From Latrodectus hesperus (taxonomy: Eukaryota; Arthropoda; Arachnida; Araneae; Theridiidae), in the NCBI GenBank assembly GCA_037975125.1, contig CM075857.1, forward strand, positions 90,773,199 to 90,837,198: a stretch of 64,000 nt of DNA. Reading direction: 5' to 3'. A program made the position numbers and the translations under genes. Under the pieces are notes generated by a model. That model ran no database searches. It was not told the DNA's origin and was given only the letters and a program-made list of their open reading frames with translations. Shown piece by piece: positions 1 through 64,000 of this stretch; the stretch's first letter is position 1; every line of letters starts with the position of its first letter.

Positions 1-769
1 GTTCAATATGAATCAGTTCAAAACTAAAAGTAATTAAAAATAATACATGTCAATGGAAATTCTTAAAAAATTATATAAAAATTATTTTAAATGTAAAATA
101 ACTGAGCAATCCAAATAGTAACTCTTATAATGTTTTATGTTAGTTAAAAATTAATTTGAACAATATTATAATAATGTACAAGAAGATATGTGAATACTAA
201 AACCCATAGCAACTCATATCGATAGAGGTTCTTAATAGTACTATAGTATTTAAACTAGTTTTTTAATAAGATTATTTTAATTTGATAATTTTTTTAAAAT
301 TTAGAAATTAATAGTTCAGAAACATCTATGCATTTAAACAAGAAATTTAAGAAAAACTTGTATAAAATTTACTTCATAAGATGATTTATTTCAACTGCAA
401 ACACTTATCGATTGAAAATGTTTTGCACGGGAAACTTATTAATTTTATTTAAATTTCGTAAAATTTTTATATATTACAAATTTTAAATTTACAATTAAAT
501 AAACTACAAATCATTAAAAATTAGAATAAAAATAACCAGGAAATTTCATTTCAATAGATATTTCCATCAAAGTTTTTTTTTTTTTTTTTTACTTAAATAC
601 TACTATTTTGATTAGAATAATCTTCGCTAAAAACATATAATGCAGGAAATATTTTTTCACAAAATTAATGAAACTGGTTAAATTCAGCATATTCTCTCAT
701 TTGTGAACAATGCAAATTCTCTTTTGAAGAAATGAAATCAAACACAAAGATATGTACATGTAAGCGACA

Positions 770-945
770 AGCGATAAAAATAGCGCAAGTCACAAATGGG
801 AGACACCTGTCACTTAAGTGAAGCTGACGCGCTCTCGATAAATACTGCTCCAGTGTGCGTGCGCAGCATAGGGAAAACCAGTTTTAACGGCGTGATGTCG
901 TGCTGCTCGTCTTCTGTCGCCTCAGTGTGCGGCCTGCCTTATTCT
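770..945. promoter_or_regulatory. CpG-dense patch, possible promoter or young repeat
   Basis: This roughly 175-bp patch holds about a dozen or more CpG dinucleotides in otherwise CpG-poor, AT-rich DNA, including segments around 828-838, 858-864, 889-900 and 928. It contains a GATAAATA stretch near 836 and TCAGTG-type initiator-like motifs near 852 and 920. CpG retention in such a background fits either an unmethylated promoter or a recently inserted repeat. I cannot tell which; no downstream coding exon is visible in the window. Confidence 0.3.
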
Positions 946-2032
946 ACTAAAAATATTAAAACATATGTCTGATAAAGGATAAAGTTTAAACTATTTACAG
1001 TAAACACAATTGTAACTTTTTGTGATTTATTGGTATATCATTTAAATAATTAATTTTTGGGATAAATTAAGATTTTATTTTTGAAATCTGTTATTTACTA
1101 TGTTGATGCCGAATACATCAAGAGTAAAATACATTTCAAGAATAATACTTCGTATGCAAAAATGGTTTCCGTTATTGCTTCAGATCTAAATTGTGTTAGT
1201 AAATATCAGATTAGTCATAATTTATATTTAAAAAAATGTGTTTTGAAAAAATGTATTTTTTGAATGTCACATGGATTGAAAATTTAATTTTCTCAATAAC
1301 TCTGTGCGAATCCATTCAAATTCCTAAATATGTAAATTTTATTCTAATTCAGATCCTGAATTTAAATTTGATGTCGTTAAAATTATCAGAGTAAGGAATG
1401 AAGTGTTAATTATATGTCAATAGAATAATAAGAGAATTTCACTGAAATTTTTTATCTAGTGTAGTTCCAAATGTGGAAGAAGATGGAATAAAAGCCAATT
1501 TTTAATTTCTTCTCTTGGTCTGCTGGTAGTTTCAACGGTTTCGCCGCAAGCACGTGCTTTTTTCTTTTCTTTTTTTTTTTTAATTTTTCTTTTTCTAAAA
1601 GCTTATACAATAAGTATTACCCCCTGATTGAATTAAAAAAAGATATAATTTACTGTTAAAAGAAATGTTCCTTCTTTTTAATGCAACCAAATGAGCTTGA
1701 TGTTTATGTGAAGAAAAAAATCCTATTTCATTTTAAATAAAATTATCTTCAGCAAAATGAATTAATATTTTTTTAAAATTTATACACACATGTATTCATT
1801 TTTAATATAAAATAATGATTTCTAAAGCTTTTAACTTATATATTTTTTAATTTTAAATACCATTTTAACGGAACAAAAACACATTAATCGACAAATGTAG
1901 ATATGCTTTTCATTTTTGAATTCTTAATGATAAGTATTTGCAGGTCATCGACATTGAATGACAAGAAGTAAAAATTTTCCAGATGTATGTATTAAATAGA
2001 TTATTCTAGAATAGAATTTTTTCTCATAAAAG

Positions 2033-2066
2033 ATCGTGGGTTCGTCCCCCTCTTCTGACGCCAGGA
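2033..2066 (+). other. tRNA 3'-half-like sequence ending in CCA (retroelement primer-site or tRNA-derived remnant)
   Basis: The plus strand reads like the T arm and 3' acceptor end of a tRNA, probably leucine type. It starts with CGTGGGTTCG, continues through a C-rich T stem, and ends TTCTGACGCCA. No matching 5' half lies upstream, so it is not a tRNA gene. A minus-strand LTR retroelement would show its primer binding site exactly this way, followed by an LTR beginning TG, and TGTTTACAC follows at about 2071. A possible LTR end (CTGGACA) lies near 2255. Alternatives are a tRNA-derived SINE piece or tRNA captured during reverse transcription. Confidence 0.35.
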
Positions 2067-3286
2067 ATGTTTACACAAAACACAATGTAAAGGTGGAAGA
2101 ATATAATAGCAATAAAATATATGTTTACTCATAAAAACCAAGACTTCAATTTTATGTTCATTCTTTTATTGAAGCGAAGTACATAATTATCTACACAAAC
2201 CCAAAATATATATTCAAGAAAAAAACAGAAACAAGAGCGCCAACTCTGGACAATAATCATTACATTTAACAGAATTAAATCAAACTTTTTGATCTCCATT
2301 TCAATAGCTTTTGGGATTGAGTACTACTTCGAATATTGATATTTTCCTACTAATTTGTAATCCGTTTTAAACTGTAAATTTTATTCGAATTGCCTCTTAT
2401 TTATAAAATTGTTAGAGTGTTAAATGTGTGAGTGTCTGAAACGAAAACATTCTTCCGTATCAGGGCACCGGAAATGGATTACTCTTCAATTTAAAATTAG
2501 TAATAAGCTCTTGACTGACCCAGTAATCTGAAATTTGTTAATAATTATGGATCTCCATTCCGTTGTTTTCTGACGGTTAATTACGTAACTACATTGAATA
2601 CCACACGCCTATATGAAGCGCACATAATTTCCAATAAAAACATTTCGTTTAACAATTAACTGACACCCACACAAATGAGAAGCTCATTTCGGTTCAAATT
2701 CTGTTCTGTTTCTTTATATTAATTAAATAAGACTACGGGGGGAGGGTTATACAAATTACTCTCAAACCTGTTTTTGTGCGTTTTATTTGTATCACTTTAT
2801 TGTGTAGTATATGAAAATTTCAATCAATTAAAAATATGTTTTTAATAAAAATATATTAATTAATATAAAAATATAAATATTATTTGGATTTTCGAGGCGT
2901 ATTTCAGCTAATGTATCATCAAACTATTGTATAACATATATATTAAATTCCATAATCGCATAATTCAATTGCAGAACTCAAAGAATTTTCTGTAAATAAG
3001 ATGTACAATAACATATTAAAATTGAATTCTTGCGAAGCAAAGCAAAAAATGAATTGCTCATGAATAAACATTGAAAAACATCTGCGGTGCTGCTATGTAT
3101 TGCTTCTCTTTGATTTTGGCTAATAAGTTGGCCTCTCATGCTTTATTTGCTTAAAGAGCAAGCAGAAGTTCAATTGTGTGGCTATGAAAAGGGCAAAGTG
3201 TTGCTTCTCTTATCGGCTTAAGTGATGAGTCAACTAAATAAAAAGTAGGTTAAAAAAATATTGCGCGTATTTTTAATTTTTAAATA

Positions 3287-4002
3287 GAGTGGATGATCGG
3301 TTAACGTACATAATCTGTAACAAGACTGTTGGCTATCCGAATTGTTCACTAACATTGATTTACATATTTTTTTGTAAAAATGTATTGTAGAGACCCAAAA
3401 AATTAAAATAAAAAATGGATGTATAATTTTCTGATAAATTTGTTAAAAAAAATCATGCATATAGATATTCCTGCATATTATTCCTTTTTTTTCATTTTTT
3501 GTTTATGGGACATTAAAGAACATGTCCAATGTCGATTGTTTTTCTCTCTTTTTCAGGATTATCCGGAATTGATTAATAGCGTTGTTGTTGTAAAGATCTC
3601 TAACCTTTCTGATGTCAGCTTGGTTTGCATGTCATTCTAAGATTTGGCTCTGACATCCTATCAAAATGAAATCACAAATCACTCGTAATGTGATCAGTTT
3701 CGGTTTTTTATGAATTCAAAACTGAAACTAACGGTCTACGTTGGTTATAAATATTCCAGTGGAAAAAATATTTCTACAAAACAGAATTTTGAAGTTTAAT
3801 GGGCCAGCAACATAATTGAAGAGGAATGAAAAACTATTTTTGGTTCATTGGGTTTGGTTACCCTCCACATTATGCTCCGAAAACCGATAAAATTCCTTAG
3901 AATATGTTTTAATTCGTTATCCGAACACAAAAATCTTTGGTGAAAATATTTCGTTGCCTCATTTATTCGTTATCTGAACTGTTCGTTACCGAACACACAC
4001 TG
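3287..4002. mobile_element. Possible Tigger/pogo-like non-autonomous element
   Basis: The left end reads GAGTGGATGATCGGTTAACG and the reverse complement of the right end reads CAGTGTGTGTTCGGTAACG, so the ends are imperfect inverted repeats of about 25 bp. Subterminal ATCCGAA and TTATCCGAAC motifs at both sides are typical of Tigger/jerky-type elements, whose ends often read like TCGATTATCCGA. There is no transposase inside; the 73-codon frame at 3419-3640 has no recognisable domain. A TA is present at the left flank but not the right. Confidence 0.4.
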
Positions 4003-4854
4003 TTTATTAATTGACATTCTACAAAGCCTTTTTTTATAGTTACTCGTAAACTTTTGAGAAAATTTCATGCGATTCTCTCTTCGCCGTACAAAAGCAGGTT
4101 AGTGTGTATCGGAAAAGTATGAGTATCTGGGCTGAGACTTGAGTTTTTAGGTAAAAAATTGACTTTTCAATGTATGGGTGAATTTAAAAAATATTCAAAA
4201 AATTAGTATTATATTCCATTGGTTGTATTTAACTAAGAACTATTTCAATTAATTAAATTTTATTTAAAGTTAACAAATACACATACTATACAAATGTGTT
4301 ATTATAAATTAATTAATATTAATAAATAAAATATAAGACCTAATTATTCAATTCGCGCATTATCCTTGGGTATCTAAATTCCAAAACAATTTCCGTCACT
4401 CATAAGCAATGTTTTATTATTTATTTATTTATATATTTATTGGAAAAAAAACATATAGTGATTAGTTGAAGAATGAGTTTGAAATAAATTTGTAACCAAT
4501 GAATAATTTTATTATTTATCAGATAATAAATTTGTTGATGTTACTAATAGGATTATAATTCTTCCAATGCATATTTATGTTGAATTTTTCCCTTTATGTT
4601 CATATTTTTGTGACTTACTCGCAGTGGCCATATCACTTAATTTCGTGAATACTGCTTAGTTTATTTTATGTTTACTATTGCATCTACTGCATATTGAAAT
4701 TACGTCACCATATAAAAAGTAAATGACAAAATGATATTTAATAGGCAAGTATATTATATAAAAAATAACAAACTATTAATTTTTGAAAAAATTTATAATC
4801 ATGAATTTCGAGACATTACTATTTTGAAAGAACATGTCTGGCACCTCTTGAGCT

Positions 4855-4965
4855 TTTGTTTAAACAGATTAGACGGCATGTTTGGATACAGTTGTTGATG
4901 TGCATTCGACACGATGCCGCAGCTCATCGATCACAGTGACTGGCAATGGTGAACCAACATCTTCA
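4855..4965 (-). pseudogene. Tc1 transposase C-terminal remnant
   Basis: Read on the minus strand, this stretch matches at nucleotide level the 3' part of the Tc1 transposase at 46254-47297. Shared blocks are CACCAT, ACTGT, CGATGA, GGCAT, GTGT and ACATGCC in the same order. The translation keeps DELRHRVE where the better copy has DELWHSVE. Only about 110 bp is recognisable and it carries stops. It is an old fragment of the same family that inserted into LINE-B. Confidence 0.55.
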
Positions 4966-5008
4966 TCATTTTGCCAAACAGCGATAATGATTTAAATATC
5001 GTTAATAG

Positions 5009-5016
5009 TGACGTCA
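5009..5016. promoter_or_regulatory. CRE palindrome TGACGTCA
   Basis: A perfect 8-bp ATF/CREB-type palindrome, the first of two within 35 bp. The surrounding 200 bp is less AT-rich than the flanks. Binding and function are inferred from the motif only. Confidence 0.35.
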
Positions 5017-5035
5017 CTGGAGGAACGTGATTTTA

Positions 5036-5043
5036 TGACGTCA
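5036..5043. promoter_or_regulatory. CRE palindrome TGACGTCA (second copy)
   Basis: A second perfect TGACGTCA, 27 bp downstream of the first, about two and a half helical turns away. No transcription unit is visible nearby, so a regulatory role is not established. Confidence 0.35.
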
Positions 5044-5598
5044 CAGTCACGTGGTATTCACTATCGAAGCGATTATATTTATGTCTTTATTGCTACTGGC
5101 GATCGCCTAGGTATTCGCCACTTGTTTTACGTCAAAGTTCCGAAGGAATTATTCATTTCCTTCTCTTATTACTTATGAATCTTATTTATTTTTTTAAATT
5201 ATAATCTATTTAATTAAAATTCATTTATCGATTTCTAATATAATAGTAAAATAAATTATTATTATATTAATGCATCTTATTTAACTGTTTATTTATTTTC
5301 TTAAATTATATTATTTATTATAAAAATTTAAGGTATCTCGTGAAAACGCTAGCTGATTGTGAGAGACTTTTCTATTCCCGGCGCAAACTACTGGAGATGT
5401 TCGCCTGCTTTTCTTCATGATAAAGTTCTTCATGAAAGAAGAATTCTTCATGATAAAGTGACGTTATTGTTCAATTGCACCACGTAAACTATTTGCATCA
5501 TCTTGAATTATTTATTTACATTTTGACTGATGAGCAATATCAGTTTAGTGAAAGTATGACTGCTTATTTATCGAGACATCTGGGTTAATCTGTGGTTT

Positions 5599-6076
5599 GG
5601 GTACCCTTTTCTTGCCAAATGGGCTATAGACTCGCCAGGCGTGGTAACCCTGGCTATTTCATCCTAAATGCACTCCTTGTGACGCCTGCTCATTAACAAC
5701 TCTTTAGTTTCAGTATTCCTATTGGTCGCTACTTATTTTCATTTTGAAATAACCGTAGAATTTAAAATTTGATGCTCGACATTTTATTACCGTTGAATTT
5801 GCCCTGAAGGTATTACGTGAGTTATTTATTTGTTTCTGCGTATTTTTATTTATTAATTTTAAAAAACATGATTTTTTTCCATATTGTAGTGTATTTTTTG
5901 TTATACAATTCGTAAAAAAACCATTGTTTTTGTTGCCATACGGTGAAATTCGTTAAAAACACGGATTTCGGTTCGTCGACAAAGAAACGACGTTTTTGTG
6001 TAGTCTCTCGGAGCATTCAAATCTGCGAGACAACGCGCCAATTGGCGACTTTTTGAAAATGCGCCAAGCAGGTACC
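5599..6076. mobile_element. Candidate small element with GGTACC ends and GCCAA motifs
   Basis: The left edge reads GGGTACCCTTTTCTTGCCAA and the reverse complement of the right edge reads GGTACCTGCTTGGCGC followed by GTCGCCAATTGGCG. Both ends share GGTAC and nearby TTGCCAA/TCGCCAA motifs with the clearer elements at 13235-13800 and 9106-10325. No target duplication is visible and the inverted repeats are short, so the borders are uncertain. The 65-codon minus-strand frame across 5901-6098 has no recognisable domain. Confidence 0.3.
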
Positions 6077-6521
6077 TTAAGCACATTTTCACCGACATCT
6101 GATATATATATATATATTAATTTATTTATATTAAAACTCAGAATGTGTTATTTCGAGAGAATTTTTTTATTTTAATTATTTTCTTGAAAATAATAAAAGT
6201 TATCATTATTCAACAAAACTAGTATATATTTCATAATCTATATGTAATCAAAATCATTGAATAACATTGTTTTGAATATAATAGAATTATATTTTTAAAA
6301 TAAATATTTGAGATAATTTTTATAATAACTAATTATTTAAGTAAAAATAACTAAGTCTTTAAATAAATGGCCAGCAAATTATCAACACAATTAAAAAAAT
6401 AGTATTAAAATGTTTTTCATGAAAATTATTTTATGAAAAACAAAAAATATAATAGTGAATTCCTGAATCTTTCTAAATCTAAACTAAATCTGCAATGTTA
6501 ATTAAATTTTACTGAATCTCT

Positions 6522-7048
<527 letters not shown>

Positions 7049-7053
<5 letters not shown>

Positions 7054-9105
7054 CCACGTAAATGTTTTATAAGACTTTAATCCTCAATCAAAATTGTATC
7101 TATATTTAAACTTAATTTGGCTCAGCAATATATACATGAATTGTTAACAAATATTACTTCAATTCCAAATTTTTTTAAAATAAAATATTGAATTTTATTA
7201 AAAATCTATAACACCTAAGCAACTACTATATAAAATATGTCGCAAAATTACTGTTTCAGTTGTATATGTTTAACACAAGAATCAATGTTTTCAATAATAT
7301 TAAATACAGTATTTAAATGCAGAGTATGTTCTGTGTATTTTATATAAATTAATTTAAAGATACATTTAAATATAAAAAAATAAGAATTGAATTTCAATTT
7401 ATTTATTTCTCATAAAAAATCCATGTTTAGTATTAATACAAATTATAACCCATCTTAGATTTTTCAAATGTTTTGTAAAAAATGACTTATTTCCTAGAAT
7501 ATAACATTTTTTTATATTTGTCAAAATAAGTTCTATCTTTTGAATCCCACACAGATATCTTTGATCTTTATAATTTCATAAAATAGTAAATTTTATAAAA
7601 ATATTAATTTTTGTAAAAAAATTTTCTTTATTTTTTATTTAAAGTAAATTTTATTATATTAATAATGAAATTTATTTTAAATAAAGAAAATAAAATAAGT
7701 TTTATATTTTTCTTTTTTTAAAATGAATTTTCTTTATCATCATTAAAAAATAATTTCATTTTTAATAAATAGTTTAATAAAAAGGCAATATTTAATATTC
7801 AAAAATTAATTTAATGGCTATTGTGAAGAATTTTCATGAATTAATCTTCATCAGAAAATTATTGATAAGTTAATTGCAAACATTATTTCAAAGAGAGGAA
7901 AAAAGAAAAAAACAATATGAAAAGGTCAATAATTTGCTTTGTCCCCATGCCCTGCCAGATATTTCTAATTTTCTGGAAAATTTTATAGTTCTATCGAAAC
8001 GCCTATTTTGTGATGGTTTCTGCATCACTTATTCACCGAAGTTTTACCGGCATTAGTTTTTGGGTGAATTCTTACAAGTTTGCCGATTGCCTTTCATTAG
8101 TGAAGAGAAATGAATATGTAAAATAAATAGGGCGCACTATATACAAAAATTTTATTTCATAGGTCTGTATGCGGCTGTTAGTTAAATGAATCACAATACT
8201 AAAACTATAGTTATTGTCTAGTCATTTTAATGATCATATTGAAACTCAGTACACTATCATTTTGTAGTTGTTAAATAGTGCGAGAAGAATGTTTTTTTTT
8301 AATTTTTATTTTTACTTTAAACGTATTAATACTCCAAAAAGAGTATTTGATATTTCCGAATATTTTACATGTGAATATTGTCAATTATTTTCAAAAGTTC
8401 ATCTTGAAGCCAAAATGTAGAAGATTTTAAAATCTCTTATTTCAGCAATGAGCTTTTAAGCTATCTGTCTGTGTCAAAAATTTTCTTCGTGATGGATCAC
8501 CAAGACATTTTGATAAAATATCACTCTTTAGAGTGAGGTCTATGAAAAGAACATCTTATCTTTAATATATTGCTTGCTATTAATGAAAATTTCTCTCATG
8601 AATGATACACGCTATGGCTGAGCTCTTTTTTTTGACTCAAAGTTAAATAATTAAAAGTAAATTATTTTTATGCTACTATTTATTATCAGAAGAATTTTGT
8701 TTCTGTTTTATGAATACATATTTGGCTGAGAGTGTGTTGTGGAAAGTTTTGATTTTTGCACTTATGATATGCTTAAGTTCTCTATTTATGAATAATCTTA
8801 TGGAAAACAGCAACGGCAGAAGTTAATTGACATATATTATTTTTCAATTGCTAAGTTGTCCAGTTTTGTTGTGTCAAAACATTAATTTTTTTAAATTATA
8901 GGAAATTATATAAAAATCTCTTTTTAAATTCTATCTTGCTGCTTAATATGTTAATTTAACTGTCTTATTGATATCTTTTTTAATTGATTTTGGAAAATGT
9001 AATTCTGTATACGCTTAATCAAAGACTCGTGAATTTTCACTATCTGTCCATTTCCTTTCAAAATTCTTTAATATGTGAATTCAAGTATTCATGTTTATAT
9101 CTGCA
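7049..9105. other. AT-rich non-coding stretch
   Basis: Nothing recognisable as a gene. A weak AT-only foldback lies around 7618-7695. The 60-codon frame at 7874-8056 has no domain and lacks an ATG start. Confidence 0.65.
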
Positions 9106-10325
9106 GGAACAAGTTCAGTATCCCCATACACTGATTTCTCGCCAAATCTGGAAACCATTGTTTACGTTCTAGTGTTGCCGATTTCAGCTTTTGTTTTTAT
9201 TGTAGTGTTGCCAAATATAGTTTTTGTTACTATTTTTATTTTTTCGTTGCCAGATTCCGTTTTTCTCCTGTTTTAAATAATTTTTACGTTATATATGTGC
9301 TTTTTATTAGTGGCAATAGCTTTTTTAGTTTCACTTCGAGAACTTTCCAGAACTTTCTTTGCTAATTGTTCTACGTTTTAATTGGTAGTCATTTTAATTT
9401 CGTTTACTTTTGCTGCTGGAATTAGTGGATTTCCCGCTGTTGTGTTTCGTTGTCGCCAGTGTCCAAACATCGTAAATTTTTCTTTTTTACTATTTCTTTT
9501 TCATTATTATTTTTATTTGGTTTAATTTTAATATAGATTTTTTTATTAAATGATATTTTTGATTTAATATATTTAAAACCGTTAAATATTATTTTTTCCT
9601 TATTTCGTTTTCTTAATTTATTATCATCTTTTTATTGTTTTAATTACTTTATTTTTTGTTTTAATTAAAAATGTCGCATGTTCAAAATGTTGTTGAAAAA
9701 TATCAATTAATTATTTTAGCAAAAATTAAAGATAATAATAATGGATTATTGCTCAGGATTCCAAATTATTAATTAATTTAGGATTCGCAAATATTAATTA
9801 ATTTTTAACGGAAATTGGATTTGGAGAAGGTGTAATTATTTTATTTAAATTCTATTGCTTACATGTATTTTTTTATTGTATTCGTGTTTCATTTTTATTT
9901 ACTTAAAATGTGTATATATTTAAAAAATATTTTATTTATGTTTTTTTTTTAAATTTTAAAAAATGTATATATTTGAAAATAAGTTTTTGCATGCTTTTTT
10001 TAAATTTTATAAAGTGTATATATTTAGAAAAATATTTTTGCATGCTTTTTTTGTAAAATTAGATAATTATTTTTACTGAAATGTGACACTGGTGACAAAC
10101 GAATAAAATGTCGAAATAAATGTACCAATCGGCATGTCAGCTTAACTTCATATCAAGTAAGTCCATTATTTATATTTATTTCCCTTTTTAAATTTTCTGA
10201 AATGCTTATTTTTCGATCGAACTTAGGGAAATTTAACGTTTTAATAAACGCGCGCCTAGCTTGGCAACCTGGCGACAAAAAAATTCGCCGCGTCGCCAAG
10301 TGTATGGGGATACTGAACTTGTTCC
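9106..10325. mobile_element. 1.2-kb inverted-repeat element without transposase
   Basis: The ends are 27-bp perfect inverted repeats (9106-9132 and 10299-10325) that begin GGAACAAGTTCAGTATCCCC and continue to ACACT. Just inside lie TCGCCAA, GTTGCC, CGCCAG and GGCGAC motifs, repeated several times near both ends (for example 9173, 9208, 9256, 9455, 10262-10300). The interior is AT-rich with no transposase. The flanks show no clean target duplication, because the outermost ten bases are themselves near-palindromic (GAAC, two bases, GTTC). It looks like a foldback or MITE-type DNA element of unknown superfamily. Confidence 0.6.
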
Positions 10326-10739
10326 TATATGCATTTGATGTGATGATGAACTTGATGCTCTTGCTTTCAATTAAATAATAATTGTTCTAATTGCATTTCA
10401 CATATAAAGATTTATAGTAGTTCAAAATCCACTTAAAATTCCAAGTTCCAGTCATCAATTGATCTTTGATTGCAAAAAATAACTAACTTGACAAGCTATC
10501 AAAACCTGATCTTTTGTTAAAACATTCTTCACCTTAAATTGCCACCTCATGTGTGAATCTGTCTCTTTAGTGCTCTAAAATACACGTTTAACTCATCTGT
10601 AAACTGACAAACAAATCATGCTAAATTAAATATAAAATTTTCTCAATTTTATTTTTTATGTATCAATATTCTGAATTTAATTATAGTTTCTATTATCTAT
10701 TCCATTGTCTTGTCATGGGCGTTTTGTAAGATATTTTAT

Positions 10740-10930
10740 GGTCCCTGGTAACCTAGTGCTTAGGACATAGGTCTTTCCTCTGCAAGGGCTGGGTTCAATT
10801 CCCAATGTTGTTAAAGAACCATCGAGTATATGCAATATATATGCTTGTTAAACCTGTGGAATCGAAAAGTCCTGTGGTTAGTCCCTGTGCATTTCATTCA
10901 GCGGACATCTTCTTCCAATAAGTACTCATC
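10740..10930 (+). mobile_element. tRNA-headed SINE-like unit
   Basis: The first 70 bp resemble a tRNA: an A-box-like segment (ACCTAGTGCTTAGGAC, about 10750) and a B box (GGGTTCAATTCC, about 10792) at tRNA-like spacing. The acceptor stem does not pair, so it is not a tRNA gene. About 120 bp of unrelated body follows. Such a polymerase III promoter plus body is typical of SINEs. The 3' end is uncertain. Confidence 0.5.
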
Positions 10931-11767
10931 AGACTGGAGCCTAAATTGTACTTACTAGTTACAGTGCATTTGAAGCCATTGCATATACCTTTGCCCGAGA
11001 TGAGAATAGAACCTACTAACATAGAATATGTCATTATATTTAGATATCTGGTGCTTTGCATACATTTTCTATTCAAAATAGTTGCACACATTCATCTCTT
11101 TTTTATTTTCTCCTTTTCCCACAGTAATTATATTCTTCAGAAAATCTTTTTTTTTTTTTTTTTTTGCATAAGCTGATAAGAATTACATAGATTAATGTTG
11201 TTATTATGAACATTAAGTACAGTATTTTTTTATTTCACAGAATAGTAAAACTGCATCAATGAAATGTGTGAAAAAGCCTATTTTTATAAACACTTATTAG
11301 TTGATGCAATCGCAAAATTATTACATAAAATCATCTTTTAATTTTTAATGAAAAATGTTTTGACTATAATGGAATTTAAAGTTGTTTGAATTCAGTCATA
11401 CAAGAACAAACTGATCAAATTTTAATCATTTACAAGCAGTATGACTAACAGATAATTTATGAAATACAAAATGCCTTAATATATATTATTCACTATAAAT
11501 CACTTAACTACTTTGAAGAACATACATACAATGGCGACTGCTGATTATTTTCTGAGTGATATATAAAAATGAGATCACCTAAAACTTTTTTAAATACTTC
11601 TTGTAATTGTAATTTCATTTTTAAAGTTGTTTGCAATTATATTTAATGCTTTTAATTTTTAATAAGTATAATAATGCTTCAGCCACTTACACTATCACAA
11701 TATATTTGTGATTAAAAATTTTAAATAATGCAAAGCAAAATTAATTATGTTATGTACAAAGTACAAT

Positions 11768-11791
11768 ATATATACACACACACACACACAC
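11768..11791. repeat. TA/CA microsatellite
   Basis: A short run of TA followed by about nine CA units. Confidence 0.9.
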
Positions 11792-12389
11792 CTGAATGGG
11801 ATGTTTTTTTCTTTTATTTTCATGTTATGTAATCTAAGCATTTAGTTACAATTTTTTTAAAAAGTTAAAATATTAAGAAAAAATTCAGAAAGGTTTCTTA
11901 TAGAATCTGAAAGTTCTTTGCATATTGTTATCTGAGATAAATTTTATATTGTAGGCCACATTCATGATGAGTCCCAAAGGATAAAACTAGGAATAGTTCT
12001 CAAGAGCTACCATCGATATCAGTCAATGTCGGAAAAACAAAAATATGAACATTTTCCATTATTTAACAATAATTGGGATTAAAACTAAGACTTCGAAAAT
12101 TACGCTATTAGAAATGACAGCGATAATCATTTTAAATAATTTAATTTGTTAGTGGCTGCAGTACATTAAATAAAGGTAATGCATTTCATTAATTATAAAT
12201 ATTTGATTTTCGATTTTTTTAGTAAAATATTTAGATTTTCAATTCTATACGATTTATTTATTTACTTTTTTTCGAATTTTGATTTATTTGTTTGACCTTT
12301 TTTATATTTACTAAATTATAAGGTAAAATTGGAAATTTTTGATGTGACAGCAGATAGCATTTAAAAAAACTTTTAAAAATATTTAAAAA

Positions 12390-12488
12390 TAATGGCAATT
12401 ATATTATTTAATAAAGTTTATTGACATTTCAAAATATTTGTATTTTGTTTTATTCCAAAGAATGGACAGAACTTTCCGGTAGACCTAA
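12390..12488 (+). mobile_element. Mariner 3'-end fragment
   Basis: About 100 bp match the 3' end of the mariner at 58255-59122. Both share AATGGCAATTATATT, AATAAAGTTTAT, a TTTTGTTT stretch and then the terminal GGACAGAACTTTCCGGT. The terminal inverted repeat is complete and followed by TA. The rest of the element is missing or unrecognisable. Confidence 0.7.
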
Positions 12489-13234
12489 TATTAATCAGCG
12501 ATGCTCCATTATATCGCAACTACTTATAGCATTCATTAGCCATTTGCATTACAGTGCTTATTAAGATTGTCACAGTCCTACTGGCAGTAGTAATTTTTGC
12601 TTGCAATTAGTATCCATACTTAGATTTGTTTGCCACATAAAGAATATAATATTTTATTTTAAAGTTGTTTGTCAAGCAACAAATATAATATTTCGTAATG
12701 GTTTTTAATATGTAAAAATAGAATGTATTTTTTGGATTTTATTTTAATTATTTTCTTTTTATTCTATTATAGTTTTAGTAAGTAAAAGAAGTATGATTAC
12801 TGTTTATTTTTTTATATATGTTTAAAGCAGTTTTTATGGAACTTGTTTTTGAGTCGATGAGTAACAGTAGCAATTATAATGTAAGAATCACACATAATGA
12901 TAAAGATCCTAAAGCATATTTTCCTGCTTAAAGAATTTAAAATTTTATTGTTTACATCAATTCTTTTGTTGTTTATATCACTAATATTAAAAACTTCTTG
13001 TTAGAAATTCATTATTTTATATTAAGTGCTTTATTAATGTCAGAATAAAGGGATTTCTCATTTTTTTCATTCTAACAGACAATTACGAAAATGCAGTATT
13101 AAGATATTTTAATAAAAAGAAAATAACTCCTGTTTTAGAACAAGGTCATGAATACATGTTTTGATTTTATATATCATTAAAAATGATTAACAAAAAGTAA
13201 ACTAATTAGAAATAAAAACTAGAATTCACTTAAG

Positions 13235-13800
13235 GGTACTTTTCCGTTTCGCCGGCGCATGCGATAAAGTCGCCAAAAATGATACAACCGGCGCTAGAGG
13301 GAATATCTCCGCTGGTAATCTTTTACTGCTACGTTTCCAAAGCATGTGACGGCCTTTTACTGTCAACTACGTTATTTCGACTCTTTTTTCCCCATTTTAT
13401 AATTTTATGCTATGTTAACATATATACAAATTTAATAATTTCATAAAATCTGTCTAGAAAAAATAGAATTTTAAAAATTGATCTTAAAAAATAATAATCG
13501 TAACAAATTCACATAAAAATATTTAAAAAAAAATTTTTTGAAAAAAAAATTTTGATTTTGAAATATGCATCACTCGATAAATTGTAATCTAATGTAATAA
13601 ATAAATAAATTGTGGCTCTGGCATCCATCATTCCACGCATAGCGTGAACACGAAAACAACAATTAAATAAATAAATTTAAAAATTTTTATCTAAAACAAC
13701 ATTATTTAAAAATTTTTTTATGTGTATACTGTGTGTTGTCACCAATTGGCGACTTAATTTTCGCTTGGCGATATTTGCGCCGGCGAAACGGAAAAGTACC
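13235..13800. mobile_element. 566-bp MITE with perfect TIRs and 8-bp target duplication
   Basis: Perfect 25-bp terminal inverted repeats start GGTACTTTTCCGTTTCGCCG and run on to GCGCA. They are flanked by identical 8-bp duplications CACTTAAG (13227-13234 and 13801-13808). Subterminal GTCGCCAA, TCGCCAAG and CAATTGGCGAC motifs occur inside both ends. The interior is AT-rich and encodes nothing. An 8-bp duplication is known for hAT, P and Merlin elements, but the ends do not begin with the CA typical of hAT, so I leave the superfamily open. Identical repeats and duplication suggest a fairly recent insertion. Confidence 0.85.
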
Positions 13801-14114
13801 CACTTAAGTTTTCAAAATGTTATCAGAAAATATTGCTATTGTGCATTCAAGAACTGTCTTTTCCTTCTAGTTCTTAAGTTACTAAGTTAAAATATTTATC
13901 ATCCACCCATTTTTAGCTTTGAAAGAAATTGAAAATCTGTTGTCTAAACATTGTCAATATTTTATTTTAAGTTAAAGTCTACTTAATGCCTTTATACAAG
14001 TTAATAGTTTTGTTGATTAAAGGCTTTCTACAGGAATTTCATTATTAGTGGTCTACATATGCTAAATCTCAATGTAACGTATTTTGAAATAAATGTGATA
14101 CACTGATCTATCAA

Positions 14115-14165
14115 CTACAGCTGAACATTGTGTTATGTGATACATAACACAATGTTCAGCTGTAG
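14115..14165. repeat. Perfect hairpin, 24-bp stem with 3-base loop
   Basis: The left arm, beginning CTACAGCTGAACATTG, is exactly complementary to the right arm ending CAATGTTCAGCTGTAG, with GAT between. Pairing stops sharply at both borders. It could be a replication foldback or a small structured RNA. A perfect stem this short is unlike most animal pre-miRNAs, which have mismatches and larger loops. Confidence 0.85.
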
Positions 14166-14294
14166 TCTATTGTTATTTGTTTATAAAATGTAACTGCTTC
14201 TCTGTTAACCCTTGAGCACTTAATTTCTATAAATGGCTCTTTTGCAATATATATCCCTTGTCTATATGAAATTCAGCAAATTAATATGCACAAG

Positions 14295-14600
14295 TCAGCT
14301 ACCGTGGCCCAGGTGTAGAGCAACACTCTTCAGAAAGAAAGTTCCTAGGTTCGATCGCTCCACTGTTGAGCAACGAGGGATGTTGCGTTTCCATTTCTAC
14401 CATCAGGAATTATATCATTTTCAACTTCTGTAAAAGCTTTCTTACTTCTATCTGTTGGAGTGGTATTTGGGTTTTCTCACAAGTGAAGTCACCCCACTAA
14501 CTATAAAAACTGCCTTAAGGAAACTCATGTTGGGAAAATAAGAACCCCATGCAATGTTCTTAGGCTATCAAGTTGTCCTCTAAACATTGTTAAAGTATGT
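14295..14600 (+). mobile_element. tRNA-headed SINE-like unit
   Basis: A tRNA-like head includes an A-box-like GTGGCCCAGGTGTAGAG (about 14304) and a B box CTAGGTTCGATCGC (about 14346) at tRNA spacing, but no closing acceptor stem. A body of about 240 bp with moderately higher GC than the flanks follows. The 66-codon open frame across 14233-14433 is a by-product. Its 3' end is uncertain. Confidence 0.5.
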
Positions 14601-15699
14601 ATGCTAATGTGAGTACTGAAATGAAAGCAAGGAGTGAAATCGCTCGATTTTGCTTCTAAGATTCTATTATTTTTTGCTCTTACTTTTAATTTTCTATTTA
14701 ATATTCAGAAAGGTACAGATATTCCATCATAAGTATATTATCTTTTTGTAAATCAATGTTTTAATTTTTCTTTGTTCGATCATTGGAAAACTGGATTCAT
14801 ATAACTTTGAAATCTTACTCTCGTAATTATAAATGCAATATAAATAATGAAATTACTCATTTTCATTAGTTAATGAATAAATTTCTTGAAAAAATTCTAT
14901 TTTATTAATGATATTCATCAAAATAAATAATTTATGCCAAAATTTCATTATTAATTGGGAAAAAATTGATATTATGATGTAAATGCAGTTATATACTAAT
15001 TAATATTACAAAAATATTACAAGTGCCAGCCAATGTCAGAAAAAGTTAACAATCACAACATTATGTCATTTAAAAATCACTTGAAATATCTTGAATCAAA
15101 AATTTGATCAGCTTAATAAACTTGAATGCAACTACAATTTTAATTTTAGTTAAACTTTAAGGATTATAATTTGTTTCAAGTTACTTTTGTAATTACTAAA
15201 ATTTATATTTTAATTTTTTGTTAGCGTATATTTTACAATATTTTCCTTCAGTTGCAAGTTTTAAATTTAGAAGAGAAGTAATTTTCTTTTGATAATATAA
15301 TATGTAATGTGCATTAGTATTAAAGTATAATATTTAACAAAAAGTTTATCTGTACATTACTTATACACCTATTTCTAAGAAAACCTGTCTGTTTGAGACA
15401 TAAATCTATATTTTATATTATTTTATTTATTATACATTTTATAAAAATAGTTAATCTTACTGCAATGCATACTCTGCATTTCATTATTTCATTTACGATA
15501 ACAGCATTAACTGTCTCTTATTCATATGCATTATGTAATTTGCACTGGCAAAATTAATTTACTGATATACAAGGTAAACAAAAGCTCTTGCCTTTAATGT
15601 TGACATTGAATTAAGTGAGAATAAGTTTGCAAATAAGTGTATGTCAGGGTTGAGACACTGGTCGATTGAAAATATGAATATCAGTCATTATAAAAGCAA

Positions 15700-16680
15700 G
15701 TCCACCATGCACATTCATCGAGCATAACTCGCATAGTAGTGAAAAGAAATGGATGTGTAGAAAGAACTAGTTCTGTGTTGCTAGCTTTATGAAGTGCTTA
15801 TAAAAGTTTTTATGTTTGCTTAACAGTGGGCTTACCAGCTGCTGCATCAAGTCACATAATGTGTCAAGCATTTGCCAATAGTGCTGTGAATGAACATCCG
15901 GTAAGACATTGGTTTAAAAAATTCAGGTAGAGATTTGCCCCTCTGTGTTGAAGCTCGCAATGTTCATTTTCTGGCCTTAGACAATGAAGCCCTGCAGGTG
16001 GCCATTGAGAAGGACAGTAGTCAAATGTAAGGTGAACTTGTCAGACAATATAACGTTTCCAGTAAAAAGGTTAGTCTATATCTTCCCCACTTAGCTGAAA
16101 CCTACAGTCTGAGCAAGTGGGTTCCTCCCATGCTGTTGGAAGTCCATTAGCAACAATAAGTGGCAACCTATTTATGGTTGCTATGTCACAACCGTAGTGC
16201 ATCCATATTCAATCGAGTGCTGACCAGTGATGAAAAGTAAGCCCCCATGATATTCTCAAGCATTCCAAACATTAGTTGTCACCCTAGGCTACTGTCAACA
16301 CATCGCAATTGTTTGGTGGATTAGTCATCAAGTATAATACTATGAGCTACTAATAACGAGCCAAACAGTCACTGTGGACCTGTACTCACACCAACTAGAA
16401 CATGTGCAACAAGCATTGCAATGAAAAGAGTCAGCACTGATTAATCTAAAAAGTGTACTGTTCTTAGCCGATAATGCGAGGCTGCATGTTGCATGAGTGG
16501 CCAGGAATACCATACAGTGACTTGGTTGGGAAACTTTGTACCATCCTCCTTACATACTTGGCATTTCACCATCAGATTACCAAATCTTCCATTCCCTGGA
16601 CAGTCATCTTCGTGGAAAATTTTCACCAATCCAATGAAACAAATTGACATATGTACATATAAGTATGCCCTATAAAGTGT
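15700..16680 (+). pseudogene. Decayed mariner transposase
   Basis: Scattered in three frames are mariner landmarks in the right order. WFKKF near 15910 is from the N-terminal DNA-binding region, KWVPP near 16120 from the central region, LTSDEK near 16222 surrounds the first catalytic Asp, DNARLH near 16470 the second, and HPPY / SPSDYQ near 16550-16580 the third. Many stops and indels separate them, so the copy is long dead. Terminal repeats were not found. It is clearly more decayed than the mariners at 44418 and 58255. Confidence 0.65.
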
Positions 16681-16689
16681 TACAATATT

Positions 16690-18114
16690 TCAATTGAAGA
16701 AATTATATTACAGTATTACTTATTTTATTGATGGAACTAAAGTTAGATCAGAAAGAGATAACATAAAAATGCCATCAATTTTTGTAGTTTTTCAAATAAA
16801 TAAATAAAAGGGTTCGTATTAACATGTCCCATAAACCTAGTATGAATAGTAAATGTTGTTATAAAACTTGCACCACACACACACAGATTTTATAACATTC
16901 GTGTAACATTTAAGGAAGTTTTTTCTTTTTAATATTTCTTCAACTTATTGACTGATTTTCAGAAATTTTACAACTAGTAAAATTTTATATTTTGAGATTG
17001 AATATCAGTTAAGAGATATTTTTAAAATTTTTTATCAGTCTTAACCAATAATCAATGAAGGCTACAAATATTTATGAATTATTAATGAAAGTTATGTATA
17101 ATTACCAAAAGATTATCGTAAATAAGTGTCTGCTAAACCAGCATTTCCCAACCAGTTTTGGCTCGCGGATCATTTAATAACAAATCATGTTAAAATTTAC
17201 CATTTAATATAAATTATATTTCGCGAAATTTGCTATTGCAAATTGTGTTATCTTATTTGCATTATAAATTTTACATGGTGACCATGTAGTCACATCACAT
17301 AATGAGACATAAAAGTCATGCTGAATTAAAACTCATTAAACTTAAAATTATAATTTACTATAAGATACATATAAAATGATTATTCAAAGTGAATAAAAAT
17401 ATTTTCTCATCAAATATTTTTTATAAAATGAAATGAATGAGATTCTTGTGCTTGTTTTGAAGAACATAATTTTTTGAAATTTTGTTTAAAGATGAGAGAT
17501 GAATGCAATCTATTCTAGTATTTATTTTTAAAAATACATAAAGAGTAATCTAAGAAAAAGGTAAGAGTACACAAAAATGTTCTCAGAAAGTTTCTTGGTA
17601 CCATTTAAGAGAATCCAATTATTTTTTTCTGTATATTGATGGTCAATCATAAGAGCAACAATATTCTTCATATATGGTAAAATAAAGTTTTCTCCTATTT
17701 GTTGATTGCAACCACATTAGGTTATGTAGTAACTAATATGTTAACAAAAATTTTATGCACATTAAATTATCCTCATTAATAGGCAGAATATGTATAATAT
17801 GATAAAATAGACGTCATTTTATTGATTAATGCGTTTAAAAAATTGCAATCTTTGTTATTGTAATCCGTATGTTTTGTGTGTAGATGTGAAAGCAACTAAT
17901 TCTTCGTGAATCCATTTGAAAGCACTATCATACGCTGTACGCGCTGTGGTTTAAGACAATCATCTCCAATATGTGAATATTATACACTTAACAATGTTTT
18001 CTGCGCTTCTTTATTTATCAGTGAGATTCAAGAGCTGTATTTTGGTTAATGAATTTGAACATATATCCAAAACTCATTTCTATTATTAATTAACTAGTTT
18101 TCCAAGACAACAAT

Positions 18115-18184
<70 letters not shown>

Positions 18185-21100
18185 ATTATTGGATTAAAAA
18201 TGAGATTTATTTAAACATCTAGGTAATTACTGAAAGTCAAAAATATAGTTATCAAAGTTGTGATAATATTTATATAGGATTTTTTTAAAATTAATTATGT
18301 AAAGTTTGTCTACATTATTTAAATTAAAAAAAAAGTAAAAGAAAGAAATATTTTTAAAAATAATGAATTTTGAATCAATTTTTAACGTGCATTTCTTTTA
18401 CAGAGTTACAAGCTTCACTGTCAATGCTTCAATGTGTTTGCAGTTTTGCTGAAATAATATAGAGTAAGTCACTTTGGATTTCTTTGCACTAATCATTTTA
18501 TTTATGAAGGTTTAAGGAATTAATTTTTTTCTGACGTAAGTTAGTACAAGCAGTGGCAAAGTGATGAAAAGTATTTAAAACTATTGTTTTTATAAATATT
18601 TTGAGGCATGAAAAATATCTTTTCTTTTTATTTTACTGTGAAATTTCTCTAAACTTTGCTGAAAATTTCAGTTAATTCTGATTTTTCTAATATTAAATTA
18701 TTAATAGGTGCATTTCCTTAGTATATTTTGTCTTTATGAAGAAATTCTATTTAGCTTCATACTTTCTGTCTTACATTTTATCAAGAGATTGTAATTAAAT
18801 TTTTCGCAAAATTTTCTTTACAAAAAGTAGTAGCATACCAAGCTTACAAAAATGTAATGACTTATTCCTTATAAAAGCATTTTTAGAGAACCTCTAAAAT
18901 TCAAACTGATGCAGTTTTCATAAAATTTTCAAGGAATTTCTCATTTTTGTGTGAGCTTCTGGAAATTATAATTCTTTACTGAGTCTAACTTTCTTAAAAA
19001 TCAAAGATAATAATGATGCATGAAGAAATCTGCTGGTGTTTTTATTCATTAAGAAATACAAGCAGTAAGTAAGGTCGTTTTTATCCTAATCTTTTAATAT
19101 AATGTTTTTCAATTTCTAAGCTTAAAAATGTAAATATTTTAATAGCAAAAAATTTAAAATGTTGATGATAGTATTTGAAATAATTTTGTTAGTTCCTTAA
19201 AGCATTGACAGCCTTTGTTATTCATCTTACAAAAATTTGTGTGTTATTGAAATTTCATGTGGTTTTATAAAATATACGGTTAATTTTACTTTAATAGAAT
19301 ACAAGAATTACGAACAATGTAATTATATGTCTTCAAAACTATTTTAAATGCTTATAAAAGTTTTCATATGCTAAAAAATACATATATAAAATGACATGTT
19401 TGTTTTTTATTCGTAAATTCATAGTTATTCTGAATTGAGTCAACTATTCTGAATTAGGTTTAATTAAAATTAAATTCAAAAGTTAATATATTTTTTACTT
19501 GATTATTTTCATTCTTTTTAAGAATTTGAGAAGTTAAAATAAGAAATAAAATCAAAATAAAAATACAAAGAAAATGAATTATTGAAGTAAATATGTATGC
19601 TAATTCTAGAAAATTAAGATACACTTGCGAATATTTTCTAATCATAAACTTAAAGTAGCTTTATATATTTATTGAATGATGGATTAAAACTCAAACAAAT
19701 TGTAAAATTTTACTTACAAGAAACTAACAAAATTTTTCAAAGAACTAACTATGCATACTGTATATTCCTTAATTGCTAAATTTAAATTTTGACCACACAC
19801 TGAAGACCTGCTATGGCTGATCTAGGACTATTGAAAAATATTTCAAATTTTACTAAAATTAAAGATTATTAATGTGTGAAAAAAGTATTTTGATAGCATT
19901 TTCCTGGACTTTTACACTTTTTTTCTATTATTTAAAAAGCAGTGAATTAAACCATAGCTTATTTTCGTTTGTAATAGGGCAAATAGTTAATGGATAGTAA
20001 CGGGGCTCAGAGTTCGGATCACATCTTTCGTCTAAATTATTTTTGAACAACATTTTTCAGAGAGGAGTGCCCTATATTCGATACCAGTTACTAGTGTTTA
20101 GTGATATTATAAATCAAAACAATTTGAAAATTAAAATCAAACTGAGGTGAATCCAGGAGTCATCAATATTGAGCAATTGATAATTACTTAGTCAATATAA
20201 AAATCAAGATATTGATGGTACTTATCCATATTAATAAGACTTTAGCTAATTTTTTTGTTAAAGACGAATTAAAATGCATTTATACATAAAATTGCAATAA
20301 ATAACTGTCGGTTATGCTTATTGGTGCATTACAAATAAGCTTTAGCTGATGTAGATATGTCTTAGTAAATTTTGTTCGAACTTGTGGCGATTGAGGAAGT
20401 GAACCACATTGTTGATTGAGGAAAACCTCTGTAATTTATTTTTTTTAAGAAATAGTTATATAGAGCTTAATCTCATCTTAAAATCTAGAAATCCATTATT
20501 CTCTTCTACAATGAAGCCCAAATTTGGCGAAAAACTTCAAAATAAATAAAATTGTAAATATTGTAAAAGTTTAATTAAAAATATCATAAAAATTGTTAAA
20601 TTTTAATTTTATCACTTTTTCATTGATGCGAAGTATTTAATTGCCGAGTTTACATTGTAACCAAAATAGAATTAATAAAAAATATAAAATAAGTAAATTG
20701 AAATATTTTTATGTAAAAGAAAACTTTACTAAAATAACTGATATTACGTAAAGCATTATAAATGAAGACTAAGATATTCAATTTAGTTTGAAATGTAATT
20801 AAAAGTTTTATGAGTGAAAATATGTTGTAATAAATGTGCAATCAAAAGAAATAAATTTTGTCTTTCTTGTTCAATCGCTGTGATCGAACTTGAGAAAATT
20901 CATTCCAAAGAGTAATGTCCAACTAGACCACTGTGAGATTTAATGAATTTTTAAAACTATTAAGCAAATAAAAATTTGTAACAGAAAAATAGCATCTAAA
21001 ATTATCTCTCTAAATACAACTCTTCTCTTTGCAAGCTGAAATTTTGTCTGAAATTGAATAAAAAATTGATGCACGGAATGGAATGAACATTATATCATTC

Positions 21101-21750
21101 TTTCTTCGACTAATTTAAACACAGTTTCAATTCAATATTTTGAATTTAATTGTTAGAATTTATTTAAAACATAACTTATCCTGGTTTGATTTCTGAAATT
21201 GCTTATTCTGTGATTAGATTAATTTAAGTGGTGGAATATTATGCCATATAGAAATTCTTCGGTTTTCTTAAATGAAGATGTGTGGTTTCTTTTCTACACT
21301 TTTAAAATTGCCATCTGAAATAATTGATGAAGTTAAAAATATATTTATGAAACGTCACATCCCTTTCATTCTTCATTAAAAACTCCAATTTTTCTATAAA
21401 AATCGAGATGACTTTTTCCTCATTCTAAAAAAATATAGTTATTATGAAGTACGGCAAATGTGTTTTGTTTAAAACATTATAGTGTCAATAGTAAAAAGAA
21501 TAAGTAATGCAAGTAAAAAGAAACACTTTTCATTCATTAAAACGTCTTAACTAAAAGGAATTCTTATCCGCTCATTATTCTTTCTATTTGTTTTTAACAG
21601 GTATTTTGTATTTGTGAACAATGTTAGGTAAGTAGTAACGTTAATTTTTAATCATAATTTTTGAACCAAAATTAAAATTTTCGACTGGAAAATACTTATT
21701 CATACAAAGCAGAAGAGTAGGAAAAATATGGTTCATAAAACTTTACTTTC
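16690..21750. other. AT-rich non-coding stretch
   Basis: No gene is supported. Apart from a TA microsatellite (listed separately), it holds only short homopolymers and chance frames such as 19460-19645 and 20650-20841, which lack domains and have AT-driven composition. Confidence 0.65.
18116..18179. repeat. TA microsatellite
   Basis: About 32 uninterrupted TA units. Confidence 0.97.
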
Positions 21751-22016
21751 AACGAGTTGTGGGTTCGATTTCCACAGTGTTCTTCAGAGTCTGTAACGTG
21801 TCTAAATACTTACTGAATTGTAGGTCAAGGATTATTTAAATATTGTGTGTAAAAAGTAATCGATAAACTCAAACACTTGCAAGACAGGTATGCTAGTTTC
21901 ATAAAAAATTAACGAAATAATTTTACTCAAAATGTTTTCTTGCCATCCCTGAAAAACTGATATGCTTAAATAAATATTATGGAAGATATTCCAAAAAAAA
22001 AAAAAAAAAAAAAAAG
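21750..22016 (+). mobile_element. SINE-like remnant with poly(A) tail
   Basis: A B-box-like GTGGGTTCGATTTCC (about 21760) is followed by about 220 bp of body and a run of some 25 A (from about 21992). The A-box side is poorly preserved. It abuts the left edge of the satellite array. Confidence 0.4.
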
Positions 22017-22019
22017 GAA

Positions 22020-25000
22020 AAAAGTTTTTAATTTAAATAACATTCTTGAAATTGAAATTATACATATAATTATATTTTATCTATCAATGCCTCCTTGGAG
22101 TTGATATGTACAACAAATCGTAATTAACTATACCTGTTCTGTTTGCACTACACATTCCTAAAAATAACCCAGTTTTCTTAATAGTAAAATATTATTTGAT
22201 GCAATTTTAAATATTAAGGAATTCCAAATTTCATTGCAATCAGAGAATACTCCCAGCTTAAATTAAAATATTCATTTGAAAGTTCTTTTAGAAAGAGATT
22301 TTCCAAAGTAATAAATAAGAATATTCTTCAAATTGAATTAAAAACACATCATAAATATCTATGTTTCATATATAATTGCCTCCTAAGAATTGACTTGTAT
22401 AACCCATGAGAATATATTCCTGTATGTTAATCACTCTTAATTAAATGAAATATTGCTTTTAAGCAAACAAGGATATTCTTGTGTAAGTTTAATTACTAAG
22501 GAAATATGTCTTGTTTCCTTGTTTTCACAGAGCCCTCTCATGCGATGATTAAAAAATTCGCTTGGGAGCTCTTCAGGAAAAAATTTTCAAAGTAATATGT
22601 AAGAATATTCTTAAAATTGTATAAGCAAAGAAAATTATAAATAGCCATGTTTTAAACATAATTGCCTCATAGGAGTTGATTTTATATAAACCATGGGAAT
22701 ATATTATGTATTCTGTATGTTTATAACTCTTATTTAAATGAAATATTGCTTTTAAGCAAACAAGGATATTCTTATGTAAGTTTAATTACTAAGGAAATGT
22801 ATTTCTATACTTCCTTGTTTTCACAGAGCACTCTCAAGCGATGATTAAAAGATTCGTTTGGGAGCTCTTTAGGAAAGATTTTTCAATATAGTATGTAAGA
22901 ATATTCTTAAAATTCAATACACAAAGAAAATTGTAAATAGCCATGTTTTAAATATAATGGCCTCGTAGGAGTTGACTTGTATTTCCCATGGGAATATATT
23001 ATGCTTTCTGTATGTTTATAACTTTAATTGAAATGAAATATTGCTTTTAAGCAAATAAGGATATTCTTATGTAAGTTTCATTATTAAGGAAATTTATTTC
23101 TATATTTCCTTGTTTTCACTGAGCCCTCTCATGCGATGATTAAAAGATTCGCTTGGGAGCTCTTCAGGAAAGATTTTTCAATGTAATATGTAAGAATATT
23201 CTTAAAATTGTATAAGCAAAGAAAATTATAAATAGCCATGTTTTAAATATAATTGCCTCCTAGGAGTTGACTTATATAACCCATGGGAATATATTATGTA
23301 TTCTGTATGTTTATCACTCTTATTTAAATGAAATATTGCTTTTAAGCAAACAAGGATATTCTTATGTAAGTTTAATTACTAAGGAAATGTATTTCTATAT
23401 TTCCTTGTTTTCACAGAGCCCTCTCATGCGATGATTAAAAGATTCGTTTGGGAGCTCTTTAGAAAAGATTTTTCAATATAATATGTAAGAATATTCTTAA
23501 AATTGTATACACAAAGAAAATTATAAATAGCTATGTTTTAAATATAATTGTCTCCTAGGAGTTGACTTGTATAACCCATGGGAATATATTATGTATTTTG
23601 TATGTTTATCTCTCTTATTTAAATGAAATATTGCTTTTAAGCAAACAAGGATATTCTTATGTAAGTTTAATTACTGAGGAAATTTATTTCTATAATTCCT
23701 TGTTTTCACAGAGCCCTCTCAAGCGATGATTAAAAGATTCGTTTGGGAGCTCTTTAGGAAAGATTTTTCAATATAATATGTAAGAGTATTCTTAAAAGTG
23801 TATATGCAATGAAAATTATAAATAGCTATGTTTTAAATATAATTTTCTCCTAGGAGTTGACTTGTATAACCCATGGGAATATATTATGTATTTTGTATGT
23901 TTATCTCTCTTATTTAAATGAAATATTGCTTTTAAGCAAACAAGGATATTCTTATGTAAGTTTAATTACTAAGGAAATGTATTTCTATATTTCCTTGTTT
24001 TCACAGAGCCCTCTCATGCGATGATTAAAAGATTCGCTTGGGAGCTCTTTAGGAAAGATTTTTCAATATAATATGTAAGAATATTCTTAAAAGTGTATAC
24101 GCAATGAAAATTATAAATAGCTATTTTTTAAATATAATTGCCTCCTAGGAGTTGACTTGTATAACCCATGGGAATATATTATGTATTCTGTATGTTTATC
24201 ACTCTTATTTAAATGAAATATTGCTTTTAAGCAAACAAGGATATTCTTATGTAAGTTTAATTACTAAGGAAATGTATTTCTATACTTCCTTGTTTTCACA
24301 GAGCCCTCTCATGCGATGATTAAAAGATTCGCTTGGGAGCTCTTTAGGAAAGATATTTTCAATATAATATGTAAGAATATTCTTAAAATTGTATACGCAA
24401 AGAAAATTATAAATAGCTATATTTTAAATATAATTGTGTCCTAGGAGTTGACTTGTATAACCCATGGGAATATATTATGTATTTTGTATGTTTATCTCTC
24501 TTATTTAAATGAAATATTGCTTTTAAGCAAACAAGGATATTCTTATGTAAGTTTAATTACTAAGGAAATTTATTTCTATATTTCCTTGTTTTCACAGAGC
24601 CCTCTCATGCGATGATTAAAAGATTCGTTTGGGAGCTCTTTAGGAAAGATATTTTCCAATATAATATGTAAGAATATTCTTAAAAGTGTATACGCAATGA
24701 AAATTATAAATAGCTATGTTTTAAATATAATTGTCTCCTAGGAGTTGACTTGTATAACCCATGGGAATATATTATGTATTTTGTATGTTTATCTCTCTTA
24801 TTTAAATGAAATATTGCTTTTAAGCAAACAAGGATATTCTTATGTAAGTTTAATTACTAAGGAAATGTATTTCTATACTTCCTTGTTTTCACTGAGCCCT
24901 CTCATGCGATGATTAAAAGATTCGCTTGGGAGCTCTTTAGGAAAGATTTTTCAATATAATATGTAAGAATATTCTTAAAAGTGTATACGCAATGAAAATT

Positions 25001-28000
25001 ATAAACAGCTATATTTTAAATATAATTGTGTCCTAGGAGTTGACTTGTATAACCCATGGGAATATATTATGTATTTTGTATGTTTATCTCTCTTATTTAA
25101 ATGAAATATTGCTTTTAAGCAAACAAGGATATTCTTATGTAAGTTTAATTACTAAGGAAATTTATTTCTATATTTCCTTGTTTTCACAGAGCCCTCTCAT
25201 GCGATGATTAAAAGATTCGCTTGGGAGCTCTTCAGGAAAGATATTTTCAATGTAATATGTAAGAATATTCTTAAAATTGTATAAGCAAAGAAAATTATAA
25301 ATAGCTATGTTTTAAATATAATTGCCTCCTAGGAGTTGACTTATATAACCCATGGGAATATATTATGTATTCTGTATGTTTATCACTCTTATTTAAATGA
25401 AATATTGCTTTTAAGCAAACAAGGATATTCTTATGTAAGTTTAATTACTAAGGAAATTTATTTCTATGTTTCCTTGTTTTCACAGAGCCCTCTCATGCGA
25501 TGATTAAAAGATTCGCTTGAGAGCTCTTTAGGAAAGATTTTTCAATATAATATGTAAGAATATTCTTAAAAGTGTATACGCAAAGAAAATTATAAATAGC
25601 TATGTTTTAAATATAATTGTCTCCTAGGAGTTGACTTGTATAACCCATGGGAATATATTATGTATTCTGTATGTTTATCATCTCTTATTTAAATGAAATA
25701 TTGCTTTTAAGCAAACAAGGATATTCTTATGTAAGTTTAATTACTAAGGAAATTTATTTCTATTTTTCCTTTTTTTCACTGAGCCCTCTCATGCGATGAT
25801 TAAAAGATTCGCTTGAGAGCTCTTTAGAAAAAGTTTTTCAGTATAATATGTAAGAATATTCTTAAAAATGTATATTCAAAGCTAATTATAAATAGCTATG
25901 TTTTAAATATAATTGTCTCCTAGGAGTTGACTTGTATAACCCATGGGAATATATTATGTATTCTGTATGTTTATCATTCTTATTTAAATCAAATATTGCT
26001 TTTAAGCAAACAAGGATATTCTTATGTAAGTTTAATTACTAAGGAAATGTATTTCTATACTTCCTTGTTTTCACAGAGCCCTCTCAAGCGATGATTAAGA
26101 GATTCGTTTGGGAGCTCTTTAGGAAAGATTTTTCAATATAGTATGTAAGAATATTCTTAAAATTCAATAGACAAAGAAAATTGTAAATAACCATGTTTTA
26201 AATATAATGGCATCGTAGGAGTTGACTTGTATAACCCATGGGAATATATTATGCTTTCTGTATGTTTATAACTCTTATTTAAATGAAATATTGCTTTTAA
26301 GCAAACAAGGATATTCTTATGTAAGTTTAATTACTAAGGAAATGTATTTCTATACTTCCTTGTTTTCACAGAGCACTCTCAAGCGATGATTAAAAGATTC
26401 GTTTGGGAGCTCTTTAGGAAAGATTTTTCAATATAGTATGTAAGAATATTCTTAAAATTCAATACGACAAAGAAAATTGTAAATAGCCATGTTTTAAATA
26501 TAATGGCCTCGTAGGAGTTGACTTGTATTTCCCATGGGAATATATTATGCTTTCTGTATGTTTATAACTCTTATTTAAATGAAATATTGCTTTTAAGCAA
26601 ACAAGGATATTCTTATGTAAGTTTAATTACTAAGGAAATTTATTTCTATATTTCCTTGTTTTCACTGAGCCCTCTCATGCGATGATTAAAAGATTCGCTT
26701 GGGAGCTCTTCAGGAAAGATTTTTCAATGTAATATGTAAGAATATTCTTAAAATTGTATAAGCAAAGAAAATTATAAATAGCCATGTTTTAAATATAATT
26801 GCCTCCTAGGAGTTGACTTATATAACCCATGGGAATATATTATGTATTCTGTATGTTTATCACTCTTATTTAAATGAAATATTGTTTTTAAGCAAACAAG
26901 GATATTCTTATGTAAGTTTAATTACTAAGGAAATTTATTTCTATTTTTCCTTTTTTTCACTGAGCCCTCTCATGCGATGATTAAAAGATTCGCATGTGAG
27001 CTCTTCAGGAAAGATTTTTCAATGTAATATGTAAGAATATTCTTAAAATTGTATAAGCAAAGAAAATTATAAATAGTAATGTTTTAAATATAATTGCCTC
27101 CTAGGAGTTGACTTATACAACCCATGGGAATATATTATGTATTCTGTATGTTTATCACTCTTAATTAAATGAAATATTGCTTTTAAGCAAACAAGGATAT
27201 TCTTGTGTAAGTTTAATTACTAAGGAAATATGTCTTGTTTCCTTGTTTTCACAGAGCCCTCTCATGCGATGATTAAAAGATTCGCTTGAGAGCTCTTTAG
27301 AAAAAGTTTTTCAGTATAATATGTAAGAATATTCTTAAAAATGTATATTCAAAGCTAATTATAAATAGCTATGTTTTAAATATAATTGTCTCCTAGGAGT
27401 TGACTTGTATAACCCATGGGAATATATTATGTATTCTGTATGTTTATCACTCTTATTTAAATGAAATATAGTTTTTAAGCAAACAAGGATATTTTTATGT
27501 AAGTTTAATTACTAAGGAAATGTATTTCTATACTTCCTTGTTTTCACAGAGCCCTCTCAAGCGATGATTAAGAGATTCGTTTGGGAGCTCTTTAGGAAAG
27601 ATTTTTCAATATAGTATGTAAGAATATTCTTAAAATTCAATAGACAAAGAAAATTGTAAATAACCATGTTTTAAATATAATGGCATCGTAGGAGTTGACT
27701 TGTATTACCCATGGGAATATATTATGCTTTCTGTATGTTTATAACTCTTATTTGAAATGAAATATTGCTTTTAAGCAAACAAGGATATTCTTATGTAAGT
27801 TTAATTACTAAGGAAATTTATTTCTATATTTCCTTGTTTTCACAGAGCCCTCTCAAGCGATGATTAAAAGATTCGTTTGGGAGCTCTTTAGGAAAGATTT
27901 TTCAATATAATATGTAAGAATATTCTTAAAATTGTATAAGCAAAGAAAATTATAAATAGCCATGTTTTAAATATAATTGCCTCATAGGAGTTGACTTGTA

Positions 28001-28345
28001 TATAACCCATGGGAATATATTATGTATTCTGTATGTTTATCACTCTTATTTAAATGAAATATTGCGTTTAAGCAAACAAGGATATTCTTATGTAAGTTTA
28101 ATTACTAAGGAAATATATTTCTATATTTCCTTGTTTTCACAGAGCCCTATCATGCGATGATTAAACGATTCGTTTGGGAGTTTTTTAGGAAAGATTTTTT
28201 AATGTAATATTCTTAGGTTATTTGAATTGCTAAGATAATACTGATTATTTTTCTATTTACCAGTATTCAAGGAGTCATTGGAACGATGTTTTTTAGATTC
28301 ACTTGGGAGCTCCTTAGGAAAATATTTTCAATATAATATTTAAGG
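22020..28345. repeat. 295-bp tandem satellite, about 20 units
   Basis: The landmark AAGCAAACAAGG recurs at 22461, 22754, 23049, 23344, 23639, 23934, 24229, 24525, 24822, 25117, 25413, 25709, 26004, 26299, 26595, 26890, 27185, 27477, 27773 and 28070, giving a mean period of 295 bp. Central units are nearly identical. The edge units (22020-22440 and 28200-28345) are clearly diverged, as expected when unequal exchange homogenises the middle of an array. Each unit carries two dyads, TTGCTT / AAGCAA and AAGGAAAT / ATTTCCTT, plus CCATGGG and GAGCTC. No unit encodes a conserved protein, because several have in-frame stops or indels. Confidence 0.97.
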
Positions 28346-31300
28346 ATATACGTACTGGGCAGTTTTCATAACGAAGTTATATATTCTTCATTAAAGCTTT
28401 ATTATATTATTTATTTAAAGGTAGTTGTCTAATAATATGAATGAAGAAATGTATTTTTTATGTAGCTTTATTTTTCATTGCTTCTATTGTAATCTCTCTA
28501 TTGCATCTCTTATCCGCGACATAATATTTATTTTATCAGTAAATATTCTTATTTTTAGTTTTGTTTGAGGAAATGTTTTAATATATTTCCTCATTAGCAG
28601 TATAAAATTTTTGTGACGACGAATATTCGCTCAATTTTTTTTATTTTCCCCTAAGATACCAAGAATCTTTTTCTGAAGACCAGATATAATATGCGTGATG
28701 TTTGATACATATACAGATATATCAACCTTATGAACATTAATCGCTATGTAGCTTTTTGTAAATTTTGTGCAATCTTAGTTGTTTAATAATATGTGCAGAA
28801 ATAAATGATTTACATAGAAGTTTCTTCTAAAAAAGGATTATAATTTTTGTCTATGGGAGCTTTTAGTTTGCATAGTATATATGCAAGATTTTTAATTACA
28901 CATGAGGAATATTCTTTTAAAGTGGAACTAGACGATATGTCCGTGTATTTTCTCACTAAAAAAGGCTGAGTTTTCATAAAGTTTTCTGTCCTTATTTTTT
29001 TCTACATTTTCAAAAGAATTCATTAATTCTTATAAAATATTTGATTCCTCATTTCAGACCCATACCATACATTGAGAAAATCATTCCCATACAAGATCAA
29101 ATAGTATATTGTTGAAAGAACTTTTTCTGTTATGTGCGTAAAATGTATTTGAATATAGGTTTATTTGCGAAGTATTTTATTGCAATCCATGCATACTGTC
29201 ACACTACACAATATAAAATTCAATTTGTTTTATCATGAAAGGATTTTCATTTAATTATGACCCAGAGGAAATGTTCGTTTATTTTCTTATTAAAAAATAC
29301 CTAAAAATGAGAATTGAAATATTAGATCATTTATATTTCTTAAATAATAAAAATATTTTTCTTAAATTCTAATAATTTTGTGTGGTACGGCGCATTTTCC
29401 CTTAAGATGATTTTTACGCAAGAGCTTTTAATAACGTATGCAAGAAAAAATAATTGTCTAATGTTATATGTGGAAATTTTTATATATTTGCATGCAATTT
29501 TTTTAATGCGGAGACTGATAATTCTTACCCAGGAGAGATTTCATGCAGTGTTATATGAGATTTATTTATCCCATTTCAGAATATCCTTTTCTTAAGTTTG
29601 AAGAATTGGATGTATCTTTGTTTCTTCATTTTCAAACGGAAATTAAGTTATTACAGTTTCCCTTTAAGTTTCGTAATTGTTTCTAAAATATCATGGATAT
29701 TTTTTTCTAAATTTATTCATTCCATTCTATGCAGTCAATTTCAGTTGCCACCCTAGACAATAATTTTTCAAATTTATAGAATTAGGTTTCTATTTATATA
29801 GATGAAATGGTATTCAATTGCATGATATGTATGTGTCAGGTAAAAGTAATTCGTTAACAAATAAATTTGGGAGCATTTCTTTCTGTCTTGAAATTTTAAG
29901 AGGCAATATTGGAAATAATTGTATATTCTTCTGAGCAGTTGATTTTTTCTGCCCATTTGTCTTTTAAAAAATTGCTTTTGCTTTTTCTTTTCCTCGAGAT
30001 AATATAAAATAATTTTCGCGTATATGATTCCGTAGTTTTGACTCTGAATGTGGTACACTTTTTAAATTAATCTCTTTCAATATATAATATTAAATATTAC
30101 TAATTGAAAAACTGTATTATATAAAATACAGTATGAATATATAACTACTCGATATATTATTTTATTTACTATTGCTTTAGCTTTACTAACGCGACATTTG
30201 GTTTTACGTTTGGTGATTCTATTTATGTGCTATGTCTTTAAGCTGGTAAAAATTGCTACCGCATCCCTCTATGCACCAAATTAATCTCTATAAATCAACA
30301 TTAAGTTTGATAGGCTTTACAATAGACTTATATTTAGTAAGAAACAGAAAGCATTTTTACTATGATGGATTTTTTATTGAATAGAAGTGTGGTTGTACTT
30401 GTATTATCAATAACCTAGATTTGGATAATCAAGTAGATGGCTATTTTTTTCTTACTGTAAAAAATGCAATTAAATAACGAGCTTATTTTTACTTTTTTTA
30501 GCTCATATTAACAATTTCTTGTCTCGTTTTCAATTATTTGTAATATTGAATAGACGCATCAATTTAGATTTTTTTAATTTATTGTACTATGTACTTAAAA
30601 TAACATTTGAGAGCGCATTCATTTATTATAAGAAACAGCTGAATAAAGATATTTTATTTCATTCCAATTTTGATTCAAAATGAAATAAATAATTTTAAAT
30701 GAAGATGCTAAAATAACTATCGTATTCCATTATTTCTGATTTATCTGATTGAATTTTCTAATTGGTCATTTGACCATTACTCATTGTTTAGTGGAATTTT
30801 GATTTTCTTTTGGAATTCATTATTTTACAATGAAAAATTTTTTCTTAAAGATTTCTATAATCGAATATTTTAAACTAATTTTTAAACTTCCTCGGAAAAA
30901 TTTTTTTCAAGTATTTATAAATATTAACTCGTAAGTGTTGAAGATGAATAAAACAATCAAATATTTAAGAAACATTGAAAACAGTATATTTAAATTGTTT
31001 TTAATTATTTTGAGATTACAATTTAAGATAATCAAATGAGTAAATTTATTTGAATTTTAATTTATCATGCTTCTGCCGAACAATGTTAGATTTAACATAG
31101 AAAGCCAGGAGACCTCAACGGGCCGTCGGTCCAACGATATTGATGCACGATTTTTATGAAATATTTTTCCGAGTTAATTTGTAAATATTTCATATAAGCT
31201 TTCTGAAAAACACTCAAAATTCGGGAAAATGTTTGCGTTTTCCTGATAACATTTTTACAGCTTGAAATCAATTCATTCATTATTTTCAAAAATTTAAAAT

Positions 31301-31824
31301 TGACACGTTCAATATACATATCATTTCTAGACTTATTCTTGAATCAATAAAATTTCTAGGATATTCATATGATTGATATATATTACTTATAAATATCGTA
31401 ATATTCTTAACAACGTTATTTATTGATAAATTTTAATTCCATTAAATTTTTATTATACATTAAAATTATAATGTGATATTATGCGTATTTTCTTAATTAT
31501 ATGTTTTGCTGATGTGGTACCAGTTACAAATCAATTAGGGATTTATATATTCTCAATATTTAATATCTTTCAGATCTGTGATGTAATATAATTTCTCACT
31601 TGTAAACATTCTGTGCACAATTGCTATTCCTTTAACTTTCATCCTTTTATAAATAGTATATACTTTACATCTTTAGTTAATAGTTGGAAAGGTTTATCAG
31701 CTTCTATATTTCGCCATTCATTTTTTATGTAAACTTTTATTTTTTGGTATATATATTTTCAAGATAATATTGATTATTTATTCCTTTAAGTAAGAGATGT
31801 CAAAGTACCCAATCGTTTTCAGGG

Positions 31825-31828
<4 letters not shown>
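28346..31828. other. AT-rich non-coding stretch beside the satellite
   Basis: No gene recognised. Short stretches such as 28566-28605 (GAGGAAATG, then ATTTCCTCATTAGCAG) and 29265-29300 faintly resemble the satellite's dyad region and may be very old monomers. Open frames at 29380-29595, 29774-30058 and 31092-31319 have no recognisable domains. Confidence 0.55.

Positions 31829-31919
<91 letters not shown>
31829..31919. repeat. TA microsatellite
   Basis: About 45 uninterrupted TA units. Confidence 0.97.
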
Positions 31920-31921
<2 letters not shown>

Positions 31922-32504
31922 ACAGTTTTAAAGAACATCGATTAAATAAACAAATTACTTAATTAGTAATTTATTCTGGTTTCATGTATTAAAATAATTT
32001 GTTTGACAAATAGTTTTTACTGTCTTTACTGGTATAGAAACATTATATTAAATTCAATTTTTAAATTTCGATTATTTTTCTTAACAGAACATTAACTTGT
32101 TCACTACTTGCATAGTTTAAGTACTTTTGTTGACAATACAATAACTTGTTCATAATCTTATAAATGCTAACATTCATTTTTTAAAAACATTTTTCCTTTC
32201 ATGTCTCATGGTGTGAGATTTCTGGCTACCGCAGAACCTTCCTAGATCGGCTGTGAAATGAAATCTCGGTAAGTGAGGTAACAACCTTTTATTGTTTTTG
32301 GAATCTAATCTGATTCAACATTTAAATAGGCATATTGTCAATTTGTTATATTCTCTGTCTTCTGAGAATTCTTAAATTTTTCCTTAAATATAAAAAAGAA
32401 TTCAATAATAATCATGCAATTATAAGCATTATAAGCTCTTTATAAAAAATATTTAATTTACATATAAATTTAATATTTTTTTCTGATTAAAATCGATTGT
32501 CTAT

Positions 32505-33544
32505 GGTCAATATCCATTGAATTCCTCTGAAGGTTTGCCCTGTTTTATGAATCGGAGCAATTATAGCTTTCTTTCAAATTGCTGGTACATTAGAGTTCCA
32601 GCTTCTGTTGATCAGCCTTAAAAGCACTGAATGACCATTTGGCCCTAATTTCTTAATAAATTCTTAATGAAAACAGTCTGTGTCGGGGCTCTTTCCCTTT
32701 TTAAGGTATTTTATAGAGTATTCAAGTTCAAATTTAGTAAAGTCGTCACTAAACACCAACTGCTGTTGACCAAGACCAGTGACAGCCTTATGAATGTTAT
32801 TTTTCAATGCCATTTTATCTCTCCTGGAATCTTGTCCGAGTCTCTGTGATTCAGAATAAAACGTAATAAAAGCATTTGGAACGCCTTTATCACTGGTTAA
32901 AACATCCCTAAAGGAAGCGCTAGTAGTTTATGGAAAAACAGCCCTTAGTTAAATACTTAATGTTAACATACTTAAAAACTTTCTTGAAACGTGCAATATT
33001 TTACGAATGCCAAAAACATGTTCTCCTCAACGTTTGGATTTTACATCAAACCTATCAATGTCATCGATTTATTACGTGGAATAGGTGTGATATATTCAAA
33101 ACCATACGTACATGAATTGGTTGAAATCAAATTAGAAAAAAAAACAGCAATTTAACTATTTAAAATCTTATTTTAAAAAATAGCAGGAAATATTAAAAGC
33201 AATATCGTAAGTTATAGCAATTCCAAATATTACTCTCCATTATCAAAACAGAATAAAAATTTGTTTTAATTTTGAAGCTATCCTCTGGGAATCCTCTTTT
33301 TAGCAACTTTGTGGATTGTCTCACAGAACCTCTTAACGAAGCATCAATGCTCCCAGTGTGGAAAATGTTATCTTTAAAACTGTGTTTCAGGTCTGCAGTA
33401 AATGCATTCATGTTTGCTTTTTTAAAATTCCATCTGCTTTATAGTCTGTCATTCTTGGCATTTCTTTTTTGTGGAGTATTTTCTTGAATAGTAGTAATAT
33501 AATCCCCCTGTGTCCTGAGCCAGGATCGTAAATTACGTTTCATA
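32505..33544 (-). pseudogene. LINE-A (Jockey-like), linker and start of reverse transcriptase
   Basis: On the minus strand the segment resumes the LINE interrupted by the LTR element. The end of the endonuclease region (DPGSGH, about 33510) is followed by the linker (WNFKKAN, about 33420, and FTADLKHSF) and the first RT motifs (KYLKKGKSP, about 32705, and LINRSWNSNVP then IIAPIHKTG, about 32555). These read in order but in several frames, with stops. The RT catalytic core and 3' end are missing, and recognisable similarity stops near 32505. The upstream half is at 42750-43390. Confidence 0.75.
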
Positions 33545-33551
33545 CGGTAAA

Positions 33552-33848
33552 TGTGATGCAACGAACCTATCGTCTTTAGGATAGTCCAATAATACATAAT
33601 GCCTTCATTTCAGACGACATATTTATTTCACATTAACATGCACAAACATAAATTTAGACGTTTACTTTCACATTATTCAAAGACATATATTTTTCATCGT
33701 CCGGGAGCGGGGTCCCGCTCCCACGTACTCACAACCACTCCGTTCCACTCGCTCCGACACGACTCCGTCTATATGTCTCTTGTGTCTCCCCCATCGGCCG
33801 ACAACGAAATCGAAAGTTTTCGTTTCCGTTTGGTGCTTGATTTTCACA
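33552..33848 (-). repeat. 3' LTR of Gypsy-A
   Basis: Similar over its whole length to 42462-42749, with shared blocks such as CGAACC, CAATAATAC, AAATTTAGACG, CGACACGACTCCGTCTATATG and GTGCTTGATTTTCACA. A purine tract (AAGGAAGG on the minus strand) lies just upstream, as expected for a polypurine tract. Confidence 0.85.
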
Positions 33849-34297
33849 CCTTCCTTACAGTTTCCCTTGCTGGACCTTGTCCTGCAAATGAAAACTACGA
33901 AGAACCTTAGAATGTTTCTTTTACCTTTCATCACCATTCCATCAAGAGCCAAATAATAACAAAATTCTAAAGATGACTTAATGCTTAAACTATTTGCTGA
34001 CATGCTTCAGCTTACACTTTTTCTTTTATTATTTTGTTTAATTGGAAACCATCCTATACTACTGCTATATCAATTATATTTATTACAAATAATATTATAA
34101 TGTTAAAAAATAAGAATCAATATGAACATTGAAAAACAATTATGCAAATATTATTCAAACAAACCTTATGGAAATTAACAACCCCAAAAGATAAATATAA
34201 GTAACTACATTATATTATATAACGTTAAATATAAATATTATGATATATGAAAATTTATTTTCTATTCCTTACTAGATTCATAATGACAAAAAATTAA

Positions 34298-35591
34298 TTA
34301 ATCATCCTCATAAACCCTTGATAAGGCATCAACGATAACATTATTACCAAGCTTATGAGCTGTTGTGACCTGATAGCCAGAGAGAGAGAGCCAATGACCA
34401 TCTCTGTAAACTGTCATTCTTCGGGATGCTTTCCGTAAGATATTTCAGAAAATTGTGATCTGTGAATAAATTTATGGAAGTTCCGTAAATCCAGGCTTCA
34501 AATTTACGCCCATATCACAGCATATGCTTCTCTCTCGATGGTACTCCATTTAATCTGCGCTGGAGTTAATTTCTGACTGGGGAAGGTTATAGGCTTAGGA
34601 TTTCCATCTGTGTCTCTCTGCATTAAACATGCTCCAATGCCAGTAACCTAAGCATCTGTGTGGAGTTCAAATTGCTTATTTAAATCAGGGGTTGACAATG
34701 AAGTGACAACACATAAACTATCTTTCAATGAGATGAAAGCCTTTTCTGAACAGACCAAGGGATATCATTTGGTACAGATTTTCTGGTCAAGTCTGTTAAA
34801 GGCTTAGCAATGTTCGCATAATGAGGCACACATTCCCTATAATAGTTAAACAGTCCTAATATCGATCTTAAGGTTTTCTTTGTTCTTGGCGACTTTAAAT
34901 TTTTGATTGCTGTAATTTTATCCGGATCGGGCCCATGTTCTCCTGATCCAACTAAATGACCTAAATATTTTACATTTGATCGAGCAAGGGTACATTTTGC
35001 TAAATTTGCTGTAAAATTGTACTGTTTCAAAGTTTCCAACACCGCTCTTAGATGATTTTAATGTTCATCCCAACTAGATGAATAAATTATGATATCATCT
35101 AGGAAACTTTCGACAAAACCATTATGGGGTCTTAAGATCTGATTCATAATTTTCTGAAAAGTAGCTGGACCACCCGCAAGTCCAAAAAGGGGCATTTATT
35201 TCCATTCATACTGTCCCTTAGTTGAAACGAAACTTGTTAGTTCTCGACCATCTTCTTCCTATGGAATATCCCATTAACCTTAAGGATGTCCAGAGTCGAT
35301 AGATACTTTGCCGCACCAGCTTTGAAACGTTATTCTTTTGAATTTTGCATTGGAAATGGAGCTATTTTAGACTCAGAATTTAGTCCCAGATAGTCGATAT
35401 ATAATCGAATCGTTCCATCTTTCTTTGCGACACATACAAGTGGATAAACTATCTCTGCAGAAGATGGTTCTATCAAATCCTTGTTTAATAGTTCTTTTAT
35501 TTGATTTTCCACCTGAAGTTTTAAGGATTCTAGTATTCGGTATATATGAAGCTGTTTCCTTTCAATTCAAGTTTTCAATGTTATTTTATGA
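34298..35591 (-). pseudogene. Gypsy-A reverse transcriptase and RNase H
   Basis: Minus-strand fragments carry the RT entry motif (KELLNKDLIEPS and KKDGTIRLYIDY, 35390-35500), an FLDD active-site box (35094-35105) where YxDD is usual, and the tail GHLVGSGEHGPDPDK / LGLFNYYRECVPHYA (34725-35042). RNase H follows (KLTPAQIKWSTIERE, about 34540; DALSRVYEDD, then stop at 34298-34300). RT copies RNA to DNA and RNase H removes the template. Frameshifts and stops break it into several frames. Nothing integrase-like follows the RNase H stop; only about 450 bp of UTR leads to the LTR. Confidence 0.85.
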
Positions 35592-35595
35592 GGTT

Positions 35596-35898
35596 TGTAG
35601 CGTACCGAGGTGGCAAGGCAATTCAAGAGAATTTCAATTAATTTAATTTAATTTATTGATAAGGATAAATTTTAAATATACCTAATTTTTACTATTTACA
35701 TAAATTTTAATACCACTTTCAACTTAATAATCCTGACAATGTCACTGGCGGACGCTGCCACAAGCGCACCTCCAGTGCGATGTCTCTCTGAGAATACACT
35801 CTACTAAAGTAAACAAAAAATATATAATCGGAAGGGAGGAGGGCGGCAGAATCTCGCGTGCATGCGCTATACTGATTCTCGCCTTTTAGCTCGTTACA
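35596..35898 (-). mobile_element. Solo LTR of a different retroelement
   Basis: A 303-bp segment starting TGTA and ending TACA on the plus strand is flanked by a 4-bp duplication GGTT (35592-35595 and 35899-35902). On the minus strand it has a TATATA-type box and an AATAAA signal in the right order for an LTR. Removing it and one GGTT restores an open reading frame from Gypsy-A integrase into RT, which confirms it is an insertion. A solo LTR is what remains after recombination between the two LTRs of a full element. Confidence 0.8.
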
Positions 35899-35913
35899 GG
35901 TTGTACCTTAGGT

Positions 35914-36679
35914 CAGCGGTTCTTAACTTATGGGTCGCGAAGCATATTTCTTGGGTCGCGCTGAGTCGAACCAAAAAAGTTAGTAATACACACCCCAAAT
36001 ACTAAGTAATACCAACACCTCCTAGAAGAGTTACAAAACACTACAAAAACACTGAATCTTTATGTGCTTTCTGGTTAAAATTAAAAACCGAAAAGCCAAT
36101 AATTGTTAAAGAAGCCCTAAAAGTATTATTGCCCTTTTCAACAACATATATGTGTGAGGCTGGTTTTTCGGCTCTGTGTGTAATCAAAAACTATTACCGG
36201 AACGAGTTAAATCCTGAAATAGATATAAGGTGCTCCTTGACTAGCATTCAACTGAGGTTTAAAGATCTTTCAAAATGTATTCAAGCACAAGGTTCTCATT
36301 AAAACTGTATGTGACTTGCATTTAAAATTTAAAAGACTTAACATATGTATTGATATTTCTTTTTTTTTAGGAATAAGTTAAAATGTCAATTATTTTCAAA
36401 AAGTTATTAATATATTTTAATTTGGTCAATAAAAATTATTAAAAACACTTGATTATTAATTAAATTTTTCTTGTATCGAAAAGTACTTTTGTTTATCTTT
36501 ATTATTAAAAAAATAAATAAAAAATTTGTAAGTTAAAAAAAATCATCATCGTAGGATTGAAGATTTTTTAAAAAAACGATCTAAAATAAATCAATGAAAA
36601 AATTTTGACTTTTTTTGGGTCGCGACATGAACATATTTCTCAAATTTGGGTCGCTGCTTAAAAAGGTTAAGAACCACTG
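35914..36679 (+). mobile_element. 766-bp hAT deletion derivative
   Basis: Terminal repeats CAGCGGTTCTTAAC and (reverse complement of the right end) CAGTGGTTCTTAAC are flanked by an exact 8-bp duplication CCTTAGGT (35906-35913 and 36680-36687), the hAT hallmark. The interior keeps only the 3' part of a hAT transposase on the plus strand (FSTTYMCEAGFSAL, about 36130-36180, and the tail to about 36300). It nearly matches the corresponding parts of the 2.65-kb hAT at 47907-50560. The first two-thirds of the gene are deleted, so it could only move with a transposase supplied by another copy. Confidence 0.92.
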
Positions 36680-36687
36680 CCTTAGGT

Positions 36688-37860
36688 CGCTTCCAGTATT
36701 CCTGTATTTCTCCTCGGCCTCCTAGAGGTATAGATTGAACCTCCTCAAAATCTTCATCAGCTTCATAAATTATGCCCACCGTATTCATCGACTGGATATA
36801 TTTCCTTAGCTTATTCTGATGCAGTTGATGGATGCTTTCATCCGGTAATTTAACTGCATAAGAGTGGAGATTTCTGTTGGACCTTTCCACCCTTGGATCT
36901 TTCCACCTAGATCAAAGTTTGTTTGTAGAGTCTGGAATTAGTACAATAACTTCATCTTCAATAGATAATTCTTTTGTTTGGATCTTAAATTATGATAATG
37001 TACATATTTTTTCTGTTGATTTTTAGTATATTCATCGGCGTATTCCACAGCTATCTGCAACCTATTTCGAACCTTCTGAAGATAATCAGTAATTGATTCA
37101 CCAATACCTTGAGGCAGAACAATTTCATCTTCCCATATAGATTTCAAAATAGCTAAAGGTCCAACTGGGGGGGGGGCGTCCATTAACTAATAAGTATGGT
37201 GAGACCCCAGTAGTAGCGTTTGACACTTCACGATATGCCCACAAGAGAAAAGGCAACTGTTTGTCCCATCCACTACACAGCGACCTTATAGCATTGACTT
37301 CATTGTGCCAATCCATCTTTTTATCAATTCGTTACTCTGTGGGTAACCTGGTGTAGAGAATTTTGGTACAGTCCCTATTCTTTTAGAAATTTTCGCGTTA
37401 ACTTGACAGCAAAATTTGTTCCATTGCTCATAGCAATGATTCGAGGAATGCCAGACCTCATAAAAATTTCCATAAATACATCGCACGTCGCTTTTGCAGT
37501 CAAAGATTTATTAGGAATTGCTTCTGACCACCGACTGTGCTGATCCATAACACACAATACATACTGGTGTCCCCTTTTTGTTCTACCAACAGCTTCTATA
37601 GGTCCTCTGTCTTTCAGTTTGGTTTTACTCCGCAATAGACAATCGTGACAAGATTCACACCACTTGGTATACCTTCCCACCAAAAAGACATTACCATTCT
37701 TTCCTTGGTTTCGCTAGAGGCAAGATGTCCTCCTGTTGGTTCTTCGTGAGCTAATTTTAATATTTTTTTCTTCTGCATTCTGAAACTACAAGGTGAACAT
37801 ATTTCTGTTCTTCCACATTGCCTGTGTGGTACTGTAAATCTGATTCCAGTCAATAATTGT
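36688..37860 (-). pseudogene. Gypsy-A integrase
   Basis: Order on the minus strand: the H..H part of the zinc-binding domain (LAHEEPTGGH, about 37750), its C..C part (CESCHDC, about 37645), the core (VLCVMDQHSRWSEAIPNKS, about 37550; SGIPRIIAMSNGTNF, about 37430; TPGYPQSNELIKRWIGT, about 37320), and the C-terminal region with VSPYLLVNGR (about 37200) and KLRKYIQSMNTVGI (about 36800). Residues expected to be catalytic are altered: Ser replaces Asp before NGTNF, Lys replaces Glu before RWIGT, and the first Asp region is missing. The enzyme is dead. The frame would run on into RT once the two insertions at its 3' end are ignored. Confidence 0.87.
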
Positions 37861-38067
37861 TCTTACGCTATCTGGCATCCTCCAAACACCGATTTAATGC
37901 AGCACAGGACAAATGTTCATTTCTTAATATCTTAACTTGCAAAATTGGACTATTATTTTCTTCATCTCTAACAGCAATTATTTCTTCGTTTAACAAGTTA
38001 CTTTTTACTGGAGTAGTTGAAACCTCTACTTCAGAATTTTTAAAATCAAGTGTTTTTTTATTAGCTT

Positions 38068-38440
38068 CTATATTTCCTTGTGAGCTTCTATTTTCCTTTT
38101 CTCCACATTGAAAGCATTCGAAACTATTTCTTTCCCGTGGATATTTTTTATTTCTGCTCCAAGATATTTTCTTCTTTGTTTTTTCAACAAACTGAAAACT
38201 CTAAGAGTGATCAAAGCTTTCTCATACAATCCATCCATAATCTCAGCATGCACCATGATATACGGCCTGATATCATCATCTGCTGACTAAATAGAACAGA
38301 AACCAGCATTCCTTCCACAGGAGATCCAATTGCATGCGTCAAGTAAATTTTCGTACTTGATCGCACTTTTCGCAACATTTCTTCGGGTACCACTGACTTC
38401 CGCAGTACTGTAATTTCCGCACCACTATCAATTCATTGAA
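38068..38440 (-). pseudogene. Gypsy-A aspartic protease
   Basis: The active-site motif DSGAE is encoded at 38415-38429 and followed by ITVLRKSVVPEEML, IYLTHAIGSPVEG and a segment with LYEKALITL. This matches a retroelement protease that would cut the polyprotein. Frames change within the domain, so it is inactive. It lies between gag and integrase, as expected for a Gypsy-A pol that starts with protease. Confidence 0.75.
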
Positions 38441-38579
38441 ACTTATTATCGCCTATATTTAAATCGACTCGAAAAAGCTCACCATCCTTTTCATTGATTG
38501 GAATTTCCCAATAGAAACTTGCATTATCTTGCAAAAATTCTTCAAACGACTTCTTGACATTTGTAACACTTTAATACCT

Positions 38580-39027
38580 TTTTACCTGGAGCGCAACTAG
38601 CAGTATTACTTCCGAAATGATTTTGTTTTTGTAGATCTGTGTTCTTTTGATAATTATAATATTCTTTCTTTTCGCAATAACTCTAATTTCTAGCTTCAGC
38701 TGGAAAATGTTTCCTTATAATTTTGTTCTGCTTTATTCCATGTGGGGCTGGAATAAATTTGGTATAATTATGGGAATTGTGAAACTTTTGGTATCAAAAC
38801 CAAGAAATTATCATTTTCTCACACCAATTCAGGGACTGGAAGCCAATTTTCAATCTTTTTCAAAAATATTTGAGATCTTACATGTGTAGGCAAAGTCTCT
38901 TTTATTTTGTCAGGTACAATAAGCTCTTTAAGTTTAGCAAATGCCTCTACGTCTCTTGATTTTAAATAAAGTTTTAATGTAGCTTCCACCCAGGTAGCAT
39001 ATTGAGCATAACTTTTATCATGTAATT
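38580..39027 (-). pseudogene. Gypsy-A gag, 3' part
   Basis: The minus strand reads KSYAQYATWVEATLKLYL and then KELIVPDKIKETLPTHVRS (about 38880-39010), a helical capsid-like segment typical of gag. It continues the gag cut by the Tc1 insertion. A CYKCQ near 38560 may be the remnant of a zinc knuckle. Stops occur in all frames. Confidence 0.6.
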
Positions 39028-39029
39028 CA

Positions 39030-40585
39030 CAGTGGATAAAAAAGTATTGGCATTTGCCTATAAATGATCATATTTGCTAACAAAGTATGTTTACAAATTT
39101 TATTTTAACAAAGCCGTTACAGAAGGAGAAAAGACAAATAAATGTAACGAAATTTTCATTTAAATATTTTTTTAGTGAAAATCTACGAGAAAATCCCAAA
39201 TTTACATGATAAAAAAACTATTGCAAAAATTATGAGCGAAAACAAAATCAGTATATGTTTAGTAATTTATATGCATACCTTCTGCATCTATAACAGCTTG
39301 TAATCTATTTCTCAGGGGAAACTAAGGTCTCTGTTGTACTATTGGGAATTTTGTGCCACTCTTTCAAGAGTAAACGTTTGAGGTCGTCTTTACTTGAAAT
39401 TTTATGTTTCCTGATTTCTAGATCCAGCACAGATGCCATAAATTTTCAATTCGATTGATTTCAAGCAATTGAGGTGGGGTTTTTAACTGGCGAGGAGCAT
39501 TGTAGAGTAGCCATTCATGGGTGAGATTCGCTGTATGCTTGGAATCATTGTCTTGTTGACAAACGAATGATATTCCCAAGTCAAGATTTTGGGCACTAAT
39601 TTTTAAGTTACGGTGCAAAATGTCAATGTATGTACGAGTTGTCATAATACCATCCATAAAATACAGGTTTCCAACTCCATTAGCTGCCATACAGCCCCAA
39701 ACTAAGACGCTGCCTCCACCATGTTTTACTGTAGCAGTTAAATGTTGTTCTTCCAATTCAGTATATTTGGCCTCCACCACACATATCGTCGTCCATCACT
39801 GCTGAAAATGTTGATTCGTCGGAAAAAATAACTGTGTTCCAAAACTCTTCAGATAAATCAACGTAGGATTTTGCGAAATCTAACCGTCTTTTTCCTATTT
39901 ACTTCCGAGATGAATGGTTTCTATCTTGCTGCCCTTCCATAATAAATTTCCATAGAGTGTAAAACATTTCGTACAGTCTGTACACTGAAAGTGTTTTGCG
40001 AAGTGGAAGTGACATTTCTAGCTATCTGCGGTGCACTTATTTTAGGGTTTTTCTTAACCTTTATTCTCTTGGAGAAAATATTCGAGGTCGCCCACTTTTA
40101 GTCTTATTTTCCGTTGATCCTGTTTCCTTTGCAACACTTCTGACAATTAATAAACTTATATTCAACTGCACTCCTATAGTACGATAAGTTAAACCTTCAT
40201 TTCTGAGCCCAATAATTGTGTTTTTAACACTAACGTCCAACTCCTTCGATTTCGAAGTCATTCTACTGCAGTAATCGCAAAATAATGCATAGACACTTTT
40301 GGAGTGGTTTTGCAAACTTTATACCTGTAGAATTTCCTATCAGTCGAAACACAATGTAATAAAATTTGCATAGCATTTAAACCTTTGCAAGTACTTTTTT
40401 GACATGCAAATTTTCGTTTTTGAAAGAAAAAATCGTAGAAAATGCAAATTAAAATAAAAATTTTTACCTTTTTTATTTATCTAAGATGTCTTGTATTTAA
40501 TTACGACAGCTAAAATTGCATAACATTTTATTTATTTGTCAATATGATTAAATTAATGCAATTCCCAATACTTTTTTACCCACTG
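39030..40585 (-). mobile_element. Tc1-A transposon nested in Gypsy-A gag
   Basis: The ends are inverted repeats starting CAGTGGATAAAAAAGTATTG at the left and, read in reverse complement, CAGTGGGTAAAAAAGTATTG at the right. The right flank is TA; the left is CA, a likely mutation of the TA target. At 1556 bp it has full Tc1 size. Confidence 0.9.
39259..40261 (-). pseudogene. Tc1-A transposase
   Basis: The N-terminal helix-turn-helix begins with MTSKSKELDVSVKN (start codon at 40259-40261) and contains LTYRTIGVQLNIS and a GRPR hook motif (about 40080). The catalytic core has FSDEST (about 39810), CQQDNDSKHTA (about 39545) and IENLW (about 39440), matching the D, D34E pattern; the usual SPDLNP before IENLW is degraded. 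It ends NY-stop at 39259-39261. At least one frameshift and several stops make it inactive. The enzyme would cut and paste the element at TA sites. Confidence 0.88.
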
Positions 40586-40587
40586 TA

Positions 40588-41165
40588 TAACAAGAATCAA
40601 AATTCTTTGTGTTGTAAATGAGTTATTCTATACTCCCTTAAAATGAAATTTTTGATTTTGACATACTAAATCTCTTCTTCAGACAGCATAACGTTTATTT
40701 ATTTGTCACGACCCTTTAAACACTGTAAAATGATTTGCCCTTCCAACTGTTCGGGTACTTTATAAAACTTGAACATCCTTTCTGCATGATGGAAAAAGAA
40801 AGGCCATTCTTCTGCTTGTTCTGGGAGATCTAAAATTTCCCCTTTAATTATATTCAAATAACCTAGAAATGTGTTTCCTAATTTATCTCGCCCATATTCA
40901 ACAGTGCTTTCTGTATTGCTCTCATCTTCCCCCTTTCTTTTAGTTCTAATTCACCCATTATAATTTCATGCTCACGTTGCCTTTCTGCAGTTTGGCTCTC
41001 TCTCCCTCCCTAAATTATAGTATTTATTAATTCTCGAACTATAATGACTCTTCATAATGTTTAGATTGTGTAATCACACATTTATTAAATGTTATCATTT
41101 TTGCGTCCGGAGGAATCTGTTCTCCTAACTCACTAGCCAATATTAACAGATCCTCCTTTCAAGAA
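40588..41165 (-). pseudogene. Gypsy-A gag, 5' part
   Basis: Minus-strand segments read EDLLILASELGEQIPPDAK (about 41080-41140) and, further on, EQAEEWPFFFHHAERMFK (about 40800) with FYKVPEQLEGQIILQCLKG (about 40720-40770). The first resembles the N-terminal helix of gag proteins common in spider gypsy elements, the second a capsid core. Frameshifts separate them. The 1.3 kb from here to the 5' LTR is AT-rich leader without recognisable coding sequence. Confidence 0.65.
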
Positions 41166-42461
41166 TGCAAAGGCGATTTTAACAGTTTATGTTATCACTA
41201 ATTACCAAATATTAATTTATCAATTATTAAAAATAAAACATTTAAGATCACACAAATCACCATTCATTTGTTAAATAAATAAAAACACTCGTTTTCTTAT
41301 GGCACCAAAAAAAGACTTAAATAATTTATTCAAATACTAAATTGAAAAATTTATAGTTTCATTTTCCATTTATACACGCTATTGAACTTCAATTATATAA
41401 TGCACATTAATGAATCAAAACAAGAACAAAATCCAAATTAAATAAATACTTATCACAGAAGAGATCATTAAGCATAACAACTTATGCAACAAACATAATA
41501 ACAATAAAATGTTAAAATAATTTTTAGTAATATGCATTTATGTTCATCACTATTTGTATATTATTTTATCTTAAAATAACATGAATCAGAGCTATCGAAA
41601 CAACCAAAAAAATATATTATTCACCATTGCAAGCACAAATACTTTCGAAATATAAAATAATTCAAAATTTCTCCTCTTAAAAATGTTTCACACTTTCGGT
41701 TTTGAATCAAAATTTAAAATCTAAACTTAGTTACTTTACATAAATATTAAATACAATCATAATAAATAATTAATATACCTTATAACATTGACTAATTTTG
41801 AACACATTATTTAATAATGCAAAACAATAAACAATTAAAAGGCATTTAAACTCTCTTGAAATAGTTTCTTATTCCATAAACTTATATCATTTACCTAATA
41901 AGCTACAGAATGATCATGAAAATTCTAAGCATAAGCATTTATATCCTATTATATCACATTAAACCAAAAATACGTTTCATCAATTTACTATTCAATAATA
42001 CAGCAGCTTTTAAATTAATGCACATAACCCAAGAAATGACAATAAACAACATTATTGTTCGACATTAAGTTGTTTTAATGAACAAAGTCCAAAAATATTT
42101 TTTTCATACTAAATCAAAATTATATATTTTTCTAATAATATCACCAGTTAGAGAAAAAAACTTTTCTGAATATTAATGAACAAATATCAATAACCAATAA
42201 TATTTTGAAATCAATATCGAACCTTAAATATTTCTCAATTAAATTAAACATTGTACAAAATTTTATTACATTTCTTAAGCAAAACCCTACAAAGAAATTT
42301 AAGAAAATTCTGAAACACACACACACAAGAATTCCCTTAAATCATACATAATTAAATATTGGCTTTTAATGGAATGAGAAGCAATCAAAATATACAGACT
42401 CTTTACTTTGTAAACCCTTTTCTGTTACAAGTATCCCATCATTTTGTATTAGTCCTGGATA

Positions 42462-42749
42462 TGTGATGTTGTCACGAACCTGCGTCTTCAGGGTGGTTCA
42501 ATAATACTAAATACTTTCTTTCGGACAATACATTTATTTCACATTAAAATGCACAAACATTAATTATTAACACAAACATAAATTTAGACGATTCTTTCCA
42601 CACTATTCAAAGACATATAACCGGGAGCGGGACTTCCGCTGCCACTCGTATTCACAACCACCCCGTTCCTCTAGCTGCGACACGACTCCGTCTATATGCC
42701 GACCACGGAATCGAAAGCTCTCGTTTCCGTTAGGTGCTTGATTTTCACA
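42462..42749 (-). repeat. 5' LTR of Gypsy-A
   Basis: The partner of 33552-33848. It differs by many substitutions and small indels, including loss of a segment near 42700, so the insertion is not recent. No clear tRNA primer-binding site follows it. Confidence 0.85.
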
Positions 42750-43390
42750 CGGTATTAGAAACAAGATCGTCCGAAACTGCAGTAAGATCAGGATTCGTAA
42801 AGGTACCGTTGTAATGGAGGTAGGTGGGAACATTGGATGGATGATATAGGAAGATTTAAAGAAGTCGAGTTGAAAAGATCTTCTATTACTCTACCTGCAT
42901 AGTTCCATCTGAAGCTATGGGCATTAAAATCTTCCATTAGCATAGTTTTTTGGGAGAAAAAGCGAGTGTCAAAATTTAATTTTGTGTTTCCAGGTGGGCT
43001 GTAGCACATGAAAATTTTATACTAGACATTATCTTTCCAAACTTCAGTGCAAACCATCTCAGTGCCACTGGCAGAGTTTAAATCACTAATAATAGACAAG
43101 GAAGAAACAAGAGTTTTCTTTAGCTCAACGAGAATACCACTGACGACTCGTCTTGATTTAGGTAAAAATGTAAAGAATACCCAGGGAAATTGTAGAGTTT
43201 CATGAATTCCAAAGTCAAATTAACTTCAACATTAGAAAATACGTGAACATCCTCCTTATCAAGAACAGTTAGGAGCTGAGTTCTTTTTTTCATGTGAGAA
43301 GCCGCCTGCATTCCACTGATGCAGTCTCAAAACTTTATTCATCTTACAAAAAAAAAAAATATCTAGAGATACAAGGAAGGAGGCAAGGCC
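42750..43390 (-). pseudogene. LINE-A (Jockey-like), endonuclease domain
   Basis: The minus strand opens with LHQWNAGG (about 43310), the usual start of an apurinic-type LINE endonuclease. It continues with MKLYNFPGYSLHF (about 43180), GTEMVCTEVWKDN (about 43040), CYSPPGN, MEDFNAHSFRWNYAGR (the catalytic DFNAH motif, about 42920) and TNPDLTAVSDDL (about 42780). The first stretches are shifted in frame. The endonuclease nicks the target for reverse transcription. The gene continues at 33544 after the LTR element. Confidence 0.82.
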
Positions 43391-43830
43391 GTAGCAGATT
43401 TACTGTTAACCAGGGTGTGTAGTCTACTCAGCCATGTACCTCTTTTGGAATAACATGGAATTAAGCCTAACATTTCTTCATGATACTTGATTTTTTCCAA
43501 GTGGAGTCACCATTGCTGCCTGCCCTACGACCTCTGTCCACCTAACCAAGAATCTTTTTGTCGAGCGTAACAAAATTTTTACACAATCTTGCAATTTGCA
43601 AGTGGAGTTACATAAGCTATTTACATTGTTAGTACACATTACATTCTTAGTTGCAACTTTCTTCTATATACAATTATAAATTTTATTGCCTAGTTACTAT
43701 CTTCTTCCAATTACAAAAATAAGTTTTCTGGGTAACCGTACAATTAATAATAAAATTTTTTACATAAATGGGTTTGCACCCCCAGTTGAGAATAATTCAC
43801 ATGATGCTGTTTGACAGAAAATACTTTTAT
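43391..43830. other. Unassigned segment between the two LINEs
   Basis: Mostly non-coding and less AT-rich than its surroundings in its first half. It could be upstream LINE-A sequence or the 3' UTR of LINE-B. No frame or terminal repeat was recognised. Confidence 0.4.
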
Positions 43831-43899
43831 ATTATTTACCATTCACATAAAGAATTAATAAAGAAAATTCGTATATAATTTATTTATAATTTTAGTTCT

Positions 43900-44415
43900 T
43901 ATTTATTATTTTTCATAATATTGAATAAATGTAGTTTATGAACACACATTTAGTGGTCACCCACCAAAGAGTTGTACACACCTGAAAATCCACTTTTCAG
44001 ATTCATTGGGATGTGAGGGAGGGATTGTTTAGAAATTGCGTAGTTCACATTTCGTATTTTATCATTGTTTACTTTATTTCAGCTCAATTTTCTACCGTTG
44101 GTTTTAATCTTAATACTGACCTCGGCCTATGGAAATTATTTAATTCAAAAGGACTATATCTTTCTATTTTTTTACTTCTGGATTGGGTAGTTTTTCCATA
44201 TTTTTGTAGAATTTTAGTGCATTATTCTTTATAAACTTAGCGAGCGTTAGCGTGCCAATACTTTTCCTTATTAGGGTATTTCTATGATAATATTCAGACT
44301 TTTTGTGTGTGTGTTACAAGTCTTAATATTTTATTTTGTTGAGTTTCGAGGAATTTCATTGTTGAGTCACAAGTGTCTCCCCCCCAATCCGGCATATGTC
44401 ATCATCGGTCTTACA
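43900..44415 (-). pseudogene. LINE-B ORF2 C-terminal region
   Basis: The minus strand reads MMTYAGLGG (about 44390), KILRLVTHT (about 44310), then TLTLAKFIKNNALKFYKN and SPFELNNFHRPRSVL (about 44110-44250). These match the region after the RT in Jockey-type LINEs. Several frames and stops are involved. Confidence 0.7.
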
Positions 44416-44576
44416 TACGAGGGTTACTCTGAAATTGTTGAGATACGCGCAGACGAGAATTTACAAAATAAAAATAATGGTTTAATTTTAAAGTACAAAG
44501 TATTTTAACGCAGATGATTTTTTACTGACTTACTTCAACTTGTTTAGCGTGAAATAAATTTTAAGCAGAAAAGAAA

Positions 44577-45460
44577 ATGGAGTTGACGCGAGAACATTTT
44601 CGCACTATGATTTTCTACGATTTCAAAGAAGGATTAAATCAAGAAGAATGCGTTCAACGGTTGCAATTAGCATTGGGTGATGAATCTCCAGCTCGTGCTA
44701 TTGTATTCAGATGGCTTAGAGAATTTAGAAGAGGTCGCAATTTTCTTCAGGATGAAGAACACACAGAAAGACCGCCGTCGGCTGTAATCCCGGATAATGT
44801 GTCTGCCATACGAAAAATGTTAATGGATGATCATCGCTGTACCTATCAAATGATACAGAAGGAACTTAACATTAGATCCGCAGCCATATACAAAATCATT
44901 CATGAAGAATTACTTATAAAAAAAGTAGTTTGCCGCTGGGTTACCCATAATCTAACTGAGCATCAAAAAGAGGAGCGTGTCAGAATCAGTAAAGAAACTC
45001 TTAATAGGCTGAAGGATAGTGGCCACCGCACCATTTCTCAAATTGTAACAGGTGATGAAACGTACATACCGTTTTTTGACGTTCCAACACGTCAAGAAAG
45101 CAAAGTATGGGTCTTTGAAGATGATCCCATGCCGACAATGGTGAAAAAACAACACGCACTGAAAAAAGTGATGTATGCCGTTTTCTTCAGAAGTACGGGA
45201 TTGGTCAAAACCATCAAGTTGGAAGGACAGAAGACAGTAACAGCAAACTAGTATACCACTAAATGTCTTCCAGAAATTCTACAAGATTTGAATGTTAGGG
45301 GACTAATGCTTCACCAAGACAATGCATCTTCACATATAGCCGGATTAACAGTTGAGTTTCTTAAACAAAAACAAATTAAAGTGATCGAACATCCGCCATA
45401 TTCACCTGATCTAGCTATGTGCGACTTTTGGTTACTCTTTAATCTAAAAAAGAACTGATG
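44577..45460 (+). pseudogene. Mariner transposase, one nonsense codon and a frameshift
   Basis: It starts MELTREHFRTMIFYDF. The first 225 codons are open and hold the helix-turn-helix region and the first catalytic Asp (VTGDETY, about 45050). A TAG at 45249-45251 interrupts it. The same frame continues with LHQDNASSH (second Asp, about 45320) and HPPYSPDLAMCDFW (third Asp, about 45400), the D, D34D pattern of mariner. A frameshift near 45455 moves the tail (RRRDDVAINEFFRLFEEM) to another frame. It is probably a fairly young, recently disabled copy. Confidence 0.92.
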
Positions 45461-45589
45461 TGGACGTTGTTTTCATTCAGAAGAAGAGATGATGTGGCTA
45501 TAAATGAATTTTTTCGTCTATTCGAAGAAATGAATGGCTTGAGGCATTTAATTTGTGGAAAATTCGTCTACAGAAGTGCATTGATGCTG

Positions 45590-45670
45590 GAGGAGACTAC
45601 TTTGAACACACCTAAAATTTTATATTATAAATATATATAAAATTTTAGGTGTGTTCAAAGTAGTCTCCTC
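45590..45670. repeat. 81-bp palindrome at the end of the mariner gene
   Basis: The 33-bp arm GAGGAGACTACTTTGAACAC and following bases (45590-45622) is repeated exactly in inverted form at 45638-45670, around an AT-only centre. The right arm looks like an inverted copy of the transposase 3' end inserted beside it. Confidence 0.92.
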
Positions 45671-45728
45671 GTAAAGTATAACGTTAAAAACCTAATTGTA
45701 TCTCAAAAATTTCAGAGTGACCCTCGTA

Positions 45729-46019
45729 TCCTTTGTAAACTAACAATTTATTTTTAATATTTAATTTTGAGTTTCTTTCCAGGAGTGGGTACAATTTTTG
45801 GATTGCTCCCGCAGATTTACGCTTGATATTAGTAACATGCGGTTTCCATGTTAGCCAATATGAGGTTTCTATGTTTTCTCCAGAAGTAGATTATTTGTGA
45901 GTATTTCACAATCATGTATTTTAACAGTTTTACACGGTGCTTTTCTCCTAGTAAAAAATACTGCAGTTGATTTGCTAGGGTTTATTTTTATTTTCCAAAG
46001 TATTAACCAGCTTTCTATC
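45729..46019 (-). pseudogene. LINE-B RT tail between mariner and Tc1
   Basis: The minus strand carries WKIKINPSKSTAVFFTRR (about 45950), the motif that follows the RT catalytic box in Jockey-type LINEs, and then KPHVTNIK-like and LYPLLERNS segments. It links the fragments on either side and shows that both DNA transposons inserted into one LINE. Confidence 0.78.
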
Positions 46020-46021
46020 TA

Positions 46022-47430
46022 CAGTACTGGCCATTAAAATTGCTACACCATGAAGGCGGCACACCACACACGTGAAATTTGCATGACAGGTAGAACTTGC
46101 TGTGATATGCAAATGATTAGATTTTCAGCGCATTCATACAAAGCAGGCGACAGTAGCGACATCTACAAAGTGTATAAAACCAGAGATTTGACAACAGTTT
46201 TCTCATACTCAATTTCCGTTTCAACGTTGTTTTCGGCAAAGAAAGTTGTTCTAATGCTTCGTGTAAGAAGAAGAAATGCCTATCAGCACCTGTCTGACTT
46301 TGATCAAGGAAGGATTATAGCCTACCGGGATTGCGATTGCGGTTTATAGTACCGCAATATTGCTGCTCGCGTAGGTTGACACCCCATGACTGTTAGCAGA
46401 ATATGGAATCAATGGGTTCAGGACAATCATACGGAACGTCATGCAGGATATCAGCGACCCCCACCGTCACTAACAGCAGAGAAGACAGCCATCCGCAAGG
46501 TCACAAGGGATCGTACAGCCACGTCACGAACCCTGAGTCGAGAAATGGAGTCATTTGCAAGGCATCAAGTTTCTCCTCGAACAGTTCTACGACGTTTGCA
46601 GCAGCACGGATTGTCTGCATGGCGACCATGGCTTCGGCTACCATTGACGCTGCGTCACAGACAGGAGCACCTTCAATGGTGTGATCAGCGACGAACCTAG
46701 ACGCGGGAATGGCATCACGTAATCTTTACAGATGAATCTCGGTTCTGTATACAGGACCATGATGGCCGCATCCGTGTTTGGAGACATCGTGGAGAACGTG
46801 CATTGCCAGCTTGCATTAGACATCGCCATACTGGCCCATCTGCTGGAGTGATGGTATGGGGTACTATTGGATACACGTCTCGATTACCTCTTGTTCGCAT
46901 TACCGACACTTTGAACAGCAACCGTTACATTTCCGATATGTTAAGGCCCGTGGCTCTGCCCTATCTTCGAGGCCTCCCTAATGCTTTGTTTCAACAGGAT
47001 AATGCACGACCGCATGTTGCCCGTACGGTTCTAAACTTTATTGATACAGAACATGTTCGACTGTTACCCTGGCCAGCACGTTCTCCAGATCTGTCACCAA
47101 TTGAGAACGTGTGGTCAATGGTTACCGAGCGATTAGCACGCCATCACTCACCATCCACTACTGTCGATGAACTGTGGCATAGTGTTGAAGCTGCATGGAC
47201 TGAGATCCCCGTACATGCCATGCAATCTCTGTTTGACTCCATGCCTAGGCGGATAAATACTGTTATTGCAGCCAGAGGTGGCTGCTCTGGGTACTGATTT
47301 CTCAAGATCTATACATCCTAATTTCGTGTAAATCTAATCACTTGTTCTTTTCACTATAATGTATGTGGCCAATAAATATCGTTCTGTTATTTGCATTCTT
47401 TCTTGGTGTAGCAATTTTAATGGCCAGTAG
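46022..47430 (+). mobile_element. Tc1-B transposon nested in LINE-B
   Basis: Inverted repeats share TACTGGCCATTAAAATTGCT and then ACACCA, with TA on both sides (46020-46021 and 47431-47432). The length is 1409 bp. Related fragments of this family lie at about 4855-4965 and 59895-60105. Confidence 0.95.
46254..47297 (+). pseudogene. Tc1-B transposase with three nonsense codons
   Basis: A single frame of 348 codons runs from MLRVRRRNAYQHLSDF to the stop at 47295-47297, interrupted only by TAG (46347-46349), TGA (46377-46379) and TAG (46698-46700), with no frameshift. It holds two helix-turn-helix segments, FTDESRF (first Asp, about 46735), FQQDNARPH (second Asp, about 47000) and SPDLSPIENVW (Glu, about 47110), the D, D34E pattern. 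Its GC content is clearly higher than the surrounding DNA. The length matches an intact Tc1 transposase, so the copy is young but inactive. Confidence 0.95.
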
Positions 47431-47432
47431 TA

Positions 47433-47898
47433 TCGTTAATATGGTTAGAAATTTTATTAACAATTATGTCATGATTTCTACCGGTGGTAAGGACAGCTGT
47501 GTCATCAGCAAGTAAACTTAGCATATTGTTTGGATTTTGAGAGATGTCATTTATATATACATTAAAGAGAAATGGGCCAACAATGGTCCCTTGCGGGACT
47601 CCAGCTTCTATACCTTTGGAGGATGAGAACTCATTATTTATTTTTACTTTGAATGATCGAATGTTTAAATAATTTTGATAAGTTTTACTAAGTATAGGGG
47701 AAATTTTTCATTAATCATCTTACTGACAAAGTTTGTGTGCCAGATCCTGTCAAATGCTTTTTCAATATCTAGGAAGATAACACCAGTAGACTGTTTGTTT
47801 CCAATACCCATAGCAATTTTTTCAGATATTCTGAGGAGCTGGTAGCAGGTGGAAAGCCTTTCCCTAAACCCAAATTGCTGTGGAATGATGCTTTGCTT
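47433..47898 (-). pseudogene. LINE-B reverse transcriptase core
   Basis: The minus strand reads IIPQQFGFRERLSTCYQLL (about 47860), FLDIEKAFDRIWH (about 47770), EAGVPQGTIVGPFLFNVYIN (about 47590) and LLADDTAVL (about 47520). These are the core motifs of LINE RT; LADD stands where YADD is usual. Upstream RT sequence lies beyond the hAT insertion at 50.57 kb. Confidence 0.88.
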
Positions 47899-48288
47899 GC
47901 CTATATCAGTGGTTCTTAACCTTTTTAAGCCTGCGACCCAAATTTGACAAATATGTTCATGTCGCGACCCAAAAAAAAGTCAAAATTTTTTCATTGCTTT
48001 ATTTTAGATCTTATTTTTATAAAATATACAATCCTACGATGATGATTTTTTTTAACTTACAAATTTTTTATTTATTTTTTTAATAATAAAGATAAACAAA
48101 AGTACTTTTCGATCCAAGGAAAATTTAATTAATAATCAAGTGTTTTTAATAATTTTTATTGACCAAATTAAAATATATTTATAACTTTTTGAAATTAATT
48201 GACATTTTAACTTATTCCTAAAAAAAAAAAAGAAATATCAATACATATGTTAAGTCTTTTAAATTTTAAATGCAAGTCACATACAGTT

Positions 48289-50090
48289 TTAATGAGAACC
48301 TTGTGTTTGAATACATTTTGAAAGATCTTTAAACCTCAGTTGAATGCTAGTCAAGGAGCACCTTATATCTATTTCAGGATTTAACTCGTTCCGGTAATAG
48401 TTTTTGATTACACACAGAGCCGAAAAACCAGCCTCACATATATATGTTGTTGAAAAGGGCAATAATACTTTCAGGGCTTCTTTAACAATTATTGGCTTTT
48501 CGGTTTTTAATTTTAACCAGAAAGCACATAAAAATTCAGTGTTTTTGTAGAAATAGTATCGAAGTGCTTGGTCACTTTGTATTTCTATTAATTGTTCTTG
48601 AAATTGATTAATATTAACAAATTCCTCATGCAAATCACTTACATCAAAATTAAATGGCATTCGAACCCAATTATATTTGAAAACATCGTCTGCAGGGAAA
48701 TATCGATCAAAGTCTGCTATTAATTTTTCTAAATGATTAATAATAATTTTCTGTATTTCAAAATCTGTGAAACCAATATTATTGTCTTCAACAAGTGAAT
48801 TAAGAGTCGGGAATGAAGCAAGTTTCTTTACTTCAACCTTATTTCTCCATAATTTGAGTTTATTTTTAAAACGTAATTTTTTCAGTTAATTCAATAATAC
48901 TATGATTACGTCCTTGCATAGACGTATTTAGATTATTTATTTCAAATAAAATATCTGACAAATAAGCAACTTGAGTAATCCACTTCAACTTGGAGAATTT
49001 AGATGCTAATGGGTGTTTCTTTTCTCTCAAAAAAATTCGACTTCTGTCCGCAATGATAATACTCTTTGAACAACTTTGCCCCGGGACAGCCATCTAACTT
49101 CAGTATATTATAATAAATGTTCGTATTCTGCACCAAATTCGAAACACAGTTCGCGGAAAATTCTACAGGTAAGAGCTCTTGATTTGATAAAATTGACTAC
49201 CGCAACAATTTCATCCAAAACGATACATAATTCGGGTGATAATTTTTTTGAAGCAAGATTTTGTCTATGTAACAAACAATGAATCGATATAATTTGTGGA
49301 TTCATTTGTTTTGCTCTTGTTGAAAATCCCTTTTGAGATGCTGTCATGGCAGCTGCACCGTCGGTGCAAATACTGGAACACTGATTCCAATTTAAGCCTT
49401 CTTCTTTAAAAAACGAATCGACCATAAGAAAAATATCTTCACCTCTAGTTGTTGTTGACATTGGTTTGCAAAATAAAATGTCCTTCCTGTATATCTGTTA
49501 AACCTGGATACCGCACGTAAACCATGAGTTGAGCATCTTTACTTACATCTGTCGTTTCATCCAGTTGAATACTAAATAAACCAGCAATTTTTATAGCAGA
49601 AATAAGTTGATTCTTAATATCAAATGACATATCATTAATTCATAAACGAATTGTATTATTTGATATGGTATCTTTTGTAATTTCTTTGAACTTTCATCTC
49701 CGCACATGATACGTGCCATGTCAATGGCAGCAGATTTTATAAGTTTTTCAGCAATATTATGGGGTTTCTTTTGTCTTGCAATACGCCAAGCCACATAAAA
49801 AGAAGCAAGTGTAGCTTGTTTGTCAGAATTTATAAAATCATTACTACTTGGTCATCCAAACGCTGTCTTTTTAAATGGGCTTCTTTTCTTTCGAAAAAAG
49901 TACGATCTTTTCCCTCAATGGAAAAATTTTTATGTTTTGAATCAAAATGTCTTTTAAGTTTGTTCGGTTTCATCGATTCATTACTTAATATTTCACTGCA
50001 CAACACGCATTGCGGCTTGTTCACTCCTCGATCATAAATGCAAGTAAAACCTAATTCTAAAAATGCTTCCTTGTATTCACGTTTTGCCAT
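48289..50090 (-). pseudogene. hAT transposase with N-terminal BED finger
   Basis: It starts MAKREYKEAFLELGF at 50090. A BED zinc finger follows (C..C in PQCVLCSE, H...H in LKRHFDSKH, 49930-50040). The core has QLDETTDVS (first Asp, about 49555), CTDGAAAMT (second Asp, about 49350) and CEAGFSAL (Glu, about 48430), the latter in the C-terminal dimerisation region ending about 48289. It is broken by frameshifts near 49830, 49620, 49450, 49100 and 48860. The closest domesticated relatives by family knowledge are ZBED5/FAM200-type proteins. The enzyme would move both this element and its short derivative. Confidence 0.9.
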
Positions 50091-50296
50091 TTTAGGGTGA
50101 TTACAATTTTACAATACGCACTGCAGCTTGATCACTCCACTAATAATAATAAGGCAAAATTTGTTTCTAAAATGCTTGTATTCACGTTTCTCTGTTATTA
50201 CACGCTTCACTGTTATTCATAACACAATATGCAGAAACGAGTTTTTGACAGAGAGCTTACTGAGTCTGCGCGCACGCAAAGCAGTGGCGTGCGTAT

Positions 50297-50466
50297 TACC
50301 AACACCTCCTAGAAGAGAAAGCCTCAGGACAGGAATTGGGCGTCACTTCCGGAAGGGATTCGCGAATGGCCTTCCGGGAAGGCCATTTGCGAAGAGTGGT
50401 AAAACCGAAACATTGTATTAGGGTATAACTTGTATTAGGGAATAACTCTTCTAGGAGGTGTTGGTA
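50297..50466. repeat. Inverted repeats and GC-rich foldback in the hAT 5' region
   Basis: TACCAACACCTCCTAGAAGA and a final G (50297-50317) is repeated inverted at 50446-50466. Between them is a palindrome with 17-bp arms around one base (50359-50393, centre GGCCTTCCGGGAAGGCC). The short derivative at 35914 has only one copy of the first motif and no foldback, so this is an extra insertion or duplication. Confidence 0.85.
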
Positions 50467-50568
50467 TTACTTATTATTTGGGGTGTATTATTAACTTTTT
50501 TGGTTCGACTCAGCGCGACCCAAGAAATATGCTTCGCGACCCATAGGTTAAGAACCGCTGGCCTACAT

Positions 50569-50862
50569 CATGCTCCTGAAGTTTTTGCAAGATAATTTTT
50601 TAGCCAGTTTGGCTAATGTTGGAAGAAGTGAAATTGGCCTATAGTTGGTTACTTCTCTGGGATTTTTCCCAGGTTTCCTAATTGGGGCAATTATCGCTTC
50701 TTTCCATTTATGCGGAAAATATGGTAGTCTAAGGATATCGTTATTTATTATATATAATTTCCATTGTATAATAAATTGCTATAACTGGCAGCTGTTTCAC
50801 TATTTTATTAGTAATCCGATCATTATTGGGACTCTTTCTTAATTTAAGTTGTGAAATTTCAT
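50569..50862 (-). pseudogene. LINE-B RT, N-terminal part
   Basis: The minus strand reads FPHKWKEAIIAPIRKPGKNP and then NYRPISLLPTLAKLAKKL (50600-50720), the entry to the RT palm. It ends at the hAT duplication and resumes at 47898. Confidence 0.85.
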
Positions 50863-50863
50863 G

Positions 50864-50941
<78 letters not shown>
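50862..50941. repeat. TA microsatellite inside LINE-B
   Basis: About 40 TA units inside what was the LINE coding region, between the linker and the RT. Confidence 0.95.
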
Positions 50942-50945
<4 letters not shown>

Positions 50946-52233
50946 TAGTGCGACATTAATTAATTTTATTACTTGGTTTACTATGTTCAATGTAGGAGTT
51001 TACATACATTTCAATTCTTTCTTCGTGTTCCTTATTTATAATGTTGAATTGGTTTTCTAAGCTGTTTGCTATTAGTTCAGTTTTCTTTATATTTTCATAT
51101 TCCAGTGTAGCATCGTTTTTGATTGGGGGTATGGTAGATTTTTCATTCTGCTGACCGCTCTCTAAAATGAGCCAGCCGTCTTGGACATTTTAGTTGGTTA
51201 AATAATCATTCCAACTTTTCTTATTTGTCTAGTATTTCTTTTTTAATTTTAGCTTTGAGAGAGTTTATTTTATTTTTTATTTCAGGATGCCTGTGCCTAT
51301 TGTATAGTTTTCTTAGTTTGTTTCTTTCCGTTATTAATATGGCTATCTCTTGTCATGTAAATTTCCTTGTTTAGTGTTGTGTTCAACAATTTTACTGTGC
51401 TCTATTCCTTTTGTGATTACATTTGTAATGTCATCTTTTTTATCAATATCATTTACAGATGAGGCCTCAATGAGTTCATTAAAATTTATGTAGTTTCTAA
51501 ATTTTTTGGACAATTTGTAGTGATTTTAACATTATGGGAATATTCCAAATTGATATTTCCAAGGTAGGCTATAACCGGGTAAGGATCAAAATTTAATTCC
51601 TCAATTGTGGTGATTTGGGAGGGATTCGGAATGTCCCTTAGCAACATCAAGTCAACGTAATTCCCAAAGTGGTAACCATAATGGGTTGGTTTATCTAGTT
51701 TCTGCAGGCTCACGTCCGTGTTATCAATAAGTGATTTGATAAGAAATCTGTTCTTGTGTGTGTGTTGTGATAGTTACATCCCCAATCACGATGCTTTGCA
51801 TTCATATCTCCTGCAATTACTATTTTATTGTTGAGGGATAACAAATTTTCGAGGTCTACAGTTAGTAAATTATGACCTTCAGGGGATGTAGATGGAACTG
51901 ATAATCATATCATTTTTATTTTCCTGAAGTATTTTTATTATATTAGCCTGCACATAATTGAGTCTGGGGTTGGGGATTTTAGTATGCTTAATTTTTGAAC
52001 GTACTAATATGGGTGTACCACCCACTTTCGATGTATTGTCATTCTATGAATATCGTAATTTGGAATGGTGAAAATAGATTTAGATTTAAATTTGGTTTCT
52101 TGCAGTAGTTGACATCTGGGTTGTGGTTATAAATAAAGTTTATTAATTCTGCACGTTTTCCATTTAGTCCATTTGCATTCCAAAACATTAGTTTTAAATT
52201 ATTATATCTTTTATTCATTACTATTTTGGTCAT
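50942..52233 (-). pseudogene. LINE-B endonuclease and linker
   Basis: The minus strand starts near MNKRYNNLKLMFWNANGLNG (about 52200) and continues LINFIYNHNPDV, QETKFKSKSIF (about 52080), GDMNAKH-like residues around 51800 and HYGYHFGNYVDLMLL (about 51640). These are endonuclease motifs: N in FWNANG, E in QETK, and D/N in the DxN box. The linker leads towards RT. Frameshifts occur near 52120 and 51720. Confidence 0.82.
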
Positions 52234-52463
52234 TCACACTTAGGGCTTTAAATAATAAATGCATCTTTTCTGTTGAGTGGGCTGCCTTTTCCATTAGGGG
52301 AACTGAAGCCAACAATGTTAAGTATGCTTGAAAGATTATGTTTATTTGTTCAATCAATTTTGGCACAATCTGAAAATTGTCTATTCCTTCAATACTTGGT
52401 ATGGGGGTGGGGGTGAGCTGCTGGTTTTATATTGGTTCTTGCAGTAATACTGGCAAAGGAACT

Positions 52464-52683
52464 TTATTTTCTAACAAAATTCTGCTTATTACTATTGTTG
52501 TTCTGCTGTTGTTTGGTTTTGTTATTTGGATTTGCTGGGCACTTTCCATAAGATGCTGTATGCTCACCACCACAGTTACAGCACTTTGGTTTATCAATTT
52601 TCTTGTGGGGGCATTCCTTGGACATATGTTTTCTTCCACATTTGACACAATTTGGTTTAAGAAAACATACAAAAGAATTATGT

Positions 52684-52690
<7 letters not shown>
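52464..52690 (-). pseudogene. LINE-B ORF1, zinc-knuckle part
   Basis: The minus strand holds CVKCGRKHMSKEC and CCNCGGEHTASYGKC, two CCHC knuckles as in Jockey ORF1 (gag-like RNA-binding) proteins, preceded by half of another (HNSFVC). A Q/N-rich tail follows. Upstream, ORF1 runs into a TA microsatellite (52686-52724) and cannot be followed. Confidence 0.8.

Positions 52691-52724
<34 letters not shown>
52686..52724. repeat. TA microsatellite at the LINE-B 5' edge
   Basis: About 18 TA units, then TGTATG. Confidence 0.95.
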
Positions 52725-52729
<5 letters not shown>

Positions 52730-52759
52730 ATATGGGTTCTGTTTTTATTATCAAGAATT

Positions 52760-53430
52760 ATGACCGATAAATGTTGAATTATTTAATTATATTTTGAAAG
52801 AACAAGATAAATTTATATACATATGTACAATATCAAAGCGTATTGTATATTTTAACATTATTGTAGTTAGTTATAATTCAAAAAAAGTTTAATATCCATT
52901 CGAGTCTTTTTCCTTTCCATCTCATCGTCGTTCTCTTCCCCTTCTCCTCTGCGTGTCTCGCGGCAAACATGTGAATGGCCCTCTGGTGGCGCTTTCAATC
53001 CCACAATCGGCCATCCTGATGACACTAGCTGACCTCAGCATTCGTCTAGAATCAGAATTTCCTGGGAAAAAATGAATAGGAGCAGTAACATGTTCAAGAA
53101 AAATCTTTAAACAGTGTTTTCAATTCTCGTCTAATTCGTCTTTTCATCTCTCATCCAAATCATCGTCGTTGTCCCTTAAATCTGAGATTCCGTCGTGGAG
53201 GACTCCTTCGTCTTCATCTGGTTAGAGCATTGGTAGCTGCATCTTCACTCTCGTCATTGACCGTCATCAAAAGGAAACGTCTTGAACACATCACAGTTAC
53301 TATTCCTTTTTTTAAAAATTTGAAAAGGTAACAGTCTGAAATAAAAAGTTTGTCTTAAAAAATAGCAATTCTGTTTGTAAAAAAGTCAAAATCAGGAGTT
53401 GGTCGTCATCGGTGTCTTCTTTTCTTCTTT
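52760..53430 (-). other. Possible 3' UTR/LTR of Gypsy-B
   Basis: Non-coding sequence lies between the end of LINE-B and the end of the Gypsy-B integrase. It includes a GC-rich, C/T-rich stretch at 52910-53060 that could be LTR. The partner LTR is not in the window, so the borders cannot be set. Confidence 0.35.
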
Positions 53431-54500
53431 CAGCACATTTTAAGTTACATCGGGCCAAGGCTTCATGATACTCAGCACAAGTACTGGTAATCAGGGGACC
53501 TTCGGTGAAACCAATTTTTTGAACATCGTAGGTGTCATTGCTCTCAACTTTTATTATTTTGTATATATAGGGGCCTAAATATTTGGGTTTTAACTTGAGA
53601 CCTGGACCTTGTTGTATATGTTTAATAGCAACAGTATCATTTAATTTGAATTTTCTTGCTTGTTTTCTCCTTAAATTATAGGTTTTGCGATTTTCATTTT
53701 GAACTTTTAAAATTTGTTTTTTAGCTTCTTTTCAAAGGTTATCGCGATTATTAATGAAATCTATTCGCATTTCTGCGTCTAAGAGATCTTTAATTTTAAC
53801 ATAAATTTTTTGTTTCATTTTTGTACCAAACAACAATTCAAATGGTGTTGTGTTAATACTTCTGTGAAAAGTTGAGTTTATAACCTGTTGTACATTACTA
53901 ACATGCAAATACCATTTAGCCTGGTTATCTATCGACAGTTTAGACAGAACAGAAATTATACTGGAATTAAGGCGCTCTACTTGACCATTAGCTCTAGGTA
54001 AACCGGTGGTTACACAAATATGTTTAATTTCTTCACGGCGACAACATTCTTCGAAATCATTTGAAGTAAATGCAGAACCTTTATCCGAAATGATGCAAGA
54101 GGGGTTACCGAAAACAGTCTTTTGGAGTTTTAACTTCGAAATTACTTCAGAAACGTCAATAGATTTAGTTGGGTAAAGCCAAATAAATTTGGTAAAACTA
54201 TTGATCACAGCAAATATCTATTTATCTCTTATGAGTACTTTCTTATGGACCTAAGTGATCTACATGATATGTGTGTAAAGGAGTGTCGTCTTTCTCAATT
54301 GGATGTAATTCTCCTTGTTTACCTCTTTTTCGATTGCTTAAAATACACGGTATACAATTAGATATACATCTCTCGATTTTTTGTTTAACTTGAGGAATGT
54401 AAAAGTTAGAATTTAAACTATCTTCTGTTCTTTAACTGTTCTTTCTCGTGTGCAGATTTAATTATACTCATTTGCATTTCGTCTGGAATTACTAACAGTT
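53430..54500 (-). pseudogene. Gypsy-B integrase
   Basis: The minus strand reads HVDHLGP (first Asp, about 54265), INSFTKFIWLYPTKS (about 54180), CIISDKGSAFTS (second Asp, about 54090) and LPRANGQVERLNSS (Glu, about 53990): a D, D35E core with all three residues present. The C-terminal part has KARKFKLNDTVAIKHI-like and LKPKYLGPYIYKI segments (53560-53670). The open frame 53732-54208 covers most of the core. Frameshifts lie upstream and near 53730. Integrase would insert the DNA copy into the genome. Confidence 0.85.
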
Positions 54501-54795
54501 CATTACCATTAACATATTTATAAAGAACATCGTTTTTGAGTAAATTTTGAGTAAATAATCATCATGAGGTTTTTGTTTTAATATCTCTTTAATTGTTTTG
54601 ATATGTTCGTCTGTGTTTTGTGCTTGAATTATTTTTAGTGTTAAACTATCTTGAGCTATCATACAAATTGAATTTCTGCTTAAAGCATCAACATGTCACA
54701 TACTAGAACCTTTTCTGTGTTCTATTGTGTAGTCAAAATCACTTAGCATTAGAGCCCATCTAGCAATTTTGTGCATAAATCTTTTTTGTTCATTG

Positions 54796-55674
54796 TCATA
54801 GCAAAAAAGCATTACAGTCAGTAACTATTTTAAAAGGAATTCCCAACACATAGACCCTAAATTTTTTTAAAGCTTCTATGACAGCCATTACTTCTAATTC
54901 GTAACTAGAATATTTTCGCTCAGCTTCTGTTGTTTTCTTACTCATGTAGTAAACAGGGTGGAACTGATTATCTACAAGGGACTTTTGAATAAGGGTGGCA
55001 CCATAACCATCAATGCTGGCATCACAATGAATTTCGGTTTCACTTTGAGGGTTAAAAATTGTAAGAACGGGTTCCGTGGATAAAATGTATTTCAATTGGT
55101 TGAAGGAATTTCTTTCATTTTCACCAAATTTAAATTTAGACTCTTTCTTCAATAAATCATTTAAAGGTTTAGCAATAATAGAATAATTTTTAATAAACTT
55201 TCCAAAGTAACCAGTCAATCCTAAAAAGCACTGAACGTCTTTTGTTGTTTTTGGTTCGGGAAACTTAATTACAGCTTTCGTTTTATTTGTTGACGGGTGT
55301 AATTTACCATTTATTATTTTATAGCCTAAAAATTCTATTTCACGTTTCAAAAATTTACTTTTCTTTAAGTTCAATTCCAGTCCATATTCCGACGCAGTTT
55401 GCAGGACAAGTTTAAGTTTTCTAACACCTTCGGTTTCGTTTTCGGCAGGAATAATTACGTCATCCATATAAATCACTACAACACTGTCTTTTAATAATTG
55501 TCTAAACACATTATTAATGTATTTCTGAAAAATACTTGGAGAATTAGTTAATCCAAATGGGCACTTCAAAAACTCATACTGACCATCGTGTGTAACGAAT
55601 GAAGTGTATTTTTGGGAACTTTCTTCAACGTCAACATGGAAGAAGCCATTTCGTAAATCCAAAGTTGTGAACAC
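54796..55674 (-). pseudogene. Gypsy-B reverse transcriptase and RNase H (293-codon open stretch)
   Basis: The longest convincing open frame in the window (292 residues). It runs from the RT palm (LDLRNGFFHVDVEE) through the active site VVIYMDDVII (about 55470), LGYKIINGKLHP, and the connection LGLTGYFGKFIKNYS, to RNase H with HCDASIDGYG (Asp), YELEVMAV (Glu) and VTDCNA (Asp). It belongs to a polyprotein: the sequence upstream in other frames continues the palm, so the ATG is not a true start. A stop ends it at the RNase H C-terminus. Confidence 0.92.
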
Positions 55675-56420
55675 TGCAGAAGAATGTAATTTATCTATTA
55701 CGTCATCACAATAACTGGCAAAGGGAAATGTTCACGAACCGTTTTCTTACTATAATCAGTACAAAGTCTCTCTATGGGTATTATCTTTTTTTCTTAACTA
55801 ATTACTACAGGTGAAGAGAAATCAGAAGAGCTATTACGAATTGTTCCCTTAGCTAACCATTCTTCAATTTGAGCTTCAACTATTTTTTTCTCAAAAGGTG
55901 GTAGTCGTCGGGGGGATGAACAAATAGGGATTTCATTAGTTAAATTAATTTTCATCTTAACATCAACATTTTTAATTTTACTAGGAACATAATTTTTTAT
56001 TAATGAATGTATTTCAGAACACAATGATTTATTTTTAATGTGATTTAGATCGATTTCCAATTCATCGTTAAGATTTACAAAATTAATTAAGAAATTATCT
56101 ATTTCGTTCTTGTTAGTGTGAAACGATACTTCATTGGTTGAAACTATTAAAGTATCTTGATTAATAATGTCAGTTCCTACAATTAAATCAAAACTTACAC
56201 AGTCATCATTTATAACAAAAATATTTCTATTACTTTTGAATTATCAATTTCAATTTCTGCATCAAAATAACCTAGTGGTTTAATTGATTTCCTTCCTAAA
56301 CCAGTCAACGAAATATTAGAAGACTGTAAACTTATGGGGTCTTTAATTTTATTAAATAAACTGTTTTTCAAAATCGTTTTCTGACTTCCAGTAACAATTA
56401 ATTTTAATTTAATTTCCACT
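55675..56420 (-). pseudogene. Gypsy-B protease tail and RT N-terminus
   Basis: The minus strand carries protease C-terminal residues FDLIVGTDIINQ (about 56180) and then RT entry motifs RRLPPFEKKIVEAQIEEWL (about 55890) and IRNSSSDFSSPVVIS (about 55800). The catalytic protease triad is not present because the element is truncated. A frameshift near 55795 separates this from the open stretch at 54796-55674. Confidence 0.78.
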
Positions 56421-58252
56421 TAAAATTGCTAAATGCATGTGTAGTGCTGTTTTTATTTTTCCTTTAATAGATAAAAATGATTATTTTTATTTTAATATTA
56501 TTATTAATTTAAAAGTGATTATTTTACTGCCTAGGTTAGTAATTGTTCAGAGCTTTCTATACATGACACAATCTATCAAATCTCCAGCTAAGAAAATTCA
56601 CTGTGTTTCATCTTATAAAAGGAATTATTTGGCTATAACAGGATGAAATTCTTTAAAGTAAGTGTCAATGATTTATTATATTTGAAATTATATAAGTCCT
56701 AAATAAATAGTGTTTCATAATTTGGATATCAAATTCTATAAAGTTTTGGAAACATGATATGAAAAATATTTGTGCAGCAATATTCCCTAGTAGATGAAAT
56801 TATTTTAATAAAACCTGATTTAAAAATACTTTAAGACTTATATATAATTAAAATATATAGTGTTGATCGAGTTTGCAGTATTTGCCATTAGTTAGACTTC
56901 GTTTGAATACTTCTAATTCTAAACTCTCAATGATAAGAGGGAATATCATGAGATCTTTATTGAAGAATTAAATGATTTTAAAAAACAAAAAGATTTTTCT
57001 TCAAAGTTTTTTATTCATCCCAGAAGAGTATAGGTATAAACCAATAATTCTTTTATAAATAACGAAAAATCATTTGTATATTACATATGGAAGGGATAGT
57101 TTTAAAAATGGACGAAATCTTTAGAGAAGAAAGACATTTATTTTAAATATTTGTATGTTTAAATCCTAGCGGAATTATCGCCGTTTAGCTGAAATCAAGC
57201 TGCATGCTTAGGAAATATTAGAAAGAGTTTCATATATTTCTATAAATCAACTTTTCAGTATATCAACATCATTTCATCCGTTAAGTTGTTAAAAATATCC
57301 AAAAATTAAAAAATCTGTAGATGTTAAAAGACGACATATATAATTGAGTTGGCATTTTTTAATTTGAATAGCCACTTTTTGATCAATCGTAATCTTCAAA
57401 AAAATAATTTATACACTTTTAAAAGAAATGCGTAATCTAATTCCTTAGTTAGAATAATTTTTGAGGTAAATCAAATTATAACTTTCATACTTAGATACAA
57501 AGTACCAAAATTATGGTATTATACTTAAGGAAATTTTAAAATAGTTACTTTTTATATTCCATGAGAGACCAATTATTAGTTTGCATAAATTTTGTTATTC
57601 TCTATCCTTAATTCAAGTTTTTGCATACATAATGTTTATCTTAATGATCTTAATTTCGAAGTTTTTAATGATCTTCAAGAATTGAATATTTCCTCTGTTT
57701 GACATTACAAATGTTACGCAAATTTTGAAAATGATATTTGTGAATATTACATTGAATTTTTCCCCCAGGAAAGTTATTTCATTTAAAATTATCATGGGGA
57801 CCATGCTGTCTTCAAAATAGCTTCTTCTAACGATCATTATATTTCGAAACCAAGTAAGCGCATCACGTGAAATTTGCATTTAAAAGATGTAATTTGCAAA
57901 ATATTGCATTTTCATGGCTTTCATACAAAGCATGCAAGTTCATACAAGTACAAATATCTACTGTTTATGAAAGAAATACTTACAGCATGTTTTTCGTTTA
58001 TAAATTATGTTTGAAATTGTTTTCATGTAAGAAATTTACTGTATTACTTCGTTGGGAAAGGATAAATGCATACATAGTTAATATTGAATCGTAGTCTGCT
58101 AGGATTCCAACAGACTAAGCAACTGTTACTATATAAAGATCTCGATAGAGTGTGTAGTCAAGTTATTATATATTCTATAACTCTTCTGAATACGAGATCT
58201 TAGTTTTCAAAACAAATCTTGGAATTCCCCCAAAAATTTCTATGGCCAATAA
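56420..58252. other. AT-rich non-coding stretch
   Basis: No element or gene recognised. The open frames at 57613-57879 and 57867-58094 show no domain. Confidence 0.6.
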
Positions 58253-58254
58253 TA

Positions 58255-59122
58255 TTTGGTCTACCGGAAAGTTCTGTCTGCTCCGGTTACAATCAGTTTC
58301 AACAAGTATTCAGCTCAACAAACCATTTCCGACCATATTCGGAGACTAGGGTTTGTGTGGAAGTATTCGAGATGGGTGCCACACAAGTTAAGTGAGAAGA
58401 ATTTGAATGATTGAATCATCATATGCACATCTCTGCTTGCACGCAACAAAATCGAACCCTTCTTGGACGGGATCATAACTGGGGATGAAAAGTGGATTAC
58501 CTATGAAAACATCATAAGAAAAAGGGCATATTGTGAACCCGGAAAACCTACCCCCTCTACCTCTAAACCGAAGTTGAGCCTGAACAAGAGAATGTTGTGT
58601 ATAGGGTGGGACATTCAAGGACCAATACATTTTGAGTTGTTGAAACCAAACGAAAGGCTAAATTTGGAGAGGTACTGTCAGCAATTGGATAAATTAAAAA
58701 CAGCACTCGAAGAAAAGAGGCCGGCGATGTTCAATAGGAAGGACATCATACTGCTTCATGACAATGCCAGGCCACATGCTTCTTTGGGTACTCGTCAGAA
58801 AGTCGCAGAGCTAGGCTGGGAAATTCTGTCGCATCCTCCATACGCCCCGGACCTAGCACCATCTGATTATCACTTGTTTCTGTCCTTACAAAATTTCTTG
58901 CAGGGCAAACAGATCAAGAACGAAGAAGATATCACTGGTTCAATTTTTGGCCTCTAGAGATAAGACATTTTTTTAAAATGGGATATACAAATTGCCATCA
59001 CGCTGGCAAGAAGTCATAAATAATGATGGCAATTATATTTTTCAATAAAGTTTATCCAAAGTATGAAAAAATGTATTCTTTTGTTTCATTCTAAAACGGA
59101 CAGAACTTTCCGGTTGACCTAA
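58255..59122 (+). mobile_element. Mariner with N-terminal deletion
   Basis: Inverted repeats TTTGGTCTACCGGAAAGTTC and (reverse complement) TTAGGTCAACCGGAAAGTTC, flanked by TA (58253-58254 and 59123-59124). At 868 bp it is about 400 bp shorter than a full mariner. The deletion removes the region between the left repeat and the middle of the transposase. The fragment at 12390-12488 belongs to the same family. Confidence 0.93.
58330..59010 (+). pseudogene. Mariner transposase, catalytic half
   Basis: KYSRWVPHKLSEKN (about 58360, another frame) leads into the open frame 58463-58957, with IITGDEKWITYEN (first Asp), LHDNARPHASL (second Asp, about 58755) and HPPYAPDLAPSDYH (third Asp, about 58840), the D, D34D pattern. 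The N-terminal helix-turn-helix is deleted, and the C-terminal tail after about 58945 is frameshifted. It could not bind its ends unaided. Confidence 0.92.
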
Positions 59123-59269
59123 TAGTAATAGCTGAGAAGACATATTCGTAGCTATTATCGCAAAATCATAAAATATTATGCGATAATAAATGAGACGTGA
59201 GTGACCACTTGCATACTTGTCTATACTTAGCGCTGAGTTGGTTTCTATCAGTTAGATGAAAGCTGCCGT

Positions 59270-59500
59270 GGGAGTCTTAGTAATTTAGAAGCGGGAACAA
59301 ACCAGAAGCCCCCAAATTTTGACCTGTCAAATAAGATGTATCATTTCTCTTAGAGATACTAGTGACTACGACCTACTAAAAGCTCGTTACCCACTTCTAG
59401 TGAACATAACAAATCTTCGGTAAAGTCGGGATTCGAACTCTCTACCCTTGGACAACGATAACAATGCTTAACCACGCAGACTATCACAGCCTAAATGTAC
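59270..59500 (-). mobile_element. tRNA-headed SINE-like unit
   Basis: Read on the minus strand the head has an A-box-like GCGTGGTTAAGCATTG (about 59465) and a B box GAGTTCGAATCCCG (about 59425) at tRNA spacing. The ends do not pair as an acceptor stem, so it is not a tRNA gene. A body of about 150 bp follows towards 59270. Confidence 0.55.
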
Positions 59501-59894
59501 TGAGACGTCACAGCCCCTGAGATAAAAAATAACTGACACATACAAGTTCTCAAATGAAGAATACAAATACGCCATTAGTAGCATGAAGCAGCTTCTCCAT
59601 AAAGCAAGTAACAAATTTTCCTACTTCCATGCTGTACTAGTAATGAGTACTTTTGTGATCATCTGTTACCTCATGAATTCATCGTGACCTCACTCCTGTC
59701 AGAAATGGCTTCAGAACTATCATTCAGAACGCCGTGCTAGTTCTCCGTCACCCATTATGAGCAACCACTGAGGAGAGTCATGTTATATGGATAAACTTAA
59801 TGAGTCATAGTTGTACTACTACTTGACGAACTCAGAGTCCAGAAATGAAATTGTTTGTAGACAATAAATGTCACCAAGTCCATGAGGTTTAGAG

Positions 59895-60105
59895 CAGCAT
59901 GGATTCTTAGCGCAATAGTTTTGGCTGTACGTCACATCGTCACATCACTGACAGAAACACCTTCAATGGTGTGATCTAAGACAAACATAAAACAGGGCGA
60001 GTGTCATATTTATTGACAAGTCACGGTTGTGTACATTACCTAATGTTCATTTTGACAGTCGCCATGAACACCCATAGCCAGCATACATTAAATGTCATAC
60101 CTTGA
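59895..60105 (+). pseudogene. Tc1 transposase remnant (Tc1-B family)
   Basis: Nucleotide similarity to 46605-46835 of Tc1-B is clear, including an exact ACCTTCAATGGTGTGATC and then the TCACGGTT, GTACA and TTAAATGTCATAC region in step. It covers the segment around the first catalytic Asp and is too decayed to read as protein. Confidence 0.7.
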
Positions 60106-61019
60106 GAAGCTACGGGCTTTTAGTGGATATGTAAGTCTCTATAGTTGTTCTCTGTTGTATAAATCTCTATAATTAATTCTGTACTTTTCCAATTTTCCTT
60201 TTACTTAAAATGTATTTTGTCCTTCTCATTCTCTCGACAGCACAGCGTATGAGAGTCTGATTTAGGGTTGCTAAGCCATTATATCTAATCAGGCGCTACT
60301 TTTGAGGAACAATGGCTTAGTTTTAAAGCCGTAAGGATTGTTATACTCGAGCATCCCATCAAATCCCTATATTAGCATATGATTATCGTTATTCTGGATA
60401 CTGGTTTGCTTAGATTTTCTGTAAATTAAATAACATTTTTTTTCTCTAAAGTATGCCTTCCATAAGAATAAGTGTTATCTCTTATAATTCCTGGTGCAGC
60501 AAATTTAATGATAAATATTGCGGGTATACAAATATCTTACACCTTAACTTCCTAATGAATTAAATCTTCTTAGTTTGAACTAGCAGTGGAATTTTTAGTA
60601 CTTGACTTTAGATTTAATTGCTCATATCTCATTTAAATCTTGATCGTCAAGGATTATACTGATTTGCTATCCTCTTTCAACTACAGATACCCATTTAAAT
60701 GGTCCTCGTTTGCAAAGATCCGCGTTGTAACAAACAAATAAAAAAAATCATTTCTAAAATTATTAGTTCTTGTACTTCATAATATATATTTATATAAATC
60801 AATCACAATTCATAAATTTCCATTAAAAAATTCTCTTTGAAAATGTTTGGCAAGCTTGGAAAGCTTTCTATTAAAAAAAGTATTGTTAAATACTAACCCA
60901 TCTTGATATATACAAAATATCTAAGAGTCCCTGGAACAAGAAAATCCATTTGCAACTGTTGGATTTCGCCTAATCATTGCAGGTGAGATCCAATTTCCCT
61001 CTCCTCTCACTCCAGAAAG

Positions 61020-61350
61020 CTAATCTGACAGGTTAGTACTTCAGCCTTCGTTTCAACAGTTCGTGGGTTAGAGGCCCACCTGGGACATGGATGTTTATAA
61101 TGGTTCAATATAAACTGAAGGTTTCGGCCTAATTAGAGCCTTCTTGTACAAAAGTGACCATTGAGAGACGACCTAATTTAAACAAATCTAACATCTCGCT
61201 CTAGGACGTCACCAATAGAAAGTCACTCCCAAAACGGAAGTGGTCTTAGCGCATAATAAAAAGGATCGAATCGAAGGCCTTACCGTCTAAATGCCTCCCA
61301 AGCTACAAGGGTGCTTTTCACCGAATACAAAATAATTTTGGGAAATGACT
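61020..61350 (+). mobile_element. Possible tRNA-derived SINE
   Basis: AATCTGACAGGTTAGTAC (about 61023) resembles an A box and CGTGGGTTAGAGGCCC (about 61063) a B box. A body with higher GC than the flanks follows. Support is weaker than for the other SINE-like units. Confidence 0.35.
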
Positions 61351-62990
61351 GATATGCATATGTGGACCCTTGAAACCTACAAAAGAAGCATTCATTGCAA
61401 AACATTACCCTGAAGTCTTATTTTCAACCTCTACAGTGATATCGAAATCAGGTTGAATGGTGGAATTTTCTCTCTCAATATTCAACTATGGCGAGGTCTT
61501 GCCACGTATCCATAATTCTGATTGAAATTTGAATGTAGAAATATTATTTAGAGTGGACGGCAGAAATATTATTTAATGTATCAAATCATTTTTTATGCTG
61601 TAAGGAAAATAATACATACATAAAAGCATCTCTTTGAGGCCTTGTTTTTACCGTCATCGACCACTCTGCTTACAATAAAATTCAATAATAAATAACTTGA
61701 GAGTTTTTTTTGTTACATGTGTTAATTAATATTACACTTGTTGGACATACCATTTTTATTACATGGTTGATGATTCAGAATATTCATTAGTAATATGCCC
61801 TACTAAACAAAAAAAAAAGGGATTACTTTAATGACACTTTCCGATTCAATGAAGCGGAATAATTTAAATTTCCTCATACAAGTTTAGGCCGAGACGATAT
61901 AGGTGACTGCGTAACGTCGGACTCCAATTCAAGGCATCTTATCTCTAGGGAAGAAATTACCAACGTTCTGCGATGGATAAAAAGCGAGAGTGTTGCACAG
62001 TCGTTTTCTTTTATTTTTAACAGACTTTTGAAATGGGTTGCCCAAATGCAATAAAGAACAATTCAAAGATCCCGAGTTGCATATTAGCCACTGTTGATGC
62101 CCCTTCTGCTTTCAGTAGCTGGTGCTGATAAGTTGCACATTCTTCATTTAATCTGAACGAGATGCATGAAAAAATTTGAGGTGCCGAAATCAACTGATAT
62201 TTTTCACGACATTCGTTTATCGAGAGTATAATAATTCAGAAAATATTTTATTACTTACTTTTTCTGCATATTGTATATAAGAGAGGCTACGTAGTGGAGG
62301 GTATTTTATTTATTTTAACTGGGGATTGCAATATCGGACATAGCATTCAAAACCGGTATTTTCTAGGTCTTATTACCGGAATACCAGCTTTAATACCGTT
62401 AGTAGGGATTTTAGAAAAGAAGGAAAACACAGATGTTTCTTTGGTTTGTTTGCCAGTTTTGTTAGAGGAGATTAAATATCAAAAATCATTTGCAACTTAT
62501 AAATTATAACAGCTTATAAAGAATCATAAAAAATAAAGAAACAAGAAACATCTTATGTATTTAAATCACAAAAAAGTTTAAATATAACTATTTAGTATTT
62601 GGTATACAATTACAAATTATTTGAAATGTATTCTTAAGAAACAAAATGCCGCAATTATACTGTCCTGGAACATAAATTTATGCAAAAGTTACCAGCTGTC
62701 AAACACGCCTTTTCATTATCTAAACTAGTTGGTTGTGTTGTTAGCAATACGCGCGATATATATTTTTTCTAAGAATTTAAAATGCCTCATCTTCAAATAA
62801 ATCGATTCTCGTCAGATGATTTTGGACGTAACTGATTTCGGTATTGTATTTGGTTTCTTGAAATTTTTTTTGCTACCGCTAATTTTAAATTTTGCTCAAG
62901 AGAACAATTCCTTTCCACTATGGGCAATAGTGTCATCATCGTCTTCAATAATTATACTGAATGTTTCTGAATGTGGATAGGTTTATGGGT

Positions 62991-63140
62991 ATATAAAATT
63001 TTTAAAAAAATTACTAGAAAGTTGGTAGAATTTGAGTTGTGGTTAGTCTCTTTTCTTCCTTTTTATTATAAAATTTTTAAAAAATTTATTAGAAAGTTGA
63101 TAGAATTTGAGTTGTGGTTAGTCACTTTTCTTCCTTTTTA
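62991..63140. repeat. 75-bp tandem duplication
   Basis: Two 75-bp copies start TATAAAATTTTTAAAAAA and contain GAATTTGAGTTGTGGTTAGT. They differ at about six positions. An 88-codon frame (62971-63237) passes through both, giving a 25-residue repeat, but the differences change amino acids about as often as not, so I do not call it a gene. Confidence 0.85.
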
Positions 63141-63538
63141 TTTTCATTTTAAAAATCGTTGCAATTATGTAAATATTGTAAGACATTTTCTATTTCGTTA
63201 TGCATTTCTTCTGCGAGATTTTTTAATGAATGTATAATTCTTCAGATAGAGATGTGTGGTGTTTTTTCAGTGATTGCAACATGAAATTTTATTGTTGTAT
63301 TAGCTAATAATGAATTAAAATCTCTACGACATAGTGCATCTGCAGCCAGTTTTATTAAAAGTAGAGCTTATTCTGGACATTATGTTGAATTCACTATTGG
63401 AAAAATTAATTGTAGGCTTAAGCCGATTGTTGCGTTTTCGAATGGATTTTTCAATTTCAAAAATCCTTTCATCATTTCGAGTAAACTATTACAACATGTT
63501 TTAGAATCTAATATTATTAAATATTCTATTTTATTTTC

Positions 63539-63539
63539 A

Positions 63540-63601
<62 letters not shown>
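63539..63601. repeat. TA microsatellite
   Basis: About 30 TA units. Confidence 0.97.
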
Positions 63602-63605
<4 letters not shown>

Positions 63606-64000
63606 TAGGCATTTCTTGTAGCTGTGAATTTTTAAATATCTTTACAATTTTTCAAACTTTATTAATTATAGAAAGCAAATCTTCATGAGTTAATATTTAA
63701 AATTCTCTCATTAGCAATATCTTTTTCAAATATTACGTTATCATTAGCTTCATTGTTAGTAACTCTCTCTTCAAAGTCAGAATCAGAAGTTTCTATATCT
63801 ACAGTATTTGGGTTCTTCTGTTCATTATTTTTTGGTATAAAGCATCTTTTATACTCCTATTTGAATTCCATGACCATAGCGGAATTGCTAATTTGACCAT
63901 CTTTCAGGGATAATCCCTATTTCTCTAATTTAGATACTTAGTACTTCCACGTATTTTTTGGCTGGAATACTTTCCGAGATATGTGTAAGACCTGTATTCC

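What the first reader, a model, noticed from the sequence alone, without database searches (positions are those of the whole stretch)
33552..42749. A gypsy-type LTR element with integrase before reverse transcriptase
Seen: on the minus strand the order is gag, protease (DSGAE), integrase, RT, RNase H, then a stop and about 450 bp of UTR before the LTR. After removing the solo LTR and the hAT derivative with one copy of each target duplication, the frame continues from the integrase C-terminus into RT apart from one stop, so the order is original and not a rearrangement. Known: Ty3/gypsy elements normally have RT, RNase H, integrase; the Gmr1-type elements described from deuterostomes are a gypsy lineage with copia-like order. 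Inference: this is a Gmr1-like or independently rearranged lineage in an arthropod.
Basis: partly seen in the sequence, partly recalled or inferred. Interest (0 to 1): 0.75.

Follow-up and report, generated by a model that had tools for sequence, protein, structure and literature searches.

The report
Old spider retrotransposon, integrase before RT
This is a decayed copy of a retrovirus-like jumping element, probably from a spider, whose DNA-inserting enzyme is encoded before its copying enzyme instead of after it; it belongs to or beside a known animal lineage with that swapped order, so it widens the known range rather than being a new kind of element.

Summary
On the minus strand (LTRs 42749-42462 and 33848-33552) the order is gag, protease, integrase (INT), RT, RNase H. 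An unbroken relative's frame from the same genome aligns to the window in this order from 41158 to 34301. The order is original: INT pieces lie upstream of RT in 29 of 29 other copies found by the RT piece alone; 15 of 15 fetched copies of two long-frame families have INT before RT in one open frame; the three closest database relatives found by RT alone agree. RT and INT trees put the copy in the same place, inside a spider-tick-scorpion clade. That clade joins other INT-before-RT elements of animals: well supported by INT and by both domains together, weakly by RT alone. Its gag resembles their SCAN-bearing gag. So it is Gmr1-like, or the arachnid sister lineage of Gmr1. Crustacean and annelid Gmr1-like elements are already reported (PMC3587641, PMC8220671), so arthropod occurrence is not new. 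The window copy is old (LTR distance 0.148), broken, carries three inserts and was multiplied by segmental duplication.

The parts
42462..42749 (-). 5' LTR, TGTGAAAA...CATCACA, 288 bp
   Evidence: same LTR start (TGTGAAAA) and ...TCACA end in family A copies
42750..42754 (-). probable target site duplication TACCG at the 5' side; at the 3' side TACCG lies two bases beyond the LTR end
   Evidence: 5-bp duplications in four relatives (GGGCC, ATCAT, TATGT, ATACA)
42441..42461 (-). place of the primer binding site; relatives have TGGCGC... here (read as a primer site from recall), the window copy has lost it
38551..41158 (-). gag, frame-broken and split by a Tc1-like insert
   Evidence: tblastn with family A open frame; pieces 80-84% identical to family A
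39030..40585 (-). Tc1-like DNA transposon inserted in gag (TA target), present at the same place in L046, L048, L049, L050
38286..38525 (-). aspartic protease region (IDSGAE)
   Evidence: Pfam RVP only 0.11 in the window piece
37286..37862 (-). integrase zinc-binding (H2C2) and core; the region of the first catalytic Asp is deleted and the second Asp is Ser (catalytic roles recalled), so this copy's integrase is dead
   Evidence: Pfam Integrase_H2C2 2e-07, rve 2.8e-06 below cut-off; alignment
36687..37186 (-). integrase C-terminal part
   Evidence: tblastn
35914..36679 (-). non-autonomous hAT derivative, 8-bp duplication ACCTAAGG; empty site in L046
35596..35898 (-). solo LTR of another element (TGTAACG...GCTACA), duplication AACC; empty sites in L047-L050
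34752..35566 (-). reverse transcriptase (FLDDI present, stops and frame changes)
   Evidence: tblastn 79-86% to family A; Pfam RVT_1 2.9e-04, below cut-off
34301..34749 (-). RNase H, ending at a stop
   Evidence: tblastn 73-91% to family A
33849..34300 (-). 3' untranslated region of about 450 bp, with a purine-rich tract before the LTR (AACTGTAAGGAAGG)
33552..33848 (-). 3' LTR, 297 bp

Best explanation
The stretch is one old, broken insertion of a Ty3/gypsy-type LTR retrotransposon of the Gmr1 kind: a single gag-pol frame in which the integrase is translated before RT and RNase H. Unbroken members would work as other LTR elements do: gag particle, protease cleavage of the polyprotein, tRNA-primed reverse transcription, and integration with a 5-bp target duplication. 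The swapped order changes only where the protease must cut to free INT and RT; it is inherited through the lineage and was not made at this locus. Shown: order, single frame in relatives, LTRs, target duplications, shared placement of RT and INT, gag likeness. Inferred: cleavage sites, primer use, recent activity of families A and B (from LTR distance), and a single origin of the order together with Gmr1.
For: Collinear alignment of one unbroken frame to the window. INT upstream of RT in 29 of 29 other RT-selected copies; in one open frame in 15 of 15 copies of families A and B that I chose for fetching because their frames were long, and pieces in order in 5 of 5 older copies (L047 lacks the first gag piece). 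The three closest RT-selected database relatives, 71-76% identical, have H2C2-rve before RVT_1-RNase H. Natural empty sites for both inserts. Same placement in RT and INT trees. 31 INT-before-RT rows split from 5 canonical rows at 99/98 in the joint tree; holding the arachnid rows with the same genome's canonical elements is rejected jointly (p 0.005) and by INT (p 0.023) (groups were named after the tree was seen). Gag profile match 3.6e-36, controls 0.03 and 0.085. Canonical elements in the window and genome come out as RT before INT, so the method can see that order. Best PDB match of the relatives' profile is Ty3 Gag-Pol.
Against: RT alone supports the split of INT-before-RT from canonical rows only at 82/77, and the AU test on RT does not reject the rival (p 0.092). 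With two long canonical rows left out, the joint split falls to 82/77. By the RT piece alone a Chara protein (9e-20, two RT domains) scored above the INT-before-RT protein P0007 (1.8e-13). Only five canonical rows were at hand and no named Gmr1 sequence. The Pfam SCAN model reaches 0.0067 in P0003, below its cut-off, matches 3 of 9 arachnid proteins at E up to 1, and does not match the two window gag pieces. The SCAN-bearing gags also match plant gypsy gags weakly (1.8e-04), so some likeness is general to gypsy gags. The 120 listed relatives came from a profile that itself has INT before RT, so their shared order is not independent evidence.
Confidence: 0.85

Rival explanations
1. The INT-before-RT order arose independently in an arachnid Ty3/gypsy lineage, for instance by template switching between two packaged RNAs, and is convergent with Gmr1.
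For: Long branch to the arachnid clade (0.82 in the joint tree) which stands beside, not inside, the 14 other INT-before-RT rows (97/93; 70/26 with two canonical rows left out); RT support for the whole group only 82/77 and the RT AU test not significant; SCAN weakly or not detected by Pfam in arachnid gags.
Against: INT tree 97/95, joint tree 99/98, AU p 0.005 and 0.016 jointly and 0.023 by INT; gag profile match 3.6e-36 with controls 0.03 and 0.085; INT-to-RT linker of similar length in 121 proteins, median 153 residues, range 94-191.
Confidence: 0.12
2. Two nested or adjacent elements: an RT-bearing element and a separate integrase-bearing element placed side by side by insertion.
For: Three insertions lie inside the element, two of them exactly between INT and RT.
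Against: Copies without these inserts have INT running straight to RT; 15 of 15 fetched copies of families A and B have both in one open frame; RT and INT have the same nearest kin.
Confidence: 0.01
3. A Ty1/copia element, whose normal order is INT before RT.
For: Domain order alone.
Against: RT, RNase H and INT of the relatives match Ty3-type models: best PDB match Ty3 Gag-Pol; Pfam RVT_1, RT_RNaseH and Integrase_H2C2, with no copia-type RT model listed at E up to 0.001.
Confidence: 0.01

Closest known systems
Gmr1-like Ty3/gypsy elements (Goodwin and Poulter 2002, not seen; described in passages of PMC3587641, PMC6238403, PMC8220671)
   Same: Ty3-type RT; integrase upstream of RT; gag of the kind from which the SCAN domain is said to derive (passages of PMC4592553 and PMC3424704)
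   Different: The arachnid clade is a separate, long branch beside the mollusc, echinoderm, amphioxus, turtle and sponge rows; SCAN is below Pfam's cut-off in arachnid gags
Crustacean Gmr1-related elements GyRex4, Gychoro2, GyMaja1, GyLiva4 (PMC3587641, passages)
   Same: Arthropod hosts; placed with Gmr1 by RT/RH
   Different: GyRex4 and GyRex5 are partial and do not overlap, so the order in one molecule was not shown for them; sequences not compared here
Database proteins of spiders, ticks and a scorpion, such as P0005 (Stegodyphus mimosarum), P0016 (Araneus ventricosus), P0027 (Ornithodoros turicata), P0052 (Centruroides vittatus)
   Same: Same order, same clade; P0005 71% identical to the window RT piece
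   Different: Long frames; named only 'uncharacterized' or 'transposon 17.6' by their sources
Canonical Ty3/gypsy elements, for example the one at window 55731-53732
   Same: Ty3-type RT, RNase H and INT
   Different: RT and RNase H before INT

Membership tests
Gmr1-like Ty3/gypsy | Ty3/gypsy-type RT and RNase H | tested here: met
   Ty3 Gag-Pol best PDB match of the relatives' profile; Pfam RVT_1, RT_RNaseH in relatives; window aligns to them
Gmr1-like Ty3/gypsy | Integrase upstream of RT in pol, as an inherited trait | tested here: met
Gmr1-like Ty3/gypsy | INT phylogeny with other INT-before-RT elements | tested here: met
   97/95 split from 4 canonical rows; AU p 0.023 against grouping with the same genome's canonical rows; no named Gmr1 reference in the set
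Gmr1-like Ty3/gypsy | RT phylogeny with other INT-before-RT elements | tested here: inconclusive
   82/77; AU p 0.092
Gmr1-like Ty3/gypsy | Gag capsid with SCAN-like C-terminal part | tested here: inconclusive
   Arachnid and mostly SCAN-bearing gag profiles match at 3.6e-36, but Pfam SCAN is under cut-off, 3 of 9 arachnid proteins at E up to 1, none in the two window pieces
Gmr1-like Ty3/gypsy | Placement next to the named Gmr1 element of cod or the Ciona elements | not tested
   No named reference sequence was at hand; deuterostome rows with the order stood in for them
Ty1/copia | Copia-type RT | tested here: not met
   RT and RNase H of relatives match Ty3-type models

The most novel reading that the evidence does not exclude
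Arachnids carry their own anciently separated INT-before-RT Ty3/gypsy lineage whose swapped order arose independently of Gmr1, making pol domain order a repeatedly evolvable trait; the window's host, spiders, ticks and scorpions would be its first described hosts.
Probability: 0.12. Interest if true: 0.5.

Novelty: new member of a known kind. Interest (0 to 1): 0.33.

Why it matters
It shows, with long single-frame copies and not only RT fragments, that the INT-before-RT arrangement of Gmr1 occurs in spiders, ticks and a scorpion and in families with little LTR divergence, so the trait looks old and animal-wide. Several such proteins carry only labels such as 'uncharacterized' or 'transposon 17.6' in their sources. 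If the arachnid lineage turned out to be convergent, it would make the evolution of retroelement domain order testable.

Tried and rejected
Three IMG/VR scans (RT piece, canonical RT, profile A1) found no relatives. The bare 110-residue RT piece returned only two short proteins. Nested elements and Ty1/copia were considered and rejected (see rivals). The idea that the Tc1-carrying copies were a retrotransposed subfamily was rejected: L046 and L050 share the window's 3' insertion junction and flank, L047 shares its 5' flank, and the 5' flank (43000-43500) has matches at 90-98% on C277, C767, C353, C694, C60, C270 and C1429, five of which (C277, C694, C60, C270, C1429) also hold RT matches about 4-8 kb away on the same strand. 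L048 (C12) showed no such flank match, so its origin is open. More canonical animal elements for the trees were sought, but the genome search was mostly unanswered. For the trees I chose 25 of the 130 proteins held as INT-before-RT rows, with five loci and the window piece; canonical rows were P0008, P0010, P0013, the window's own element and, from then on, L051; P0009, P0011 and P0012 were left out (INT short or not found). In one search the INT C-terminal query was one base out of frame by my slip; corrected (the other INT pieces carry the count). Weak (34%) gag hits downstream of RT in L003, L004 and L047 were not counted as gag. P0006, counted as INT-before-RT by the script, has two RTs and was dropped. 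My first LTR bounds were wrong and were redone.
Full report
What is there. The window lies in an unnamed 1.64-Gb genome of 2,912 contigs; the nearest named protein relatives are from spiders, so the host is probably a spider (inference). Between 33552 and 42749 on the minus strand lies an LTR element with LTRs 42749-42462 and 33848-33552, K2P distance 0.148 over 263 aligned sites. The target duplication is probably TACCG: it abuts the 5' LTR, but at the 3' side it lies two bases away. In four relatives examined by script the flanks are identical 5-mers; another, L031, showed no matching flanks.

Order. In separate window pieces Pfam finds H2C2 (2e-07, above cut-off), rve (2.8e-06) and RVT_1 (2.9e-04), both below cut-off, and protease at only 0.11. 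The stronger test is tblastn with an unbroken open frame from the same genome (L033, 1,539 residues): residues 19 to 1539 fall on the window in rising order from 41158 to 34301, as gag, PR, INT, RT, RNase H. The same query also hits the canonical element at 55.7-54.7 kb, where RT precedes INT, so the method can see the usual order.

Is the order original? The RT piece alone was searched in the whole genome: 151 matches, 150 of 5,765 first-look candidates scored. Of the 30 loci cut out one is the window itself; in the other 29 of 29 at least one INT piece lies upstream of RT on the same strand within the 1.5 kb held, and none was hit downstream. Twenty longer stretches were then fetched, fifteen of them chosen because their frames were long: ten of family A (RT 88-91% identical to the window), each with all nine pieces in order in one open frame of 1,450-1,585 residues; five of family B (RT 53-54%), each with INT before RT in one frame of 1,513-1,519 residues (gag and PR not hit). 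The other five are the closest old copies: pieces in order, no frame over 250 residues, L047 without the first gag piece. LTR distances were 0.003-0.025 in the four family A copies measured (of ten fetched) and 0-0.016 in five of five family B copies, so these families look young. The database search with the RT piece gave 11 proteins at E up to 1e-5; the best three (76, 74, 71% identity; the last from Stegodyphus mimosarum) all have INT before RT. So the arrangement was inherited, not made here.

Inserts. L046 carries the solo LTR but not the hAT; L047-L050 carry neither. A third insert, a Tc1-like element at 40585-39030, splits gag and is present at the same place in L046, L048, L049 and L050. 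The old copies are largely segmental duplicates: L046 and L050 share the window's 3' junction and flank, and the 5' flank recurs beside RT matches on C277, C694, C60, C270 and C1429. C270 and C1429 also carry the canonical element at a like distance. The window lineage has lost about 105 bp of the INT-RT linker compared with family A (from alignment ends). The window copy is dead: many stops and frame changes, the stretch with the first INT catalytic Asp missing, the second Asp replaced by Ser (catalytic roles recalled), primer site lost.

Kinship. A profile of three relatives found 575 proteins at E up to 1e-20 among 7,120 candidates, 120 listed, among them spiders (Araneus, Argiope, Stegodyphus, Trichonephila, Parasteatoda), ticks (Ornithodoros, Amblyomma, Dermacentor, Ixodes), a scorpion (Centruroides), molluscs, echinoderms, amphioxus, turtles and a sponge. 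Of the 130 proteins held, 122 came out as INT before RT, 4 as RT before INT and 4 without an INT hit; the 120 listed are all INT before RT, but the profile has that order too, so this count is biased. Trees of 35 selected rows: by RT the window copy joins family A (100/97), then P0003/P0004, then Stegodyphus, within a 17-row arachnid clade (100/99); by INT the same, 100/98 and 100/100. The 31 INT-before-RT rows stand apart from the canonical rows at 82/77 (RT, 4 canonical), 97/95 (INT, 4 canonical) and 99/98 (joint, 36 rows, 5 canonical). In the joint tree the arachnids are sister to the other 14 rows (97/93). Holding the arachnids with the same genome's canonical rows is rejected jointly (p 0.005; 0.016 with P0010 added) and by INT (0.023), not by RT (0.092); these groups were named after the tree was seen, and long branches are in play. 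With two long canonical rows left out the 31-row split fell to 82/77 and the 14-row one to 70/26. So the union with the other INT-before-RT rows is likely, resting mainly on INT.

Gag. The gags of 9 arachnid proteins and of 9 non-arachnid INT-before-RT proteins, 8 of the latter with a Pfam SCAN match, align at E 3.6e-36 over 222 columns. Controls: arachnid gags against three plant gypsy gags 0.03, against the reversed profile 0.085; the SCAN-bearing gags against the plant gags 1.8e-04. Pfam SCAN itself is weak in arachnids (3 of 9 at E up to 1, best 0.0067) and absent from the two window pieces. Reviews state that the SCAN domain derives from the gag of Gmr1-like elements (PMC4592553 and PMC3424704, passages).

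Known or new. PMC3587641 (passages) describes Gmr1-like elements as gypsy elements with INT upstream of RT and reports four crustacean elements as the first in protostomes; PMC8220671 (passages) places an annelid family there; PMC6238403 and PMC2774666 (passages) repeat the trait; PMC8556966 (passages) lists Gmr1 among clades found in several phyla. In the held library, searches for Gmr1 with spider (one paper, the crustacean one), with gypsy, arthropod and LTR (five papers) and with gypsy (33 listed, titles and abstract starts seen) showed no title on arachnid Gmr1-like elements; most papers of subscription journals are not held. The finding is a new member of a known kind: real, well supported, and mainly of value for widening the range of Gmr1-like elements to arachnids with full-length evidence.

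Noticed in passing
window 53732-55731, minus strand: A canonical Ty3/gypsy element (RT-RNase H then INT) lies about 20 kb away; its RT piece gave 129 matches, 127 of 8,696 candidates scored. Used as control.
   Followed up: partly
window about 32000-43517 and contigs C270, C277, C60, C694, C1429, C767, C353: The region is duplicated at about 90-98% identity on small contigs; C270 and C1429 keep both the Gmr1-like and the canonical element at like spacing. Could be duplication or divergent haplotypes.
   Followed up: partly
window 48289-48885 (minus) and 36006-36302 (plus-strand reading of the hAT insert): The ORF at 48289-48885 ends in nearly the same protein sequence as the transposase remnant in the hAT derivative, so a longer relative of that insert lies in the same window (by eye).
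   Followed up: no
window 44565-45251, 58415-58957 (mariner-type) and 46701-47297 (Tc1-type): Partly open transposase genes of Tc1/mariner elements.
   Followed up: no
window 42788-43021: The 5' flank of the LTR element looks like a non-LTR retrotransposon (Pfam Exo_endo_phos_2, 1.9e-04, below cut-off), so the element may sit inside one.
   Followed up: partly
genome contig C1262 near 28713, 35775 and 42837: Three RT matches at an exact 7,062-base spacing on one strand: head-to-tail copies probably sharing LTRs.
   Followed up: no
genome C13 near 71679870 (family B) and C13 near 11486494 (canonical): Unusually long open frames of 2,773 and 2,994 residues around RT matches.
   Followed up: no
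P0072, P0081: INT-before-RT proteins filed under Candidatus Thiodiazotropha genomes (a bacterial symbiont of clams, recalled); probably host DNA in the bacterial assembly.
   Followed up: no
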